Assembly (NCBI GenBank): GCA_031283185.1
Contig: JAITCH010000010.1
Location: 127,237-189,544, forward strand
Direction of reading: 5' to 3'
From: Rickettsiales bacterium
Lineage (GTDB): Bacteria > Pseudomonadota > Alphaproteobacteria > Rs-D84
DNA length: 62,308 bases
The position numbers and the translations under genes were made by a program. The notes beneath the pieces were generated by a model. It had not been told where the DNA came from. It saw nothing but the letters and a program-made list of their open reading frames with translations, and did no database searches. Positions 1 through 62,308 of this stretch are shown here, piece after piece (positions within the stretch are counted from its first letter, which is position 1; the number at the start of each line of letters is the position of its first letter).

Positions 1-1
1 C

Positions 2-742
2 ATTGTCGGTGTGGAAAAGTTTTATATTTACGATAATGAAAGCACGGACGATACGCGTAAAATTTTGGAACCATATATAAAATCCGGGGTTGTAGAATAC
101 ATTTATTGGCCTGGAAAAAAGCAGCAGTTGCCGATGTATAGGGACGGATTGCTTCGTGCGGAAAAGACCAGCCGTTGGGTTGCGGTTATTGATTTGGACG
201 AATTTTTAGTGCCTGTTAAGGATGACAGCGTTTCGGACTTTTTACGCAAAGTTCCACGCGGTGTGAATAGTGTTTATTTAGGCTGGCGGAGTTTTTCATC
301 CAATGGGCATATTACACGCCCTGTTGGCTTGGTAATTGAAAATTATACGAAATTTTCTATTGGTTGGCAGGCCGGGACTGGTAAAAGCATTGTTAATCCG
401 CGCGCGGTGGTTGGGGTATCGAATCCGCATATATTTAATTTAGGACGCGGGCGGCATACGAATGAAAAGTTTCGGACGATTCATTTTTGGGATTGGAATG
501 GAAAAATATCTCTAAGCAATCAGTTGAAGTTGTCGGCGGATGATATCCGGGTGAATCATTATCATACGAAGTCCCGGGAAGAATTTCTGGCCAAGGGCGG
601 GCGTGGCCGGGCGAGTGTTCGTAGCGGCGGGGTAAAGTATAGGTTCAGCATAGACAGGTGGAATCTTCTTGAACAGCAGCCGACTATGCCGGATGATTCT
701 ATAAATCGTTTTATTCCTGCCATTAAAAAACGGATGCAATAA
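2..742 (+). CDS. Glycosyltransferase, family 92 / Glyco_tranf_2_4-like, 5' partial
   Basis: The reading frame is open to the left edge of the window, so the N-terminus is missing. The first visible residues (GVEKFYIYDNESTDD) match the early GT-A segment of DUF23/GT92-type transferases, which normally follows a short strand carrying 'KNE'. An acidic metal and nucleotide-sugar motif (IDLDEFL) lies about 60 residues in, and the C-terminal half has the NHYHTKSREEFLAKGGRGRA segment usual in these proteins. The expected role is transfer of a sugar to a surface glycan at the cytoplasmic membrane; donor and acceptor cannot be read from the sequence. An internal GTG at 11 is not a credible start because homology continues upstream of it. 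It ends just before the ribosomal-protein promoter at 748. Confidence 0.75.
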   Translation: MVGVEKFYIYDNESTDDTRKILEPYIKSGVVEYIYWPGKKQQLPMYRDGLLRAEKTSRWVAVIDLDEFLVPVKDDSVSDFLRKVPRGVNSVYLGWRSFSSNGHITRPVGLVIENYTKFSIGWQAGTGKSIVNPRAVVGVSNPHIFNLGRGRHTNEKFRTIHFWDWNGKISLSNQLKLSADDIRVNHYHTKSREEFLAKGGRGRASVRSGGVKYRFSIDRWNLLEQQPTMPDDSINRFIPAIKKRMQ

Positions 743-747
743 ATCCC

Positions 748-775
748 TTGCAATTTTCGCCAGCGCATATATAAT
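748..775 (+). promoter_or_regulatory. Sigma-70-type promoter for rpsF-rpsR-rplI
   Basis: A -35 box TTGCAA (748-753) and a perfect -10 TATAAT (770-775) are 16 nt apart. Transcription would begin near 782, giving a leader of about 50 nt before rpsF. Confidence 0.65.
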
Positions 776-786
776 GCACCATTCCT

Positions 787-807
787 GCTCGCGGCACGAC
801 CGCGGGC
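787..807 (+). promoter_or_regulatory. Leader hairpin upstream of rpsF (possible S6:S18 autoregulatory leader)
   Basis: GCTCGCGG (787-794) pairs with CCGCGGGC (800-807) around a 5-nt loop, between the predicted transcript start and the rpsF ribosome-binding site. Many bacteria carry an S6:S18-binding leader here that represses the operon. This hairpin is in the right place, but I cannot confirm the bulged CCG motif of that family. Confidence 0.35.
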
Positions 808-830
808 TAATAACCCAAAGGAGAGCCGAA

Positions 831-1163
831 ATGGCATTTTATGAAAGCGTCATAGTTTTCAGACAAGACTTGAATGACGCGCAAGTTCGTGAGAAAGCGG
901 ACAAATTTGAGAAAATTATCAAAGAGTTGAGCGGCTCGGTTTCTGCAAAGGAATTCTGGGGCTTGCGGACGCTTGCGTATATTATTCGCAAGAACAAAAG
1001 GGCGCATTATGTTATGTTTGGGACTTCGTTGCCTGGCGCGCAGCTAGCGGAGTTCGAGCGCAAAATGAGAATTGATGAAGATGTGATTCGGTTCTTGAAT
1101 GTGCGCGTTGAAAAGTTGGCCAAGGGCCCGAGCATTATGATGAAAAGTTCAGAGGAGGCATAA
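831..1163 (+). CDS. rpsF: 30S ribosomal protein bS6
   Basis: The 110-residue product has the bS6 pattern: [14 protein letters not shown] at the front, '[19 protein letters not shown]' in the middle and '[15 protein letters not shown]' towards the end. bS6 pairs with bS18 on the platform of the small subunit. An AAAGGAGAG ribosome-binding site at 816-824 fixes the start at 831; the frame is open further upstream but has no homology there. It is first in an rpsF-rpsR-rplI operon with 2-nt and 5-nt gaps, the classic order. Confidence 0.97.
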
Positions 1164-1165
1164 TT

Positions 1166-1393
1166 ATGGCAGTCCGCACAGCAGTTTATAGAAAAAAGTC
1201 CAACCCGTTAAAGGGCAAGGCGATTGATTACAAAGACAAGAATCTTTTAGAGCGTTATATCTCCGAACGCGGGAAGATTATTCCCAGCCGGATTAGCGGC
1301 GTATCGCAGAAAGATCAGCGGGAATTAGCGCAGGCGATTAAACGCGCGCGTCATTTGGGCTTGATCCCATTCGTCAGAAATAACATAGGATAA
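1166..1393 (+). CDS. rpsR: 30S ribosomal protein bS18
   Basis: A 75-residue basic protein with the bS18 core ([18 protein letters not shown], then [19 protein letters not shown] and LGLIPF). It binds next to bS6 at the platform of the small subunit. An AGAGGAGG site precedes the ATG, which lies 2 nt past the rpsF stop, so the two genes are translationally coupled. Length and motifs are normal. Confidence 0.97.
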
Positions 1394-1398
1394 TTGAA

Positions 1399-2004
1399 AT
1401 GAGAATAATACTAAACGAAAAGATATTAAAACTTGGCGGCATTGGCGACATCGTTGCGGTGGCGTCGGGCTTTGCGCGGAATTACTTGTTGCCGCGCGGC
1501 AAGGCGGTTCGTTATTCCAAAGATAGCGCGGCTGCATTTGAGGGCAAGCGCAAGGAATTAGAGGCGCGGCACGCGGACTTGAAAAAGATTGCTGAAAAAG
1601 ATTCGTCCAAGGTTTCTGGTGCCAAGATCAGGATGATTCGTCAGGCGGGCGATACGGGGCATTTGTATGGCTCGGTTTCCAGCCGTGATATTGCTCGCGC
1701 ATTGAATGACGCGGTGGGTGTAGAATTGGAAAGCACTCGGATTATGCTTGGGAATCCTATAAAATCGGTTGGAACATTTGATGTATCGGTGCAGTTGCAC
1801 CCGGATGTTATTGTGCCGGTCAAAGTGTATGTAGCGCAGACGGATGAAGAAATTGATGCGTTGATTGCGGGCAAACCGATTGTGGCCAAGGACGAAGAAA
1901 AGCCAACGGAATCGGACGAGCCGGTTGTAGCGATTGATGAAGAGTATAAACCAAAACCGAAACGCACAAAGAAAGCGGCGACCGAAGAAAAAACCGAAGA
2001 ATAA
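1399..2004 (+). CDS. rplI: 50S ribosomal protein bL9 with charged C-terminal tail
   Basis: The N-terminal domain is typical bL9 (MRIILNEKILKLGGIGDIV, then FARNYLLPRGKAVR), followed by the long connecting helix and the C-terminal globular domain ending near residue 150 (LHPDVIVPVKVYV). At 201 residues it is about 50 longer than usual. The excess is a low-complexity tail alternating acidic residues with Lys/Pro (DEEKPTESDEP...KPKPKRTKKAA). Similar charged tails occur in some alphaproteobacterial L9 proteins. It is the last gene of the S6-S18-L9 operon and is followed at once by a palindromic repeat that could act as terminator. Confidence 0.95.
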   Translation: MRIILNEKILKLGGIGDIVAVASGFARNYLLPRGKAVRYSKDSAAAFEGKRKELEARHADLKKIAEKDSSKVSGAKIRMIRQAGDTGHLYGSVSSRDIARALNDAVGVELESTRIMLGNPIKSVGTFDVSVQLHPDVIVPVKVYVAQTDEEIDALIAGKPIVAKDEEKPTESDEPVVAIDEEYKPKPKRTKKAATEEKTEE

Positions 2005-2013
2005 AATAATAAA

Positions 2014-2048
2014 GTCATCCCCGCGAAGGCGGGGATCTCAAATTGTAT
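2014..2048 (+). repeat. Family C palindromic repeat
   Basis: Consensus start GTCATCCCCGCGAAGGCGGG followed by GATCTCAAATTGTA. The core ATCCCCGC/GCGGGGAT forms a hairpin. Other copies lie at 7661, 27885, 37918, 48027 and, inside hisS, 50881. Confidence 0.9.
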
Positions 2049-2078
2049 TAAAGTTGTCGGGCTTCGCTCGACACTATT

Positions 2079-2513
2079 CTATTTCCCCAACCCTTTCAGT
2101 TTGTTGTTCAGGTCTTTAATGGAATCTTCCAGGCGGTTTTTGTCGCGTTCCAGATTGTGCAATTCTTGTCTGTCTTCACTAACGCTTTCGAATCGTTGGT
2201 TGATATGGATATAATCAATAACTCCGTTGATGCACTTTTTAATGCGGACAAGTTCTTTTTCACCCTTTTCGATTTGGCGTTGAAGTTTCGCGCGTTCTTT
2301 TTCATATTCCGGGGAAAAGCGAAGTTCCAATTGCGTGTAATATGTTTTTTCCAAATCCTTTGCGGCTGCGATCATAAGTTTCAAGGTTCGTTCTGCTATT
2401 TCGCGTTCTATCGGATGGGATTTTGGGTGGCCAAGGATGGCGAGGGAATTGACCAAACTTTTCTGGTCATCCTCGTCTAGATATTTGTAAAGTTCTTCCA
2501 TTCGCGTATCCAT
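2079..2513 (-). CDS. Unknown coiled-coil protein
   Basis: A 144-residue, highly charged protein without signal peptide or membrane segment. The first 50 residues look globular (YKYLDEDDQKSLVNSLAIL), then two long heptad-rich stretches follow (roughly 65-95 and 115-140). I recognise no family. The start at 2513 is supported by a near-consensus promoter (minus-strand TTGACA 2542-2547, TATAAT 2520-2525) whose -10 ends 6 nt before the ATG, so the mRNA is probably leaderless. It stands alone, convergent with rplI. Confidence 0.7.
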   Translation of the reverse strand: MDTRMEELYKYLDEDDQKSLVNSLAILGHPKSHPIEREIAERTLKLMIAAAKDLEKTYYTQLELRFSPEYEKERAKLQRQIEKGEKELVRIKKCINGVIDYIHINQRFESVSEDRQELHNLERDKNRLEDSIKDLNNKLKGLGK

Positions 2514-2519
2514 ACCAAG

Positions 2520-2547
2520 ATTATAGCAATAAACTCCAATTTGTCAA
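2520..2547 (-). promoter_or_regulatory. Consensus promoter for the leaderless coiled-coil gene
   Basis: Read on the minus strand: TTGACA (2547-2542), a 16-nt spacer, TATAAT (2525-2520), then 6 nt to the ATG ending at 2511. Transcription should begin at the start codon. Confidence 0.7.
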
Positions 2548-2570
2548 GTTATAAATAAAAAATAGCACTC

Positions 2571-2725
2571 AAAAAATCTTAGGTTAATCGCAACGCCGAG
2601 GATAGAACACCCAATACCGAGGAAACCCGACCTGCGGTGGACTGGATGTCCATAAAGTGTCGGGTTTTCGAAGTGTAGTGGGTGTTATAGACCGGCGGGA
2701 TGAGAAAATTAACCTTAGATTTTTT
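2571..2725. ncRNA. C4-antisense-RNA-like structured element, copy 1
   Basis: A 155-bp element bounded by 17-bp inverted ends (AAAAAATCTTAGGTTAA at 2571, its near reverse complement ending at 2725). Inside, a strong stem pairs AGGAAACCCGAC with GTCGGGTTTTC, and a flanking CAATACC/GTAGTGGGTG pairing is shared with copies at 41546 and 48129. The inner part resembles my recollection of C4 antisense RNAs of P1/P4-type phages and of the Icd/Ash reading frames that overlap them. The strand that is transcribed is not clear. It lies between a minus-strand gene and rlpA. Confidence 0.5.
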
Positions 2726-2735
2726 GTCATTTTTA

Positions 2736-2744
2736 TGATATACT
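2736..2744 (+). promoter_or_regulatory. Extended -10 promoter for rlpA
   Basis: TGA-TATACT forms an extended -10 about 27 nt before the rlpA start. The same TGN-TATAAT form precedes eno, two other genes here and a poly-C gene, so it appears to be a house style. Confidence 0.45.
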
Positions 2745-2770
2745 GCTTAAAATAACCATATGAGGGAGAA

Positions 2771-3580
2771 ATGATTATGATTAAGAGATTTATGCTTGTT
2801 TTAGCGTTGCCTGTGGCCTTGGCGGCTTGCACGGATGGCAATGGGCGACTTGGGGAAGAGCGTTTAGGCGAATACGCGTCTTCGTATGACACTCCGGCGG
2901 GATATTTGCTGGAACGCGCGCCGAATTATCATATTGGTGCGGAGTATAAGATCGAAGGGACGACCTATATCCCGGCTGAAAATATGAATTATAATGAAAC
3001 GGGCTTGGCGGGGATTATCCCGACCGAAATGAACGGCAAATTGACTGCGAACGGCGAAGTTTATAGCAGTGATAAGTTATTTGCGACTCATAAGACCTTG
3101 CCGTTGCCGACGATTGTAAAGATAACGAATTTGAATAACGGGGCGAGCATTATTGCGCGCGTGAACAATCGGGGGCCTTTTGTAAATGGGCGGAGTATGG
3201 ATGTATCTTCTGCGGTTGCGTCTAAACTTGGTATGACTGGGCCTACGAATGTGCAGATTGTTGTGCAGCGGTCAGAGTCAGAGCAAGTGCGTGATTTAAC
3301 GACTGGCGGAGGGTCTTCGGATTCGGCGTTTGCTGGGGAAACGGGGCCATATTCTGTGCAGGTTGGGGCATTTTATTCGCGTGAGAGTGCGGATGCGGTT
3401 GCCGGACGCATAAAGAATATAGGTAATGTCAAAGTTATTGAAGAAGGCGGAATGTATAAGGTTCGCGTAGTGGATCTCAGCACTGGTCGGGCCAAGGATG
3501 TTTTGAATGGGGTTCGGTCAGAGAATCCCGCGCCGGGTCTGCTTGAAAACGGCCGTTGGATTAACGCCGACAGCATATAA
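2771..3580 (+). CDS. rlpA: RlpA-family septal-ring lipoprotein with SPOR domain
   Basis: 269 residues. A lipoprotein signal ends in LAAC (Cys20). A double-psi beta-barrel follows (about 70-165) with the RlpA signatures LTANGEVY and THKTLP (His107), and a C-terminal SPOR domain (about 192-265, GPYSVQVGAFYSRESADAV) that binds denuded septal glycan. RlpA proteins are lytic transglycosylases acting at division sites. Oddly, the conserved Asp of VNDRGPF is Asn here (VNNRGPF, Asn133), which may abolish catalysis. A GAGGGAG site 4 nt before the ATG fixes the start. It is followed by a strong terminator and a cell-wall carboxypeptidase gene. Confidence 0.88.
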   Translation: MIMIKRFMLVLALPVALAACTDGNGRLGEERLGEYASSYDTPAGYLLERAPNYHIGAEYKIEGTTYIPAENMNYNETGLAGIIPTEMNGKLTANGEVYSSDKLFATHKTLPLPTIVKITNLNNGASIIARVNNRGPFVNGRSMDVSSAVASKLGMTGPTNVQIVVQRSESEQVRDLTTGGGSSDSAFAGETGPYSVQVGAFYSRESADAVAGRIKNIGNVKVIEEGGMYKVRVVDLSTGRAKDVLNGVRSENPAPGLLENGRWINADSI

Positions 3581-3603
3581 AAGTGCTTTGATATAATAAT
3601 AAG

Positions 3604-3631
3604 CCGGGCGGGGTCTCCGAACCCCGCCCGG
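3604..3631 (+). terminator. Intrinsic-type hairpin after rlpA
   Basis: CCGGGCGGGG (3604-3613) pairs perfectly with CCCCGCCCGG (3622-3631) around an 8-nt loop TCTCCGAA, followed by a T-rich stretch. A hairpin with the same loop but a different stem occurs at 15917-15944. Confidence 0.75.
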
Positions 3632-3646
3632 AACTATTTTATCAAC

Positions 3647-3675
3647 TTTACATTTTCATTTTTCGGACTTATAAT
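3647..3675 (+). promoter_or_regulatory. Promoter for the D-Ala-D-Ala carboxypeptidase gene
   Basis: TTTACA (3647-3652), a 17-nt spacer and a perfect TATAAT (3670-3675). The -10 box overlaps the ATG at 3674, so translation must start at the next in-frame ATG, 3698. Confidence 0.65.
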
Positions 3676-3697
3676 GCCTCAAACCCAAGGCAAACAA

Positions 3698-4888
3698 ATG
3701 AAAAACATATTTATATTATTACTTATTTGCACTCTGCACTTTCCAATATCCACTTTGGCTGCGGATCCTCAGTTTTCGACTCGCGCGAAATCGGCATATA
3801 TAATGGATTATGATTCCGAGGCTGAGATTTGGTCGCGCGACGCGGATGAATTATTGCCGCCGTCATCGATGATAAAGTTGATGACGCTTGCGGTGGTGTT
3901 TGACGCGATTAAGGATGGCAGCCTTAAACTAGGGGACAAGTTATCGGTGTCGGAAAATGCGGATCATAAAAATCCGATTTGGACGCAAGCGTCAAAAGTT
4001 TGTTTGGTAGCGGGACAGGATATTTCGGTTCGGGATGCGATATTGGGGGTTATTGTTGTGTCTGGCGGTGATGCGTCTGTGGTCTTGGCAGAGCGGTTGG
4101 CAGGGACAGAGGGCGACTTCACGATTATGATGCAGCGGAAGGCGCGCGCATTGGGAATGGACAAATCAAGTTTTGCTAATGTGTCTGGTTTGCCCGCACG
4201 GGATAATCTGATGACTGCGCGGGAATTGGGTGTTTTGGCCGAGAATATGATAAGGGATTATCCTGATATGTATCCGATGTTTGCGACTCGGCGGTTTGAG
4301 TATAATGATTTCAAGGATGGCTGGTGCAAGACTTGGGGTGATTTGCATCGCGTGAATTATAATAAGTTATTGTTTATGATGGGCGGTGCGGACGGAATGA
4401 AGACGGGTCATACGGACACTGGCGGCTTTGGAATGGTGGCGAGTGCAAAGCGCGGGACGCGGAGGTTGATTGGCATAGTGAATGGTTTGCGTGTCAAGAA
4501 TCACGATGCATTGGCATCCGAGATGAAACGGATGTTGGAATGGGGATTTGCGAATACGACCACGAGGGTGTTTTTCAAGGAAGGGCAGGTTGTGGCGAAA
4601 ATTCCAGTTTGGTATGGGCGTCAAAAGGTTGTAGAGGCTGCGCCGCAAAGGCCGGTTGCGGCGACCATTTTCAATGGCGGCAGCATTTCGGATGTGCAAG
4701 TTATTGCGAGATATAATGATCCGGTTTCTGCTCCGGTTAAAAAGGGCGATCGGGTTGGCGATGTTTTGGTAAAGCAGGGTGGCAAGGTTGTTGCGACTAT
4801 TCCGTTGGTGGCGAAAAAGGATGTGAACAAGGCGCAGTTTTTTGGTCGGATGTTTATGAATATCGGGATAATTTTAGGGCAAAAGTAA
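3698..4888 (+). CDS. dacA: D-alanyl-D-alanine carboxypeptidase (PBP5/6 family, peptidase S11)
   Basis: 396 residues with a signal peptide cleaved near STLAA/D. The penicillin-binding domain has SxxK (SMIK, Ser57-Lys60) and KTG (KTGHTD, Lys235). The second motif reads SGG (122-124) where the family has SxN, so the conserved Asn is missing. The C-terminal PBP5 beta domain spans about 290-390. PBP5-type enzymes trim the terminal D-Ala of periplasmic peptidoglycan stem peptides. The start at 3698 is chosen because the -10 box covers the upstream ATG; AAGG at 3687 is the likely ribosome-binding site. The stop overlaps the holB start (TAATG). Confidence 0.88.
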   Translation: MKNIFILLLICTLHFPISTLAADPQFSTRAKSAYIMDYDSEAEIWSRDADELLPPSSMIKLMTLAVVFDAIKDGSLKLGDKLSVSENADHKNPIWTQASKVCLVAGQDISVRDAILGVIVVSGGDASVVLAERLAGTEGDFTIMMQRKARALGMDKSSFANVSGLPARDNLMTARELGVLAENMIRDYPDMYPMFATRRFEYNDFKDGWCKTWGDLHRVNYNKLLFMMGGADGMKTGHTDTGGFGMVASAKRGTRRLIGIVNGLRVKNHDALASEMKRMLEWGFANTTTRVFFKEGQVVAKIPVWYGRQKVVEAAPQRPVAATIFNGGSISDVQVIARYNDPVSAPVKKGDRVGDVLVKQGGKVVATIPLVAKKDVNKAQFFGRMFMNIGIILGQK

Positions 4889-5898
4889 TGGCAAAAAAGG
4901 ACGCGCCATCATTTGATATTTTGCAACCGATGCTTCGCGCGGATTTATTTGGGCACGCGGATGCGGAAAAAACTTTTTTAGATGCGTGGAATAATCGGGA
5001 AGTGCGTCCACTTCATCCGGCTTGGATTTTGACGGGCGCAAAGGGTATTGGCAAGGCGACATTGGCGCATCGCATCGCCCGTTTTATTTTTGCAAACTCT
5101 CAACTTTCTACTTTGGAAATTCCGGCGGATTCGCCGGAATTTCAGAGATATGCGGACGGCGGATATTCCGACTTGCAGATTTTATCCCTTGATACCGAGC
5201 CGGAAGAAAAGGCCAGCATTTCGGTAGATTCTGTGCGCCGGATGATAGATGGGCTTCGTATGTCAGCATCGGATGGCGGCTGGCGTGTGGTTATTATTGA
5301 TAGCATTGATGATATGAATCGGAATGCGGCGAATTCGCTGTTAAAGATTTTGGAAGAGCCGCCTGCACAGACTTTATTTTTGATTGTGGCGCATAAATTG
5401 TCTGGTGTGTTGCCGACCATTAAATCGCGGTCTGCGGTTATTAGATTAAGGGCATTGCCGGACGCGGATGTGCGAAAATTGGTGTTTGACATTGTTGGGG
5501 ACGGGGCGGATTTAGAACGGGTTTCGCGCGTTGCATCGGCGGCGGGCGGAAGTGTCGCCAAGGCTTTGAGCATAATGGGAAGTGCGGCGGATGATTTTCC
5601 AGACTTATTTGAAACGGCGCGGATTATATCGGATCCAACGGCAAAGTCGTCGCGTCTTTTGGAAATTTCCAAACATCTTTCTTCGTCCCCCGATTCGATG
5701 AATATATTATTGGATGTAATATATAATTTATCCATAACTCCACAATCCACACTTCACACTCCACATTTATCAGATTTATATTTCACTGCCGCATCGGAAT
5801 TAGCATCGCAGCGAGCATTAAATTTAGAGGCGGATGCGACAGCATATAAAATTATAAGGGACATCAGGAAATGCTTATTGATACCCACTGCCATTTAG
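4888..5898 (+). CDS. holB: DNA polymerase III delta' subunit
   Basis: 336 residues. An AAA+ clamp-loader ATPase fold: Walker-A-like GAKGIGKA (50-57), SDLQILSLD, VVIIDSIDDMNRNAANSLLKILEEPP (Walker B region and sensor 1), and SRS in place of the SRC motif near 180. In the replicative clamp loader this subunit helps open beta. It overlaps dacA by one base and tatD by 28 nt, forming a dacA-holB-tatD-smpB-purE run. Two odd Ser/Thr/Leu stretches (NSQLSTLEIP near 70-80, TPQSTLHTPHLS near 285-297) correspond to pyrimidine-rich DNA tracts seen elsewhere in the window. Confidence 0.88.
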   Translation: MAKKDAPSFDILQPMLRADLFGHADAEKTFLDAWNNREVRPLHPAWILTGAKGIGKATLAHRIARFIFANSQLSTLEIPADSPEFQRYADGGYSDLQILSLDTEPEEKASISVDSVRRMIDGLRMSASDGGWRVVIIDSIDDMNRNAANSLLKILEEPPAQTLFLIVAHKLSGVLPTIKSRSAVIRLRALPDADVRKLVFDIVGDGADLERVSRVASAAGGSVAKALSIMGSAADDFPDLFETARIISDPTAKSSRLLEISKHLSSSPDSMNILLDVIYNLSITPQSTLHTPHLSDLYFTAASELASQRALNLEADATAYKIIRDIRKCLLIPTAI

Positions 5899-6644
5899 GG
5901 ATGATGACCGATAATTCCCCTGACAACATTGTCGCAGATGCAGAATCTGCGGGTGTTGGCGCATTAATTTATTGCGCGGCTGATCCTGATTGCGCGCCGA
6001 AGATTTTAGAAGCGGTGGACAGGTTTGATAATGTATTTGGAATGCTTGGACTTCATCCCGAACACGCCGATAAAAATTCCACATTTCCACTATCCACTTT
6101 CCAATCTCAACTCTTAAATCCCAAAATAGTTGGCGTTGGTGAAATCGGTTTGGATTATCATTACGAAGGATATGATAAATCCGCACAACGCGCATTGTTT
6201 GAATCGCAATTAGAACTTGCGAAATCCGCGAACCTGCCCATAGCGGTGCATAGTAGGGATGCCGAGGACGACACTTATGACATTCTAAAAAATTATGATA
6301 TTCGCGGGACGATGCATTGTTTTGGCGGGTCGTATGATTTTGCAAAAAAGATGTTGGATCTGGGTTTTTATATTTCCGCTAGCGGAATAATTACATTCAA
6401 GAATGCGGAAGCGTTGCGCGATGTATTTCGCCAGATTCCGTTGGACAGATTGTTGGTAGAAACGGACGCGCCATATTGTTCGCCGGTGCCGCATAGGGGC
6501 GAAACTTGCCGTCCTGCATTTGTGGTAGAAACTGCAAAATGCTTCGCCACAATGTATAACAAATCATTTGAAGAAATGTCAGAAATTTTAACTCGGAACA
6601 CCTTAAATCTATACACAAAAATGCGGGGACATTATGCCTCGTGA
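5871..6644 (+). CDS. tatD: TatD-family metal-dependent hydrolase/DNase
   Basis: 257 residues, standard for the family. Metal ligands are visible: DTHCHLG at the N-terminus, GEIGLDYHY (Glu), AVHSRDA, MHCFGG, and ETDAPYCSPVPHRG near the end. TatD enzymes are TIM-barrel 3'-5' exonucleases/DNases and act in the cytoplasm. It starts inside the end of holB, a coupling common in alphaproteobacteria. Residues about 70-83 (NSTFPLSTFQSQLLN) come from a pyrimidine-rich tract like those in holB and nifJ and form an atypical loop. Confidence 0.92.
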   Translation: MLIDTHCHLGMMTDNSPDNIVADAESAGVGALIYCAADPDCAPKILEAVDRFDNVFGMLGLHPEHADKNSTFPLSTFQSQLLNPKIVGVGEIGLDYHYEGYDKSAQRALFESQLELAKSANLPIAVHSRDAEDDTYDILKNYDIRGTMHCFGGSYDFAKKMLDLGFYISASGIITFKNAEALRDVFRQIPLDRLLVETDAPYCSPVPHRGETCRPAFVVETAKCFATMYNKSFEEMSEILTRNTLNLYTKMRGHYAS

Positions 6645-7104
6645 AATAATTAAAACAGGACAGATTGCCGAAAATCGCAAAGCGCGGTTTGAGTATTCTA
6701 TTAATGACACGATAGAGGCGGGCTTGGCTTTGACTGGGGCCGAGGTCAAGTCGTTGCGGTATGGTTTGGTGAATATATCGGACGGCTTTGTTCAGCATCG
6801 CGGCGATGAATTGATACTTGCGAATGTTAATATAGAGCCATTGAAGACGGCGAATAAAATTGTGAAATTTGATCCGCGCCGTTATCGCCAGTTGTTGTTG
6901 CATCGCGCGCAGATAAGGCGGATGGCGGGTCAGTTGAATGAAAAGGGCGCGACGATTGTGCCGTTGAAATTGTATTTTAATAATGATGGGCTGGCGAAAG
7001 TTTTGCTTGGGGTCGGCTTTGGAAAGAATAGGGCGGATAAGCGAGAGACAATAAAGAAACGCGAGTGGTCTAGAACCAAATCCCGCATAATGAAAAGGAA
7101 ATAA
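6634..7104 (+). CDS. smpB: SsrA (tmRNA)-binding protein
   Basis: 156 residues with the full SmpB pattern: IAENRKARFEYSINDTIEAGLALTGAEVKSLR, then RRYRQLLLHR and a Lys/Arg-rich C-terminal tail (KRETIKKREWSRTKSRIMKRK). SmpB binds tmRNA and brings it to stalled ribosomes. It overlaps the tatD end by 11 nt and lies 1 nt before purE, so expression is probably coupled. No tmRNA gene is visible in this window. Confidence 0.96.
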   Translation: MPREIIKTGQIAENRKARFEYSINDTIEAGLALTGAEVKSLRYGLVNISDGFVQHRGDELILANVNIEPLKTANKIVKFDPRRYRQLLLHRAQIRRMAGQLNEKGATIVPLKLYFNNDGLAKVLLGVGFGKNRADKRETIKKREWSRTKSRIMKRK

Positions 7105-7105
7105 A

Positions 7106-7642
7106 ATGTTAACAACAGAAACGATAAACGCGGCCAAGGACAAGTCTGTGTTTATTTATATGGGCAGTATCAGCGATTGGGAAGTTGTCGCTCCGGCGGC
7201 GGATATGTTGGATAAATTCCAGATTCGATATTTCGCGGATGTGGTTTCGGCGCATAGAACGCCCAGTGATTTAGAGCCTTATGCAAGACTGGCCGAGGAT
7301 AGCGGTGGTCAGGTTATAATTGCGGCGGCGGGCGGCGCGGCGCACTTGCCGGGAATGTTGGCATCGTATTCGGTATTGCCTGTGATTGGCGTGCCGGTCA
7401 AGCCGTCAAAGTTCACGGGCGAAGATTCGATATATTCTATATTGCAAATGCCTCCGGGAATTCCTGTTGGGACAATGGCATTGAACGGCGCGGCGAACGC
7501 GGCGATTTACGCGGCCGAGATTATTGGTGCGGGCGATAAGATGGTTCGCGCGCAATTGCGTGTGTATAAGAATGAATTAGAGGCCAAGGTTTCTGATATG
7601 CGCCAAACCCTCCGCACCACTCTTTCTCAAAGAGTGCGATAA
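7106..7642 (+). CDS. purE: N5-carboxyaminoimidazole ribonucleotide mutase (PurE)
   Basis: 178 residues. PurE motifs are present: MGSISDWE (substrate phosphate loop), VVSAHRTP (active-site His) and AAAGGAAHLPGMLA. It catalyses the carboxylation step of de novo purine synthesis; with PurK it acts on N5-CAIR, but no purK is present here. The C-terminus has a 15-residue tail (SDMRQTLRTTLSQRVR). Last gene of the dacA-holB-tatD-smpB-purE run, followed by a family C repeat. Confidence 0.93.
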   Translation: MLTTETINAAKDKSVFIYMGSISDWEVVAPAADMLDKFQIRYFADVVSAHRTPSDLEPYARLAEDSGGQVIIAAAGGAAHLPGMLASYSVLPVIGVPVKPSKFTGEDSIYSILQMPPGIPVGTMALNGAANAAIYAAEIIGAGDKMVRAQLRVYKNELEAKVSDMRQTLRTTLSQRVR

Positions 7643-7660
7643 GTCCCCTTCATTTCTTTT

Positions 7661-7694
7661 GTCATCCCCGCGGAGGCGGGGATCTCAAATTGTA
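7661..7694 (+). repeat. Family C palindromic repeat
   Basis: Same hairpin and GATCTCAAATTGTA tail as the copy at 2014, 19 nt after purE, where it could end transcription. Confidence 0.9.
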
Positions 7695-7745
7695 TAAAGC
7701 AAATAATTTTCTGTCCATCCACATATACACATTTCCATTTTTCAC

Positions 7746-7773
7746 TTGACTTTTCAAGGGGGGGGGGTAGCCT
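7746..7773 (+). promoter_or_regulatory. Putative phase-variable promoter with G10 spacer tract
   Basis: TTGACT (7746-7751) is followed by TTTCAA, ten G residues (7758-7767) and TAGCCT (7768-7773), a weak -10 candidate at 16-nt spacing. A homopolymer between -35 and -10 upstream of an outer-membrane protein is the known arrangement of Neisseria porA, where slippage changes spacer length. A second weak -10-like TATAAA near 7814 is an alternative. Confidence 0.45.
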
Positions 7774-7835
7774 ACATAGGAAAGTATGCCCGTGGCGGAG
7801 CATATTCATAATCCTATAAAGCAAAGGCTTCCAAA

Positions 7836-8477
7836 ATGAAAAAACTATCCATTTTAACAATCGCCGTTGTGGCATTGATTTCAACCGGCGCATTCGCAAA
7901 ACCATCTTTCATAGATGATGACAATTCGCAATATGTTTCGGGCAAGATTGGGTTGTCTAGGTTTCAAGATCTCCCAGAGAAAACAGATAGTTTTGCATTT
8001 CAGCTTGCTTGGGGCACTTGGGAAGATGTTAGTGAAAGCATAACCCTCCGTGGCGAGTTGGAGTATTCCAATCAAGGTTATGAAGTATCAAACACAAGTG
8101 ACACTTGGGCTCCTTATAATACTTGGACTAAAATTAGAGTCAACCAAAGCGTGAATACATTTCTTGCGAATGGTTATATTGACTTTATGAAAAATTATAA
8201 AGTGCAGCCGTATGTTGGTGCATCAGTTGGATCTGCGATAACCGCCATAATGACACATTCAGATATTAAGGTTCTGGTCAACGGAGGCCCAGATTGGACG
8301 CGCACCAAGGGAACAACTGGTAAAGTAGATATGTATTTGGCATACGGAGTTGGCGGCGGTGTGGCGATAAAAATCACTAAAAGTCTGAAAGCGGATGCTG
8401 GTGTTCGTATGATATTTATTGATGATACGGATTTCAGGTTCCTTAACGCGAGCCTTGGCCTGCGCTATAATTTCTAA
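7836..8477 (+). CDS. Outer-membrane beta-barrel protein (small porin-like)
   Basis: 213 residues: signal peptide (KLSILTIAVVALISTGAFA/K), then alternating hydrophobic strands ending in the C-terminal Phe (LGLRYNF) recognised by the BAM machinery. The size and GVGGGVAIKITKSLKADAGVRM segment fit an 8-stranded OmpA/Opa-like barrel (OMP_b-brl). Its ligand or role is unknown; such barrels are often exposed adhesins or antigens. The leader is about 60 nt from the poly-G promoter, with AAAGG near 7824. Expression may switch by slippage of that tract. Confidence 0.75.
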   Translation: MKKLSILTIAVVALISTGAFAKPSFIDDDNSQYVSGKIGLSRFQDLPEKTDSFAFQLAWGTWEDVSESITLRGELEYSNQGYEVSNTSDTWAPYNTWTKIRVNQSVNTFLANGYIDFMKNYKVQPYVGASVGSAITAIMTHSDIKVLVNGGPDWTRTKGTTGKVDMYLAYGVGGGVAIKITKSLKADAGVRMIFIDDTDFRFLNASLGLRYNF

Positions 8478-8487
8478 ATAAATAAAA

Positions 8488-8539
8488 GTCCCCTTCGCTG
8501 GCGAAGGGGTGGACTGCGAAGCAGGACGGGGTAGTGGTA
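8488..8539 (+). repeat. Family B palindromic repeat
   Basis: Consensus GTCCCCTTCGCTGGCGAAGG at the left, a variable small hairpin, and ACGGGGTAGTGGT at the right. It separates two convergent genes. Other copies: 11743, 22651, 27813, 34550, 49328, 50132, 51983, 59779. Confidence 0.9.
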
Positions 8540-8547
8540 ATTTCACA

Positions 8548-9159
8548 CTACCCCAAAATCTTCTTCACCTTGCTAATCAGCAAACCTTTCTCGGCATCGT
8601 TATCCTCGAAATAACCCTCAACTTTTCCAATCACTTCGCCCTCATTGAAAATCACTAACGCGGGCAGTTCCACTATGCCTAACTCTGCCAACAACTCATC
8701 GCCCGGATTCATCACCTTTATATGCGCGAAGTCGCGCCCGTCAAAAATCTCCCGCATTGGAATGCAGTTAATAAGGCAGCGGATTTTATCATCTGAATTA
8801 ATTTCCATAACGCAAAGTCCCGAAATCGCCCGCGCCGCACTCAACGCATCCGCGCTTGCCGTCAGTTGGGTTAAAACCGCATCACCTGCATATCGGTCAA
8901 CGAACAGGTCTTCCGCCCGGCGCGTATCGTCATCAAATTCTCGCCCGATTTCCGCGGCATCGGCATCCGTTCGCGCGAATCGAATCGCTTGCACGGCGCA
9001 CATTTTGGCGCAAGCCCCGCATCCGATGCACTTATCCTCGTCATATAAAATTGTGGCGGTTGCATCGTCCCAATAAAGCGCGCCAGTTTTGCAGGCTTCA
9101 ATTCCGCCGCACAAAGGCGAATTGTCGCATATTTTTTTATTAATTAGAACTTTTGGCAT
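8548..9159 (-). CDS. Ferredoxin fused to a thioredoxin-like domain
   Basis: 203 residues. The N-terminal ~60 residues form a bacterial ferredoxin domain: CDNSPLCGGIEAC (Cys11, 17, 23) and CIGCGACAKMC (Cys44, 47, 50, 54). The first set has only three cysteines, so one of the two clusters may be 3Fe or need another ligand. The C-terminal ~90 residues look like a thioredoxin fold (FAHIKVMNPGDELLAELGIVELPALVIFNEGE, with the cis-Pro segment) but lack the CxxC redox pair. An electron-transfer or redox-sensing role in anaerobic metabolism is an inference. It overlaps the lgt stop region by 20 nt, downstream in the same transcript. Confidence 0.72.
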   Translation of the reverse strand: MPKVLINKKICDNSPLCGGIEACKTGALYWDDATATILYDEDKCIGCGACAKMCAVQAIRFARTDADAAEIGREFDDDTRRAEDLFVDRYAGDAVLTQLTASADALSAARAISGLCVMEINSDDKIRCLINCIPMREIFDGRDFAHIKVMNPGDELLAELGIVELPALVIFNEGEVIGKVEGYFEDNDAEKGLLISKVKKILG

Positions 9160-9952
9160 TTATGCTTCTCGCAATTACAACTCCGCCGACTGCAATCATA
9201 AACACGCATAATAATTGCCCCATCGTCAGCCCCCACGAAGTCAGGAATCCGATATGTGCATCCGGCTCGCGGAATTGTTCGGCGAATATGCGGAAGACGG
9301 CATAAATCGCGGCGAAACTGCCCGCGATAAATCCCGCGCGCGCGCGGCACCACTTGTTGCGATACATCCAGAGCATTATGCCGAACAGCACTGCGCCCTC
9401 TAAGAATGCTTCGTAAAGCGGCGAAGCGTGTCGGGCGATTTCCTGACCTGTGCCATTGAATATGATTCCAATCCGGCTTTCGGTTAGGCGTCCCATAACT
9501 TCCATATTTATAAAGTTTGCGATGCGCCCCAAGAACAGGCCGATTGGCGCGGCGACTGCGACCAAATCCATCAGCCGTAAAAACGATACTTTGCGAGCCC
9601 GCGCGAAGAGGTATGCGGCAATGACAACCCCGACAAGTCCGCCATGAAATGACATTCCGCCGTGCCATATTGCAAAAATTTCCAACGGGTTATAAAGGAA
9701 ATATCCCGGATTATAAAGGAATACATACCCAAGCCGGCCGCCCAAGATTACACCGATGATCCCCCAGGTCATCGCATCGTCCCAGAATTTTTTATCGGGC
9801 GCGGCTTGCACCAGTTTGTATTTTGCATCTGTGCGCTTTATCAGCCAAAACCCGATCAGGAATGACGCGATATATGCCAGCGCATACCAACGAATATCCA
9901 ACCCGAATATGCTGATCGCAACGGGCGATATAGGATTCATATATATTGCCAT
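9140..9952 (-). CDS. lgt: Prolipoprotein diacylglyceryl transferase
   Basis: 270 residues with about seven membrane segments and the Lgt signatures HGGMSFHGGLVGV and GLFLGRIANFINMEVMGRLTE. It transfers diacylglycerol from phosphatidylglycerol to the lipobox Cys of prolipoproteins in the inner membrane, a step needed for RlpA and the BamE-like lipoprotein in this window. The start is set at 9952 (MAIYMNPISP) because an AAAGGAAAG site sits 6 nt upstream; the frame remains open to 9979 without homology. Followed by the ferredoxin-thioredoxin fusion gene. Confidence 0.93.
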   Translation of the reverse strand: MAIYMNPISPVAISIFGLDIRWYALAYIASFLIGFWLIKRTDAKYKLVQAAPDKKFWDDAMTWGIIGVILGGRLGYVFLYNPGYFLYNPLEIFAIWHGGMSFHGGLVGVVIAAYLFARARKVSFLRLMDLVAVAAPIGLFLGRIANFINMEVMGRLTESRIGIIFNGTGQEIARHASPLYEAFLEGAVLFGIMLWMYRNKWCRARAGFIAGSFAAIYAVFRIFAEQFREPDAHIGFLTSWGLTMGQLLCVFMIAVGGVVIARSINAKSSN

Positions 9953-9967
9953 TTTTCTTTCCTTTAA

Positions 9968-10096
9968 GTTCTCCTCCATTGGAGGAGTCCCGGCGTAGCC
10001 GGGGAGGTGGTTTAGCCACCTTAAAGTTTGCAGTGTGGTTATATGTGGTTAAACCACCCCGTCTGCTTAGCAGCCACCCCTCCAACGGAGGGGAAC
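9968..10096. repeat. Long bipartite palindromic element (family D, head-to-head)
   Basis: Two ~50-bp family D units face each other: CTCCTCCATTGGAGGAG and GGAGGTGGTTTAGCCACC on the left, GGTTAAACCACCCCG and CCACCCCTCCAACGGAGGGG on the right, separated by ~25 bp containing GTTATATGTGG. The whole can fold into a cruciform. A second full copy is at 33824-33953. Confidence 0.85.
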
Positions 10097-10164
10097 TTTT
10101 TATTTCTTGATTTTCCGCTGTGATTATATAAGAATGAGCCGAACGAAATCAAAGGAAAAATACT

Positions 10165-10893
10165 ATGGCTACAAAAAAGAAATCTGTCAAATCAGCAACG
10201 GCGCAGTCGCCGATGTCGTCTTATTTTAAGAAAGTGTTTTTAACTATGGCGGCGGCGGTTGGCATTACCGCGCTTACTTGCTTTGTTTCTATATTTACGC
10301 CATTGCGCGATGTTATATGGCCTGCGCTGATTGGCGCGAATGGTATGTCCGGGCTGTATTATATATTGGTGTTTGGCGGTTTGGGGCTGATTATATATGC
10401 TCAGGTGCGGATGTTCAGTATGTCGCGTTCGGCGGTGCTTGGGTGCCTGTTTGCGTATTCGGTGTTAATGGGTATTGTTATGATGCCGATGATATTGGTC
10501 GCGCTCAGCATTCATCCGGTTTTGATAATGAAGGCCTTTATAATTGCGGCGGCGATGTTGGCCTGTATGGCGTTGTTCGGATATAAGACAGAACAGGACT
10601 TGTCGTTTCTGCGCGTGTTTTTGCTGGCTGGAATGATTGGATTGATACTTGTTGGAATTGCCAGCATTATATGGCCGTTCGGCGGAACATTTGCGATGGT
10701 GGTCAGCGCGATTGGCGTGTTGGTGTTTGCATTGTTCACGGCGTATGATATGCAGTTCTTGAAGAGGGCGTTTCAGAGCGTTCCTGCGGAAGTCGCTGAC
10801 AGATTGGTGTTGGCGGGCGCATTGCATATGTATATTAGTTTCATTGCGATGTTCCAGTATCTGTTGAATTTGATGGCCTTGTCCAGAAATTAA
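10165..10893 (+). CDS. Bax inhibitor-1/YccA-family membrane protein
   Basis: 242 residues with seven hydrophobic helices beginning near residue 25 and the family's late segment (FTAYDMQFLKRAF, where the Asp is conserved, then YISFIAMFQYLLNL). Members are inner-membrane proteins; in E. coli YccA modulates FtsH and others act as proton-sensitive Ca2+ channels. The exact role here is not known. The N-terminus is Lys/Ser-rich and cytoplasmic. An AAAGGAAAAA site precedes the ATG. A ferredoxin gene follows 20 nt downstream, probably in the same transcript. Confidence 0.85.
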   Translation: MATKKKSVKSATAQSPMSSYFKKVFLTMAAAVGITALTCFVSIFTPLRDVIWPALIGANGMSGLYYILVFGGLGLIIYAQVRMFSMSRSAVLGCLFAYSVLMGIVMMPMILVALSIHPVLIMKAFIIAAAMLACMALFGYKTEQDLSFLRVFLLAGMIGLILVGIASIIWPFGGTFAMVVSAIGVLVFALFTAYDMQFLKRAFQSVPAEVADRLVLAGALHMYISFIAMFQYLLNLMALSRN

Positions 10894-10913
10894 TAAATAA
10901 AAAGGAAAACAAA

Positions 10914-11093
10914 ATGAACTATGAAATAAACAAAGAAAAGTGTGTTGGATGCGGAACTTGTGCAAGCGTATGCCCAGTTGGCGCGATAAAGCAGGAAGAA
11001 GACGGCAAATATAAAATTGACGCGGATAAGTGCGTGGGTTGTGGCGGATGTGCCGCGATATGCCCAGTTTCCGCAGTTGCAGAGGCACAATAA
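10914..11093 (+). CDS. 2[4Fe-4S] ferredoxin
   Basis: A 59-residue clostridial-type ferredoxin with two perfect CxxCxxCxxxCP motifs (CVGCGTCASVCP from Cys10, CVGCGGCAAICP from Cys40) related by internal duplication. It would carry electrons in the cytoplasm, the obvious partner being the pyruvate:ferredoxin oxidoreductase at 18538. AAAAGGAAAAC lies just before the ATG. It follows the BI-1 gene closely and is followed by a family A repeat. Confidence 0.93.
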   Translation: MNYEINKEKCVGCGTCASVCPVGAIKQEEDGKYKIDADKCVGCGGCAAICPVSAVAEAQ

Positions 11094-11097
11094 ATAA

Positions 11098-11150
11098 AAT
11101 TCCCCGCCAAGGGTGGCGGGGTGGCTGCGAAGCAGCCGGGGTGGTTCGAA
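11098..11150 (+). repeat. Family A palindromic repeat
   Basis: AATTCCCCGCCAAGGGTGGC at the left, a GGCTGCGAAGCAGCC hairpin, and CGGGGTGGTTCGAA at the right. Five nt after the ferredoxin stop. Confidence 0.88.
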
Positions 11151-11225
11151 ATAAAAATCGCTTGCATTGCAGGTTTTTATTCTATACTATTGCTTCTGAC
11201 CAAAGACCAAAAAAGGAGAAATCTT

Positions 11226-11678
11226 ATGGCAAAAAAAGCTGTTAAAAAACCCGCCGCGAAATCGGCGAAAGCGTTGAAGTCCGCTCCCGTCGCCGCACCG
11301 GTGGCAAAGACAGCGGCGGTGTCCCGTCCTACTTGCAATTGCAAAGGCGGCTGTGCAAAGAAAGTCTTGTTGTTCGTAATCGCATTTGCGTTGGGCTTCG
11401 GGGTTTGCTGCGCGTATAAAGGCTGCTGCAAAAAGAAATTCGGTGGCGTTAAGGGTGCTGAAATCGGCCGCGTCGCTATGTTTGACGAGAAAGGTTGCTT
11501 GAAAGATACAAGCAAACTGACTGCTGAACAGGTAGAAACCGCGAAAGACGAAAATGGCTGCATTAGCCGCGAGTCATTCAGGAACTTGTTCCCGAAACCG
11601 ACTGCTGAGAATGCTGCTGCTGGAACGGATCGTCCGAAACCGCGTCGTCGCGTTCGCGCTGCTGCCCAGGCTCAGTAA
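11226..11678 (+). CDS. Unknown Lys/Ala-rich single-pass membrane protein with Cys clusters
   Basis: 150 residues. The first 35 are histone-H1-like (KKAVKKPAAKSAKALK). A cysteine cluster follows (CNCKGGC), then one hydrophobic helix (VLLFVIAFALGFGVCCAY), a second cluster (CCAYKGCCKKK), a small domain with DEKGCLKDTSKLTAEQVETA, and an Arg-rich tail. The Cys groups on both sides of the helix suggest metal binding or lipidation, but I know no family. AAGGAG at 11213 and the ATG at 11226 define the start; the frame is open further upstream through a repeat. A strong terminator follows. Confidence 0.7.
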   Translation: MAKKAVKKPAAKSAKALKSAPVAAPVAKTAAVSRPTCNCKGGCAKKVLLFVIAFALGFGVCCAYKGCCKKKFGGVKGAEIGRVAMFDEKGCLKDTSKLTAEQVETAKDENGCISRESFRNLFPKPTAENAAAGTDRPKPRRRVRAAAQAQ

Positions 11679-11707
11679 TCTGATTGTCATACCAATAGTA
11701 TGTAATC

Positions 11708-11727
11708 ACCCCGGCGCAAGCCGGGGT
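11708..11727 (+). terminator. Hairpin terminator
   Basis: ACCCCGGC (11708-11715), GCAA tetraloop, GCCGGGGT (11720-11727), then ATTTGTATT. Confidence 0.7.
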
Positions 11728-11742
11728 ATTTGTATTAAAAAA

Positions 11743-11803
11743 GTCCCCTTCCGGGCGTTGGGGTGTCGCGCCGTAGCGAAGCGTAGGCGGACGGGGTAGT
11801 GGT
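11743..11803 (+). repeat. Family B repeat with family A-type central hairpin
   Basis: Left end AGTCCCCTT and right end ACGGGGTAGTGGT belong to family B, but the middle is the GTCGCGCCGTAGCGAAGCG block found in family A copies at 22430, 44565, 47019 and 50224. This modularity suggests the central hairpin is exchanged between families. Confidence 0.8.
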
Positions 11804-11814
11804 CAATTAATTCA

Positions 11815-11842
11815 TTGCAAACCTTAAATTTTGCGCCATAAT
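11815..11842 (+). promoter_or_regulatory. Promoter giving a leaderless era mRNA
   Basis: TTGCAA (11815-11820), 16-nt spacer, CATAAT (11837-11842), then 6 nt to the ATG at 11849. No ribosome-binding site is present. Confidence 0.55.
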
Positions 11843-11848
11843 CCATTT

Positions 11849-12736
11849 ATGATGAAATTCGGCTTTATCGCTATTATTGGCCCGACTAATGCGGGCAAAT
11901 CCACATTCTTGAACTCCATAATCGGGCGCAAGGTGTCGATTGTGTCGCATAAAGTCCAAACGACCCGCACGCGGATTCGCGCAGTGAAAATGGTGGATGA
12001 CGCGCAGTTGGTGTTCGTTGATACGCCGGGGATTTTCCGTCCAGCGCGCCGCCTGGACAGGGCGATGGTGTCGGCGGCATATAGTGCATTTGGCGAGGCG
12101 GACGCGACCCTGTTGATGATTGACGCGACCCACGGCATTACGAAAAATGTGCGCGAGATAATAGAGCGGATAAAGACGCTTCCGAATATATTTGTGGCAT
12201 TGAATAAGGTGGATTTGGTGGCAAAGGAAAAATTGTTGCCCATCGCCGCGGAACTGAACGAACTTGCCCCATTTTCAGAGATTTTTATGATCTCGGCATT
12301 AAAGGACAAGGGCGCGGAAAAAATGTTAAAATCCCTTGCCTCGGTTCTGCCGGATGGTCAGCATATGTTTCCCGAGGTTGATGCGGGCGATGTGCCGGAC
12401 GCATTGTTTTTGTCGGAATTGACGCGGGAAAAAGTGTATAAATATCTGCACCAGGAATTGCCTTATCAGATCCATGTGAAAACGGAAAAGGCGGAATATG
12501 ACCCCGAGGGTGTGTTGGAAATTTTCCAAACAATTTTGGTTGCCAAAGATTCGCAGAAAAGAATAGTGGTGGGGTCAGGCGGGTCAAAGTTGCAGCAGAT
12601 TGGGACGGCGGCGCGGCGGGATATGCAGGAACAATGGGGTGTGAATGCACGCCTAAATCTATTCGTCAAAGTAGACGAGAATTGGCAATCTGATCCTGAA
12701 ACTTATGAATCCCAGGGCTTGGAATTCAAGAAATAA
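11849..12736 (+). CDS. era: GTPase Era
   Basis: 295 residues. G1 is GPTNAGKS (11-18), followed by the switch region TTRTRI, G3 DTPGI, G4 NKVD and G5 SAL; the C-terminal KH domain carries IVVGSGGSKLQQIGTAARRDM. Era binds the 3' end of 16S rRNA and assists small-subunit assembly. The start at 11849 lies at the predicted transcription start, so the message is probably leaderless; an upstream TTG is in frame but precedes the -10 box. queA follows after 3 nt and then tgt: era-queA-tgt form one unit. Confidence 0.93.
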   Translation: MMKFGFIAIIGPTNAGKSTFLNSIIGRKVSIVSHKVQTTRTRIRAVKMVDDAQLVFVDTPGIFRPARRLDRAMVSAAYSAFGEADATLLMIDATHGITKNVREIIERIKTLPNIFVALNKVDLVAKEKLLPIAAELNELAPFSEIFMISALKDKGAEKMLKSLASVLPDGQHMFPEVDAGDVPDALFLSELTREKVYKYLHQELPYQIHVKTEKAEYDPEGVLEIFQTILVAKDSQKRIVVGSGGSKLQQIGTAARRDMQEQWGVNARLNLFVKVDENWQSDPETYESQGLEFKK

Positions 12737-12739
12737 AAA

Positions 12740-14915
<2,176 letters not shown>

Positions 14916-14944
14916 AATTTCACAACCAATAAAAGGAGGCCATA

Positions 14945-15853
14945 ATGGCGAAAAAAGAAATAGAAGTTATTGATATGGGCGGCGCGAAAACCGTTGCGAA
15001 AAAAGCGTCTTTTGTAAAAAAGATTCAGATTGCATTCGGCGGATTTGCGATTCTGTGGATTCTGTTGTTTGCGATTACACCGCTTTATGTAAAGAATCAT
15101 TATTCCACGCAGATTAAGAAATCGATTGTTGTCGGAATGTTTTATGATATGCAGCGTCAGATTGCAAAGCAGTATGAAAATATGCTTGCGATGATAAAGA
15201 AGAATGTGAATTTAGAAAAACCGATCAATGTTGCGATTGATAAATTGAAGGTTGCGGACAAGGGAACGGCGGCTGTTCAGCAGCAGACGGCCAAGGCGGA
15301 CAAGGCGGTAAATAAATTGTCCAAATTCGGCATCAAGGCACCTGCATTGGATGCGGCGCAAAATGCTGTGGCCAAGGTTGATAACACGACTAATGTTGTG
15401 AATGCTCAACTTGATAAAATCCGTAATGAATTGACCAAAACGGCGCAGGCCGAGGTTGATAAAATGATTGATGAAGAGATTAGAAAGGTCGCAAACAAGG
15501 GTCTTGGTGGCCTGGGCGATACACTTTTGACCAATCACGGCATAAAGCATGTATATCCGTGGAACCCAGCCAGTTGGCCGGTTGCAGCGAAAATCTATGC
15601 GGACTTGGAACGCTCTTCAAGCGGCACTATAACGACATTGATGGGCACGGTTAATTCGTATTTCGGATATGTTGCGTGGGGCTTGGTATTTTTTGCGTGG
15701 TTGATTGGATTGATTGGGCTTATATATATAAAGACCAAGGTTTCGATGATCACAAAACCCTTCATCGTTTGCCCGAGATGCGGTAATACATTCTCGGACA
15801 GACGGACTGCTTTGGGTATCTTGAAAGTCTTCAAACCCTGGCAGTGGATCTAA
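14945..15853 (+). CDS. Unknown two-helix membrane protein with C-terminal zinc ribbon
   Basis: 302 residues. A short basic N-terminus leads to a transmembrane helix at about 28-48 (IAFGGFAILWILLFAITPLY), then ~180 residues of Lys/Ala-rich coiled-coil, probably periplasmic, a second helix at about 240-262 (AWGLVFFAWLIGLIGLIYI) and a cytoplasmic tail with a half zinc ribbon (CPRCGNTFSDRR). I do not recognise the family. A near-perfect AAAGGAGG site 5 nt before the ATG suggests strong translation. It sits between tgt and a terminator. Confidence 0.7.
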   Translation: MAKKEIEVIDMGGAKTVAKKASFVKKIQIAFGGFAILWILLFAITPLYVKNHYSTQIKKSIVVGMFYDMQRQIAKQYENMLAMIKKNVNLEKPINVAIDKLKVADKGTAAVQQQTAKADKAVNKLSKFGIKAPALDAAQNAVAKVDNTTNVVNAQLDKIRNELTKTAQAEVDKMIDEEIRKVANKGLGGLGDTLLTNHGIKHVYPWNPASWPVAAKIYADLERSSSGTITTLMGTVNSYFGYVAWGLVFFAWLIGLIGLIYIKTKVSMITKPFIVCPRCGNTFSDRRTALGILKVFKPWQWI

Positions 15854-15857
15854 CCCC

Positions 15858-15906
15858 CAATTCCCCTCCAAGGGTGGAGGGGTGCCCGCAGGGCGGGGTG
15901 GTTCGA
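15858..15906 (+). repeat. Family D-type single unit
   Basis: AATTCCCCTCCAAGGGTGGAG, a GCCCGCAGGGC hairpin, and CGGGGTGGTTCGA. Confidence 0.8.
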
Positions 15907-15916
15907 TAAAATAAAA

Positions 15917-15944
15917 CGGGAAGGGGTCTCCGAACCCCTTCCCG
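15917..15944 (+). terminator. Strong hairpin terminator
   Basis: CGGGAAGGGG (15917-15926), loop TCTCCGAA, CCCCTTCCCG (15935-15944), then AAAAATTT. The loop is identical to the terminator at 3604 while the stem differs. Confidence 0.75.
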
Positions 15945-15960
15945 AAAAATTTAATAATAG

Positions 15961-17052
15961 ATGCCGATGAAAAAATTATTTATATTTTTCATATTTCTAA
16001 CTTTTAATGTTCACGCGGCGAATGACGCGGCGAAGATTCGTGCGGAACTTGCATCGGAACAGGCAAAGAGTAAAAAGTTAGACGCGCAAATTCGCGCATC
16101 GGATCGTGATATTGCGAATACTCAAAAAGAGTTGGTTCGCGTTGCGGATAAATTATCTTCATTGGAATCGGATCGGAACTCGTTAAAGCGCGATATGTCC
16201 GCGCTTGTGATAAAGGACGAGCGTTTGCAAAAAACGATTAGCGAGGGTCGTGCGCGTCTGACGGAATTAACGGCTGGGCTGTTGGAAATTGCGGCGGCTC
16301 CGGCGGACAGCGGGGACGGGGCGGAAGAATCGTTGGCTTCGGCGATATTATTGTCCGGCATTGCGGATTCGTTCGAGGCGGAATTGGCGGATAGTGCGCG
16401 TGCGGCGGCGGAATTGGCGGCGAATCGGCGCGAGATGGCGGCCAAGCAGCGGTCGTTGGAATTCGCGGCGGACAAAGCGGCGATGGAAAAGATGCGCCTT
16501 GATAAGTTGCTTGCATCGCGTGCGGCGCAGGGCGACCTGCTGGGGCGGAACAAGGCGGAGACGGACGCGCGCCTTAGGGCTTTGGCGGAAAGGGCAAAGA
16601 ACATAGCGGACTTGTCCGATCAGATTCAGGAAGGCGAACGGCCGGAATTGACGGCGAAATCGAATCGGATGAGGTTGCCTGTGCGCGGGCAGTTGGTGCG
16701 GGTTTTCGGCGAAAAATCGCCGCTGGGGATAGTTTCGGACGGCTGGCATTTTACGACTTGGGGCGGCGAGACGATTGTTGCGCCGGACGATGCGCGTGTA
16801 GAATTTGCGGATAATTTTCGTGGCCGCAACAAGGTCTTGATTTTGAGTCATAAAAACGGGTATTATACGGTTCTGGCGCAACTGGACACATTGTTGGTCG
16901 CGCCGGGTCAGAATGTCTTGGCGGGCGAACCTGTGGGTCGTATGCCTTCTGGGCAGTCGGAGTTGTATTTAGAATTAAGGCGGGCGAAGTCTGCGGTTGA
17001 CCCGTCCCGGTTATTTGATAAACCCAAAGGAAAAGGCTGGTCGATATGGTAA
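15961..17052 (+). CDS. envC: EnvC-like murein hydrolase activator (degenerate M23 domain)
   Basis: 363 residues: signal peptide (LFIFFIFLTFNVHAA), ~220 residues of coiled-coil, and a C-terminal LytM/M23 fold (about 225-360). The zinc ligands are lost: the HxxxD position reads GWHFTTWGG and HxH is replaced in ELYLELRRA. That is the expected pattern for EnvC/NlpD-type activators, which stimulate periplasmic amidases at the septum instead of cutting glycan. A second in-frame ATG six bases later (15967) is equally possible as start; neither has a clear ribosome-binding site. It overlaps ctpA by 7 nt, a pairing usual in alphaproteobacteria. Confidence 0.85.
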   Translation: MPMKKLFIFFIFLTFNVHAANDAAKIRAELASEQAKSKKLDAQIRASDRDIANTQKELVRVADKLSSLESDRNSLKRDMSALVIKDERLQKTISEGRARLTELTAGLLEIAAAPADSGDGAEESLASAILLSGIADSFEAELADSARAAAELAANRREMAAKQRSLEFAADKAAMEKMRLDKLLASRAAQGDLLGRNKAETDARLRALAERAKNIADLSDQIQEGERPELTAKSNRMRLPVRGQLVRVFGEKSPLGIVSDGWHFTTWGGETIVAPDDARVEFADNFRGRNKVLILSHKNGYYTVLAQLDTLLVAPGQNVLAGEPVGRMPSGQSELYLELRRAKSAVDPSRLFDKPKGKGWSIW

Positions 17053-18365
17053 AAAATTTTTTAATAGCATTTATTGTTTTAACTTTAATATTTCCAGTGC
17101 TTGCGGCGGATAAAAAAGAAAAGGTAGAGCACCTTAATGAAGCGCAAATTTATGAATTGATGAAAAAGTTTTCGGATGTGTTCGAGATTATCCGCGAAGG
17201 ATATGTTGAAGAGATAGATGAAAAGAAAGCATTGGAAGCGGCGATTAATGGGATGCTTACATCGCTTGATCCGCATTCTTCGTATTTGCCTGCGGAAGAA
17301 TTAAAAAGTTTTTCGGACAAGGCCAAGGGTGAATTTGGCGGGCTTGGGATTCAGATAAATTCGGACAAGGGGGCGATTCGGGTTATTTCGCCGATGGACG
17401 GCACCCCGGCTGATCGGGCGGGCATAAAGGCGGGCGATTATATTACGCATATTAATGGCGAACAGGTCGGCGGGATTACGCTGAACGAAGCGGTGCGCCG
17501 TATGAAGGGCAAGCCCGGGACGAAGGTAAAATTAACGATTATGAAGGCATCTGGTGGTAAGCCGACTACGATTGAATTAAAACGCGCGATGATAAATGTC
17601 GAATCGATAAAGTCTGAAATGCGGGATGGCGTTGCGTATATTCGGATTTCGGATTTTGGCGCGAAAACGACCAAGGAATTGGACAGCACATTTGATAAAT
17701 TGGAAAAGACAAAAGGCGGCGCGCCGTTCGGATATGTGTTGGACTTGCGGAATAATCCGGGCGGATATTTGACTGCGGCGATTAATGTATCGGATATGTT
17801 CTTGAATGAAGGGGATATAGTTTCGACCCGCGGCCGGGACAAGGATGACATAGATATAACGCGGGCTAAATCGGGGGACAAGGCCAAGGGGCGACCTGTT
17901 GTGGTGCTGATAAATTCGGGCTCGGCTTCGGCGGCAGAGATTGTGGCGGGTGCGTTGCAGGACAATCGCCGTGCGGTTGTTATGGGGACGAAGTCGTTTG
18001 GCAAGGGCAGCGTGCAGCAGCAGATGCCGCTTGGGGACGGGACGGCGATACATATAACGATTGCGCGGTATTATACGCCGTCTGGACGATCAATTCAGGC
18101 CGAGGGCATAGAGCCGGATGTAGAGGTTTTGCAGTCCAAGGTAGAGGTGTTAGAGTCCAAGAAAGATATATTTTCCGAGGCGACTTTGGCTGGCGCATTG
18201 GACAAGCCGGATAATTCCAAGGACGATGATGAAGACGGGCGGATTCGGCCAGGGGAAAAGAATGATTATCAGTTGACGCGTGCGATTGATATGGTTCGGG
18301 CTTTGGCGAAGTTAGACGGCCATATGCCTGATCTAAAAAAAGACGATAAAAAGAAGAAGAAATAA
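17046..18365 (+). CDS. ctpA: C-terminal processing peptidase (S41 family)
   Basis: 439 residues: signal peptide (FLIAFIVLTLIFPVLAA), an N-terminal helical cap, a PDZ domain (about 90-175, with GGLGIQI) and the S41 core with Ser in SGSASAAEIVAGAL and Lys in KSFGKGSVQ. CtpA proteases act in the periplasm, often degrading cell-wall hydrolases or their activators, which makes the overlapping EnvC gene a meaningful neighbour. The C-terminal ~50 residues are Asp/Lys-rich and end in a poly-Lys run. Confidence 0.92.
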   Translation: MVKNFLIAFIVLTLIFPVLAADKKEKVEHLNEAQIYELMKKFSDVFEIIREGYVEEIDEKKALEAAINGMLTSLDPHSSYLPAEELKSFSDKAKGEFGGLGIQINSDKGAIRVISPMDGTPADRAGIKAGDYITHINGEQVGGITLNEAVRRMKGKPGTKVKLTIMKASGGKPTTIELKRAMINVESIKSEMRDGVAYIRISDFGAKTTKELDSTFDKLEKTKGGAPFGYVLDLRNNPGGYLTAAINVSDMFLNEGDIVSTRGRDKDDIDITRAKSGDKAKGRPVVVLINSGSASAAEIVAGALQDNRRAVVMGTKSFGKGSVQQQMPLGDGTAIHITIARYYTPSGRSIQAEGIEPDVEVLQSKVEVLESKKDIFSEATLAGALDKPDNSKDDDEDGRIRPGEKNDYQLTRAIDMVRALAKLDGHMPDLKKDDKKKKK

Positions 18366-18368
18366 AAA

Positions 18369-18422
18369 ATTCCCCTCCATTGGAGGGGTGCGCCCAAAGG
18401 GCGCGGGGTGGTTTAGCCACAT
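18369..18422 (+). repeat. Family D-type single unit after ctpA
   Basis: TTCCCCTCCATTGGAGGGG, a GCGCCCAAAGGGCGC hairpin, then GGGGTGGTTTAGCCAC. Confidence 0.82.
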
Positions 18423-18460
18423 TTCCAAATAAGCCCCCCCTTTTTTTATTGTCATTGCAA

Positions 18461-18513
18461 AATTCCCCGCCAATGGGTGGCGGGCAAAAATGGGGTGGGC
18501 TGCACAGCAGAGC
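18461..18513 (+). repeat. Degenerate family A repeat upstream of nifJ
   Basis: AATTCCCCGCCAATGGGTGG is intact, but the centre carries an extra CAAAAATGG and the right end is altered (GGGTGGGCTGCACAGCAG). It is the most decayed copy in the window and ends 25 nt before nifJ. Confidence 0.65.
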
Positions 18514-18537
18514 CTCTTAACAAAAAGGACAAACAAA

Positions 18538-21500
18538 ATGACAAGAACAATTTCAGACGGCAACCAGGCGGCGGCGGACATCGCATATAGATGTTCAGAA
18601 TTCGCGGCAATTTACCCGATTACTCCCAGTTCCACTATGGGCGAACTTGCGGACGAATGGGCGTTCAAGCACAGGAAAAATTTATGGGGCGACATTCCGT
18701 CCATAATGGAAATGCAGTCCGAGGGCGGCGCGGCGGGCGCGCTTCACGGCGCATTGCAGATGGGTATGAAGTGCTCGACATTTACGGCATCCCAGGGCTT
18801 GCTGTTGATGATTCCGAATATGTATAAGATTGCAGGTGAACAGACCCCGTTTGTAATGCATGTGGCGGCGCGGGCTATTGCGGCGCAGGCGTTGTCTATA
18901 TTTGGCGATCATTCGGATGTTATGTCGGTGCGTATGACGGGCTTTGCGATGTTGGCATCGGCGAATGTGCAGGAGGCTCACGATATGGCGGCGGTGGCGC
19001 ACGCGGCGACATATACGGCGCGCGTTCCGTTTTTGCACTTTTTTGATGGGTTTAGAACCAGCCACGAAGAATCGCGTCTGGAATTAATTTCGGACGAGCA
19101 GTTATTGAACATTCTGCCAACTGCGGATATGGATGCGGCGCGGGCAAGGGGTATGTCGCCGGACAGGCCGACGATTCGCGGCACGGCGCAGAACCCGGAT
19201 GTATTTTTTCAGGGGCGCGAGGCTGCAAACGGCTTGTATGCTGCTGTTCCGGGGATTGTTGAAGATGCGTTTCAGCGGATAAAAAAGGAAACCGGGCGCG
19301 AATATAAACTGGTGGAATACTTTGGCGACCCCCGTGCGGAAAATGTAATTGTGGCAATGGGTTCCGGGACAGAAACTATCATAGAAACGCTGGAACATTT
19401 GCCGGCCGGGGTTGGATTATTAAAAATCCGTTTATATAGACCATTTCCGACCGAGAGTTTTTTAAGTGCATTGCCGAAAACCACAAAGCGAATCGCTGTT
19501 CTTGATCGCACCAAAGAGTCCGGCTCCATCGGCGAACCATTATATCAAGATGTTGTTTCCGCATTATCCACTCTCAACTCTAAACTCTCTGTGTCCGGCG
19601 GCCGCTATGGCCTTGGCAGCAAAGAGTTCAAACCCCGCGATGTAAAGGCGATTGTAGAAAACCTAATGCGCGGCACATTGAAACATAATTTTGTTGTGGG
19701 TATAACTGACGACCTTTCTCACCTTTCGCTTGCCACCGATTCGGCTTTTGCGAATGACGATGCCGGGGTGAAATCGGCGATACTTTACGGCATTGGTTCG
19801 GACGGAACTGTTGGCGCGGTGAAAAACATAGTGAAAATTGTTGGCGATAATTCGGAACTCTACCCGCAAAGTTATGCGGTTTATGATTCCAAAAAATCTG
19901 GCGGTCTGACGGCCAGCCACTTGCGCTTTTCGGACAAACCGATTCGGTCGCAGTATCTGGTGGAATATGCAGATTTTATTGCGGTTTCGAATTACGCGAT
20001 TGTGCGCCGTTTTGATGTGTTTGCGGGGCTGAAACCGGGCGGAACGATAATGATTAATACGACTCTTGCGCCGGACGAAGCTTTTGCGAATCTCCCGCGC
20101 GAGGTGCAGGATCACCTTATCAGAATGAGGGCAAAGGTTTATTTTCTGAATGCGGACAAGGGCGCGGCCGAACTGGGTCTTGGGCGCAGGATTAATACAT
20201 TTATTCTTGTGAACTTTTTCAATCTGGCGAACATTATTGAACCGCAGGCGGCGATTGATTCGGCGAAATCCGCGATTGAAAAAACCTATGCGAAAAAGGG
20301 CGATGCTGTGGTGCAGATGAATCTGTCGGCGATTGACCGCGCGAAAGAGTTTTTGTATGAATTTACATTGCCGGGTGCGCCGTCAAATTTCGCGTCGGAT
20401 TGGACACCGGCGATGACGGCTGATGCCCCGTTTGAGATTGCAGGCGTGCTTGGTGAGATTGCGGCAAATCGCGGGGACGCACTTCCGACATCGGCATTCA
20501 ACCCGGACGGCCAGTTTGGCTGCGGGCAGTTCCCGACCGGGACTTCTAAATATGAAAAGCGTTGCATATCCGACCGTGCGCCAAAGTGGATTTCAGATAA
20601 ATGTATTCAATGCGGCAAGTGCGCGGTTGCGTGTCCGCACGCGGTTATCAGGTTTAACGCGGCGCAGAAATTTGACGATGCGATTCCAAGCGTTCCGATG
20701 AAGACGCCGGAATTGGGCGCAGATATGCGATTCGCATTGACGATTTCTCCGTCCGATTGCACGGGCTGCGAAGTATGTGTCAAATCGTGTCCTACCAACG
20801 CGCTTGAAATGGCACCGACCGATTCGGCCGCGCAAACGGCATTTGATGCGGCGGTAAAATTGCCTGCATTTGACCGAACGAAATTGAATACGAATCTGCC
20901 GAAACATTTGGGGCTGTTAGAGAATTTATTCGAGTTTCCCGGTGCGTGCGGCGGCTGCGGCGAAACGCCGTATTTGCGGATGATTTCGCAGTTGTTCGGC
21001 GACAGGATGGTTGTGGCGAACGCGACTGGTTGTTCGTCCATTTACGGCGCGAATTTACCGACCACTCCTTACGCAAAGAACGCACAGGGCAGGGGACCTG
21101 CTTGGTCAAATTCGCTGTTCGAGGATAATGCGGAATATGGTTTGGGAATGCGCCTCGCGCTTGACCAGAAAAAGGTTATGCTCAGGTCTGCGATGTTCAA
21201 GTTAGGCCTGCCAAATGTAGAAGAAATGTTGGCGGAAACCAATCTGGAAAAACAGCGGGAATATGAAAAAATCCTGTCCGAAAATTTACCCGACCTTGCA
21301 GATGCAGTGGTTGATAAATCGGTGTGGATTATTGGCGGGGACGGCTGGGCATATGACATTGGATACGGCGGACTGGATCATGTTCTGCACAGCGGCCGCA
21401 ATGTAAATATCTTGGTGCTTGATACCGAGGGCTATTCCAATACGGGCGGTCAGCAGTCCAAATCAACGCCGTTTGGCGCATCTATGAAGTTCGCGGTGGG

Positions 21501-21996
21501 CGGCAAGTCGCAGGGCAAAAAAGACCTGGGAATGATTGCGATGTTATCCGGCGCGTATGTCGCGCAAATCGCGCTTGGCGCGGATCAGGCGCAGGCGATA
21601 AAGGCGATTAAGGAAGCCGAAGCGTTTCCCGGAACATCGCTTATAATTGCGTATTCGCATTGTATATCGCACGGATTGGATAGTATGGCGAACGGGATGG
21701 CGCATCAGAAAATGTTGGTGCAAACTGGCGCGTGGCCGCTGTATCGGTTTGATCCGCGGCGGATTGGGCAGGGCGAAAATCCGTTTGTAATTGACGGCGG
21801 GGATCGCGCGGCGGTTCCGCTCAGCGACTTTATGGCGACTGAAAATCGGTTTGGCGTAGCGCGGAAATATAACAAAGAAAACTTTGATAAATTGATTGTC
21901 CGGGCAGAGAATGATAACGAGTATAAGCGCGAATTAAAAAAGCATATTGCTGAATTTGTGCTTGTCCGCAATTCACCCAAAGCGAATGAAGGATAA
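18538..21996 (+). CDS. nifJ: Pyruvate:ferredoxin (flavodoxin) oxidoreductase
   Basis: A 1152-residue single-chain enzyme with domains in the usual order: N-terminal pyrimidine-binding domain (YPITPSSTMGELADEW), domain II, gamma domain (GIGSDGTVGAVKN near 420), two 4Fe-4S motifs (CIQCGKCAVACPH from Cys689, CTGCEVCVKSCPT from Cys741) and the TPP/Mg domain (GACGGCGETPY; GGDGWAYDIGYGG near 934; TEGYSNTGGQQS). It converts pyruvate and CoA to acetyl-CoA and CO2, reducing ferredoxin, and marks anaerobic metabolism. AAAAAGGAC precedes the ATG. Residues about 341-353 (ALSTLNSKLSVSG) come from a pyrimidine-rich tract and look inserted. The BamE-like gene follows after 1 nt. Confidence 0.97.
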   Translation: MTRTISDGNQAAADIAYRCSEFAAIYPITPSSTMGELADEWAFKHRKNLWGDIPSIMEMQSEGGAAGALHGALQMGMKCSTFTASQGLLLMIPNMYKIAGEQTPFVMHVAARAIAAQALSIFGDHSDVMSVRMTGFAMLASANVQEAHDMAAVAHAATYTARVPFLHFFDGFRTSHEESRLELISDEQLLNILPTADMDAARARGMSPDRPTIRGTAQNPDVFFQGREAANGLYAAVPGIVEDAFQRIKKETGREYKLVEYFGDPRAENVIVAMGSGTETIIETLEHLPAGVGLLKIRLYRPFPTESFLSALPKTTKRIAVLDRTKESGSIGEPLYQDVVSALSTLNSKLSVSGGRYGLGSKEFKPRDVKAIVENLMRGTLKHNFVVGITDDLSHLSLATDSAFANDDAGVKSAILYGIGSDGTVGAVKNIVKIVGDNSELYPQSYAVYDSKKSGGLTASHLRFSDKPIRSQYLVEYADFIAVSNYAIVRRFDVFAGLKPGGTIMINTTLAPDEAFANLPREVQDHLIRMRAKVYFLNADKGAAELGLGRRINTFILVNFFNLANIIEPQAAIDSAKSAIEKTYAKKGDAVVQMNLSAIDRAKEFLYEFTLPGAPSNFASDWTPAMTADAPFEIAGVLGEIAANRGDALPTSAFNPDGQFGCGQFPTGTSKYEKRCISDRAPKWISDKCIQCGKCAVACPHAVIRFNAAQKFDDAIPSVPMKTPELGADMRFALTISPSDCTGCEVCVKSCPTNALEMAPTDSAAQTAFDAAVKLPAFDRTKLNTNLPKHLGLLENLFEFPGACGGCGETPYLRMISQLFGDRMVVANATGCSSIYGANLPTTPYAKNAQGRGPAWSNSLFEDNAEYGLGMRLALDQKKVMLRSAMFKLGLPNVEEMLAETNLEKQREYEKILSENLPDLADAVVDKSVWIIGGDGWAYDIGYGGLDHVLHSGRNVNILVLDTEGYSNTGGQQSKSTPFGASMKFAVGGKSQGKKDLGMIAMLSGAYVAQIALGADQAQAIKAIKEAEAFPGTSLIIAYSHCISHGLDSMANGMAHQKMLVQTGAWPLYRFDPRRIGQGENPFVIDGGDRAAVPLSDFMATENRFGVARKYNKENFDKLIVRAENDNEYKRELKKHIAEFVLVRNSPKANEG

Positions 21997-21997
21997 T

Positions 21998-22423
21998 ATG
22001 AAATCATTACTTTTTGCTTTTTTGCTTTTGTTTGCGTGCACAACGCAGACCAAGCAGCGCGGCTATATATTTCCTGACAACACGGAAAAGTTGCTTGCCG
22101 AATCGAAGACGCAAAAGGACATAGAGCGGAACTTTGGCAGTCCTGGCGCGACCACGATTTACGGCGGGATGAATTGGATATATTATGGGTCGGACGAAAA
22201 TTATCGCGGACCATTTCCGCTCACTTATGATAATCGTCGGGCGTTGATTGTTCGGTTTGACGCAAAGAATAATGTGGTGTCATCGCGCTTATTGGCGGAT
22301 AAAGATTTCCCGCGCAGCCCCAAAAATTCAGATAATGAAACGCCTGTGCCAGCGGCGATAGAGTTGAATATGTTCCAAGAATTGATAAAGAATGTCGGCC
22401 GCTATAAACCATCCACCAGTTAG
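21998..22423 (+). CDS. bamE: SmpA/OmlA (BamE)-like outer-membrane lipoprotein
   Basis: 141 residues with a lipoprotein signal (LLFAFLLLFAC) and the SmpA/OmlA pattern: an RGY segment, helix with KLLAESKTQKDIERNFGSP, then TIYGGMNWIYYG and a strand after VRFDAKNNV. BamE stabilises the beta-barrel assembly machine on the inner face of the outer membrane. The ATG at 21998 (AAGG upstream) is preferred to one 12 nt earlier because the lipoprotein signal begins there. Pairing with nifJ is probably only positional. Confidence 0.72.
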   Translation: MKSLLFAFLLLFACTTQTKQRGYIFPDNTEKLLAESKTQKDIERNFGSPGATTIYGGMNWIYYGSDENYRGPFPLTYDNRRALIVRFDAKNNVVSSRLLADKDFPRSPKNSDNETPVPAAIELNMFQELIKNVGRYKPSTS

Positions 22424-22429
22424 AATAAA

Positions 22430-22492
22430 AATTCCCCGCCAAGGGTGGCGGGGTGTCGCGCCGTAGCAAAGCGTAGGCGGACGGGGTGGTTT
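22430..22492 (+). repeat. Family A repeat (long central hairpin form)
   Basis: Family A ends with the GTCGCGCCGTAGCAAAGCG-type central block. It lies between the convergent bamE and rsmE genes. Confidence 0.88.
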
Positions 22493-22496
22493 GACT

Positions 22497-24572
<2,076 letters not shown>

Positions 24573-24872
24573 TCCACACGACTACTAATTCCCCTTCGCT
24601 GGCGAAATATAATCCCTGCCCCCTTGAGGGGCGGGGCGACTGCTTTTTTGCAGTCGGGGGTGGGGGTTAATAATTCCCCCCCCTGTGGAGTGGTGGCACT
24701 TTTTGCGTAGTCAGATAGCGAAATTCACAAATTGGGCTATGTTTGTCCAATTCGCTTAGCCCAATCAGTCCAAAAGCCTTTTCGTTGATGTGAGTGTGAT
24801 TTTGGAATGATTTTAATTGTATTTTTCTAATCTGACGATTATAATCCATTTCGTATAAAAAGGATTATAATT
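24573..24872. other. Gene-free stretch with repeat fragments
   Basis: Holds a truncated family B left end (24590-24606), a family E element (24613-24669) with a T6 loop that could end eno transcription, and ~170 bp of lower-GC sequence. A 60-codon minus-strand frame (24667-24849) has no ribosome-binding site and runs into the repeat, so I do not call it a gene. Confidence 0.6.
24613..24669 (+). repeat. Family E element
   Basis: CCCTGCCCCCTTGAGGGGCG, then GCGACTGC-TTTTTT-GCAGTCG and GGGGGTGGGGG. The inner hairpin with a T6 loop varies with compensating changes between copies (GTCGC/GCGAC at 32961, GACCGC/GCGGTC at 60861). Confidence 0.82.
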
Positions 24873-25481
24873 ATGCAATCAATAACAGCTGTAATATTTG
24901 GCGCAATAATGAATATTATAACGAATATTGTATTCTGGACAGCACTTACAGCGATAGGAACTATCGGGGTTGCCATTCTTGCCGTGTGGCCAATAATTAA
25001 AGAAAATTGGCGCAAATTATGGTTAAAAATAGATTCGTCCGAAATAACACCTACATTATCTGATCCAAATGACTTTTCAAGTCCATGGGTATTGTGTTTA
25101 ATTCTAGGAATTACGAATAAAACCAATATTGATATAGGTTTGCAAATGGCATATGTGCATCTTTATTATACTTCTGATAAATCAAATAAAGAAATGTATC
25201 AAATCCGTTTCGGCACAGGGGAACGACATCCAACTCTATTCGCTAAAAAATATGAATCCAATCTATATTTCTTTAAGTTTGATACATCTATCGGTCAACA
25301 ACTTAATAGTGAAACCCTTCCTGCCGATACTCAGGTAGAAAAAATAGAAATAGAATTATGGACTACTGTCAGAAGATATAATTTGACGGTTTCAAAGAAG
25401 AATTGGCCTAAAATGCTGAGCAATCTTTTAGGTTATAAATTTCCAGATGCACCAGAAATTGAATTAAAACAAGTATTTTAA
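24873..25481 (+). CDS. Unknown protein with N-terminal membrane anchor
   Basis: 202 residues. Two hydrophobic segments occupy the first 50 residues (AVIFGAIMNIITNIVFW, AIGTIGVAILAVWPII), followed by an amphipathic KENWRKLWLKI and a ~145-residue mixed alpha/beta domain, probably cytoplasmic (SSPWVLCLILGITNKTNIDIGL, VEKIEIELWTTVRRYNLTVSKKNWP). No family recognised. The region is richer in A/T than its neighbours, and codon choice differs (many ATA, AAT, TTA), which suggests acquisition. AAAAGGA lies before the ATG. It shares this islet with a CdiA-type nuclease. Confidence 0.65.
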   Translation: MQSITAVIFGAIMNIITNIVFWTALTAIGTIGVAILAVWPIIKENWRKLWLKIDSSEITPTLSDPNDFSSPWVLCLILGITNKTNIDIGLQMAYVHLYYTSDKSNKEMYQIRFGTGERHPTLFAKKYESNLYFFKFDTSIGQQLNSETLPADTQVEKIEIELWTTVRRYNLTVSKKNWPKMLSNLLGYKFPDAPEIELKQVF

Positions 25482-25614
25482 GTTTCGTTTGCATTATTCT
25501 GCAATTTTTCTTGAAGACTTTTATTTGTTGTGAGAGTGCTTGAAAATCCTTGATATTGCTGGCTCGATAATCGCAACATTGATTTGAATTTGCAGATGTG
25601 ATATTATTCCAATT

Positions 25615-26013
25615 ATGAATAAAGATAAAAAAATTGGAAAAATTATAATTCCGGGAAATGTCCGACCAGAAGCGCAAGAATTGGAAACTGCACATATTTT
25701 GGCCGAGGCCGGTTTTGATATTGAATTTCTTCAACCCAGTTATGTTAAAGGAGTGTTCTTACCTGACATATTGTTAAACGGACAAATATGGGAAATTAAA
25801 TCGCCGTGTGGAAATAATAAATTGGCAATCGAAAAACATTTCAAAAAAGCACAAAAACAAGCCGCCAATGTGATTTTTGATATAAGACGCATAGGCTTTT
25901 CTGAAAGAAGTGCTATTTTGAAAATAAAGCGTGAGTTGAGTATGCGTTGCGGAAAGATTAAACAGGTAAAAATAATAACCAAAAACAATAAGATTCTTGA
26001 CTTTTTGCGGTAA
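25615..26013 (+). CDS. CdiA C-terminal tRNA-nuclease-like domain protein (stand-alone)
   Basis: 132 residues, the size of one toxin domain. The pattern RPEAQELETAHILAEAGFDIEFLQP...PDILLNGQIWEIKSPCGNNKLAIEKHFKKAQKQAANVIFDIRR matches the CdiA_C nuclease family, with a PD-(D/E)xK-like triad in PDI...WEIKS. In that family it forms the C-terminal toxic tip of contact-dependent inhibition proteins or is found on integrative elements. Here there is no CdiA stick, no signal and no obvious immunity gene; the A/T-rich gene upstream is the only candidate partner. A strong terminator follows. Confidence 0.75.
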   Translation: MNKDKKIGKIIIPGNVRPEAQELETAHILAEAGFDIEFLQPSYVKGVFLPDILLNGQIWEIKSPCGNNKLAIEKHFKKAQKQAANVIFDIRRIGFSERSAILKIKRELSMRCGKIKQVKIITKNNKILDFLR

Positions 26014-26033
26014 TTACACTATAATAAAGGCAT

Positions 26034-26092
26034 AACGATGCAAAACCTGGACCGGATGGATCGGATTTTGCATCGTTTCTTTATTTTGTTGT
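26034..26092 (+). terminator. Intrinsic terminator after the nuclease gene
   Basis: AACGATGCAAAA (26034-26045) pairs with TTTTGCATCGTT (26066-26077), followed by TCTTTATTTTGTTGTTTT. Confidence 0.85.
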
Positions 26093-26208
26093 TTTGAAAT
26101 CCTTAATTTGCCGTGCCAAATCCCGCCATTAATATAAATTCCCCTCTGTGGAGGGGTGCCGTCCGCTCAGCGTCCACTTCGCCCCAGGCGGGGAATTTTA
26201 CCCCATTA

Positions 26209-26237
26209 TTGACATTTTTAATTTTCAACTATAAAAT
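26209..26237 (+). promoter_or_regulatory. Consensus promoter giving a leaderless mRNA
   Basis: TTGACA (26209-26214), 17-nt spacer, TAAAAT (26232-26237), 6 nt to the ATG at 26244. Confidence 0.65.
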
Positions 26238-26243
26238 ACCTTT

Positions 26244-26459
26244 ATGTTCCTACTCACCCCCGGCGACTTTATCGCACTTTTCTATAACGCAGCCGCGCTT
26301 GCGTCCATTGCGGCGGTGTCGTTATTCCCGGTATGGCTTGGGCGAAGAAATGGATTGGACAAACTTGATATGGCCTATATTATGGTGGGCGCATTATTGC
26401 TTGGCTGGACATTTTTCGGCTGGCTCTACGCCCTATGCCTGTCATCCAAGAAGAAATAA
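26244..26459 (+). CDS. Small membrane protein, superinfection-immunity-like
   Basis: 71 residues with two hydrophobic helices (FYNAAALASIAAVSLFPVWL and AYIMVGALLLGWTFFGWLYAL). The second helix carries the LGWTFxGWxxAL signature of the T4 Imm/superinfection immunity family, whose phage member blocks DNA injection by related phages. Many chromosomal members have no known function. It has no ribosome-binding site; its promoter predicts a leaderless message. The gene lies next to the A/T-rich nuclease islet. Confidence 0.65.
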   Translation: MFLLTPGDFIALFYNAAALASIAAVSLFPVWLGRRNGLDKLDMAYIMVGALLLGWTFFGWLYALCLSSKKK

Positions 26460-26460
26460 A

Positions 26461-26512
26461 AAGTTCCCCGCCAATGGTGGCGGGGTGGACGCGAAGCGGA
26501 CGGGGTGGTTAG
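26461..26512 (+). repeat. Family A repeat
   Basis: Complete copy with a GACGCGAAGCG central hairpin, 2 nt after the preceding stop. Confidence 0.9.
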
Positions 26513-26564
26513 ACCCATCTTCCATCTTACTTCTGCCATCTTCCTTTTTTTTCGCAGTATTTTG

Positions 26565-26573
26565 TGATATAAT
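26565..26573 (+). promoter_or_regulatory. Extended -10 promoter for the outer-membrane barrel gene
   Basis: TGA-TATAAT (26565-26573), 27 nt before the ATG at 26601. Confidence 0.5.
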
Positions 26574-26600
26574 GCCTTAGAGTAAATGTAGGAACCCCTT

Positions 26601-27803
26601 ATGAATCTAAGGTTTTTGGGCATTTTTATAGCGGCCGCAACTTTCGCGCAACACGCATTTGCACAGCAGATGCAGTTTGCTGGCGCGCGTATGGGACAGA
26701 ATTGGCAGCCGAATCAAGGCAGCCTTAACACCTATAATCAGAACTTCGGACAACAGCAGGCGATGATGCAGCAACAGCGCGTTATGGTGAATGTGCAGCA
26801 GCAGCCCCAGTATGTTATGTATGGCAATCAGATGGTGCCTGTTCAGCAGGCTCCGGCGCAGTATATGCCTGCGAATCAAGTCGCTATGATGCCCCAGGCG
26901 GCGGGTATGACGCGCATTACGGGGCAAGTGCCTATGGTGGGTCGGAATGCGGCGAATGTAGCGGGGCGGCAGTATTATAATCCGGCGACTTATGACAGGT
27001 TGGCGGAAAGCGGTTTATATGTTGGTTTGGGACTTGGATATTCGGTCAGCGTTATGGGCGGTATGACGGCGGACTTTAATGATTGGCTGATCCCTAGTGC
27101 GGCAGAGTCAAATGGCTTTATGCACGAGGCGGCGGTTATGCCATTGCAGATTTCTGTTGGTGCGGCAATCAATACCGATGTGCGCGTGGACTTTTCATAT
27201 AATAGATATAGCGGGCTAAGTTATCCTTCAACCGTCAAGGCGCGTGATGCGGGCGGTGCATTATTTGATGTTTCGGCGTATGACGGCGCGATTACAAGCA
27301 GTTCTACGATGCTTAATGTGTATTATAATGTGGATAGTTATATGGGTAATTTGGTGGGCGGCAGTTTAAGGCCGTATGTCGGTGTGGGGCTTGGTATTGC
27401 GACAAATACGATCAGCGATTATATAATTCACGATCCGACATGGTATCCCGAATTGAGTGATGATGAGTTTAATAATGCGGGTCCTGGATTGCTAAGCGGA
27501 GTGGCGGATATATTCGCATATCATAGCGGTGGCACGACCGAGGGGCTGTCGTTTATGTTGGAAGGCGGTTTAACCAGCACTATGGAATCTGGTATGCGGG
27601 TGGACTTTTTCCTGCGGTATATGAATTTGGGACGGGTGCAAAGCAGCGGCAGTGTAGTGGTATCGCAGACGGAATATCTAACGGACGGATATGGTCAAGA
27701 GTATGAGGCTGATTATGCAAGTGTGTTCCATTATACTGGGCATACGGAAAGCGGCAGTTTATCTACTTATGATCTTGGTGTCCGCCTCCGCGTCCAATTC
27801 TAA
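26601..27803 (+). CDS. Outer-membrane beta-barrel protein with Gln-rich N-terminal region
   Basis: 400 residues: signal peptide (FLGIFIAAATFAQHAFA/Q), a ~100-residue low-complexity region rich in Gln, Met and Pro, then a predicted barrel from about residue 133 (SGLYVGLGLGYSVSVMGG) to the C-terminal LGVRLRVQF ending in Phe. The barrel part resembles the Opa/OmpA-like OMP_b-brl class. The Gln-rich linker may lie in the periplasm or plug the barrel. TAGGA at 26588 precedes the ATG. Family B and C repeats follow. No ligand can be inferred. Confidence 0.72.
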   Translation: MNLRFLGIFIAAATFAQHAFAQQMQFAGARMGQNWQPNQGSLNTYNQNFGQQQAMMQQQRVMVNVQQQPQYVMYGNQMVPVQQAPAQYMPANQVAMMPQAAGMTRITGQVPMVGRNAANVAGRQYYNPATYDRLAESGLYVGLGLGYSVSVMGGMTADFNDWLIPSAAESNGFMHEAAVMPLQISVGAAINTDVRVDFSYNRYSGLSYPSTVKARDAGGALFDVSAYDGAITSSSTMLNVYYNVDSYMGNLVGGSLRPYVGVGLGIATNTISDYIIHDPTWYPELSDDEFNNAGPGLLSGVADIFAYHSGGTTEGLSFMLEGGLTSTMESGMRVDFFLRYMNLGRVQSSGSVVVSQTEYLTDGYGQEYEADYASVFHYTGHTESGSLSTYDLGVRLRVQF

Positions 27804-27812
27804 TCGCACAAA

Positions 27813-27863
27813 GTCCCCTTCGCTGGCGAAGGGGTGGCAGCCGAAGGCTGACGGGGTAGTGGT
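27813..27863 (+). repeat. Family B repeat
   Basis: Complete copy with a GCAGCCGAAGGCTG-type centre, directly after the barrel gene. Confidence 0.9.
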
Positions 27864-27884
27864 AATAAAACGGCACAAAGTGCC

Positions 27885-27918
27885 GTCATCCCCGCGAAGG
27901 CGGGGATCTCAAATTGTA
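27885..27918 (+). repeat. Family C repeat
   Basis: Identical core to the copy at 2014, 22 nt after a family B copy. Confidence 0.9.
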
Positions 27919-27950
27919 TAATGCAAATAAAACCCCCTCCATTTAATATC

Positions 27951-27978
27951 TTGCATTTTTTATCCGTTATCCTATAAT
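27951..27978 (+). promoter_or_regulatory. Promoter for thyX
   Basis: TTGCAT (27951-27956), 16-nt spacer, TATAAT (27973-27978); AAAAGGA follows before the ATG. Confidence 0.65.
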
Positions 27979-28006
27979 CTCCCCAAAATACCAAAAGGAC
28001 AACACC

Positions 28007-28567
28007 ATGGAAATACAAGCCTGCAATGCCAAGGACACAATAGTTGACATCATTGAATGGCCAACCGAACGGGATTGGTCTATGTGCTATTGGCTCGCCG
28101 TCAGCACGACCAAAAAAGATTACCCAATCGACACGATATATAAAAAGACTCCCTTGCCGGAATGGAAGCATAAAATTCTGCGCGCGCGCCATTCTCCGAT
28201 TCGCCGCCTGAATTACGCCATACACCTTACAAATGTTCCGTATTTCTTGCAGACGCATCTTGTGCGGCACAAGATTGGGTGGGAATGCTTTGTGGCGACC
28301 CAGCGGAATGACCGGCAGACAAATTATGATCGCAACACAGCACCCCAGGCCGCGCCGGTTAATATGACGATTTTGTGTAATGCCGAATCGATTCAGACCG
28401 TTCTGGCAAAAAGGCTGTGCAAGAAAGCGGACGCACAGATGGTAGTTTTGATGAATGAAGTCCATCGCAAAATTTTAGAAAAAACACCAGAATTTGATGG
28501 CTTGATGGCTAGACCTTGTGAATTATTTGGCAAATGCTTTGAAATGAGAAGTTGCAAGGAAAGATAA
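28007..28567 (+). CDS. thyX: ThyX-like flavin-dependent thymidylate synthase
   Basis: 186 residues. The segment PYFLQTHLVRHKIGWECFVATQRNDR is a variant of the ThyX motif RHRx7S, with Lys for the second Arg and Thr for Ser, and the later NAESIQTVLAKRLCKKADAQ resembles the usual NAQ..INISRKRLC segment. ThyX makes dTMP using FAD and methylene-tetrahydrofolate. The shorter, divergent form resembles phage and anaerobe variants, so activity should not be assumed. AAAAGGACAAC precedes the ATG, downstream of a good promoter. Convergent with gap, sharing a terminator. Confidence 0.65.
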   Translation: MEIQACNAKDTIVDIIEWPTERDWSMCYWLAVSTTKKDYPIDTIYKKTPLPEWKHKILRARHSPIRRLNYAIHLTNVPYFLQTHLVRHKIGWECFVATQRNDRQTNYDRNTAPQAAPVNMTILCNAESIQTVLAKRLCKKADAQMVVLMNEVHRKILEKTPEFDGLMARPCELFGKCFEMRSCKER

Positions 28568-28571
28568 AAAA

Positions 28572-28594
28572 TAAAGGGGGCATTTGCCCCCTTT
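28572..28594. terminator. Bidirectional terminator between thyX and gap
   Basis: AAAGGGGGC, loop ATTT, GCCCCCTTTT (28585-28594). A and T runs on both sides suit both directions. Confidence 0.85.
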
Positions 28595-28602
28595 TCATTT
28601 GT

Positions 28603-29619
28603 TTATATCAACTTGCCGATTGCAGCGGCGGTGTCCAACATTTTGTTAGAGAATCCCCACTCGTTATCATACCACGAAGTGATATGCAGCAGTTTATCCC
28701 CAACCATCTTGGTCAGTCCGGCATCAAAAATTGAAGTCCGCGGGTCGTGCGTAAAGTCAACTGATACCAGCGGCAATTCATTATAGCCCAGAACGCCTTT
28801 GAGTGAACCTTCGCTCGCGGCCTTTTTAATTGCGGCATTGACTTTATCCGTGGTCGCCGGATTTTTCAGATTAACAATCAGTTCAACAACCGACACATCC
28901 GGGGTTGGAACGCGTATAGCAACGCCGTCCAATTTGCCCGCCAGTTTCGGCAGAACCAAACCGATTGCCTTTGCCGCGCCGGTGCTGGACGGAATCATTG
29001 AAACCGCTGCCGCGCGCGCACGCCGGAAATCGCTGTGGTTTGTGTCCAGCAGCCTTTGGTCGCCCGTATATGCGTGAACGGTGGTCATATAGCCGTTTTC
29101 AATGCCGAATTCAGCGTCTATGACACTTGCCACGGGGGCAAGGCAATTTGTCGTGCAGGACGCGTTAGAAACGATATTATGCGCCTTGGTCAATGTATTA
29201 TCATTCACACCGAACACGATTGTGGCGTCTGCGCCCGTGCTTGGGGCGGATACCAGCACTTTTTTCGCGCCAGCCTCCAAGTGAACCTTTGCCTTTTCGG
29301 CATCGGTGAATATACCTGTGCATTCCATCACGATGTCTATATTCAGTTTTTCCCATGGAAGCAATTTCGGATCGCGTTCCTGGATAACTTGAATTTTTTG
29401 ATCACCGACATTAATAAAGCCGCCGGACACTTCGACTGGCATAGGCAAACGCCGATGAACCGAATCGAATTCCAACAGGTGCGCCGATTGGTCGATCGGT
29501 GCCAGATCGTTGATTGCTACAAATTCCAGGTCCTTACGGCCTGATTCTAGGTAAGCGCGTAAGACCATCCGCCCGATGCGGCCAAAGCCATTAATCGCTA
29601 TTCTTGTTTTATTTGCCAT
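28603..29619 (-). CDS. gap: Glyceraldehyde-3-phosphate dehydrogenase
   Basis: 338 residues. Rossmann fold start INGFGRIGRMVLRA, an Asp after the second strand (AINDL, Asp38) favouring NAD over NADP, catalytic Cys155 in SNASCTTNCLAP, HAYTGDQ, and the C-terminal SWYDNEWGFSNKM. Type I GAPDH acting in glycolysis/gluconeogenesis, alongside eno and gpmI in this window. An AAAGGAGAAACC site precedes the ATG. No repeat is inserted in this gene. Confidence 0.97.
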   Translation of the reverse strand: MANKTRIAINGFGRIGRMVLRAYLESGRKDLEFVAINDLAPIDQSAHLLEFDSVHRRLPMPVEVSGGFINVGDQKIQVIQERDPKLLPWEKLNIDIVMECTGIFTDAEKAKVHLEAGAKKVLVSAPSTGADATIVFGVNDNTLTKAHNIVSNASCTTNCLAPVASVIDAEFGIENGYMTTVHAYTGDQRLLDTNHSDFRRARAAAVSMIPSSTGAAKAIGLVLPKLAGKLDGVAIRVPTPDVSVVELIVNLKNPATTDKVNAAIKKAASEGSLKGVLGYNELPLVSVDFTHDPRTSIFDAGLTKMVGDKLLHITSWYDNEWGFSNKMLDTAAAIGKLI

Positions 29620-29684
29620 TGGTTTCTCCTTTTGGTTGGCGGAGGCATCTTAACACCCAACAAGGGGTGCTGTCAAATTAACCC

Positions 29685-29712
29685 TTGCTTTTTAAGGGAT
29701 TAGTGGTAGAAT
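29685..29712 (+). promoter_or_regulatory. Candidate promoter for RNase J
   Basis: TTGCTT (29685-29690), 16-nt spacer, TAGAAT (29707-29712). The leader would be about 110 nt and contains a small GC hairpin near 29749-29771. Confidence 0.4.
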
Positions 29713-29829
29713 TCGGGGGAAATTGAGAGTGTAGATATACATTTTTAACCGCGCCCGTAATGGGCGGGGCAGCCCCTTTGATAAGCATCGGGGCATCAAT
29801 CAACAATAATAAGGAAAAAGAAGAAAGAT

Positions 29830-31854
29830 ATGTTAAAAGGTTTATTTGGAAGAAAGAAAACAGGTAATGATGCGACCAGGTCGCTTGACCGCAAGCGCGG
29901 CAAAAAACACACTAATAGTCATAAGGGCGAGGCGCAGGCCAAGCGCGGCGAACATAAAGTGCAGCAGAAAGCGAAACTTAAAGACAGCGGCGATAAATTA
30001 AATTGGCTGCCGGGCGCAGTGCCGGAAAAGAGTGAAGATTTCAGGGGGAAGGGCGAGAATAGGGGTAAATCCGCCCGGCAGGGTCATAAACCCCGCAATT
30101 CCGCGCCTCGCCGTGAAGAGCGCGATGAAGAATATGCGCCGCGCAAGATAAAGGTCGCACAGCGCAATCCGGGTGATGCGAATGATGATTCGGTCTACTT
30201 TTTCGCCCTTGGCGGAATGGATCAGGTCGGTATGAATATGTATGTGTATAAACTGCACGGCAAATACCTGATTGTTGACGCAGGATTCGGCTTTTCCAGC
30301 GGATACGAAGGGGACGAGGGTGCAGACACCCGCTATCCTGATACTGCCTATTTAGAGCAGGTTAAGAAAGATGTGGTGGGTATAGTCGTTACCCACGGAC
30401 ACGAAGACCATATTGGCGCGATAAAGCATATTTGGCCGAAATTCCGCTGCCCGATTTATTGCACCAGATTCGTTGAAAAGACAATCCGCAAGGACTTTGA
30501 CGAACTGGGCATTGAGACCAAGCAGGGCGACTTCCGTGTGTTCAATCATACGGGCGACAAATTCGCCGTGGATCCGTTTAATGTAGAAACATTCCATGTA
30601 TCGCATTCCTTGCCCGAGGCAAATATGGTGGTTATTTCCACGCCACAGGGAAAAATTCTGCATTCCGGCGACTGGACATTTAATGATGGGATTCCGATTG
30701 AAATGCCGACTGATTATAAAAGATTGGCGGAAATTGGCAGCGACCCGGACTTGCTGGCATTGGTTAACGATTCGACTGAAATCAGCCGCGGGAACTTGCA
30801 GACCACTGAATTAGAAGTCAAAGAGACCTTGAAAAAGCTGTTCGAGGCGGCTCCGCAGCGCGTTCTGATGACTTGTTATTCCCGCAGTATTGCGCGCCTT
30901 AAAATGGCGGCCGAGGCGGCAAAGGAAACCGGGCGCGTCTGTTCGGTCAAGGGTCGTTCGCTGATTACCTTCCGCGAAATCGGTATTGAATTGGGTTATT
31001 TAGATGCAGACGAAATCTTGGTATGGGACGATGTTAGGGACTTGCCTGCGGATAAACAGGTGGTTCTTTGCACTGGATCCCAGGGCGAAAAATACGCGTT
31101 GTTGACCCGCCTGTGCCGTGGCGAAGTGCGCGAAATGAAACTGACTCAAACAGATACCGTTATTTTCTCGGCGATTATCATTCCTGGCAATGAATTGGAA
31201 GTCTCCGGGATGTATAATAAATTGGCAAAGGTTGGATGCCATGTGCATACGATTTTTGATACGGAAAAACTGCACGCGAATGGACACGCTGGCGCGCCGG
31301 AGTATCGCAAGTTCTATGAAATGGTGCATCCATTTGTGGCGATACCAATGCACGGAATGTATGTATCGGAAATGCTGAATGTTAAAATGGCCGTTGAAAT
31401 TGGCGGCGCAAAGCATATGGCTATGGTTAAGAACGGCGAAATTCTGCGCCTTCGCCGTGGCGAAACGCCTGAAATTGTGGACAAAGCCCATACCGGCGTT
31501 ATTATCAAAGAAGGCGAAACCGAACTGGCCGCAAACGATGTTGTGTTTAAGAATCGGCAAAAGATATTGCTAAGCGGCGCGGTGTTCGTTACTCTTTCTG
31601 TGGATAGAAAAGGTTATCTGAAAGACGCGCCCGAGGTTTCGTCAGCGGGCATATTTGAGAGCGATTCGACAGGTGCGATGAAGCGTTCGGTTCAGGTTGC
31701 GATTACGCGCGCGATTGATCAGATGGATAAAGATGATCGGCGGTCGGAAGATGCGCTTATGGCGGCGACCCGTGCGGCGGTTAATTCGGCGTTGCGCCCG
31801 CAGATTGGCCGACAGAAGCGGCCGAATATCATTGTGCATTTAGTGTATAAATAA
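29830..31854 (+). CDS. rnj: Ribonuclease J with long basic N-terminal extension
   Basis: 674 residues. The metallo-beta-lactamase/beta-CASP core starts near residue 122 (VYFFALGGMDQVGMNMYVY) with HGHEDHIGAIKH (189-200), SHSLPEAN, HSGDWTFND, the beta-CASP LMTCYSRSIAR and PMHGMY. RNase J processes and degrades RNA 5'-3' and matures rRNA in alphaproteobacteria. The first ~120 residues form a Lys/Arg/Gly-rich disordered extension not present in standard members (~555 residues); it could bind RNA or partners. AAGGAAAAAGAAG precedes the ATG. Confidence 0.94.
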   Translation: MLKGLFGRKKTGNDATRSLDRKRGKKHTNSHKGEAQAKRGEHKVQQKAKLKDSGDKLNWLPGAVPEKSEDFRGKGENRGKSARQGHKPRNSAPRREERDEEYAPRKIKVAQRNPGDANDDSVYFFALGGMDQVGMNMYVYKLHGKYLIVDAGFGFSSGYEGDEGADTRYPDTAYLEQVKKDVVGIVVTHGHEDHIGAIKHIWPKFRCPIYCTRFVEKTIRKDFDELGIETKQGDFRVFNHTGDKFAVDPFNVETFHVSHSLPEANMVVISTPQGKILHSGDWTFNDGIPIEMPTDYKRLAEIGSDPDLLALVNDSTEISRGNLQTTELEVKETLKKLFEAAPQRVLMTCYSRSIARLKMAAEAAKETGRVCSVKGRSLITFREIGIELGYLDADEILVWDDVRDLPADKQVVLCTGSQGEKYALLTRLCRGEVREMKLTQTDTVIFSAIIIPGNELEVSGMYNKLAKVGCHVHTIFDTEKLHANGHAGAPEYRKFYEMVHPFVAIPMHGMYVSEMLNVKMAVEIGGAKHMAMVKNGEILRLRRGETPEIVDKAHTGVIIKEGETELAANDVVFKNRQKILLSGAVFVTLSVDRKGYLKDAPEVSSAGIFESDSTGAMKRSVQVAITRAIDQMDKDDRRSEDALMAATRAAVNSALRPQIGRQKRPNIIVHLVYK

Positions 31855-32119
31855 GAGATTGCGCCCATAGGCTAATGGATAGACCGTGGCCCTCCGAAGG
31901 CTGAGATGCAGGTTCGACTCCTGCTGGGCGCGCCAAAATAACAAACACTCCCAAATGGGCGATAGTTGACCCGATGGTTTTTCCTATTGCTAGGGTTTGG
32001 CGTTTAAGCGATTGTAATTGTGAATTTAGCCCAGCAAATTTTGATTGCATATTCTTAATAGGGGCACTAACGCGATCAATAGCAGATACAATAACTTGTT
32101 GTTCAACTTTATTTGCCAT
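31829..32119 (-). pseudogene. Phage tail tape-measure protein, N-terminal fragment
   Basis: The first ~57 residues (MANKVEQQVIVSAIDRVSAPIKNMQSKFAGLNSQL...IGKTIGSTIAHLG) match the start of P2-type tape-measure proteins, which normally run to many hundreds of residues. After that the frame reads antisense through the tRNA-Arg gene (ARPAGVEPASQPSEG) and stops. The gene is therefore cut at the tRNA 3' end, a classic phage attachment point. GAGGTG before the ATG is intact. Confidence 0.75.
31861..31935 (+). tRNA. tRNA-Arg (anticodon CCG)
   Basis: Acceptor GCGCCCA (31861-31867) pairs with TGGGCGC (31925-31931), followed by G and an encoded CCA (31933-31935). The anticodon arm is TGGCC-CTCCGAA-GGCTG, giving anticodon CCG. 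The T arm is GCAGG-TTCGACT-CCTGC. It reads CGG codons. It lies 6 nt after rnj, and its 3' end marks the boundary of a prophage remnant. Confidence 0.95.
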
Positions 32120-32169
32120 TTCAGCACCTCGTGCAATAATAAGGTGTGAAAGTTATTGTTTGTATAAAA

Positions 32170-32352
32170 TTACTTAAAAATAGGAGTGAGGAAATCGTTA
32201 AGCGCAACACCATATTGCCAAACATATGGAGCCAACTTAATGATTCCGTATATGAGCATTCCAGCAAAGAAAATTTGTCCAAACTTTTTAAGCCAACATT
32301 TGACCTTGCGCTCAAATGCCTGGTTGTCATTAATGGCTTTATTCTTTTGCAT
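32170..32352 (-). CDS. Small single-helix protein of the phage remnant
   Basis: 60 residues with a basic, helical first half and one hydrophobic helix (IFFAGMLIYGIIKLAPYVW). It lies between the tail chaperone genes and the tape-measure fragment, on the same strand, each gene preceded by the same GAGGTG/AAGGTG ribosome-binding site. Function unknown; it may be decayed or a phage accessory gene. Confidence 0.5.
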   Translation of the reverse strand: MQKNKAINDNQAFERKVKCWLKKFGQIFFAGMLIYGIIKLAPYVWQYGVALNDFLTPIFK

Positions 32353-32430
32353 ATCTGCACCTCTTCACTATTAATATAATGCAGAATCCTCGAAAAATCA
32401 AGTCTTTCGGCCAACTTATTGAAAAATGCC

Positions 32431-32870
32431 TTATTTTCTGCCACTTCTCAGTTCCTTTTCTTGCTTTTCCGACAATTCCGCAACAGCGGAAAACAGCCAG
32501 TTTAACTCCGAAATTGGCATTGCCAACAACTCAGCCGGGGACAGGTGCAGATGGAATGCCATTTGGGCTACGCGGCTGGCGCAATTTCCCCCATCTGCAC
32601 CCCTAAAAAACTCATGATCTCCATTGCAATCGCCGTGAAATCCGCTATTTCCAGGTCTTCGCAATTCATTAAATCAGATAATTTTTCAATATATGTCCCC
32701 AACTTTTTCATATCCATATCCACCACCCCACTCGCTCCGATATTGAATGGCAGTCCGATTTCGCGGACATCGCGCGTAGATGGCTCGCGGATGTCAAGTG
32801 TGGTTTTCTTTTCCCCGGCAATCATAATCGGGAATTTCAACTTGAATGTTTTAAGTATTTTGTCTGTCAT
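32431..32870 (-). CDS. Tail assembly chaperone, -1 frameshift product (P2 gpE+E' type)
   Basis: Shifting frame at T TTT TTA (32610-32604) joins the first 89 residues of the 100-residue chaperone to 57 residues of the -1 frame (RGADGGNCASRVAQMAFHL...), 146 residues in all. P2 gpE+E' is made the same way and has nearly the same lengths. The extension (HLHLSPAELLAMPISELNWLFSAVAELSEKQ) is typical of such C-terminal extensions. Expression is not known; the promoter side has been replaced by repeats. Confidence 0.65.
32568..32870 (-). CDS. Tail assembly chaperone (gpE / Mu gp41-like), short form
   Basis: 100 residues: MTDKILKTFKLKFPIMIAGEKKTTLDIREPSTRDVREIGLPF is the typical start of Phage_TAC proteins, followed by a helical part ending in MEIMSFLGVQM. 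It helps assemble the phage tail tube on the tape measure. AAAGGTG lies 6 nt before the ATG. It is upstream of the tape-measure fragment, the normal order in contractile-tailed phages. It has no inactivating change, although most of the phage is gone. Confidence 0.72.
   Translation of the reverse strand: MTDKILKTFKLKFPIMIAGEKKTTLDIREPSTRDVREIGLPFNIGASGVVDMDMKKLGTYIEKLSDLMNCEDLEIADFTAIAMEIMSFLGVQMGEIAPAA
32604..32610 (-). promoter_or_regulatory. Programmed -1 frameshift slippery site T TTT TTA
   Basis: Zero-frame codons AGT TTT TTA present a canonical X XXY YYZ heptamer, eleven codons before the short-form stop, exactly where the -1 frame is open in both directions. Confidence 0.65.
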
Positions 32871-32888
32871 TTTTTCACCTTTCAATTT

Positions 32889-32921
32889 GGCTCCTCTCCC
32901 GGCTTCGCCGGGAGAGGAGCC
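32889..32921. repeat. Perfect 15-bp-stem palindrome
   Basis: GGCTCCTCTCCCGGC, loop TTC, GCCGGGAGAGGAGCC. It lies just upstream of the tail chaperone start and begins a block of repeats where the rest of the phage would be. Confidence 0.8.
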
Positions 32922-32960
32922 GCGCCAGTGCGTTTCACGCACGGTGGGCGGTGAGGGCAT

Positions 32961-33065
32961 CCCTGCCCCCTTGAGGGGCGGGGCGGTCGCTTTTTTGCGA
33001 CCGGGGGTGGGGGTAATTCCCCTCCTGTGGAGGGGGTGCCCGCAGGGCGGGGTGGTTTAGCCACC
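32961..33065 (+). repeat. Family E element followed by a family D unit
   Basis: CCCTGCCCCCTTGAGGGGCG...GGTCGC-TTTTTT-GCGACC (32961-33014) and AATTCCCCTCCTGTGGAGGGG...GGTGGTTTAGCCACC (33015-33065) are directly joined. Confidence 0.82.
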
Positions 33066-33364
33066 TTTTCTAACGGACAACTTCTCTATTTTTGTCATCC
33101 TCATCCCGACTGCCAATTCCCCTTAACTGGCGGCGGGGTATTGGTCAAACAAGCCCCATTCTGACCACCCCCACCAAAAATTGAAAAAATTTATTCCGAT
33201 ATATCATTGAATGCTGCCGAAATATATCGCCTTGGGGCGATTATTGACCTGGATGCCGTTGCCAAAAACTGCACAAATTCCGCCACCCAAATATGCACTT
33301 GACAAACAAATAATTTGTTCTATAATTGCCTTGTAAATGGAAACCAAACCAATGGAGAGTTGAA
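33066..33364. other. Gene-free stretch
   Basis: About 300 bp between the repeat block and the next gene. It contains a partial repeat end near 33117-33145 (TTCCCCTTAACTGGCGGCGGGG) and otherwise nothing I can identify; a -10-like TATAAT at 33321 may serve the following gene. Confidence 0.5.
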
Positions 33365-33817
33365 ATGATATTAAGCATTCAATCGCATTATTTAATCCCT
33401 TCGTTCCAGCACCACGAACCGGGCATATATTTTCTGACTTCGTGCTATCGCAACAACGAAAACGAGAAAAACGCACAGCATATCATAGACGAAAAGGTCT
33501 ATGTTTATCTGGTTGACGCGGAAAAAGGGGCAGAAGAAAAGTCAATGTTTGCCAGTATTCTGCGGGCGCGCGAGGCTTACGAGGAAGAATATGCCAAAAA
33601 CCCGGACGATCGGAGTGCCATAACCGGGGCGAATTCCTGCGAGATTTTGGAACAAATGTATAATAATTCTCTGTGTCGCAAGGAAGTTCCTGGGGATTTG
33701 CGTGCTATGATCAGCGGGGATTTGTGGAAATTGCCGGGTGTGCCGGATGGCGGCAGCATTTCGACCAATTTTGACAAGGCACTTTATCTCAGCGGAATTT
33801 CCAACACCCGCGGGTAA
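33365..33817 (+). CDS. Unknown protein
   Basis: 150 residues, no signal peptide or membrane segment. The first part suggests beta strands (ILSIQSHYLIPSFQHHEPGIYFLTSCYR), the middle is helical and acidic (EDAEKGAEEKSMFASILRAREAYEEEYAKN), and Cys residues are scattered. No family recognised. GGAGAG at 33354 and the ATG at 33365 define the start; the frame is open ~40 nt further without support. Being next to a phage remnant it may be an accessory gene. Confidence 0.6.
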   Translation: MILSIQSHYLIPSFQHHEPGIYFLTSCYRNNENEKNAQHIIDEKVYVYLVDAEKGAEEKSMFASILRAREAYEEEYAKNPDDRSAITGANSCEILEQMYNNSLCRKEVPGDLRAMISGDLWKLPGVPDGGSISTNFDKALYLSGISNTRG

Positions 33818-33823
33818 TATAAA

Positions 33824-33953
33824 ATTCTCCTCCATTGGAGGAGTCCGGGCGAAGCCCGGGAGGTGGTTTAGCCACATTACAAGTTGCGTTAAGGTTATAT
33901 GTGGTTAAACCACCCCGTCCCGTTCCGGGACACCCCTCCAACGGAGGGGAATT
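33824..33953. repeat. Long bipartite palindromic element (family D, head-to-head)
   Basis: Second copy of the 130-bp cruciform at 9968. The two differ mainly in the small inner hairpins (CCGGGCGAAGCCCGG and CCCGTTCCGGGA here) and in the spacer around GTTATATGTGG, so pairing is conserved while sequence drifts. Confidence 0.85.
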
Positions 33954-33961
33954 TTTTGCCC

Positions 33962-33989
33962 TTTACCTTTCAACTTTTACCTTTATAAT
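33962..33989 (+). promoter_or_regulatory. Promoter for rsmD
   Basis: TTTACC (33962-33967), 16-nt spacer, perfect TATAAT (33984-33989), 9 nt to the ATG at 33999: a near-leaderless message. It lies in a pyrimidine-rich tract. Confidence 0.5.
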
Positions 33990-33998
33990 GACCACACT

Positions 33999-34550
33999 AT
34001 GGAATCTCACATTAAAATCATTTCTGGAAAATATCGGGGACGGAAACTGGCTTGGCCTGAATCCGCCCGTCCGACCAGTCAGCGCGCAAAAGTGGCTTTA
34101 TTCAATATATTGTCCAGCATAATTAAACCCGGCAATCTTGTGGTCTGGGACGCATTCGCGGGATCCGGGGCTTTTGGCGCAGAATTCGCCTCTCGCGGTT
34201 GGGCAAGTGAGATAATTTTGACGGATTCTGATGCGTCAGCTGTTAAAATTATCAGCAAAAATCTGCAAGATATGGACGATTCTTCAACCTTTACTATTTT
34301 GCGGGCAAAAATGCCCGATGCAGCATCAAAATTTGCCGAAAAAGCCGGGGTAATCTTCCTAGATCCGCCATATTCCGATGTGGGTGAGTTATCAGATACT
34401 ATAAAGATGGTCGCTAACTATATGAATACAAATGCTATTTTAATCGTAGAGTCAGAGGCAGGGACAGAACACATTGCCTCGGATGGTTTAGAACTTATTG
34501 CCGACCGCACTTATGGCCGCGCCCAATTCCATATTTATAGAAAGATATAG
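33999..34550 (+). CDS. rsmD: 16S rRNA (guanine-966 N2)-methyltransferase
   Basis: 183 residues. IISGKYRGRKLAWP and RPTSQRAKVALFNIL form the RsmD N-terminus, DAFAGSGAFGAEFASRG is the SAM motif and FLDPPY the N6/N2-methyltransferase active-site motif. It methylates G966 of 16S rRNA. The ATG lies at the end of its promoter with no ribosome-binding site. The last base of the stop codon is the first base of a family B repeat. Confidence 0.9.
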   Translation: MESHIKIISGKYRGRKLAWPESARPTSQRAKVALFNILSSIIKPGNLVVWDAFAGSGAFGAEFASRGWASEIILTDSDASAVKIISKNLQDMDDSSTFTILRAKMPDAASKFAEKAGVIFLDPPYSDVGELSDTIKMVANYMNTNAILIVESEAGTEHIASDGLELIADRTYGRAQFHIYRKI

Positions 34551-34600
34551 TCCCCTTCGCTGGCGAAGGGGTGGACGGCGCAGCCGGACGGGGTAGTGGT
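34550..34600 (+). repeat. Family B repeat
   Basis: Complete copy that shares its first G with the rsmD stop codon; identical in its centre (GGACGGCGCAGCCGG) to the copy inside xseA. Confidence 0.9.
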
Positions 34601-34678
34601 CAATAATTACGGAATACTTATTTATTGAGATTTCATAATTTATCTGATAATATGGATTAAAAATAAAAAGGACGAAAA

Positions 34679-35974
34679 ATGTTTGATAATCCAAAACTTT
34701 ATAAACTTTCCAATGGTATCCGAGTTCTGCTTGATCCGATACCCAGTATTGAATCGACCGCAATGTATGTTATGGTCGGCACGGGGTCTCGGAATGAATT
34801 GCCCGCCGCCCCCGGTCGCAAGTCGGAATTGGGCATTTCCCATGTCCTGGAACATATGGCTTTCAAGGGCACTTCCCGCCGGGATTCGCACCAAATCAGC
34901 CGGGAAATCGCGGATAATGGTGGGCTTATCAATGCTTATACTTCCTATGATGTTACGGCATATCATATAGTTCTGCTTCAAGACCGCCTGGATTTTGCAA
35001 TGGATATTCTGTCGGACATTGTCCTGAATTCCACCTTCCCAGAAGATGAATTAAAGAAAGAAAAGTCGGTTATATTGCAAGAAATTCTGATGTATATGGA
35101 CATCCCGGATGCGGAAACGGAAAAGTTATTATCCGAAGTGGTTTTCCCTGGCGGCGGCCTTGGGCACGATGTTGCGGGAACGATGGAAAGCGTGTTTGGG
35201 ATAGAGCGGGACGACATACTTGCATACCAAAAAGCCACATATTCTGCGGAAAATACGATAATTTCGCTGTCCGGGGCAGGGCTGGGGAATCCAGAAGAAA
35301 TCCTGGCAAAACTGGAAAAATTGTTTGGCGGAATGCAAAAATCTGCCCCGCGCGACTATATCCGCAGCAGTTATCATCAGGGTGTGGCGTGCAAATTAAA
35401 GCCGGAATTAGAGCATACATATTTGAAGGTAGCGTGGGAAAGTTTCCCGTGTTCTGAGCGGGACAAGACGCTGAACGCCAAATTGGCATCGGCGATTTTG
35501 GGCTTTGGAATGCATTCGCGCCTGTTCGAGGAAGTGCGCGAAAAGCAGAATTTAGTGTATTCGGTGGCGATGGGAAATACTGCGTTCGAGGATGTTGGTA
35601 TGGTGCAGATCAACGCGCAGACCACGCCGGACAATGTGGAAAAGACCTTTGCCGCTTGCGCGAAAATCATTACGGAATTGAAAACAAATCCCCTTACGGA
35701 CGAGGAATTAAGCCGCACAAAGGCGGTTTATCGCGCTTCCAAGACCATTGGTATGGAAAATCCCGAGGCCAGGGCGGATTATTTCGCGCATCAAATGCTG
35801 ATGTTTGGCGGGATGGAAGACCTGCGGACGCAGTTGGAAAATATAGATCGGGCTCAGTTGGGCGATGTTATGTCGGTGGTGTCCGAGATTGTGTCGAAAA
35901 CCCCGACTATCATTGCGTATGGGGCGGAAAACTCTTGCGTTCCCGACTCTTCCGCCAATTTGTTCGTTAAATAA
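34679..35974 (+). CDS. M16-family zinc peptidase (processing-peptidase-like)
   Basis: 431 residues. The inverted zinc motif HxxEH is HVLEH (55-59), with the distal Glu in the helix around ENTIISLSGAG-EILAKLE region. The second M16 domain follows with the R/Y-type substrate loop (FGMHSRLFEEVREKQNLVYSV). Bacterial members are cytoplasmic or periplasmic oligopeptidases related to mitochondrial processing peptidase; no signal peptide is visible. AAAAAGGAC precedes the ATG. It is monocistronic between a family B repeat and the prfA promoter. Confidence 0.9.
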   Translation: MFDNPKLYKLSNGIRVLLDPIPSIESTAMYVMVGTGSRNELPAAPGRKSELGISHVLEHMAFKGTSRRDSHQISREIADNGGLINAYTSYDVTAYHIVLLQDRLDFAMDILSDIVLNSTFPEDELKKEKSVILQEILMYMDIPDAETEKLLSEVVFPGGGLGHDVAGTMESVFGIERDDILAYQKATYSAENTIISLSGAGLGNPEEILAKLEKLFGGMQKSAPRDYIRSSYHQGVACKLKPELEHTYLKVAWESFPCSERDKTLNAKLASAILGFGMHSRLFEEVREKQNLVYSVAMGNTAFEDVGMVQINAQTTPDNVEKTFAACAKIITELKTNPLTDEELSRTKAVYRASKTIGMENPEARADYFAHQMLMFGGMEDLRTQLENIDRAQLGDVMSVVSEIVSKTPTIIAYGAENSCVPDSSANLFVK

Positions 35975-35997
35975 TTACCGCCAAATAATAATGTTGT

Positions 35998-36034
35998 GCC
36001 GGGGCTTGACCCCGGCATCTTGTCATAATAGAAT
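35998..36034 (+). promoter_or_regulatory. prfA promoter with its -35 inside a family F palindrome
   Basis: The palindrome GCCGGGGC-TTGA-CCCCGGC (about 36000-36016) contains TTGACC (36006-36011). After a 17-nt spacer comes TAGAAT (36029-36034), 9 nt before the ATG at 36044. The same design occurs at 60922-60963. Confidence 0.6.
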
Positions 36035-36043
36035 AAAACCCTA

Positions 36044-37129
36044 ATGAACATCGAACCGAAACTTTTACAGATAAGGTCGCGCCACGCAGAGGTTGAAAAA
36101 TCCCTGGGGGCGGGGAATTTGTCGCCGAATGAGATAATCGCGCTTAATAAAGAATACGCCAGATTGGATGAAATTGTCCCACTCGTCAACGCATACTTTG
36201 CCGCCACACAGAACATCCAGGACGCAGAAAAGATGCTGAAAGACGACCCGGAAATGAGGTCGCTTGCCGAAGAAGAATTGGCAAGAAACAAAGACATATT
36301 AATTGAAGTTGAACAAAACATTAAAATGGCTTTATTGCCCCGAGATGATGCGGATGATCGCAGTGTTATTATGGAAATCCGCGCCGGTGTGGGCGGGGAC
36401 GAAGGCGGAATTTTCGCGGGCGATTTATTCCGGCAATATCAGGGTTATGCGGCTCGGCGTGGGTGGAAAATAGAGGTTATTGATGAAAATCCGACCGAAT
36501 TAAATGGCTATAAAGAGATAATTTTCCGCGTTGTTGGCCGCGGCGCATTCGCTAGATTAAAGTTTGAATCGGGCATTCATCGGGTGCAGCGGGTGCCTGA
36601 AACCGAGGCTGGCGGCCGGGTTCACACTTCGGCAGCATCGGTTGCGGTTATGCCCGAGGCGGAAGAGATTGATGTTAATATAGACGAGAAAGATTTACGG
36701 ATTGATACTTATCGGTCAAGCGGCGCGGGCGGGCAACATGTTAATAAAACCGACAGCGCGGTGCGGATTACTCATATCCCGACCGGGGTGGTTTCCGCAT
36801 CCCAAAACGAGCGGTCGCAGGTGCAAAACAAGGCGAATGCGATGAAGATGCTCCTTGCAAAATTATACGAAAAACAACGACTTGAACAGCAGAGTTCAAG
36901 GGATAGTTCAAGGCGCGCCCAAGTTGGCTCAGGCGACAGGTCAGAAAAGATTCGGACTTATAATTTCCCGGATCAGCGGGTTACGGATCATCGGATTAAA
37001 TTTACACAGCATAGTTTGGATGCGTTTATGTTGGGCGGGGATGGACTGGATAATATGATTGACGCGCTAACGGCGGATTATCAACTGAAACTCCTCACAG
37101 CCCTGGAAGGCGAAAATGACCAGCAATAA
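36044..37129 (+). CDS. prfA: Peptide chain release factor 1
   Basis: 361 residues. GGQ at 229-231 (GAGGQHVNKTDSAVRITH) catalyses peptidyl-tRNA hydrolysis, and PET in RVPETEAGGRVHTS is the PxT stop-codon reading motif of RF1 (UAA/UAG). Length is normal. The ATG is at the predicted transcript start and lacks a ribosome-binding site. tadA overlaps its last 14 nt. Confidence 0.96.
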   Translation: MNIEPKLLQIRSRHAEVEKSLGAGNLSPNEIIALNKEYARLDEIVPLVNAYFAATQNIQDAEKMLKDDPEMRSLAEEELARNKDILIEVEQNIKMALLPRDDADDRSVIMEIRAGVGGDEGGIFAGDLFRQYQGYAARRGWKIEVIDENPTELNGYKEIIFRVVGRGAFARLKFESGIHRVQRVPETEAGGRVHTSAASVAVMPEAEEIDVNIDEKDLRIDTYRSSGAGGQHVNKTDSAVRITHIPTGVVSASQNERSQVQNKANAMKMLLAKLYEKQRLEQQSSRDSSRRAQVGSGDRSEKIRTYNFPDQRVTDHRIKFTQHSLDAFMLGGDGLDNMIDALTADYQLKLLTALEGENDQQ

Positions 37130-37688
37130 TGGGGATATTAAAGGTTTTCCTGCCCCCGTTGCCGGGGGCGGGATGTCCGGCAATGCCGGACAGGGTGGGG
37201 GTAATATCCCCAAAATAGGTGGTGATATTGCGGTTTTTGATGCAGAATTTATGAAAATTGCCATAGATTTAGCAAAAATCGCTGAAAAACACGCAGATGT
37301 GCCGATTGGCGCAGTAATTGTGGCGGATGGAAAGGTTATAGGGCAGGGCGAAAACCGAGTAGAACTGGACGGCGACCCAACCGCCCACGCGGAGATTGTG
37401 GCAATACATAATGCGACAAAACACATGGGGTATAAGTTTTTGCCGCAAAATTCAACGATTTATGTCAGTTTGGAACCTTGTGCAATGTGCGCGGCGGCGA
37501 TCTCGTTTGCCCGGATTGGGCGGGTGGTTTTTGCCGCGGCGGACGAAAAGGGCGGGGCGATTTTGCATAATTCCCGGGTTTTTGATACGGACGGGCACCT
37601 TTGGAAGCCGGAAGTGGGGCAGATGCCGGAATTAGCCCACGAATCGTCCGAACTTTTACGCAATTTTTTCAAGAACCTCCGAAAATAA
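37116..37688 (+). CDS. tadA: tRNA-specific adenosine deaminase with repeat-encoded N-terminus
   Basis: 190 residues. The deaminase core starts near residue 46 (MKIAIDLAKIAEKHADVPIGAVIV) with TAHAE and PCAMC zinc motifs. TadA makes inosine at position 34 of tRNA-Arg(ACG). The first ~45 residues are not part of the family: residues about 10-29 (FPAPVAGGGMSGNAGQGGG) come from a GC-rich repeat lying between the prfA end and the core. Starts at 37116, at the ATG within the repeat (residue 20) or at residue 46 are all in frame; the first is chosen only for its overlap with prfA. Confidence 0.85.
   Translation: MTSNNGDIKGFPAPVAGGGMSGNAGQGGGNIPKIGGDIAVFDAEFMKIAIDLAKIAEKHADVPIGAVIVADGKVIGQGENRVELDGDPTAHAEIVAIHNATKHMGYKFLPQNSTIYVSLEPCAMCAAAISFARIGRVVFAAADEKGGAILHNSRVFDTDGHLWKPEVGQMPELAHESSELLRNFFKNLRK
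37144..37201 (+). repeat. Family E' repeat inside the tadA 5' region
   Basis: CCTGCCCCCGTTGCCGGGGGC, a TCCGGCAATGCCGGA hairpin, GGGTGGGGGTAAT. Related copies at 37969-38031 and 47474-47525. Confidence 0.8.
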
Positions 37689-38117
37689 TAAAAAGTTCTC
37701 CTCCGTTGGAGGAGTCCGGGCGGAGCCCGGGAGGTGGTTTAGCCACATTTACCAACATTAAAACCCTATTTTTTATCGTCATCCCGGCGACTTGTCGCGC
37801 CGTAGCGAAGCGTAGGCGGAAGGCCGGGATATTTATAAAAAAGTCCCCTTCGCTGGCGAAACCATCTGCGCCCGCAGGGCGCAGGGTGGGGAAACCAAAA
37901 CGGCACCAAATGATGCCGTCATCCCCGCGAAGGCGGGGATCTCAAATTGTAAAATGCAAATCATTTTCCTGCCCCCGTTTGCCGGAGGTGGGTGTCGTTC
38001 CGCCTTTGGCGGACGACAGGTGGGGGTAGGGTGTCCCGGGGATGAACCCCTAGGTGGCATCAATTCCCCTTTCATTTGCCACAAAATCGTTTATAATCCC
38101 CCAAAAAGGACATAAAA
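37689..38117. repeat. Repeat cluster without genes
   Basis: About 430 bp made almost wholly of repeats: family D half (37695-37749), a hybrid hairpin with the GTCGCGCCGTAGCGAAGCG block (37777-37832), a truncated family B (37842-37890), family C (37918-37951) and family E' (37969-38031). A TATAAT at 38092 begins the promoter of the next gene. Confidence 0.8.
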
Positions 38118-38489
38118 ATGAGCAAAATCACCAAAAAAGCCGCCAAAATCGCCAATGTAGCCGTAATTTGCACCTGCGGGATGCACCCGTTCTGCCTGTG
38201 CTGTGGCGCGCCGTTAATCGCGGCTGTGGCGGGAACAGGTGCGGCATCCAGCCTGACCGGCTGGCTCCCGGAATGGCTAAGTCCTTGGTTATTGCCGTTT
38301 TCTGCGGTCGCATTGGGCATTTCGTGGATATTTTACTTGTCTGGCCACGGCGGCAGGCGGTGGCTGATGTGGTTGGCGACCGGGGTATTCATAATTTCCC
38401 TCTCAATTCAATTAGTTATGCCGCATATTGTGGCAACCCATACCCACCCACACGACCACATCCACCACGACCATCATAGCCACCATTAA
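38118..38489 (+). CDS. Small membrane protein with Cys pairs and His-rich tail (possible metal transporter)
   Basis: 123 residues with about four hydrophobic helices, a CTCGMHPFCLCCG segment in the first, and a C-terminal tail of His/Asp (HTHPHDHIHHDHHSHH). The Cys and His groups suggest binding of soft metals such as copper, mercury or zinc; the layout recalls MerC/MerT-type proteins, but the match is weak. An AAAAAGGAC site precedes the ATG. It follows the large repeat cluster and precedes murB. Confidence 0.6.
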   Translation: MSKITKKAAKIANVAVICTCGMHPFCLCCGAPLIAAVAGTGAASSLTGWLPEWLSPWLLPFSAVALGISWIFYLSGHGGRRWLMWLATGVFIISLSIQLVMPHIVATHTHPHDHIHHDHHSHH

Positions 38490-38586
38490 ATAATTCCCCT
38501 CCGGTGGAGGGGTTTTGTGGGCTTTTTGGCGACGGGGCACACCGGAAGATTGAATTTTTCCCCATTTTGTGCCAACATAACAAAGC

Positions 38587-39438
38587 ATGGCGGAATTCAA
38601 AACAGATATTTCTTTGGCGAAATTCACGCGCTTTCGGACCGGGGGCAGGGCGGATTTGTTCTTCGCGCCCGATTCGGTGGCGGAACTTTCGGAATTTCTT
38701 CGCGCGAATTCCGTGCGGCCGATTATGGTTTTAGGACTGGGGTCGAATGTCCTTATCAGGGACGGCGGAATTGGCGGGGTGGTCATTTTCACGGGCGGAT
38801 TGAATAAATTAGAGTTTAAGGACGGGGTAATTACGGCGGGGGCGGGGGTCGCTATGCCTTTGATTTCCGGCTTTGCGTCGCGGCATAATGCGCCGGGGTT
38901 CGAGTTTATGATTGGGATTCCGGGGAGCGCAGCGGGCGGCGTGGCGACCAACGCGGGATGTTTCGGCGGCCAGATTTCTGACCTTTTAATCGGCGTTTTG
39001 GGGCTGAATTTCAATGGCGAAACAATAGAGATTCCGGCGGACGCGCTTTACCTTTCATATCGCGCCGCGAAAATTCCGGCGGATTTTATCATAACCGAAT
39101 TAAAATTTCGCGCCGTCGCAGACGGCGGGAAAAACGCGGAAATCAGGAAAAAAATGGATGGAATTATCACAAAAAAAGCCGCCGCCCAGCCAATTGATAT
39201 GCGGACGGCTGGGTCTGTGTTCAAAAATCCCGCGGGTGGGGGCGGCTGCGCGTGGCGGATTATCAAGGATGCGTTTCCAAATGGGCTGGTCGTCGGGGGC
39301 GCGCGGATTTCCGACCGGCACGCAAATTTTATCGTGGCCGACGGCGAATGTCAAAGCGCGGACATTGAAAGTCTTATAAAACAGATTCAGGACAAGACAG
39401 GATTAGAACTTGAAATAAGAATTTTGGGAAAGTTGTAG
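38587..39438 (+). CDS. murB: UDP-N-acetylenolpyruvoylglucosamine reductase
   Basis: 283 residues, a type II MurB. FAD-binding segments LGLGSNVLIRDGGIGGVVI and GIPGSAAGGVATNAGCFGG, then SYRAAKIP, and catalytic Ser in AGSVFKNPAG. It reduces UDP-GlcNAc-enolpyruvate to UDP-MurNAc in the cytoplasm. Type II lacks the extra loop of E. coli MurB, which fits the length. The start ATG has only a weak upstream site. No repeat insertion is present. Confidence 0.92.
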   Translation: MAEFKTDISLAKFTRFRTGGRADLFFAPDSVAELSEFLRANSVRPIMVLGLGSNVLIRDGGIGGVVIFTGGLNKLEFKDGVITAGAGVAMPLISGFASRHNAPGFEFMIGIPGSAAGGVATNAGCFGGQISDLLIGVLGLNFNGETIEIPADALYLSYRAAKIPADFIITELKFRAVADGGKNAEIRKKMDGIITKKAAAQPIDMRTAGSVFKNPAGGGGCAWRIIKDAFPNGLVVGGARISDRHANFIVADGECQSADIESLIKQIQDKTGLELEIRILGKL

Positions 39439-39439
39439 T

Positions 39440-39871
39440 TTATTTTGCCACAACAGCCTTAAAATACTTATCATTTAATTCTTCCATTTTCTTAATAAGG
39501 TCAGGGTCAACGCTATCCCAGTCTAAATGCACCGCGAACCTATATTTTTGGGCTTTATTATAGATTTTCCCAGAATCCCGCTCTTTGCCATCTTTTAGTT
39601 CTTTAATCGCCTGTTCAAGTAATTGGATAGCCTCATTCGCGGCCGCCGTGGCGATTTGGGTCTTTCTTTTGGCGTCCAAGTTAGCAGTTTCAAGGAGTTC
39701 GCTGTCAAATGCCTTTAATTTATTCTCTTCGAATTTCAGGCATTCTTTAACCAATTCGTTAGATCGTTCACTGGCGCAGGCTTTTAACTCGGCCTCGGTA
39801 TATCGGACTTCGCCGGGAAGAATTTGAACACAGCGGGCAGGGTGGGCGGCAACCAGAAACGCCAGGGTCAA
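39440..39871 (-). CDS. Secreted helical protein, signal peptide out of frame behind a C10 tract
   Basis: 143 residues from the TTG at 39871; mostly helical and charged after residue 25 (ELKACASERSNELVKECLKFEEN). The frame stays open upstream through SRFLRVCGVLTLAFLVAAHPARC, a complete signal peptide that must start before 39871. The only ATG with a promoter is at 39942, but ten C residues (39909-39900) place it one frame out. With eight or eleven C residues the two would join. The TTG start is therefore probably not the real one; the gene looks switched off or phase-variable. Confidence 0.6.
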   Translation of the reverse strand: MTLAFLVAAHPARCVQILPGEVRYTEAELKACASERSNELVKECLKFEENKLKAFDSELLETANLDAKRKTQIATAAANEAIQLLEQAIKELKDGKERDSGKIYNKAQKYRFAVHLDWDSVDPDLIKKMEELNDKYFKAVVAK

Positions 39872-39899
39872 AACCCCGCAAACCCGCAGAAATCTACTA

Positions 39900-39909
39900 G
39901 GGGGGGGGG
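39900..39909. repeat. G10/C10 homopolymer
   Basis: Ten identical bases between the promoter-proximal ATG (39942, minus) and the in-frame signal peptide of the 39440-39871 gene. Minus-strand TGA-TATAAT (39956-39951) lies 8 nt before that ATG. Confidence 0.85.
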
Positions 39910-39942
39910 TAGCAAATTATAAGATTTTCTTAGTATTATCAT

Positions 39943-40582
39943 TTGATATAATTATATCATATTTAACAAAAATTGCATAGCAATTTTTGTCATTCCCGCG
40001 CAGGCGGGAATAGGGCTCTAAACAATATAAGTGGCACAAAGTAATTGTGCCGCTTTTAGTTTGCGGGCTTTGCCCGCGATTTCAAGCCTTAGCCCCGCCT
40101 GCGCGGGGCTGACAAAAAAGATGAAATAGGGGCGGAAATCCAGCCAAAAACACCAAAAATCAGCCAAAAAACGGCAAAAAATGGCGGAATTTTGGTCAAA
40201 ATTAAGTGGATTTAAGCAAAATTTCAGCCAAAAATTCGTGGATTTTAAGGGCATTTTAAGCGCGCAAAAATCCAAATTAAAATCAAAATCAGAAACGAAT
40301 CAAAAAATAAAAAATTAAAAAGTCATTTCGTGGCTTGATCACGGAATCTTGCCGAACGGGCTTCATAACAAAACAGGGGCGCAGAGAAAACGGCAGAAAC
40401 CCGCCAAAACAGCCCAATCCTAATGTCGCATAATGTATATTATGTATAGTTTTGTATTCGGGTGTTTGGCGGGTGGCAGGGTGTGGCGCGTCCGCAGCCC
40501 CGAATGGCGCAGGCTGGACGGCATTGACTTTGGCGGAATTCTGCATTAAACTCGTGCTCAGAATTAAATTAAAGGAAAAATT
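39943..40582. other. Gene-free A/T-rich stretch
   Basis: About 640 bp. It contains a partial family C repeat (39989-40011), a hairpin GGCACAA/TTGTGCC (40032-40052), three direct copies of CAGCCAAAAA (40141, 40161, 40225) with two GTGGATTTxAAG units between 40207 and 40250, a decayed family F unit near 40320, and the dif-like site at 40425. Short frames on the minus strand (40018-40275, 40289-40546) have no ribosome-binding site or homology and are not called. Confidence 0.6.
40425..40452 (+). other. dif: dif-like XerCD recombination site
   Basis: The 17-base core CATAATGTATATTATGT is identical to the core of E. coli dif: arms CGCATAA and TTATGT around the central hexamer TGTATA. It lies in the only long gene-free stretch of the window. 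The right arm continues ATAGTT, exactly as in two further sites at 57858 and 58024 whose central hexamer is TGTGCG. Confidence 0.65.
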
Positions 40583-41146
40583 ATGTCAGTTAAACTAAAA
40601 GTTTATGTCAGCGATTCGGCGGAATCCCGTAAATTCCACGCTGAAAAAATGTATAAAACGCTTAATACAAAGCAGCACAGGGATGCCAAAATCCTTGCCC
40701 CCAGCAGCACCCTTGGCGAAGACGCGGCAAAAAAGGGCAAGATAGAGCGCGAATATATAAAGGATTTTTCTGCTCCTGCTCTCCGACAATTCTTCGAGAA
40801 TGATTTGATCATAGAGGATGCCCACCTGCTCTGTCGCGCTTCGCTTGATGCGTTGATTGATTTCTGTCGGAACAGCCTGTGTTCGGTTCATATTTTTGGT
40901 CAGGCGCACAATTTCGCCGGCGGAGTGTATGAAAACTGGCATTATCTTGCGGACGAAGGCTATACGCCCGAGCAGTTAGAAGACTTTGCAGCATCAGGAA
41001 TGACATACACTCAGCACCCAAATATAAATGATATGCGCCGCATTGAAAAGCAAGCGCGCAAGGACGAGGGGCTTGCGCCCCTGCCCAAAGCCCCAAATCC
41101 GATAGCCAGGGTTGTTAGTAAAATGTTTGCCAAGGTCAGATCATGA
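40583..41146 (+). CDS. Unknown protein, faintly thymidine-kinase-like
   Basis: 187 residues, soluble. The middle (LIIEDAHLLCRASLDALIDFCRNSLCSVHIFGQAHNFAGGVYENWHYL) recalls the Walker B and lasso region of thymidine kinases, but there is no P-loop at the N-terminus, so the function is open. AAAGGAAAAA precedes the ATG. It overlaps the following cupin gene by 4 nt (ATGA), so the two are coupled. Confidence 0.6.
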   Translation: MSVKLKVYVSDSAESRKFHAEKMYKTLNTKQHRDAKILAPSSTLGEDAAKKGKIEREYIKDFSAPALRQFFENDLIIEDAHLLCRASLDALIDFCRNSLCSVHIFGQAHNFAGGVYENWHYLADEGYTPEQLEDFAASGMTYTQHPNINDMRRIEKQARKDEGLAPLPKAPNPIARVVSKMFAKVRS

Positions 41147-41502
41147 GCATAACTTACAAGCGCGGCGAGATTGGCGAGCGTCCCTGGGGTCATTGGGAAG
41201 TCCTTGATTTAGGCGATAATTTTATTGTGAAACGGATTGTTGTGCGCCCTGGCGCGGCATTGTCGTTGCAACTTCATCATTTCCGGGCAGAGGATTGGAC
41301 GATCGCGTCGGGCGAGGCGGCGTTCACGCTTGGCGAAGAAGTTTTCAATATGCGCCGCGGCCAGACGCTTTACATTCCGCGCGGCACGCAGCATCGGATT
41401 GAGAATGTTGGCAAGGATGATCTGATTGTTATAGAGGTTCAAATGGGCGAAAACCTGGACGAATCTGACATAATCCGCCTTGACGACCGATATGCGCGGT
41501 AG
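41143..41502 (+). CDS. Cupin, mannose-6-phosphate isomerase type II-like
   Basis: 119 residues, a single cupin barrel matching the C-terminal isomerase domain of ManC-type enzymes: ERPWGHWEVLD, VKRIVVRPGAALSLQLHHFRAEDWTI (metal His pair, Glu), and YIPRGTQHRIENVG. The domain interconverts mannose- and fructose-6-phosphate and feeds GDP-mannose for surface glycans, in line with the glycosyltransferases downstream. It lacks the guanylyltransferase half. Coupled to the upstream unknown gene. Confidence 0.82.
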   Translation: MSITYKRGEIGERPWGHWEVLDLGDNFIVKRIVVRPGAALSLQLHHFRAEDWTIASGEAAFTLGEEVFNMRRGQTLYIPRGTQHRIENVGKDDLIVIEVQMGENLDESDIIRLDDRYAR

Positions 41503-41545
41503 ATAAATACCCCCCCGTTTGTAGGGAAAATTAATAATCTTGTGC

Positions 41546-41701
41546 AAATCCAATTAGGTCTGTCGCAACGGCGCGATAGGCCGCCCAATACCAAGGAAAA
41601 CCGACCGCCCGTCTGGACACCAAGTCCGCGGCGTGTCGGTTTTCCGAAGTGTAGTGGGTGGAAATATCGCGGCGGGATGAAAAACAGATCTTATTGGATT
41701 T
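41546..41701. ncRNA. C4-antisense-RNA-like structured element, copy 2
   Basis: 156 bp with 18-bp inverted ends (AAATCCAATTAGGTCTGT, partner ACAGATCTTATTGGATTT). The interior (GCCCAATACCAAGGAAAACC...GGTTTTCCGAAGTGTAGTGGG) is nearly identical to copy 3. Relative to copy 3 the outer stem differs at paired positions with compensation. It ends 7 nt from the stop of the minus-strand gene at 41709, as copy 3 does behind rodZ. Confidence 0.55.
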
Positions 41702-41708
41702 GTCCTTA

Positions 41709-42011
41709 TTAATAAACACTGAAATTGCAGTTGCTAAGGCCGTATGCGGCGCACTTGCTTTTCAATTCCCGCATTTTGTCGCTGTATTTCAGACAGGATT
41801 TGATGGAATCGGACGACTTTTCCCGTTTGCAGTTTTCTATATCGTCTTTATCATATGAAAGAACGGCGCATTTGGCGGTGCCCTGCCCGGAACTGCCACA
41901 TTGTGTGCCGCTACCGATGAATGCGCGGGCGGAAGCCTGTGCATCGGAAACAAAGCCCGGTGCGAACACGAACATAATCATAGCAATAAAAAGATTATAT
42001 CTCTTTTTCAT
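41709..42011 (-). CDS. Small secreted Cys-containing protein
   Basis: 100 residues: signal peptide (LFIAMIMFVFAPGFVSDAQA), then a mature part of ~75 residues with six Cys (GTQCGSSGQGTAKCAV, ENCKRE, SCLKYS, SKCAAYGLSNCN), probably three disulfides. No family recognised. Minus-strand TATAAT (42023-42018) ends 6 nt before the ATG, so the mRNA is probably leaderless. Its 3' end abuts a C4-like element. Confidence 0.65.
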   Translation of the reverse strand: MKKRYNLFIAMIMFVFAPGFVSDAQASARAFIGSGTQCGSSGQGTAKCAVLSYDKDDIENCKREKSSDSIKSCLKYSDKMRELKSKCAAYGLSNCNFSVY

Positions 42012-42072
42012 ACTTGAATTATAGCACTTTTAACTGCTAAAATCTAGCACTATAAGAAAGCGGGGAATCATA

Positions 42073-43533
42073 ATGACGCGACCGAAACCTTTTGTTTTGT
42101 GTATTTTGGATGGCTTTGGCATATCCCCGGATTGGGATGCCAATGCGGTCGCGCAGGCGAATATGCCATTTTGGCGCGCCCTGCTCCAAAACTACCCGAA
42201 TACGCAACTGGATACCAGCGGCCACGCGGTGGGGCTTCCGGCCGGGGAAATGGGCAATTCAGAGGTTGGGCATATAACGATTGGCAGCGGCCGGGTGGTG
42301 GATCAGTTCCTGCGGAGGTTTGAACGGGCGCGCGCTTGCGGCGAAGTAGACGCATCCCCTGCCCTTGCCGGGCTTGCCAAAACACCGGGGCTGGTGCATA
42401 TAATTGGATGTATGTCGGATGGCAATACCCACGCATCCCTAAACGACACCATTTACATTATGAACCAACTCATTGAACGGGGCTGTAAATTATGCGTCCA
42501 TTTCATATCGGACGGGCGCGACACCCCGGCAAAATCGGCACAGACATTCGTAGACAGGCTTTTGACCGAGTTTGGGGGTAAAAATGTGCAGTTTGGCACC
42601 CTGGTTGGTCGGTATTATGCGATGGATCGGGCGGGCTATTTGGATAGGACTAAATTGGCTGCGGACGCAATAGACCGCGGCAATGACACCAAGGCCGTTT
42701 CATTGTCTGACGCATTGGCGGGGGCATATGCAAGGGGCGAGACGGACGAATTTATAAAGCCGATCACCATAGGAAATTATGCCGGAATTGATCATAAAAA
42801 CGATGCAGTTTTCATTGTGAATTATCGGTCGGATCGGATGCGCCAGTTGGTTGTTATGTTGCACGATGCTGGGATAAAAAACCTATTTACGATGGCATCG
42901 ATGGGGGATCCTTTGGACGGATATATAGTGCCGATTTTGCCCGCCATAAAAACGACTGAAACTTTGGGCGACATTGTCGAAAAAGCCGGGTTAAGGCAAC
43001 TCCGTGCGGCAGAGTCAGAGAAGTTTAACCATATAACTTATTTCTTTGATTCTGAACGGAAAATTGATTATACGGGCGAAGAAAAAATCAACATTCCATC
43101 TCCTCAGGTAAAAACCTTTGATTTGATGCCGGAAATGTGTGCGGGGCAACTGACGGACGCTGTTATGGAGCGGCTGGATAAATTTGATTTCATAGTGATG
43201 AATTACGCAAATGGCGATTCGGTCGGGCATATGGCAAAGTTGCAACCGACCATTCAGGCATTAGAGTTTTTAGATGGGTGCCTTGCGCGGCTGGTTCCGG
43301 CTGTGCAAAAGTTGGGTGGTGGGCTGATGATAATATCCGACCACGGGAATGCGGAAAATACCAATATAACATCGCATACGACAAATCCCGTCCCGTGTGT
43401 TTTTGTAATGGATAAGGCCCTGCCCTTGAAATCCTGCCTGGGCCTGTCGTCTGTTGCCCCGACCATTTTGGAAGTCCTGGGTCTGCCCCAGCCCGCGGCA
43501 ATGACCGGCGAATCTCTGATTAAAAAGGAATAA
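42073..43533 (+). CDS. gpmI: 2,3-bisphosphoglycerate-independent phosphoglycerate mutase
   Basis: 486 residues. Metal and phosphoserine sites: ILDGFGIS, GNSEVGH with Ser63, the insertion phosphotransferase domain, then NYRSDRMRQL, NYANGDSVGHM and IISDHGNAEN. It interconverts 3- and 2-phosphoglycerate using two Mn2+ ions, linking gap and eno activities. Somewhat shorter than the usual ~510. GCGGGGAA serves as ribosome-binding site. A GT2 gene starts 3 nt after its stop. Confidence 0.95.
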   Translation: MTRPKPFVLCILDGFGISPDWDANAVAQANMPFWRALLQNYPNTQLDTSGHAVGLPAGEMGNSEVGHITIGSGRVVDQFLRRFERARACGEVDASPALAGLAKTPGLVHIIGCMSDGNTHASLNDTIYIMNQLIERGCKLCVHFISDGRDTPAKSAQTFVDRLLTEFGGKNVQFGTLVGRYYAMDRAGYLDRTKLAADAIDRGNDTKAVSLSDALAGAYARGETDEFIKPITIGNYAGIDHKNDAVFIVNYRSDRMRQLVVMLHDAGIKNLFTMASMGDPLDGYIVPILPAIKTTETLGDIVEKAGLRQLRAAESEKFNHITYFFDSERKIDYTGEEKINIPSPQVKTFDLMPEMCAGQLTDAVMERLDKFDFIVMNYANGDSVGHMAKLQPTIQALEFLDGCLARLVPAVQKLGGGLMIISDHGNAENTNITSHTTNPVPCVFVMDKALPLKSCLGLSSVAPTILEVLGLPQPAAMTGESLIKKE

Positions 43534-43536
43534 ACT

Positions 43537-44562
43537 ATGAAAAGACCGAAAGTATCAATAATCATTCCGAACTATAATAATGCAAAGTATCTGCCTGCGT
43601 GCCTTGATTCCGTCCAGGCGCAAGCGTTTGATGATATGGAAATTCTGGTCATAGACGATTGCAGTTCGGACGGCTCGGAACGGGTTATTCGGTCTTATGC
43701 CGCCCGCGACCCGCGCATTTCGTATTATAAGATGAACAAGAACAGCGGCGTTGGTGCGGTTCGGAACTTTGGAATGGATACGGCGGCGGGCGAATATGTA
43801 TTTTTCCTGGACAGCGATGACCTTATTGTGCCTGGGACGATTACGGATCAGGTGCGTATTGCGGAATCATTGGAAGCGGATATAGTAGTCGGGCAATTTA
43901 CCAAGGTTTCCGAACAATTCCAGATTCCTGACGATTGCCCCACTAAAACTGGCTTTTCGTTTGTAAGTTTCGAGAACGCGCACGATGTTGTTTGGGCGAT
44001 TAATGATCTGAATCTGGTTACCGTTTGGGGCAAATTGTATCGCCGGGAAATGTTAGAAGACCTTCGGTTTGACACCGAGATTTACCCATATGAAGATGTA
44101 GAGTTTATGTTGCGCCTTTATCCGCGTATGAAAATTGGCGCGACATCCGGCCACGCGTCTGTGTTTTATAGAATGTCGGAAACCAGTGTTATAAGGGATT
44201 TGGATCGGGACATTTCCAATGATGTAGTTATGGCGATGAATAGTTTGCTGCACTTTATGCTGGGGAATCAGGGCAAGATTCACGCCAAGTATATAAGGTT
44301 CCTGAAAAAGTATTGTTTCGAGTTTATGCGGCTTTATATTATGAAGATAAAGGACAAATTGCACGAGTGCCATGATAAGGCTCGCCGTAAGAAGTTAAAG
44401 ATTATGTTGTTGAATGTAGCCGAATTTGTGCGTGCGGCGCATCCGACGGGTCTGTTTCGGAATTTGGGGATTAAGAAACGGGAAAAGTTCGGGATGTGGC
44501 TGTTTGGCCAGGGCTTTGTCATAACCGGCGCGAAACTTCTGGCGCGGGTCGACGGCTACTAA
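43537..44562 (+). CDS. Family 2 glycosyltransferase
   Basis: 341 residues. GT-A fold: VSIIIPNYNNAKYLPACLDSV, EILVIDDCSSDGS, GAVRNFGMDTAAGEYVFFLDSDD (DxD) and YPYEDVEF as catalytic base region. The C-terminal ~120 residues are helical and basic, probably membrane-associated. It would add a sugar to a surface polysaccharide; specificity is unknown. It is co-transcribed with gpmI and is a close paralogue of the next gene, from which a family A repeat separates it. Confidence 0.9.
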   Translation: MKRPKVSIIIPNYNNAKYLPACLDSVQAQAFDDMEILVIDDCSSDGSERVIRSYAARDPRISYYKMNKNSGVGAVRNFGMDTAAGEYVFFLDSDDLIVPGTITDQVRIAESLEADIVVGQFTKVSEQFQIPDDCPTKTGFSFVSFENAHDVVWAINDLNLVTVWGKLYRREMLEDLRFDTEIYPYEDVEFMLRLYPRMKIGATSGHASVFYRMSETSVIRDLDRDISNDVVMAMNSLLHFMLGNQGKIHAKYIRFLKKYCFEFMRLYIMKIKDKLHECHDKARRKKLKIMLLNVAEFVRAAHPTGLFRNLGIKKREKFGMWLFGQGFVITGAKLLARVDGY

Positions 44563-44564
44563 AA

Positions 44565-44629
44565 AATTCCCCGCCAATGGTGGCGGGGTGTCGCGCCGTA
44601 GCGAAGCGTAGGCGGACGGGGTGGTTAGA
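44565..44629 (+). repeat. Family A repeat (long centre) between GT2 paralogues
   Basis: Ends AATTCCCCGCCAATGGTGGC and CGGGGTGGTTAGAA with the GTCGCGCCGTAGCGAAGCG centre; 17 nt before the next start codon. Confidence 0.9.
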
Positions 44630-44646
44630 ATAAAAAAAGAAAAACA

Positions 44647-45681
44647 ATGCCAAAAGTATCAATCATCATTCCAAATTATAATAACGCAAGATACTTGCCG
44701 GATTGTTTGGCCTCAGTCTTGGCACAAACATTGCGGGATATCGAGGTCCTGGTTGTTGACGATTGCAGCACGGATAACAGCATAAATGTCCTGGAATCCT
44801 TTGCCGCAACCGACAACAGAATTCGCATAATCAAGATGCCCCAAAATGGGGGTGTCGGACGCGCCCGGAATGCGGGATTGGATGCCGCAATCGGCGACTT
44901 CATTATGTTTCTGGACAGCGATGATTGTCTTTACTCAAACGCGGCGGAATCCCTACTCTCTGCGGCGGAATCCAATGGCGCGGATTTGGCTGTTGGTCGG
45001 TATAGTTTTGTGGACGATGATTTTACTTGGAATGCGTCTGTGGCGAACGGGTCGGTTGGCGGGCACGCGTTTGAAGTCAGCCGGGACATAACAAAGTTCG
45101 TGCGGATTATAGACTTTGGCGTTGCGCCGGTGGTGTGCTGGGGCAAGTTGTTTCGGCGGCGCATTTTGGGCGATATGCGCTTTAATGATATTTATCCGAA
45201 CGAAGATGTAGATTTTATGATGCGGTCATATTCCAAATTCATCGGCAAGACCTGCGTTATGGTAGAGATGCCCGCGGTTTTTTATAGGCGAAGTGCTAGT
45301 TCCATAATAAAGGACGGCATAAATCCGCGTTTTGTAGAAGGCTGGCGTCAAGCCATCCTGTCGGCGCATAAATATCTGGTTGGGGCGACTCCTCCGTTGT
45401 TGGGCGGCGGGACTAATCCCAGCCCGGATGATTTCATTCTTTACCGGGCTTTTTTCGGCAGATATTGTTTTATAATGTTGCAAAGTATGATGATTGATCC
45501 GCTGCATAATATAGATGATTGTCTGAACAAGGCGATTCGGGATATATGGATGGCTGGGGTGTTTGTGGTGGCTGGTATTGATGGTCGGGCGCGATTTGGG
45601 TTAAAGTTGTATGTCAGCGGCCTGCGCTGGCTGTCCCGCAAATTCCTGATATATAACCTGCCGGCGATTGGGAAATTGTAA
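44647..45681 (+). CDS. Family 2 glycosyltransferase (paralogue of the preceding gene)
   Basis: 344 residues: VSIIIPNYNNARYLPDCLASVLAQTLRDIEVLVVDDCSTDNS, GVGRARNAGLDAAIGDFIMFLDSDD and YPNEDVDFMMRSY. The first 100 residues are nearly collinear with the upstream gene, so the pair arose by duplication. A stretch near residues 248-262 (ATPPLLGGGTNPSPDD) is Gly/Pro-rich and absent from the paralogue; it may be an old repeat insertion, although the DNA no longer matches a family. A promoter for the next gene starts 14 nt after its stop. Confidence 0.9.
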   Translation: MPKVSIIIPNYNNARYLPDCLASVLAQTLRDIEVLVVDDCSTDNSINVLESFAATDNRIRIIKMPQNGGVGRARNAGLDAAIGDFIMFLDSDDCLYSNAAESLLSAAESNGADLAVGRYSFVDDDFTWNASVANGSVGGHAFEVSRDITKFVRIIDFGVAPVVCWGKLFRRRILGDMRFNDIYPNEDVDFMMRSYSKFIGKTCVMVEMPAVFYRRSASSIIKDGINPRFVEGWRQAILSAHKYLVGATPPLLGGGTNPSPDDFILYRAFFGRYCFIMLQSMMIDPLHNIDDCLNKAIRDIWMAGVFVVAGIDGRARFGLKLYVSGLRWLSRKFLIYNLPAIGKL

Positions 45682-45694
45682 ATAAAAAAAGCAG

Positions 45695-45723
45695 TTGCAA
45701 AGGCGCATAAAATCCGCTATTAT
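45695..45723 (+). promoter_or_regulatory. Promoter giving a leaderless M23-peptidase mRNA
   Basis: TTGCAA (45695-45700), 17-nt spacer, TATTAT (45718-45723), 7 nt to the ATG at 45731. Confidence 0.6.
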
Positions 45724-45730
45724 CCACCCT

Positions 45731-47017
45731 ATGATTAGATTAAAGAAACATTCTTCAATTTGGGGGCTGATGGCTTCGCCTTTTGTCTGGACTTGGCACA
45801 TTATTTCGGTAATTTGGCCTGATCGGACTGCGACCTTTGTGGCGCACGGCGATGTAAGTTATTCGCACCAGTCTACTTTCTCCCGATTCGTCCGCGCATC
45901 GGTCAAGGGCGCGCTGCTAGTTTGGGCGTTATGGGCGACTTATGTTCATGTGTATCACCGCCCTCTTCTGCAACAAAGAACGGCAGAGTTAGAGCATTCG
46001 CGTAGGCAGATCGCGCAGCAGTTCAGCGACTTGGCGACATATCATCGGCAGTTCACGGCATTGCATAAACAGATGAGTGTTATTGACGATCAGATATTGA
46101 ATACCAAGAAAGTGAATGCGACCGTTTCGGATGAATTGATGCGGAATCGGTTAACATTGTGGGCGCAGTTGGACTTTTTGCAAACCAAGTTGGACGGGAT
46201 TTATAAAGAAGGTAATTATACGCCCGAAACATTTCGCCTGTCGGATATGATGGTTATGCGGCAACTGACCGAGGAAGAGAATCGGCAGTTAAAGCAGCGG
46301 AATACGGATTTAGAAACGGCGATGATTGCGATTGCGGATGCCGAATCGCAACTGCTGAGCCGGATTGATAAATTGGCATCGCGTGAGATTGACGGCTTGG
46401 AAACATATATGCGGAAGATCAGCGGCAGTTTGACCAGTTTGGGATTAAGCAATCTTGCGCTGGCTGACCGGGCAAAGTCTTCTGATGTTGCTCAGTTGGG
46501 CGGAAAACTTAGCCGCATTGAATTTGCATATCCGGATAAAATTAATCCAAAGTATAAAGAATTGGCGAACAAGGTAGATTTGTGGCAGGGTTTGGATCGG
46601 TTGCGGACGATGTTGCCGGTGGGTAATCCTGTTAAGAATCCGTATATTACATCAAAGTTTGGCGATCGCATGGATCCGTTTGGCGGCCAGCCGAGCATTC
46701 ATAGGGGCATAGACTTTGCGGGTCAGATTGGGACGCCGTTGTATGCTGTTTCGCATGGGCGTGTTACCCAGGCGGGCGAGCGGTATGGCTATGGCAAGTC
46801 GGTGGAAATTGATCACGGATTGGGCTTTACTACGCTTTACGCGCATCTGTCGGATGTTCGGGTCAAGGTTGGCGAATATGTAGAGACCAAGGATGTTATT
46901 GGCTTGGCCGGGTCTAGTGGCCGTTCTACGGGACCTCATTTACATTATGAAGTTCGGTATCGCGGCGCGCCGTTCAACCCTTATACATTTGTAGACGGGC
47001 GCAAGATAGAATATTAA
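45731..47017 (+). CDS. Membrane-anchored M23 peptidoglycan endopeptidase (LmdC-like)
   Basis: 428 residues: cytoplasmic N-terminus, one transmembrane helix near 55-75 (GALLVWALWATYVHVYH), a long periplasmic coiled-coil (about 80-250) and a complete M23 domain with HRGID (His324, Asp328), YAHLS and HLHYE (His403, His405). It should cut peptidoglycan cross-links. A bactofilin gene follows directly, the pairing known for bactofilin-guided cell-shape hydrolases (for example LmdC with BacA). The start at 45731 is set by a promoter predicting a leaderless message; upstream frame lies in the promoter. Confidence 0.88.
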   Translation: MIRLKKHSSIWGLMASPFVWTWHIISVIWPDRTATFVAHGDVSYSHQSTFSRFVRASVKGALLVWALWATYVHVYHRPLLQQRTAELEHSRRQIAQQFSDLATYHRQFTALHKQMSVIDDQILNTKKVNATVSDELMRNRLTLWAQLDFLQTKLDGIYKEGNYTPETFRLSDMMVMRQLTEEENRQLKQRNTDLETAMIAIADAESQLLSRIDKLASREIDGLETYMRKISGSLTSLGLSNLALADRAKSSDVAQLGGKLSRIEFAYPDKINPKYKELANKVDLWQGLDRLRTMLPVGNPVKNPYITSKFGDRMDPFGGQPSIHRGIDFAGQIGTPLYAVSHGRVTQAGERYGYGKSVEIDHGLGFTTLYAHLSDVRVKVGEYVETKDVIGLAGSSGRSTGPHLHYEVRYRGAPFNPYTFVDGRKIEY

Positions 47018-47018
47018 T

Positions 47019-47083
47019 AATTCCCCGCCAATGGTGGCGGGGTGTCGCGCCGTAGCGAAGCGTAGGCGGACGGGGTGGTTAGA
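47019..47083 (+). repeat. Family A repeat (long centre) between M23 peptidase and bactofilin
   Basis: Nearly identical to the copy at 44565; ends 15 nt before the bactofilin start. Confidence 0.9.
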
Positions 47084-47098
47084 AAAAAGGAAGCAAAA

Positions 47099-47455
47099 AT
47101 GATAAAATGGCTATCTGATAAATTTGGCAAAAAGGAAAAGTCCACACCGACTGTTATTGGTGCTGGTGCGGAGTTTGTCGGGGATATAAATACGGATCAT
47201 ACGGTTCATATCCAGGGGACATTCGAGGGGCGCATTACGGCTGATGCTGTGGTTATTGGCAAGTTGGGCAGTGTCCGCGGCAAGGTTAATGCGAATCAAG
47301 TGTATATATATGGGAATATGAACGGGACTACTCAGACTGACGAAGCACATATATTTGACGGGGCTGTGGTTATGGGCGACTTGCATTATCATCGGTTGAA
47401 CATAGCGAATAACGAAGGCATAGAGTGCCGCCTAGTCCGAACCAAAAATAAATAA
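47099..47455 (+). CDS. Bactofilin
   Basis: 118 residues with the short basic N-terminus (MIKWLSDKFGKKEKS) and the single right-handed beta-helix domain (TVIGAGAEFVGDINTDHTVHIQGTFEGRITADAVVIGKLGSVRGKVNANQVYIYGNMNG). Bactofilins polymerise without nucleotide and position cell-wall enzymes; the adjacent M23 peptidase is the likely client. AAAAAGGAAG precedes the ATG; the frame continues upstream into the repeat without homology. Confidence 0.92.
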   Translation: MIKWLSDKFGKKEKSTPTVIGAGAEFVGDINTDHTVHIQGTFEGRITADAVVIGKLGSVRGKVNANQVYIYGNMNGTTQTDEAHIFDGAVVMGDLHYHRLNIANNEGIECRLVRTKNK

Positions 47456-47473
47456 GTTTCTATCCAAATAATT

Positions 47474-47525
47474 TTCCCGCCCCCGGAATCGGGGGCGGGT
47501 GTCGCCTAAGGCGACGGGTGGGGGC
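47474..47525 (+). repeat. Family E' repeat
   Basis: CCCGCCCCCGGAATCGGGGGC, a GTCGCCTAAGGCGAC hairpin and GGGTGGGGGCAATT. Confidence 0.8.
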
Positions 47526-47548
47526 AATTAATAACAAGGGATAAGCCG

Positions 47549-47998
47549 ATGACGAACTCTTCCATCTCCAAAATCTATATTGCATCTGACCATCGCGGGG
47601 TGGGGTTAAAGTTATTTCTGAAAGACATGTTGGTTTCGGACGGCTATGATGTGGATGATTTAGGATCGCATAATCCCGAAGAGATGATAGATTTTCCGCT
47701 TGTTGCGACCTGGTTGGCGGACAGGATGGCGTGCGACCCGGAATCAAGGGGCATTTTGATATGCGGCCACGGCGCGGGCGTCCAGATTGCGGCGAATAGG
47801 TTTAGGCATTTAAGGGCGTCTAGGGCGAGCAATCCGACAGAGGCGCGGATGGATCGGTTTCACGATGATATAAATGTGCTGGCATTATCTGCGAATGATA
47901 TTGATACAGATGTGGCGTTGTTGGTGTCGAAAGAGTTTTTAGAGGCACCATTTGACGCAATCCCCCGCCGCATCAAACGCCTTGAAATGATTAGTTAA
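47549..47998 (+). CDS. rpiB: Ribose-5-phosphate isomerase B-like protein
   Basis: 149 residues with the RpiB/LacAB fold: IYIASDHRGVGLKLFLKDML, DDLGSH, ILICGHGAGVQIAANRF and the RASRASNPTEARMDRFHDDINVLALSA segment. It keeps the catalytic Cys (CGHG), but Thr of the usual CGTG is His. RpiB interconverts ribose- and ribulose-5-phosphate. Lack of an rpiA in the window does not bear on its role. Preceded by a repeat and AAGGGATAAGC. Confidence 0.85.
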   Translation: MTNSSISKIYIASDHRGVGLKLFLKDMLVSDGYDVDDLGSHNPEEMIDFPLVATWLADRMACDPESRGILICGHGAGVQIAANRFRHLRASRASNPTEARMDRFHDDINVLALSANDIDTDVALLVSKEFLEAPFDAIPRRIKRLEMIS

Positions 47999-48026
47999 AA
48001 ATAAAAAATTCCCCTCCACACACTCC

Positions 48027-48060
48027 GTCATCCCCGCGAAGGCGGGGATCTCAAATTGTA
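48027..48060 (+). repeat. Family C repeat
   Basis: Full copy, 29 nt after rpiB, directly following a remnant TTCCCCTCC left end. Confidence 0.9.
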
Positions 48061-48128
48061 AAAAATCCCGCACCAGCGGGTAATAAAGTGCAAAAAATCC
48101 AAGTATAATCGCACCAATAATATCGTGC

Positions 48129-48284
48129 AAACTCCATTAGGTCTGTCGCAACGGCGCGACAGGCCGCCCAATACCAAGGAAACCCGACCGCCCGTCTAGG
48201 CTGGCTGCCTGCGGTGTGTCGGGTTTCCGAAGTGTAGTGGGTGGAAATGTCGCGGCGGGATGAAAAACAGACCTTATGGGGTTT
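48129..48284. ncRNA. C4-antisense-RNA-like structured element, copy 3
   Basis: 156 bp. Outer stem AAACTCCATTAGGTCTGT with ACAGACCTTATGGGGTTT; inner stem GGAAACCCGACCGCCCG...GTGTCGGGTTTCC. Differences from copy 2 in the outer stem are compensated on the other strand. The element ends 4 nt from the rodZ stop codon. Confidence 0.55.
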
Positions 48285-48288
48285 GTCC

Positions 48289-49194
48289 TTACTCGTCAGG
48301 ATTTGCGACGACTGGCTTGCGTGCGCGTTGCGATACGCCCTCTTCGGTCAGCGGCACATTGGTCGCGCGCGTGTGCATCGCGCCGAGTTTCGGTGCGGGC
48401 TTGCCGTTTATGTATATGTCCAATCCGCCAGCATTGCCGACCGTTGCGCGCGCGCCGGGCTTGTTGGTGGGCGCATAATAGACATCACCGGGCATAAGGA
48501 CGCGCGAGAACAGGATGACTTCGCCGCGGTCGACTTTCAGCCAAGTTTCGGATGACGCTTGCATTGCGATGGTGGAAGTATCTTTATTTTCGGTTCCGTA
48601 TTCGAATTTCACTGGCAATGCGAAAGCGATTTTATTTTCGTTAGCGGCGAGCGGCGATATTTCTTCGCCATTTGATTCGCTGTCTAGGTCTGCGATTATA
48701 TACGCGCCTCCGGCGACAGCGAGGATTGCGCTGATGATTGCGGCGAACAGCATAATTCTGCGTCCTGTGCGGCCGTGTTCAAATTGTGAATTGCTGACAT
48801 TTTGCGCGGCGGATGATTCGCCGGACGGGGTATAAAGCGGAGTTAATGAAGAATCTGCGTCGATGCCCGCATCTGCGCCTGTGGCTGCATTGGCATTTTC
48901 TGCGCCCTCTGCCAGTTCTGGATCTGTGGCGATTGGGGTGATGCCGAGTTCTTCTTTTAATTTTTTAGATATTTCGACTGGGTCAAGACCAAGTTCAGTT
49001 GCATAGTTGCGTGCGAATCCCAGGATGTAGACATTTTCTTGCAGCAGCGCATAGTTGCCAGTTTCGAGTGCTTCCAGAAAGTCTTCACGGATGCAGAGTT
49101 TTTTTGCGATGACTGGAAGTTCGCGGGATTTCCGGCTGTTCGTGCGCGCTGCGTAAAGCATTTCTGCTGCTGTCATATTAGATTTATTGTTCAT
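48289..49194 (-). CDS. rodZ: RodZ-like cytoskeletal HTH membrane protein
   Basis: 301 residues. N-terminal HTH_25 domain (about 8-90, AEMLYAARTNSRKSRELPVIAKKLCIREDFLEALETGNY) in the form RodZ uses to bind MreB, an acidic/Ala-rich linker, one transmembrane helix near 148-168 (IMLFAAIISAILAVAGGAYII) and a periplasmic DUF4115-like domain (SSETWLKVDRGEVILFSRVLMPGDVYYAP). It links MreB to the wall-synthesis machinery. With the M23 peptidase and bactofilin it makes a cell-shape neighbourhood. The 3' end abuts a C4-like element. Confidence 0.85.
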   Translation of the reverse strand: MNNKSNMTAAEMLYAARTNSRKSRELPVIAKKLCIREDFLEALETGNYALLQENVYILGFARNYATELGLDPVEISKKLKEELGITPIATDPELAEGAENANAATGADAGIDADSSLTPLYTPSGESSAAQNVSNSQFEHGRTGRRIMLFAAIISAILAVAGGAYIIADLDSESNGEEISPLAANENKIAFALPVKFEYGTENKDTSTIAMQASSETWLKVDRGEVILFSRVLMPGDVYYAPTNKPGARATVGNAGGLDIYINGKPAPKLGAMHTRATNVPLTEEGVSQRARKPVVANPDE

Positions 49195-49286
49195 TTTAAG
49201 GCCTTTGTCTTTTATTTCCTATTGGTCTAGAATCTTGTCGCATTGTCAAATTCTATATGTTAGTAATTTTTTTTGCAAGGGTTAAA

Positions 49287-49315
49287 TTGATTTACCCCTT
49301 AAATTTTGATATAAT
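49287..49315 (+). promoter_or_regulatory. Promoter upstream of the Cys-rich secreted protein
   Basis: TTGATT (49287-49292), 17-nt spacer ending in TGA, then TATAAT (49310-49315). The transcript would begin just before a family B repeat that occupies the whole 5' leader. Confidence 0.65.
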
Positions 49316-49327
49316 GTTGCAAATAAA

Positions 49328-49377
49328 GTCCCCTTCGCAGGCGAAGGGGTGGCTGCGAAGCAGACGGGGTAGTGGTA
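49328..49377 (+). repeat. Family B repeat forming a 5' leader
   Basis: Complete copy between the promoter (-10 at 49310) and the ATG at 49381. Its hairpins would be in the transcript, with the right end GGGGTAGTGGTAAAA as the only bases before the start codon. Confidence 0.88.
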
Positions 49378-49380
49378 AAA

Positions 49381-50067
49381 ATGAAACTTTTTGATATTCT
49401 TTTTCGCGCGGTTATGGTTTTTGCAGCCCTGCTCGCTATTTTGCCAATGGGGCGCGGGGCGGCGGCGTATTCTTTAACTTTCCCTGCGGGGGCGTATGCC
49501 AAACCTTTGCAGTTAGAAACGGAGTTGAACGCGGTTTTGTTGGTCAAGAAAAGTTTGCGGACGGCTGCGGCGAAATTCAATAATCTTTTTAATTTCGGAT
49601 ATAATTCCCAACCGGGATATATGGGCGGGGATCGGTGGTTGCCCTTGGCACAGGATATGACCGAGGGTGATACGCTGTATAGTCATAATATGATAATGCT
49701 TGGTGCGTGTAGTTTGTATTATCGTGCGATGTCCAGTTATGATCCCAAGAATCCTGGCGAGAATGGCACAATTGCGGCGCACTTAAAGTATCTGAATGAT
49801 CGGAAACAGGACGCAAGGAGATGGGCTGGCAGTATGTTTGGCGGGACATTACCGAATATGGGTTATGCGGCGTATGTGAATATGTTTGCTGGGTCAGAGT
49901 GTTGTCGTGCCGGACAATATAATTATGCGAATTATGGATTTGATATAGGTTATTGCACGACTTGCGAGCCTGGGTTTTATTGCTTGGGCGGGTCTAATCG
50001 GTTCCAGTGTCCTGCGGAAACTCCGAATTCCCCACCTGGCAGTTATTCCGTGGACGAATGCTATTGA
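49381..50067 (+). CDS. Secreted protein with EGF/ephrin-receptor-like Cys-rich C-terminus
   Basis: 228 residues from the ATG at 49381: signal peptide (FRAVMVFAALLAILPMGRGAAA), a ~150-residue domain rich in Tyr/Asn/Gly, and a C-terminal Cys-rich module (ECCRAGQYNYANYGFDIGYCTTCEPGFYCLGGSNRFQCPAETPNSPPGSYSVDEC). The CxxCxPGxYC spacing resembles GCC2/GCC3 (ephrin-receptor-like) repeats best known from eukaryotic surface proteins and from some gut bacteria. Function unknown; a surface or adhesion role is an inference. Its leader is a family B repeat. Confidence 0.68.
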   Translation: MKLFDILFRAVMVFAALLAILPMGRGAAAYSLTFPAGAYAKPLQLETELNAVLLVKKSLRTAAAKFNNLFNFGYNSQPGYMGGDRWLPLAQDMTEGDTLYSHNMIMLGACSLYYRAMSSYDPKNPGENGTIAAHLKYLNDRKQDARRWAGSMFGGTLPNMGYAAYVNMFAGSECCRAGQYNYANYGFDIGYCTTCEPGFYCLGGSNRFQCPAETPNSPPGSYSVDECY

Positions 50068-50131
50068 TTAAAAAATGCAGGGGCGGAATATCTTCCGCCC
50101 TTTTAATTCCTCTCCATTGTCGTGCACAAAA

Positions 50132-50288
50132 GTCCCCTTCGCTGGCGAAGGGGTGCCCCGTAGGGGCGGGGTAGTGGTCAATAAGTCATCCCCCGACTTG
50201 ATCGGGGGATCTCGGCAAATAAAAATTCCCCGCCAATGGTGGCAGGGTGTCGCGCCGTAGCGAAGCGTAGGCGGACGGGGTGGTTAGA
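50132..50288 (+). repeat. Three adjacent repeats: families B, F and A
   Basis: Family B at 50132-50178, family F (GTCATCCCCCGACTTGATCG...) at 50185-50215, family A with long centre at 50224-50288. Together they fill the gap between two convergent genes. Confidence 0.85.
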
Positions 50289-50300
50289 CCCCTTTTCTAC

Positions 50301-51599
50301 CTACCCCTTTACCTTCTCAATCGCCTCTTCCAGCGACAAATTCACCTGTTCCCCTGTCCCCATATCCTTGACCGCCAAAACGCCCTTGGCAACCTCGTCC
50401 TCGCCGATGATTATGGCGAACTTTGCCCGTATTTTATCAGCATATTCCATCTGATTCTTGAATTTTTTGCCAGAATCCAAGAAAACGGATGCCACAACCC
50501 CATTTCCGCGCATTTTTTCAGCAATTTTAAGGGCATTTGCCATTTGCGCCGTTCCCATAGGCAAAACGACAATATCCGCTTGTGCGGCGTATTTTGACGG
50601 GTCTATGCGCCCAGATTCCAGTGCTGTTATGATTGCGCGGGTTGCGCCTATGCCCGCGCCACTGCCGATTATGCGGGTTTTAGAGAATTTTCCGACCAAG
50701 TTTCCATATCTTCCGCCCCCGCCGATTGCCCCCAGTTCCGGGTAAGTTATTGATTCAGGCTCATAAACAAGGCCGTCATAGTATCCCAGCCCCCGCATAG
50801 TGGCCATATTCAACCGGGCATTTTTAACCCCCATTTCCGCCAATAACGCCATAAATTCCTTGATTTCGTTAATAGGGGCAGTCATTCCCGCGAAGGCGGG
50901 AATCTCAAATTGTTCAATTCCTTTCTCAAAAACCCCCATTATCACACCAACATTCTTTTCTCCGACGATTTCGCGCACGCCCTGCTCCCAATCCTTGGCA
51001 TCCATCTTCGCCTTTTTATCAATCAGCATAAAAAGCCGTGTGGTCGCACCGGCATCCAAGCCCAACGCGCCCGCCAACGCATTCCAAAAAGTGCGGCTGC
51101 CTATGTTGATGACATATTCGCCAAATACTTCGGGCAAGGAATCATATACCCGCGCCAGGGTCGCAACGACCTCCGCATCTGCGGAAAGCGGCAACGCATC
51201 CTGTCCCAAAATATCCAGGTCAAGTTGATAAAATTCACGATACCGACCTTTCTGTGGCCGCTCGCCGCGATAACGCTTGGAAAACTGCGTTAAACGGCAG
51301 GGAAAGTCCAGGTCAGACAGGTTCTTTGCGACATAGCGTGCCAGCCCGACCGTCCCGTCATAGCGAAGTCCCATTTTCGTATCGCCCTTTTGGAACAGAT
51401 ACATTTCGGTTTTAACATCTTCCCAGTCGGCCTCATCGGTCAGGACTTCGGCGCGTTCAATTGCGGGCAGATCTATGTATTGGAATCCGGCAAGGCGCGC
51501 CACGGCCTGCATTTTTGCAACGCATTGGTCAAAGAAACGTTGTTCTGCGGGCAGCAGTTCCACGAATCCCGATAAAGGTTTAGTTGGTTTCAGATTCAT
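50301..51599 (-). CDS. hisS: Histidyl-tRNA synthetase
   Basis: 432 residues. Class II motif 2 is RYRGERPQKGRYREFYQLDLDILG; the HisA-type loop is RGLGYYDGLVYE; GAIGGGGRYGNLVGKF contains motif 3 neighbours; a C-terminal anticodon-binding domain follows (ADIVVLPMGTAQMANALKIAEKMR). It charges tRNA-His. Residues about 229-240 (FEIPAFAGMT) are encoded by an antisense family C repeat inserted in frame between GVFEKGIEQ and INEIKEF, in the insertion domain far from the active site. Confidence 0.95.
   Translation of the reverse strand: MNLKPTKPLSGFVELLPAEQRFFDQCVAKMQAVARLAGFQYIDLPAIERAEVLTDEADWEDVKTEMYLFQKGDTKMGLRYDGTVGLARYVAKNLSDLDFPCRLTQFSKRYRGERPQKGRYREFYQLDLDILGQDALPLSADAEVVATLARVYDSLPEVFGEYVINIGSRTFWNALAGALGLDAGATTRLFMLIDKKAKMDAKDWEQGVREIVGEKNVGVIMGVFEKGIEQFEIPAFAGMTAPINEIKEFMALLAEMGVKNARLNMATMRGLGYYDGLVYEPESITYPELGAIGGGGRYGNLVGKFSKTRIIGSGAGIGATRAIITALESGRIDPSKYAAQADIVVLPMGTAQMANALKIAEKMRGNGVVASVFLDSGKKFKNQMEYADKIRAKFAIIIGEDEVAKGVLAVKDMGTGEQVNLSLEEAIEKVKG
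50881..50913 (+). repeat. Family C repeat inside hisS
   Basis: 33 bp (11 codons) with CATTCCCGC/GCGGGAAT arms: both arms carry the same base change relative to other copies, so the hairpin is preserved. Confidence 0.9.
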
Positions 51600-51616
51600 T
51601 TTTTATTCCTTTTATA

Positions 51617-51708
51617 CCCTGCCCCCTTGAGGGGCGGTCGGGGGTGGGGGTTAAAATAAAATTCCCCGCCAATGGTGGCGGGGTGGCACGAAGTGCCGGG
51701 TGGTTAGA
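51617..51708 (+). repeat. Short family E plus family A repeat
   Basis: CCCTGCCCCCTTGAGGGGCGGTCGGGGGTGGGGG (51617-51652, inner hairpin deleted) followed by family A (51659-51708) with centre GGCACGAAGTGCC. Confidence 0.82.
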
Positions 51709-51724
51709 TTTTATCCCCCGCGAT

Positions 51725-51910
51725 TTATTTAGACGGCATTTTTTTCTCTGTAAATTCGACATGCTTACGGGTTTTCGGGTCATACTTACGCATAACCATT
51801 TTACCGCGCGTTGCTTCGGATTTGGTGTTTTTCTTTTTTGTGTAATAGAATCCCGTTAGTGGATTCATCATGCGAACCCAAATAGAGGAAGATTTTTTAG
51901 ACCCTGCCAT
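51725..51910 (-). CDS. rpmG: 50S ribosomal protein bL33
   Basis: 61 residues: SIWVRMMNPLTGFYYTKKKNTKSEATRGKMVMRKYDPKTRKHVEFTEKKM is a non-zinc (Cys-less) bL33. AAAAGGTAAAATT precedes the ATG at 51910. The frame is open far upstream through a family B repeat, but no homology is present there. It is probably monocistronic. Confidence 0.95.
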   Translation of the reverse strand: MAGSKKSSSIWVRMMNPLTGFYYTKKKNTKSEATRGKMVMRKYDPKTRKHVEFTEKKMPSK

Positions 51911-51982
51911 AATTTTACCTTTTGCTTTTTCTTTGTTGAACCGCATTTTATATAACCGCGCATAAAAAGTCAAACCAAAAAA

Positions 51983-52032
51983 GTCCCCTTCGCTGGCGAA
52001 GGGGTGGACGCGAAGCGGACGGGGTAGTGGTA
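51983..52032 (+). repeat. Family B repeat
   Basis: Complete copy with GGACGCGAAGCGGAC centre, followed by a pyrimidine-rich tract (52041-52092, TCCACTTTCCACTCTGCCC-like). Confidence 0.9.
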
Positions 52033-52136
52033 ATAAAATTAAATCCACAACTCCACTTTCCACTCTGCCCTCTCCACTTTTCACTTCCCCCTGCCCCTTA
52101 AAAATGATAAAATGAATAAAATGTAGAGAGGTTCTT

Positions 52137-53651
52137 TTGAGAAAAGCCCAGTATTTGGCTATTTTATCAGTATTTGCTGCGCCGGACGCATTCGGCGCAT
52201 CGTTCCCGACATTGCAGCAAGCAGATGCGGCGAACCCTGCGCGCTTTGGTGGCGGGCTGGTTAATAATTCCAGTTATTATAGTAGCAATCCCAGTTATCG
52301 TCCCGGCGACCCGTATTATAGTGGCGGGAACAAGTTGCCGGTGTATATAACGATTCAGCCACAGAACGAGGTTGTATCGGGAGAGTGTGATTCCTTGTTG
52401 AGCAGCGTGTTTGCGGCGGAGTGCGGACTGGCGAACGGATGCGCGGGGATGAACTTACAGGGGGTAAAGCCGCGGATTATGGTGCGCCTGGCGCAGATCC
52501 CGGGCAAGGATTATGTCGGTGCTTGCGCCGGTCTGATAGATATTGCATTTGATAGATATATGAATAATAAGTCATCCCCCGGCTTGACCGGGGGATCTCG
52601 GCCGCTTATAAATTACACTGGTGGCTCCCCGGCGGCGAAACCGACTCCGACAATCCAACCAATAAATATGTCATCCTCCGGCTTGACCGGGGGATCCCGG
52701 CCGAATCAATTCCCGACTGCGGGGGACTCCTTTCCTACGACGATAAGCGATGTAAGTTTTATGGATAGGATGGATAATACAAGGGCTGGCCTAGCGGAGT
52801 GGAAACCAGTGTATAAGGATGGTAAGTGCGTAGAAAACTGCGCTTATGTTATACCTGATATTGAAAGTTATGATGCCGCACAGAAGAGATGGCTTGGCGA
52901 GGCGAAACAAAAGGCAGAACTAGATAGGTTTGAACTTAAAGAGCAGGATTGGTGCAAATGGTGTGATAGGTATCCTGCGGATTGCGCGGATGAATTAAGT
53001 GGCAAAACAGCATATGTCGAAATAGTTTCACAATCGCAGAATCCAGATTCAAATGGCGCAATTGCATCAGGCATTAAGTCTTTTGTCGGCAATTCTAATC
53101 TAGCATTGTGTGGTAAGTGTCATGAGAAAGATTACCCACGCAACAAAGAGAGTTGCTTGAAACCAGATGAAAATACAATTAATAAAGCAAATGATGCCAT
53201 GAAGAAAGCTGAAAGTACGCTCAAAACCGCGAAGGATGAATGGGGTAATAACCAGACAGATCAATCGTTAAAAGACAAAGTTGACCAAGCCCAATCCACA
53301 TATGATGCCGCAGTCATGAATGCTCGAAAAGTAGCAGCAACCGCCAAAATAAAGGATCCTGATTGCAAGCCCAATGTTGGATTTTTCCCGGGACTGGCAG
53401 GTTTGGACGCAATCTGTGGTAAAGCAACACTTCCCGTCGGAAGTGGTTCTGGTGGGGCACCCAATCAAGGCGTGAATGGTGGGAAAGCCAGGGCGATATA
53501 TGATTCGGTAACGGCAATTGATGGTGGATTTAAATCACAACCAACCAAGTGGGCCGTGGGAAGTGTTTGTATGTCCAAAAACAACAGCCAAAAATGTGAT
53601 CCAAATATGATAGATGAAATATGTAAAAAAATAAAGTTAGGGTGCAAATGA
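52137..53651 (+). CDS. Unknown secreted protein with Cys motifs and two repeat insertions
   Basis: 504 residues starting at TTG (GAGAGG 5 nt upstream): signal peptide (YLAILSVFAAPDAFGA), a Ser/Tyr/Asn-rich part, Cys-containing segments (GECDSLLSSVFAAECGLANGC, CKWCDRYPADC, CGKCHEKDYPRNKESC) and a helical Lys/Ala stretch near 360-410. Two family F repeats are inserted in frame (residues about 145-156 and 178-189, reading SSPGLTGGSRP and SSSGLTGGSRP). No family recognised. The next gene starts inside its stop codon, so the two form a secreted pair. Confidence 0.68.
   Translation: MRKAQYLAILSVFAAPDAFGASFPTLQQADAANPARFGGGLVNNSSYYSSNPSYRPGDPYYSGGNKLPVYITIQPQNEVVSGECDSLLSSVFAAECGLANGCAGMNLQGVKPRIMVRLAQIPGKDYVGACAGLIDIAFDRYMNNKSSPGLTGGSRPLINYTGGSPAAKPTPTIQPINMSSSGLTGGSRPNQFPTAGDSFPTTISDVSFMDRMDNTRAGLAEWKPVYKDGKCVENCAYVIPDIESYDAAQKRWLGEAKQKAELDRFELKEQDWCKWCDRYPADCADELSGKTAYVEIVSQSQNPDSNGAIASGIKSFVGNSNLALCGKCHEKDYPRNKESCLKPDENTINKANDAMKKAESTLKTAKDEWGNNQTDQSLKDKVDQAQSTYDAAVMNARKVAATAKIKDPDCKPNVGFFPGLAGLDAICGKATLPVGSGSGGAPNQGVNGGKARAIYDSVTAIDGGFKSQPTKWAVGSVCMSKNNSQKCDPNMIDEICKKIKLGCK
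52571..52702 (+). repeat. Two family F repeats inside a secreted-protein gene
   Basis: 52571-52603 and 52670-52702, direct orientation, 99 nt apart (a multiple of three), both with GGCTTGACCGGGGGATC. They encode SxGLTGGSRP twice. Confidence 0.88.
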
Positions 53652-55129
53652 AATCAATAAATATTATGTTTTTAACATTGTTGGGGAGTTGCACATTCTT
53701 TAATATGGCTCGTGCGGGACATTGTCTAGAAGAGTTTAAAGGCGAAATAGTAGCTAATTATGAAAATGCTGAATGTGATGTAGACGAAGTTAAGACATTG
53801 CTTAAAATTAAAGTGGACGGTTGTCCAGATCTTACCCAAGAATTATCTGGGCAAGATGGCGAAACCAAACCTGGTGATGAGCTGGTATGTTTCAGAGATA
53901 ATTCCATAACATGGGCACAAGTTGCCAGTGGCATAGGTGGTGGAAAGTGTTTGCCGTCCAAAGTCCCAACCAATCTTACTAATTGTCAACAGAATATTGT
54001 TGAATATATACAAGATCTTGAACCGACAAAAGGATTAAGTCTTGCTACTTTGGGATTAGGTTATGCCACATATTTAGATGACTGCAAGGACGAACTCAAC
54101 AATGGGATTGCAAGTAAATTTATCAAAGACAACGGATACGACAAATGCTTTGCGAAAAAACAGGATAGGGAATTCACCAATAATGATCTGAATATGGCCG
54201 TTGCGATAAATTTAGGACCTCTTCAAGATCGTAGTTATTTGGCCTTGTGCAAAATAGAGACATCTACTTTGACAGATGAACAAAGGAAATGGTTGTCGAG
54301 AACATCAACGACACTTGACCTTATAGGGGCTGCTACTTTTTTTCTAGGGGGTTGGGCTGCGAAAAGTGCTATTAAAAAAGGGTTAAAATCGATGGCGACT
54401 AGGAATGCCAGCATGGTAAGAAGTTTCGGGACAGGATTAACTTCTATACAAAAAATAAGTGAGACATGGAAAGGAGCTGGTTGGCTTAAATGGGCTGGCG
54501 TTACAGGTCTTGGTATAACTGCGGCAAATGTCGGGGTTGGTGAAGGCTATATGAGACCGAAATCAAAAACCCCTAAGAAAATTGATTTGCTTTTGGATTT
54601 GGAAATGAAGGATATTATAGAAATATATAGGGGCGCGCAGAATTTACAGACATTTTATAAGTGTGAAAAATTAGATATAAAAAAAGAGGAAAAGAATATT
54701 ACTAATTGTTTTAGTGTGTGCCCTGGTGGCAAGGGGACGCCAATTGGCAAAAGCACAGCCATGTATACAAGGTCTTATACCAGTGTTATAACTAATGCCA
54801 TATCCAAAATGACGACCCGAAAAATCATGGGTTGTTTTAATCCGAATACCTTGCTTTTTCACGAAACTGAGCAGAATGCAGATGACTTGACTGTGGTTGG
54901 CAAGCCGGTCGTATTTGAACCGGAGGAAATTGTGGGTTTGGAAAAGTTCATCAACGAAAATAAAAAATGTGAATTTAATGGCGATGGTTGGGCGGATGTA
55001 GGCATATATCTTTTTAATAGCCTTCCATTTTTCGATGCCGAGAATTTTCAGCCGGATCAAAGCAAAGTATTTTTGCAGAACATTATTCCTTTGAAAAAAA
55101 GCAAAGAGGATAAAAATTCCGCGAATTAG
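53648..55129 (+). CDS. Unknown secreted Cys-rich protein with central hydrophobic segments
   Basis: 493 residues: signal peptide (INIMFLTLLGSCTFFNMARA), about 18 Cys spread over the protein (for example ENAECDVDEVKTLLKIKVDGC, NCFSVCPGGKG), two hydrophobic stretches near 220-245 and 280-300, and a basic loop between. It overlaps the previous gene by 4 nt (ATGA). Codon use is more A/T-rich than in neighbouring housekeeping genes. No family recognised; co-expression with the upstream protein suggests a joint envelope or surface role. Confidence 0.65.
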   Translation: MKSINIMFLTLLGSCTFFNMARAGHCLEEFKGEIVANYENAECDVDEVKTLLKIKVDGCPDLTQELSGQDGETKPGDELVCFRDNSITWAQVASGIGGGKCLPSKVPTNLTNCQQNIVEYIQDLEPTKGLSLATLGLGYATYLDDCKDELNNGIASKFIKDNGYDKCFAKKQDREFTNNDLNMAVAINLGPLQDRSYLALCKIETSTLTDEQRKWLSRTSTTLDLIGAATFFLGGWAAKSAIKKGLKSMATRNASMVRSFGTGLTSIQKISETWKGAGWLKWAGVTGLGITAANVGVGEGYMRPKSKTPKKIDLLLDLEMKDIIEIYRGAQNLQTFYKCEKLDIKKEEKNITNCFSVCPGGKGTPIGKSTAMYTRSYTSVITNAISKMTTRKIMGCFNPNTLLFHETEQNADDLTVVGKPVVFEPEEIVGLEKFINENKKCEFNGDGWADVGIYLFNSLPFFDAENFQPDQSKVFLQNIIPLKKSKEDKNSAN

Positions 55130-55142
55130 AAATAACCCTTAT

Positions 55143-55207
55143 GGCGGGTAGGAGAGAGCACCCGCCACCCATTTCCCCCGCGGGGCGGGATTTCCCAATC
55201 CCGCCCC
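55143..55207 (+). terminator. Tandem hairpins after the secreted pair
   Basis: GGCGGGT/ACCCGCC (55143-55166) and GGGGCGGGATT-TTCCC-AATCCCGCCCC (about 55182-55207), then CTTTTATC. A related block follows the BRO gene at 56130-56194, and part of it follows the antitoxin at 56865. Confidence 0.7.
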
Positions 55208-55255
55208 GAACCTTTTATCAACTTAACATTTGCTCCCCATCCCTAAAATTATCAT

Positions 55256-55284
55256 TTGCCCTGCCCCGATGATTAATATATGAT
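55256..55284 (+). promoter_or_regulatory. Promoter for the BRO-family gene
   Basis: TTGCCC (55256-55261), 17-nt spacer, TATGAT (55279-55284), 9 nt to the ATG at 55294. Confidence 0.45.
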
Positions 55285-55293
55285 TTGCATCAA

Positions 55294-56124
55294 ATGAACA
55301 CTAGAATAAAACTTTTTGAAGACAAAAATATCCGCACCCTGTGGGACGACAAGGCAGAAAAATGGTATTTTTCTGTCGTTGATGTAGTTGGTGTTCTGAC
55401 CGATCAACCTACGCAAGACGGCGCACGGAATTATTGGAAGGTGCTGAAACACAGGCTGAACGAAGAAGGCAGCCAGTTGGTTACAAATTGTAACCAACTG
55501 AAAATGCAATCTTCGGACGGCAAATTTTATCTAACCGATGCCGCTGATGCTGAACAAATCCTGCGCCTTGTTCAGTCCATCCCCAGTAAAAAGGCAGAGC
55601 CGTTTAAGTTATGGCTTGCCAAGGTCGGCTCGGAAAGATTAGATGAAATCGCCGACCCGGAACTCGCAATAAATCGCGCACTCGAAACCTACGCCCGCAA
55701 AGGCTATTCGCTTGATTGGATAAATCAGCGGTTGAAAACTATTGAAGTTCGGAAACTTATGACTGACGAATGGGACAAAGGCGGCATAACCAAAGGCCGC
55801 GAATATGCAATTCTTACAGACGAAATTTACAAGGGCTGGGCGGGTCTTAGCACTCGTGATTATAAACGACTTAAAGGCCTTACCAAAGCAAACTTACGGG
55901 ATAATATGAGCAATTTGGAATTGGTGCTGAATATGTTGGCCGAGGCGACCACAACGGAAATAGCGCAAAAGAAAAATCCGCAGGGTTTGAATGAGAATAT
56001 GGATGTCGCGCGTGAAGGCTCACAGGCGGCGGGACTTGCGCGGAAACATATTGAAAAGCAGACTGGCGCACCGATTATCACAGGCCAAAATGCGAAGAGC
56101 CTTAAAAAGATAGCAAATAAATAG
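55294..56124 (+). CDS. BRO-N domain protein (phage antirepressor/DinD-like)
   Basis: 276 residues. The N-terminal Bro-N domain is clear (FEDKNIRTLWDDKAEKWYFSVVDVVGVLTDQPTQDGARNYWKVLKHRLNEEG, then SDGKFYLTDAADAEQILRLVQSIPSKKAEPFKLWLAKVG). The C-terminal part (TKGREYAILTDEIYKGWAGLSTRDYKRLKGL...NMSNLELVLNMLAEATTTEI) is shared by chromosomal BRO proteins such as DinD-like ones. Bro-N domains bind DNA; roles in phage control or DNA-damage response are known for relatives. A mobile origin is likely; a toxin-antitoxin pair lies next to it. Confidence 0.82.
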   Translation: MNTRIKLFEDKNIRTLWDDKAEKWYFSVVDVVGVLTDQPTQDGARNYWKVLKHRLNEEGSQLVTNCNQLKMQSSDGKFYLTDAADAEQILRLVQSIPSKKAEPFKLWLAKVGSERLDEIADPELAINRALETYARKGYSLDWINQRLKTIEVRKLMTDEWDKGGITKGREYAILTDEIYKGWAGLSTRDYKRLKGLTKANLRDNMSNLELVLNMLAEATTTEIAQKKNPQGLNENMDVAREGSQAAGLARKHIEKQTGAPIITGQNAKSLKKIANK

Positions 56125-56168
56125 CCTATGGCTGGGGGAGAGAGCATCCCGCCACCCATTTCCTTGGC

Positions 56169-56194
56169 GGGGCGGGATTTTCCAATCCCGCCCC
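56169..56194 (+). terminator. Hairpin terminator after the BRO gene
   Basis: GGGGCGGGAT, loop, ATCCCGCCCC, then GAACCTTTTATC. Confidence 0.7.
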
Positions 56195-56228
56195 GAACCT
56201 TTTATCAACTTATCATCCCATTTTCCCC

Positions 56229-56257
56229 TTGACTTTATGTAGACAATAGTCTACAAT
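56229..56257 (+). promoter_or_regulatory. Toxin-antitoxin promoter with embedded operator
   Basis: TTGACT (56229-56234), 17-nt spacer, TACAAT (56252-56257). A perfect palindrome TGTAGAC-AATA-GTCTACA (56238-56255) fills the spacer and overlaps the -10, as expected for autorepression by the antitoxin. The -10 ends 5 nt before the toxin ATG. Confidence 0.72.
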
Positions 56258-56262
56258 GTAAT

Positions 56263-56559
56263 ATGGATAAATACGAAATTCATTCAACCGAAACCTTTGA
56301 TGTCTGGATTGACGGACTTAAAGACGACAATACGCGCACGGCTATATTTAGATATATTGACCGAATGGCGGATGGCAATCTCGGCAAAACGAAGTCCGTG
56401 GGCGATGGCATAATGGAAAATAAAATAAATATTGGTCCCGGATACCGCATATATTTCACGCGAACCGGGCGGACAATATTGCTCTTGTTGTGCGGGGGCG
56501 ACAAATCAACCCAACAGCGCGACATCAGGCAGGCAAAACAATTAAAACAAGAGGTGTGA
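56263..56559 (+). CDS. HigB/RelE-like toxin of a type II module
   Basis: 98 residues: FDVWIDGLKDDNTRTAIFRYIDRMADGNLGKTKSVGDGIMENKINIGPGYRIYFTRTGRTILLLLCGGDKSTQQRDIRQA is the phage-derived Gp49/HigB-type addiction-module killer family with the RelE fold, including the Arg-Tyr (YRIYF) and LCGGDKSTQQRDI signatures. Such toxins cut mRNA on the ribosome. The toxin comes first, the HigBA order. The mRNA is probably leaderless. The antitoxin starts 2 nt after its stop. Confidence 0.88.
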   Translation: MDKYEIHSTETFDVWIDGLKDDNTRTAIFRYIDRMADGNLGKTKSVGDGIMENKINIGPGYRIYFTRTGRTILLLLCGGDKSTQQRDIRQAKQLKQEV

Positions 56560-56561
56560 TT

Positions 56562-56858
56562 ATGGCACTTAAAACAAAAAAATGGGATACTGCGGAACAT
56601 CTTCGTAGTCCTGCGGAAATAGAGAATTATTTGACGGAATCTTTTGCCGAAGGCGATGAGAAACAGATAATTCGCGCGCTTGATAATGCAGTGCGCGCCC
56701 AAGGGATTTTGTCTGTGGCGCGCAAAATCGGACGCGATCGGGCGGGGCTTTATAGGGCATTGTCCGGGGACAAAGATCCGCGTTTTTCAACTATTATAAA
56801 GGCGGCGAATGCTTGTGGTGGGCGCATATCATATGTTCCGACTGCGATCGCTGCCTAA
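56562..56858 (+). CDS. HigA-like antitoxin (helix-turn-helix)
   Basis: 98 residues: YLTESFAEGDEKQIIRALDNAVRAQGILSVARKIGRDRAGLYRALSGDKDPRFSTIIKAANACGGRISYVP matches the addiction-module antidote family, with the HTH at about 52-75. It should neutralise the preceding toxin and repress the shared promoter through the TGTAGAC palindrome. GAGGTG precedes the ATG. Confidence 0.88.
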   Translation: MALKTKKWDTAEHLRSPAEIENYLTESFAEGDEKQIIRALDNAVRAQGILSVARKIGRDRAGLYRALSGDKDPRFSTIIKAANACGGRISYVPTAIAA

Positions 56859-56864
56859 CTTTAT

Positions 56865-56892
56865 GGCGGAGTGGGATTTCCCAATCCCGCCC
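56865..56892 (+). terminator. Hairpin after the antitoxin gene
   Basis: Imperfect GGCGGAGTGGGATT-TCCC-AATCCCGCCCC followed by GAACCATTTATTCC. Confidence 0.6.
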
Positions 56893-56965
56893 CGAACCAT
56901 TTATTCCCCTCTTGCAATCTGGGCGGACTCGCGCTAGAATGAAATGGAATTAAAGGAGTCCTGCT

Positions 56966-57301
56966 ATGCTTAACACAATCAAAAACATATTTATACTTGT
57001 CCTGCTGGGCATTTCGTGCCTGTGGGCGTGGGAAAAATTCGGCTATTTGATATTCAAGAAGACGGGCGGCCTGACCCCGGATTCCACCCTTGCGGATTGG
57101 AATCGCGCCGGCGCGACCGAAAGGGAAAGTTCCGTCCGCGCGGTGCTAAGCGAACCTGCCCGTGTTTCGCGCTTGACGGATTGCATTACGATTATGGCGA
57201 CCGTTTCGGAAAGCGCGCGTATGACCGTGCGCGATGCTGTGCCTGTGTGTATGGGCGGGACAGCGGCGGCCTCTGCCTTCCGCGGCCTTATTAACGAGTA
57301 A
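56966..57301 (+). CDS. Unknown small membrane or secreted protein
   Basis: 111 residues with an N-terminal hydrophobic helix (IFILVLLGISCLWAWEKFGYL) that could be a signal or an anchor, and a soluble remainder with two Cys (DCITIM, VCMGG). No family recognised. AAAGGAGTCC precedes the ATG. A convergent PAP2 gene lies beyond a shared hairpin terminator. Confidence 0.6.
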   Translation: MLNTIKNIFILVLLGISCLWAWEKFGYLIFKKTGGLTPDSTLADWNRAGATERESSVRAVLSEPARVSRLTDCITIMATVSESARMTVRDAVPVCMGGTAAASAFRGLINE

Positions 57302-57303
57302 TT

Positions 57304-57332
57304 AATTCCCCTCCATTAGAGGGGAATTTTTT
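57304..57332. terminator. Hairpin terminator
   Basis: AATTCCCCTC, loop CATTA, GAGGGGAATT, then T4. It resembles a bare family D left arm and serves the gap between two convergent genes. Confidence 0.8.
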
Positions 57333-57335
57333 CAA

Positions 57336-57860
57336 TCAAAACTCCGTCCTAAATCCAACTTTCACAGATTTCAAATCGCCCTCAATCTGAACATTATATT
57401 TATCAACGAAAGCCCAAACAAATAATCCGCTTATAATTGCCCCGGCGGCGACATCGTGCCAATAATGCTTGTTTGCATATATGCGCGACCAGCCGGTAAA
57501 TCCGGCAATGGCATACGGGACGATCGCCCGCTGGAACCCATATCTTTTATGGATGAATGCCGCGCCGGACACAGCCGAAGCGGTATGCCCCGATGGAAAA
57601 CTATTGCGATCGCTGCCATCCGGTCGCCGTTCGTCGATCGCCATTTTCAATCCGATAACGCTTGCTTGCATTGCGCCGAAAGAACCGATGAATTGCCCGG
57701 CACCAGTCCAGCCGTCTTCACCCATTGCCATCCCGAATGCGTAGGCGGGCACGATGATTTGACCTATGTCCCCCAGCCCTTCAATGGTGGATTTGGCATT
57801 GGCGATTGATGGATAAAACCCCATAATTGCGGCGAAAAGAAGGATGAATTTATGACCCAT
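57336..57860 (-). CDS. PAP2-family phosphatase, periplasmic
   Basis: 174 residues from the ATG at 57860: signal peptide (FILLFAAIMGFYPSIANA), then the three PAP2 motifs KMAIDERRP, PSGH and SRIYANKHYWHD. Such acid phosphatases act on lipid or soluble phosphomonoesters outside the inner membrane; here the enzyme could serve undecaprenyl-pyrophosphate or lipid-A-type substrates. Its start codon is part of the left inverted dif-like repeat, and no promoter points towards it in the present orientation of the 57881-58001 segment. A longer frame to 57893 reads through the repeat. Confidence 0.8.
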   Translation of the reverse strand: MGHKFILLFAAIMGFYPSIANAKSTIEGLGDIGQIIVPAYAFGMAMGEDGWTGAGQFIGSFGAMQASVIGLKMAIDERRPDGSDRNSFPSGHTASAVSGAAFIHKRYGFQRAIVPYAIAGFTGWSRIYANKHYWHDVAAGAIISGLFVWAFVDKYNVQIEGDLKSVKVGFRTEF

Positions 57861-57880
57861 AATGTGCGTTATGTATAGTT
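57858..57880 (+). repeat. Left inverted dif-like repeat (23 bp)
   Basis: CATAA-TGTGCG-TTATG core followed by TATAGTT; identical, inverted, to 58002-58024. Same arms as the dif-like site at 40425 with a different central hexamer. The first three bases are the PAP2 start codon read in reverse. Confidence 0.85.
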
Positions 57881-58001
57881 TCGCCGCCCGCATAAATTGG
57901 CAGTTTTCAATGGGTTATTGGGGCTACCGAGCGTAAATTTCAGTTGACTTTTTGGGCGGCACAGGATATTATTCCTGTGAAACCGCCACTTGGCGCAACA
58001 T
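57881..58001. promoter_or_regulatory. Putative invertible 121-bp promoter segment
   Basis: The segment between the two inverted dif-like repeats contains one strong rightward promoter (57944-57972) and no coding sequence. Inversion would turn the promoter from tsaD towards the PAP2 gene. Confidence 0.6.
57944..57972 (+). promoter_or_regulatory. Strong sigma-70 promoter with palindromic -10 operator
   Basis: TTGACT (57944-57949), exactly 17 nt, TATTAT (57967-57972). The -10 is the centre of CACAGGA-TATTAT-TCCTGTG (57960-57979), a perfect 7-bp inverted repeat that could bind a regulator. Confidence 0.72.
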
Positions 58002-58024
58002 AACTATACATAACGCACATTATG
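58002..58024 (-). repeat. Right inverted dif-like repeat (23 bp)
   Basis: Perfect reverse complement of 57858-57880. On the minus strand it extends leftward as CGCATAA, matching the full XerC-type arm of the 40425 site. Confidence 0.85.
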
Positions 58025-58070
58025 CGATTTTTTATGGAAATTATTTCAGAATTTGGGTATAAAGCATCAA

Positions 58071-59210
58071 ATGGCGAATAGAAAAATCCTTTGTCTTGGC
58101 ATTGAAAGTAGTTGCGATGAAACTGCGGCGGCGGTAGTGGATTCGGACAAGAACATTTTGTCGCATATAATTCTATCGCAAATTCCCGAACATCAAAAGT
58201 TCGGCGGTGTGGTGCCGGAACTTGCCGCCCGGTCGCACATATTGGCGATTGACGATGTCATTCAACGCGCGCTAACCGATGCGAAACTTAAAATCGCCGA
58301 CATAGATGTGGTCGCCGCAACCGGCGGACCCGGATTGATTGGCGGGGTTTTGGTGGGTTGGATGGCGGCGCGCGGCTTGGCGCAGGCGGCGGGCAAGCCG
58401 TTGGTTGCAGTGAACCATTTAGAGGGACACGCCCTTGTCCCGCGCCTGACGAACGATGTGGAATTTCCGTATTTAATGTTGCTTGTGACGGGCGGCAATA
58501 CGCAGATATTGTTGGCTCGCGGGGTGGGCGATTATGAAGTGCTGGGTCAGACGATTGACGATGCGGCGGGCGAGGCGTTTGACAAGGTCGCAAAGATGCT
58601 GGGTTTGCCCTACCCCGGCGGCCCCGAAATAGATAAATTGGCATCTAAATTCCCCGCCAAGGGTGGCGGGGTGTCCGCCTCCGGCGGACGGGGTGGTTCG
58701 ACCTTTACTTTGCCCCGCCCTCTTCTCGGTCAAAAGAACTGCGACTTTTCATTCAGCGGAATCAAAACATCCGCCCGAACAATATTGAACAAAATCGCCC
58801 GCCCGTTAACCGAAGACGAAATGGCAGAATTTTGCGCCGAGTTCCAATCCGCGGTAGCAGATTGTATAATTGACCGCCTCCGCAACGCACTATCCATAAT
58901 GTCATCCCGGTGCTTGACACCGGGATCTCGCCAAATAAAAACATTGGTCGTTGCAGGTGGTGTTGCAAAAAACTCAATGCTCCGCGAAGTCCTGCCTGCC
59001 CTGGCGGCAGAATACGGCCTGAAATTCGCTGCTCCGCGCCTTGATTTATGCACAGATAACGGGGCGATGATTGCCTGGGCGGGGATAGAGAATTATTTGG
59101 CCGGACGCATTGCGCCACCCGACTTTGCCCCCCGCCCCCGCTGGCCATTGGACGAAAAATTCCCCGCCAATGGTGGCGGGGTGGCGGGCTTTGCCCGCCG
59201 GGGTGGTTAG
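58071..59210 (+). CDS. tsaD: tRNA threonylcarbamoyladenosine synthase subunit TsaD with three repeat insertions
   Basis: 379 residues. Kae1/TsaD motifs: LGIESSCDETAAAVV, HQKFGGVVPELAARSH, VNHLEGH (metal His), LLVTGGNTQI, GEAFDKVAKMLGLPYPGGPEID and CTDNGAMIAWAG. It makes t6A37 in tRNA and is essential in most bacteria. Three palindromic repeats are translated: family A at residues about 193-211, family F at 277-288 (MSSRCLTPGSRQ), and family A again as the last 17 residues with the stop. They add about 45 residues to a ~340-residue family. The ATG at 58071 is preferred; a TTG six codons upstream is possible. Driven by the invertible promoter. Confidence 0.93.
   Translation: MANRKILCLGIESSCDETAAAVVDSDKNILSHIILSQIPEHQKFGGVVPELAARSHILAIDDVIQRALTDAKLKIADIDVVAATGGPGLIGGVLVGWMAARGLAQAAGKPLVAVNHLEGHALVPRLTNDVEFPYLMLLVTGGNTQILLARGVGDYEVLGQTIDDAAGEAFDKVAKMLGLPYPGGPEIDKLASKFPAKGGGVSASGGRGGSTFTLPRPLLGQKNCDFSFSGIKTSARTILNKIARPLTEDEMAEFCAEFQSAVADCIIDRLRNALSIMSSRCLTPGSRQIKTLVVAGGVAKNSMLREVLPALAAEYGLKFAAPRLDLCTDNGAMIAWAGIENYLAGRIAPPDFAPRPRWPLDEKFPANGGGVAGFARRGG
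58648..58701 (+). repeat. Family A repeat inside tsaD
   Basis: Complete 54-bp copy (18 codons), centre GTCCGCCTCCGGCGGAC, between EIDKLAS and STFTLPRPL. Confidence 0.92.
58901..58932 (+). repeat. Family F repeat inside tsaD
   Basis: GTCATCCCGGTGCTTGACACCGGGATCTCGCC; arms CCCGGTG/CACCGGG differ from other copies but still pair. Confidence 0.85.
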
Positions 59211-59211
59211 A
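59158..59211 (+). repeat. Family A repeat ending tsaD and abutting xseA
   Basis: Encodes the last 17 residues and stop of tsaD; its right end TGGTTAGA overlaps the xseA ATG at 59212. Same junction architecture as queA-tgt. Confidence 0.92.
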
Positions 59212-60474
59212 ATGATAAATCAATCCGCAATCTTTTCCGTATCCGAAGCCAGCCGCCTGATAAAGGGCGTAATGGAGCAGACCTTTTCGGACATTCGCAT
59301 CCGCGGCGAATTGTCGCAAATAAAGCGTGCCGAATCCGGCCACACATATATGACGATAAAGGACGCGGACGCCGCAATCAGCGCGATTATATGGCGCGCC
59401 ACGCCGATTCCGATGCGCCTTGAAGAAGGTATGGAGGTTGTGGCGACCGGGCGCATTACGACTTATCCTGCCCGCTCAAACTACCAAATTATTGTTGCGA
59501 ATATAGAACTGGCGGGTGTCGGTGCATTGCTGAAAATGTTGGAAGACCGCAAGCAAAAACTCGCCGCCGAAGGCCTGTTTGATGCGGCGCGAAAAAAGCC
59601 GATTCCGCCATTTCCCGAAACGATTGGGATAATCACATCGCCGACTGGCGCAGCCATCAGGGACATATTAAACCGCCTAAAAACCCGCACACCGAAACGC
59701 ATTATAATTTACCCGACCTTGGTTCAGGGCGACACTGCCGCCACTGAAATCGTCCGCGGCATAGACTTCTTTAATAAAGTCCCCTTCGCTGGCGAAGGGG
59801 TGGACGGCGCAGCCGGACGGGGTAGTGGTAAAATCTCTCGTCCCGATGTCCTTATCATCGCCCGCGGTGGCGGTAGTTTGGAAGACCTGCTCCCATTCTC
59901 CGAAGAATCTGTTGTCCGCGCCGTGGCGGCGTCCGGCATTCCGATAATTTCGGGTGTGGGGCACGAGCCTGACTTTATGTTGATAGATTTCGCGGCGGAT
60001 TTACGCGCTCCTACCCCGACTGCGGCGGCGGAAATGGTGGCGCGGGAACGCGAAGTGTTGATGCGCGAAATAGAAGCGCGCCGTCTGACGAATCCTCGTC
60101 AAATGATTGCGGAAAAGTTCCAAAGACTTGACGATATTTCGCGCCATCTGACCGCGGCGTTTCAGCGCAAAATCTTCATAGGTCGGCAATCAATACTGGG
60201 ACAATCATTGCAGTCTCCGTCTGCTCGGGTTGCGGCAGAGCGATCCCGCATAGGAAATCTTGCGACACGGATGTCCACGGCGGCGAAAACGCATATGGAC
60301 AAAATTCGGACGGCTTTGGATTACAAATCTGAAACGCTTGAAACCTTATCGTATATGAAGACGCTAAGGCGCGGCTTTGCGATTGTAAAATCGGGCGAAA
60401 AAATCATTTCCAGCGCGGCGAAATGGCAAACTCCGGCTGAAATTATTTTCTATGACGGCTCGGTCAAAATATGA
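59212..60474 (+). CDS. xseA: Exodeoxyribonuclease VII large subunit
   Basis: 420 residues. N-terminal OB fold (FSVSEASRLIKGVMEQTFSDIRIRGELSQIKRAESGHTYMTIKD), catalytic core (IGIITSPTGAAIRDILNRLKTRTP, LIIARGGGSLEDLLPFSEE, ISGVGHEPDFMLIDFAADLRAPTPTAAAEM) and C-terminal coiled-coil. With XseB it degrades single-stranded DNA from both ends. A complete family B repeat encodes residues about 190-206 (KVPFAGEGVDGAAGRGSGK) between IDFFN and ISRPDVLII. The ATG is touched by a family A repeat that provides the only upstream sequence. Confidence 0.94.
   Translation: MINQSAIFSVSEASRLIKGVMEQTFSDIRIRGELSQIKRAESGHTYMTIKDADAAISAIIWRATPIPMRLEEGMEVVATGRITTYPARSNYQIIVANIELAGVGALLKMLEDRKQKLAAEGLFDAARKKPIPPFPETIGIITSPTGAAIRDILNRLKTRTPKRIIIYPTLVQGDTAATEIVRGIDFFNKVPFAGEGVDGAAGRGSGKISRPDVLIIARGGGSLEDLLPFSEESVVRAVAASGIPIISGVGHEPDFMLIDFAADLRAPTPTAAAEMVAREREVLMREIEARRLTNPRQMIAEKFQRLDDISRHLTAAFQRKIFIGRQSILGQSLQSPSARVAAERSRIGNLATRMSTAAKTHMDKIRTALDYKSETLETLSYMKTLRRGFAIVKSGEKIISSAAKWQTPAEIIFYDGSVKI
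59779..59829 (+). repeat. Family B repeat inside xseA
   Basis: 51 bp, 17 codons, complete and almost identical to the copy at 34550. It is inserted before the LIIARGGGS core strand. Confidence 0.92.
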
Positions 60475-60480
60475 TATAAT
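60472..60480 (+). promoter_or_regulatory. Extended -10 promoter overlapping the xseA stop
   Basis: TGA-TATAAT: the TGA of the xseA stop codon is also the TGN of an extended -10, 30 nt before the next gene. Confidence 0.55.
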
Positions 60481-60509
60481 GGCAAAAATGTCAACCAAGG
60501 GGGCACAAA

Positions 60510-60836
60510 ATGGCAAATGGAATGTATACCGCGGCCAAGGAAGAATTGGCGGCGACCAAAGCGGAACTCAAAAAAACGCAAGCAGAACTTCAAATACTTT
60601 ATTCCAAATGGTATGATTTGGATGACTTTCGCAAGAATATGGGTGATGCGTTAGGTCTAGGCGAAGACGCGAAAATCCGCGATATTGAAAAAATCATTTA
60701 TGATAGAAAAAACCAGGAATATCTAGCGGCGACCAAAAATGTAAAGGTCAAGAAAGCAAAGGCAAAGCCGAAAGAAAAAACGGCTTCCAAATCCCGCGGC
60801 TTCATCGGTTTTTTTAGGGGCGGGCGAACGGCATAG
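60510..60836 (+). CDS. Unknown small coiled-coil, Lys-rich protein
   Basis: 108 residues: coiled-coil in the first 35 (AAKEELAATKAELKKTQAELQILY), a short middle domain (DLDDFRKNMGDALGLGEDAKIRDIEKIIYD) and a Lys/Ala-rich tail ending in RGFIGFFRGGRTA. Soluble. The position after xseA recalls xseB, and the middle part is helical, but XseB motifs are not recognisable, so this is not claimed. CAAGGGGGCAC precedes the ATG. Confidence 0.6.
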   Translation: MANGMYTAAKEELAATKAELKKTQAELQILYSKWYDLDDFRKNMGDALGLGEDAKIRDIEKIIYDRKNQEYLAATKNVKVKKAKAKPKEKTASKSRGFIGFFRGGRTA

Positions 60837-60915
60837 TCCCCTTCGCTGGCGAAATAAAATCCCTGCCCCCCTGAGGGGCGGGCGACCGCTTTTTTTTGCG
60901 GTCGGGGTGGGGGTT
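60836..60915 (+). repeat. Truncated family B left end plus family E element
   Basis: TCCCCTTCGCTGGCGAA (60837-60853) joined to CCCTGCCCCCCTGAGGGGCG...GACCGC-TTTTTTTT-GCGGTC...GGGGTGGGGG (60861-60915). The identical B-E junction occurs at 24590-24669. Confidence 0.82.
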
Positions 60916-60921
60916 TAATAA

Positions 60922-60963
60922 GTCATTGCCCGGCTTGACCGGGCAATCGCGGCATATTATACT
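60922..60963 (+). promoter_or_regulatory. Family F repeat carrying the -35 of a leaderless promoter
   Basis: The palindrome TTGCCCGG-CTTGA-CCGGGCAA contains TTGACC (60935-60940). After 17 nt comes TATACT (60958-60963), then 6 nt to the ATG at 60970. Confidence 0.6.
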
Positions 60964-60969
60964 CCCCTT

Positions 60970-62304
60970 ATGAACACCACTCCTGCCCCCATTTCAGTTG
61001 TTGAAGCGGCGAACGCAAAATCTCGCCCGGCTATAACCTTTATAATCCGCACTCCGCCCTGCCCGACCGAAGAATTCGAGGTTTGCCTAGAATCCGTCCT
61101 GTCGCAAACCATCAGCAATATAGAGATTATCTTGGCGGGCGGCGGCGTGGACGCATCGCAGTATAAGTCCGCCGATTCCCGGATTCAACTTGGGCAAGAG
61201 GCAGAGTTTGCGACCGGCGAATATGTGGTGTTTTTGGAACCGAATGATTTGCTCGCGCCGGAATATGGGGCGGTTATGCTTTCGGCCGCTTGGAATTCGC
61301 AGGCGGATGTGGTTCGCGGCCGCGACCTTTTCCGGCGGGAATTTATAGAGCAGCACATCAGGCTTGATCTATGCACGATGTGCAATTTGGAATGCACTGG
61401 GTGCTTTATGCGGCGCAAGAATTATTGTAATAGAGGCAAGGGTTTTGTGCCGTTCGCTCAGTTCTCCAAGTTTCTGAACGATAATAAATTTGTGCGGCAC
61501 ATAGAAATTTCCGGCCAGGGCGAGCCATTTTTGAACCCGCATATAGTGAAAATTTTAGAATACGCGCACGCGCACAATGTGCGGATTACTTGCGAGAACG
61601 GGACGAATTTCAATGCGATGCCGGATGAAGTTCTGGATGCGATTGTTAGCACCGGGGTTGGATATATTAATGTGGCGATTGACGGCGCAAGCCAGGACAC
61701 TTATGTTCAATATAGACGCGGGGGCGATTTTGATCGGGTTATTGCGAACATAAAAAAGTTGAATGAATATAAGCGTGCGGCGAATAGCGAACTGCCAAAG
61801 TTGGGATGGCAGTATGTTATTTTACCGACCAATGATTCGGTCAAAGAAATCCAACGCGCCAAGGCGATGGCTGTGGATTTGAATATGAAAATTTCATTTC
61901 TTCGGGATAATAATGGCTATGTCCCGCCGAACCGGGAAGAGATAGAGCGCGAAACTGGGTTGTCGTATGGCGATGGCGTTTTGGTTGGTCAGGCGAGTTT
62001 TGCAAGGAATACGAGAGATTATGTTTGCACTCAGTTGTGGAATGCCCCGCAGATAAATTGGGACGGACGATTGCTGGGATGTTGTATGAATATGTTTCAC
62101 GATTATGATGCGAATGTGTTTGCTGCGGGTTTGGAAAAGGCATTACAAACGCCGCTTTATACGGCGACCAAAGAGATGCTTTGCGGCGGCAAAACTGCAA
62201 AGGGCTCACCCTGCTTGCAATGCCATAATTATAAAGAGATGCAGATGCGCGGCCAGTGGCTCTGCCCCGCCACCCGCCCCCCCCCCACACTCCGTCGCGC
62301 CTAG
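60970..62304 (+). CDS. Fusion of a GT2-like domain to a radical-SAM/SPASM protein
   Basis: 444 residues. Residues about 20-115 resemble a truncated family 2 glycosyltransferase (ITFIIRTPPCPTEEFEVCLESVLSQTISNIEIILAGGG, GEYVVFLEPNDLLAPEYGAVM), with DxD degraded to EPND. From about 130 a radical-SAM domain follows with CNLECTGC (Cys138, 142, 145) and EISGQGEPFLNP; the C-terminal part has a SPASM-like Cys set (CTQLWNAPQINWDGRLLGCC, CLQCHNY). It could modify a sugar or peptide near the envelope; the substrate is unknown. The last codons contain a C10 tract (62277-62286). No ribosome-binding site; promoter predicts a leaderless mRNA. Confidence 0.8.
   Translation: MNTTPAPISVVEAANAKSRPAITFIIRTPPCPTEEFEVCLESVLSQTISNIEIILAGGGVDASQYKSADSRIQLGQEAEFATGEYVVFLEPNDLLAPEYGAVMLSAAWNSQADVVRGRDLFRREFIEQHIRLDLCTMCNLECTGCFMRRKNYCNRGKGFVPFAQFSKFLNDNKFVRHIEISGQGEPFLNPHIVKILEYAHAHNVRITCENGTNFNAMPDEVLDAIVSTGVGYINVAIDGASQDTYVQYRRGGDFDRVIANIKKLNEYKRAANSELPKLGWQYVILPTNDSVKEIQRAKAMAVDLNMKISFLRDNNGYVPPNREEIERETGLSYGDGVLVGQASFARNTRDYVCTQLWNAPQINWDGRLLGCCMNMFHDYDANVFAAGLEKALQTPLYTATKEMLCGGKTAKGSPCLQCHNYKEMQMRGQWLCPATRPPPTLRRA
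62277..62286. repeat. C10 homopolymer near the 3' end of the radical-SAM gene
   Basis: Ten C residues encode the prolines of RPPPTLRRA, six codons before the stop. Slippage would change only the C-terminal tail or extend it past the window edge. Confidence 0.8.
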
Positions 62305-62308
62305 TGGG

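Follow-up and report, generated by a model that had tools for sequence, protein, structure and literature searches.

The locus

The window considered here, meaning the whole stretch of 62,308 nucleotides that was analysed, makes up the right-hand end of contig C15 (189.5 kb) in the 930-kb genome (G000) of a Rickettsiales bacterium. Within it, a PAP2-family phosphatase gene and tsaD lie on opposite strands on either side of a short segment bracketed by inverted repeats, and the features that matter for the argument are the following.

40423 to 40451, plus strand: chromosomal dif, central hexamer TGTATA, at a switch in KOPS polarity
57304 to 57332, no strand: hairpin followed by a T run, read directly, between a gene for a 111-aa protein and the PAP2 gene
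57336 to 57860, minus strand: PAP2-family phosphatase gene with signal peptide, its start codon in the left repeat; inserted relative to same-genus genomes
57852 to 57880, plus strand: left Xer-type site (XerC arm 57852-57862, hexamer TGTGCG 57863-57868, XerD arm 57869-57880; repeat 57858-57880)
57881 to 58001, no strand: 121-bp segment predicted to invert, lineage-specific among 20 relatives
57944 to 57972, plus strand: sigma-70-type promoter TTGACT-17-TATTAT (10/12) facing tsaD, its -10 box in the loop of a dyad
58002 to 58030, minus strand: right Xer-type site (XerD arm 58002-58013, hexamer 58014-58019, XerC arm 58020-58030; repeat 58002-58024)
58071 to 59210, plus strand: tsaD, tRNA t6A transferase (TIGR03723 at 394 bits, cut-off 296)

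The original prediction, an invertible promoter between the two genes, was built on two perfect 23-bp inverted repeats separated by 121 nt, and these are present exactly as described (57858-57880 and 58002-58024); barring one 33-bp REP-like pair, they are the sole inverted repeat of at least 15 bp with a gap of 20-600 bp in the 189.5-kb contig. A full 28-bp XerC/XerD-type site is built around each repeat, ATGACCCATAA-TGTGCG-TTATGTATAGTT on the left and AAATCGCATAA-TGTGCG-TTATGTATAGTT on the right, to be compared with ATGTCGCATAA-TGTATA-TTATGTATAGTT at dif, so that either site agrees with dif at 9/11 positions of the XerC arm and 12/12 of the XerD arm (21/23 arm positions); this upholds the Xer-type layout that had been proposed, with arms in common with the dif-like site and another central hexamer. 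The two sites are opposed, carry the same hexamer, and are identical to each other only across the inner XerC arm, the hexamer and the XerD arm, the identity ending where binding should end. On a 21-position scale dif scores 21 and the pair 19 and 20, the next-best place in the window reaching 15, and the exact 17-base arm pattern CATAA-N6-TTATGTATAGTT occurs three times in the whole genome, at dif and at the inverted pair. No Rfam family scored above its gathering threshold. The RNA fold of the segment is ordinary (z -1.5), and its strong single-stranded DNA fold (z -5.2) does no more than restate the repeat.

The promoter within the segment lies where it was predicted, on the plus strand, and its score is reached by 1.2% of dinucleotide shuffles of the segment; its -10 box forms the loop of the dyad CACAGGA-TATTAT-TCCTGTG (57960-57979). 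The PAP2 gene now has no facing promoter of at least 9/12 with a 16-18 nt spacer, as had been claimed, and when the segment is inverted in silico this gene gains the 10/12 promoter, leaving tsaD with only weak 9/12 candidates (57799, 57852). The PAP2 gene starts, on the minus strand, at the outermost CAT (57858-57860) of the left repeat; the signal peptides of homologues back this start, no clear Shine-Dalgarno sequence precedes it, and the product is predicted to be an exported phosphatase.

Recombinases, dif and FtsK

Among tyrosine recombinases, only XerD (L188) and XerC (L189) were found intact in the genome, which also has an FtsK gene; a motif search across the 930-kb assembly, a weak test, returned no serine recombinase. 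A degenerate integrase of 383 codons (L190, G000:C4:49749) retains little of its catalytic domain. The sites have two of the marks of a dif/pdif-type site, dif-like arms around a 6-bp centre and a host with intact XerC and XerD, and their opposed orientation and identical centre are those of inverted pXerC/D pairs that recombine. Inverted repeats of 10-40 nt flanking a promoter are likewise one mark of an inverton; a nearby invertase gene, common among invertons and not obligatory, is absent, the tyrosine recombinase genes being on other contigs.

The dif at 40423 is real, as confirmed by the distribution of the KOPS-like motif GGGNAGGG on the contig, which runs 24 forward to 5 reverse to the left of dif and 0 to 10 to its right (Fisher P 5e-6); GC skew on the same contig stays positive across position 40425, and KOPS polarity was therefore used instead. 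Sites with TGTATA or a close variant number about one per genome across the family, and most of the relatives that the dif sequence retrieved are gut Alphaproteobacteria. To the right of dif, at a distance of 17 kb, is the inverted pair; here KOPS point FtsK back to dif, and one KOPS-like motif occurs 0.6 kb beyond the pair. Around dif itself, 107 dif loci of the family (L062, L079, L091, L125, L171 and L174 among them) were surveyed for extra copies of the XerD arm TTATGTATAGTT within 1.5 kb, and these follow a strict geometry: 56 are opposed and on the XerD side, many at 46-60 bp and some in tandem arrays of 45-73 bp; 13 have the same orientation and lie upstream (mostly 220-450 bp); 1 is arranged otherwise, and none is both opposed and upstream. 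Conservation of these copies is limited to the arm.

History of the tsaD junction

Three same-genus genomes have neither a PAP2 gene nor the repeats at the tsaD locus, and show instead the order 111-aa gene, tsaD, xseA with little or no spacing. G001 retains most of the interval between dif and tsaD in order (gpmI, two glycosyltransferases, an M23 peptidase, hisS, a rodZ-like gene and the 111-aa gene), with dif ~19 kb from tsaD; this synteny led us to reject a CTX-type prophage lying between dif and the pair. As judged from this comparison, the PAP2 gene, the terminator-like hairpin and the Xer pair entered an old gene junction in this lineage, the hairpin being a likely terminator that cuts tsaD off from its ancestral upstream gene. 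Through this insertion tsaD lost its upstream neighbour and became a bystander dependent on the promoter in the segment. When 20 relatives were searched for a second copy of the segment, only a 27-bp match was returned.

Homologues of the PAP2 gene occur at scattered positions across the order, and no dif-like sites were found at 29 such loci; viral contigs contain no relative of the gene, and phages and plasmids offer only distant matches. Compared with G001, the window at 55130-56960 has an inserted Bro-N gene and an inserted Gp49/HI1420-type toxin-antitoxin pair, both upstream of the 111-aa gene. Several conserved genes also contain palindromic repeat inserts, internally or at an end, that are translated along with them (window 58647-58698; ORFs at 12740, 13695, 23103 and 59110). 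The latter carry the motif FPAKGGGV...GRGGS, are missing from tsaD of G001 and resemble the palindromic elements of Rickettsia.

Recurrence in relatives

Genomes of the order, 201 in all, were searched for paired CATAA-N6-TTATG sites at a spacing of 100-160 bp, whatever their orientation or hexamer. Four genomes were returned (a reversed-pattern control returned 0), and all four pairs are opposed with hexamers identical within the pair: TGTGCG in G000, TCGCTA in G001, TGTTTC in G016 and CATGCA in G029, the last of which is palindromic, so that the orientation of this pair rests on its arms. Three of these four genomes are less than 90% complete. The same search across a 385-genome spread of the class returned only G000, and among 39 pairs of the same spacing on viral contigs, 34 had unmatched hexamers, 4 were direct matches and 1 was an inverted match. 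A relaxed scan of ~1.7 Mb, which took in almost the whole of G000, the greater part of G001 and the G016 and G029 loci, revealed no further matched pair in either orientation.

The arms of these sites follow those of dif, the XerC arm reading TCG-CATAA in the right site of G000 and both sites of G001, as in the dif of the genus, and GCG-CATAA in the G016 and G029 sites, the form of most dif sites elsewhere in the family; at the G001 and G029 loci the match of the XerD arms to dif is only partial. The three relatives' pairs are independent instances of the same build at unrelated loci. In G001 (C6:13128-13318; L240/L278) the pair sits between head-to-head paralogous glycosyltransferases, 64% identical, each heading more glycosyltransferase genes, and the best promoter-like site of the segment faces one of them (P 0.16 against shuffles, not significant); from this arrangement the pair is likely to flip a promoter between two surface-glycan operons. 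The G029 segment (C86:4883-5023) contains TTGACT-16-TATAAT (P 0.002), with the 3' end of a transglycosylase gene ahead of it and a lipoprotein-like gene behind, and the G016 pair (C70:244-422) precedes a gene for a YgjV-like membrane protein, its segment promoter not being significant against shuffles (P 0.19), which leaves a significant promoter in 2/4 segments.

A probable promoter switch without its own invertase

We consider it probable, at around two chances in three, that positions 57881-58001 form a promoter segment which the cell inverts with its own XerC and XerD; inversion itself, the recombinase used, activation by FtsK and regulation of PAP2 as the selected effect are what we infer. 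Two 28-bp sites that face each other and have a private hexamer in common should be able to recombine together, and strand exchange inside the hexamers would then turn the promoter from tsaD, the present state in which PAP2 is off, to PAP2, and back. The three XerD-proximal bases of the hexamer differ from those of dif (GCG against ATA), and since XerD-first exchange would begin on that side, no FtsK/XerD-first recombination with dif is expected; in VGJphi a difference of this kind excludes XerD from the reaction (PMC5357621). The chromosome would thereby be spared a 17-kb deletion or inversion. A position 17 kb from dif, in the zone where KOPS direct FtsK, makes activation of the switch by FtsK at division plausible.

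With regard to which gene is served, the Xer-type sites and the switch architecture of the original prediction stand, and tsaD as a meaningful target is doubtful, the comparison with relatives casting it as a bystander. The PAP2 gene is more likely than tsaD to be the one regulated, because silencing of tsaD should be harmful and because it is the PAP2 gene, together with the hairpin and the Xer pair, that was inserted at the old junction; as a predicted exported phosphatase it also better matches the kind of gene found at the sister loci. As tsaD is essential in most bacteria, the flipped state would require some residual tsaD expression.

Several systems already described resemble the pair in part. 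In Acinetobacter plasmids, opposed pXerC/D (pdif) pairs with an identical centre and XerD arm and a variable XerC arm, the very combination seen here, undergo reversible inversion as detected by PCR (PMC9947245); those pairs bound larger resistance modules on plasmids, whereas here a 121-bp promoter segment without an ORF, and hence without the gene that a dif module has between its sites, lies on a chromosomal contig syntenic with relatives in the Alphaproteobacteria, with a hexamer of its own at each locus. Against the proposed switch, intramolecular recombination between plasmid Xer sites in Acinetobacter was found to be inefficient; in that study, opposed pairs with different centres were not expected to recombine, and the product sought failed to appear (PMC11705084). 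The switches of Mollicutes (Xer1/Vpma of Mycoplasma agalactiae, PMC2268961; Ureaplasma XerC, PMC3599477) also use Xer-family tyrosine recombinases for phase variation by inversion, but these Xer-like enzymes serve surface antigen loci and are not the dif-resolving XerCD working on a promoter flanked by dif-type sites. In gut Bacteroidota and Akkermansia, invertons (PMC11892184; Jiang et al. 2019 cited there) likewise have a promoter set between short inverted repeats, close to surface-related genes; they are usually tied to dedicated invertases, whereas the repeats here are dif-like and have no invertase gene near them.

The explanation that competes best, and which we still regard as unlikely, is that the pair is the footprint of a mobile element that exploits Xer (a dif module, an IMEX or a CTX-like folded attP) and that carried PAP2 to tsaD, with the promoter incidental and any inversion devoid of a regulatory role. 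The PAP2 gene and the sites are indeed inserted relative to same-genus genomes, the Bro-N and Gp49/HI1420-type genes are inserted nearby, and PAP2 homologues are scattered across the order. The hexamer, moreover, shares its XerC-side TGT with dif and differs on the XerD side, as does that of VGJphi attP (PMC5357621), and CTXphi attP1 and attP2 are opposed and ~90 bp apart (PMC3089051), a likeness of two dif-like opposed sites at a spacing of ~100 bp. However, the CTXphi sites have unmatched centres, belong to a phage genome and integrate at dif, none of which is true of the present pair; its centres are matched, unlike those of the CTX attP pairs and of the filamentous-size viral contig L246, and the stretch between dif and tsaD, being syntenic with G001, is not a prophage. 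Neither phage nor plasmid genes lie next to the pair, PAP2 is not bounded by a second site, the PAP2 homologue loci with dif-like sites number 0/29, and the sister pairs flank other genes.

Far less probable is that the repeats do not recombine and form a fixed element, leader or operator, around the promoter of tsaD, their likeness to dif inherited and without present use; the -10 box does lie in a dyad that could be an operator and the locus is young and lineage-specific, but both sites retain 21/23 arm positions and an identical hexamer, and a shared operator would not give the same build with other hexamers at unrelated loci. That the segment inverts through a recombinase other than XerC/XerD is very improbable, for although a dedicated invertase, often encoded nearby, accompanies most known invertons (PMC11892184), the genome has no other intact tyrosine recombinase and no serine recombinase by the weak motif scan, and the arms follow dif down to the TCG-type XerC arm of the genus.

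Returning to inversion by XerC and XerD, the same build at unrelated loci in three related species suggests that housekeeping enzymes probably flip promoters in these bacteria. A broader and more tentative proposal, to which we would give slightly less than even chances, is that in a family of reduced-genome gut Alphaproteobacteria the machinery of XerC, XerD, FtsK and dif doubles as a general promoter invertase, acting on inverted dif-like pairs that each species has for itself and that a private hexamer insulates from dif, so that surface-related genes would be re-sorted at division without a dedicated invertase. Phase switches are normally found through dedicated invertases; if promoters can be flipped by the near-universal XerCD through private dif-like sites, a class of switches that has no marker gene has gone unnoticed, FtsK could couple inversion to the cell cycle, and a simple rule, opposed dif-type arms around an identical non-dif hexamer, would find such switches in any genome.

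Other dif-like sites

Dif-like sites were also encountered on viral contigs and outside the class. The 7.8-kb viral contig L246 (IMGVR_UViG_2660238093_000003) carries opposed, unmatched dif-like sites (CTTATC, TGTATA) like the folded attP of CTXphi, and six related viral contigs from IMG/VR (L191, L193, L194, L202, L205 and L207) have a dif-like GTCGCATAA-N6-TTATGTATAGTT in a common context, with the hexamer CCTACA in four, which is possibly a XerCD phage attachment site. In a member of the Prevotellaceae (L026:7459-7754), an opposed dif-like pair with the identical hexamer CCGCCG and a gap of 264 bp lies upstream of a lipoprotein-like gene and is a possible Xer-type inverton in Bacteroidota.
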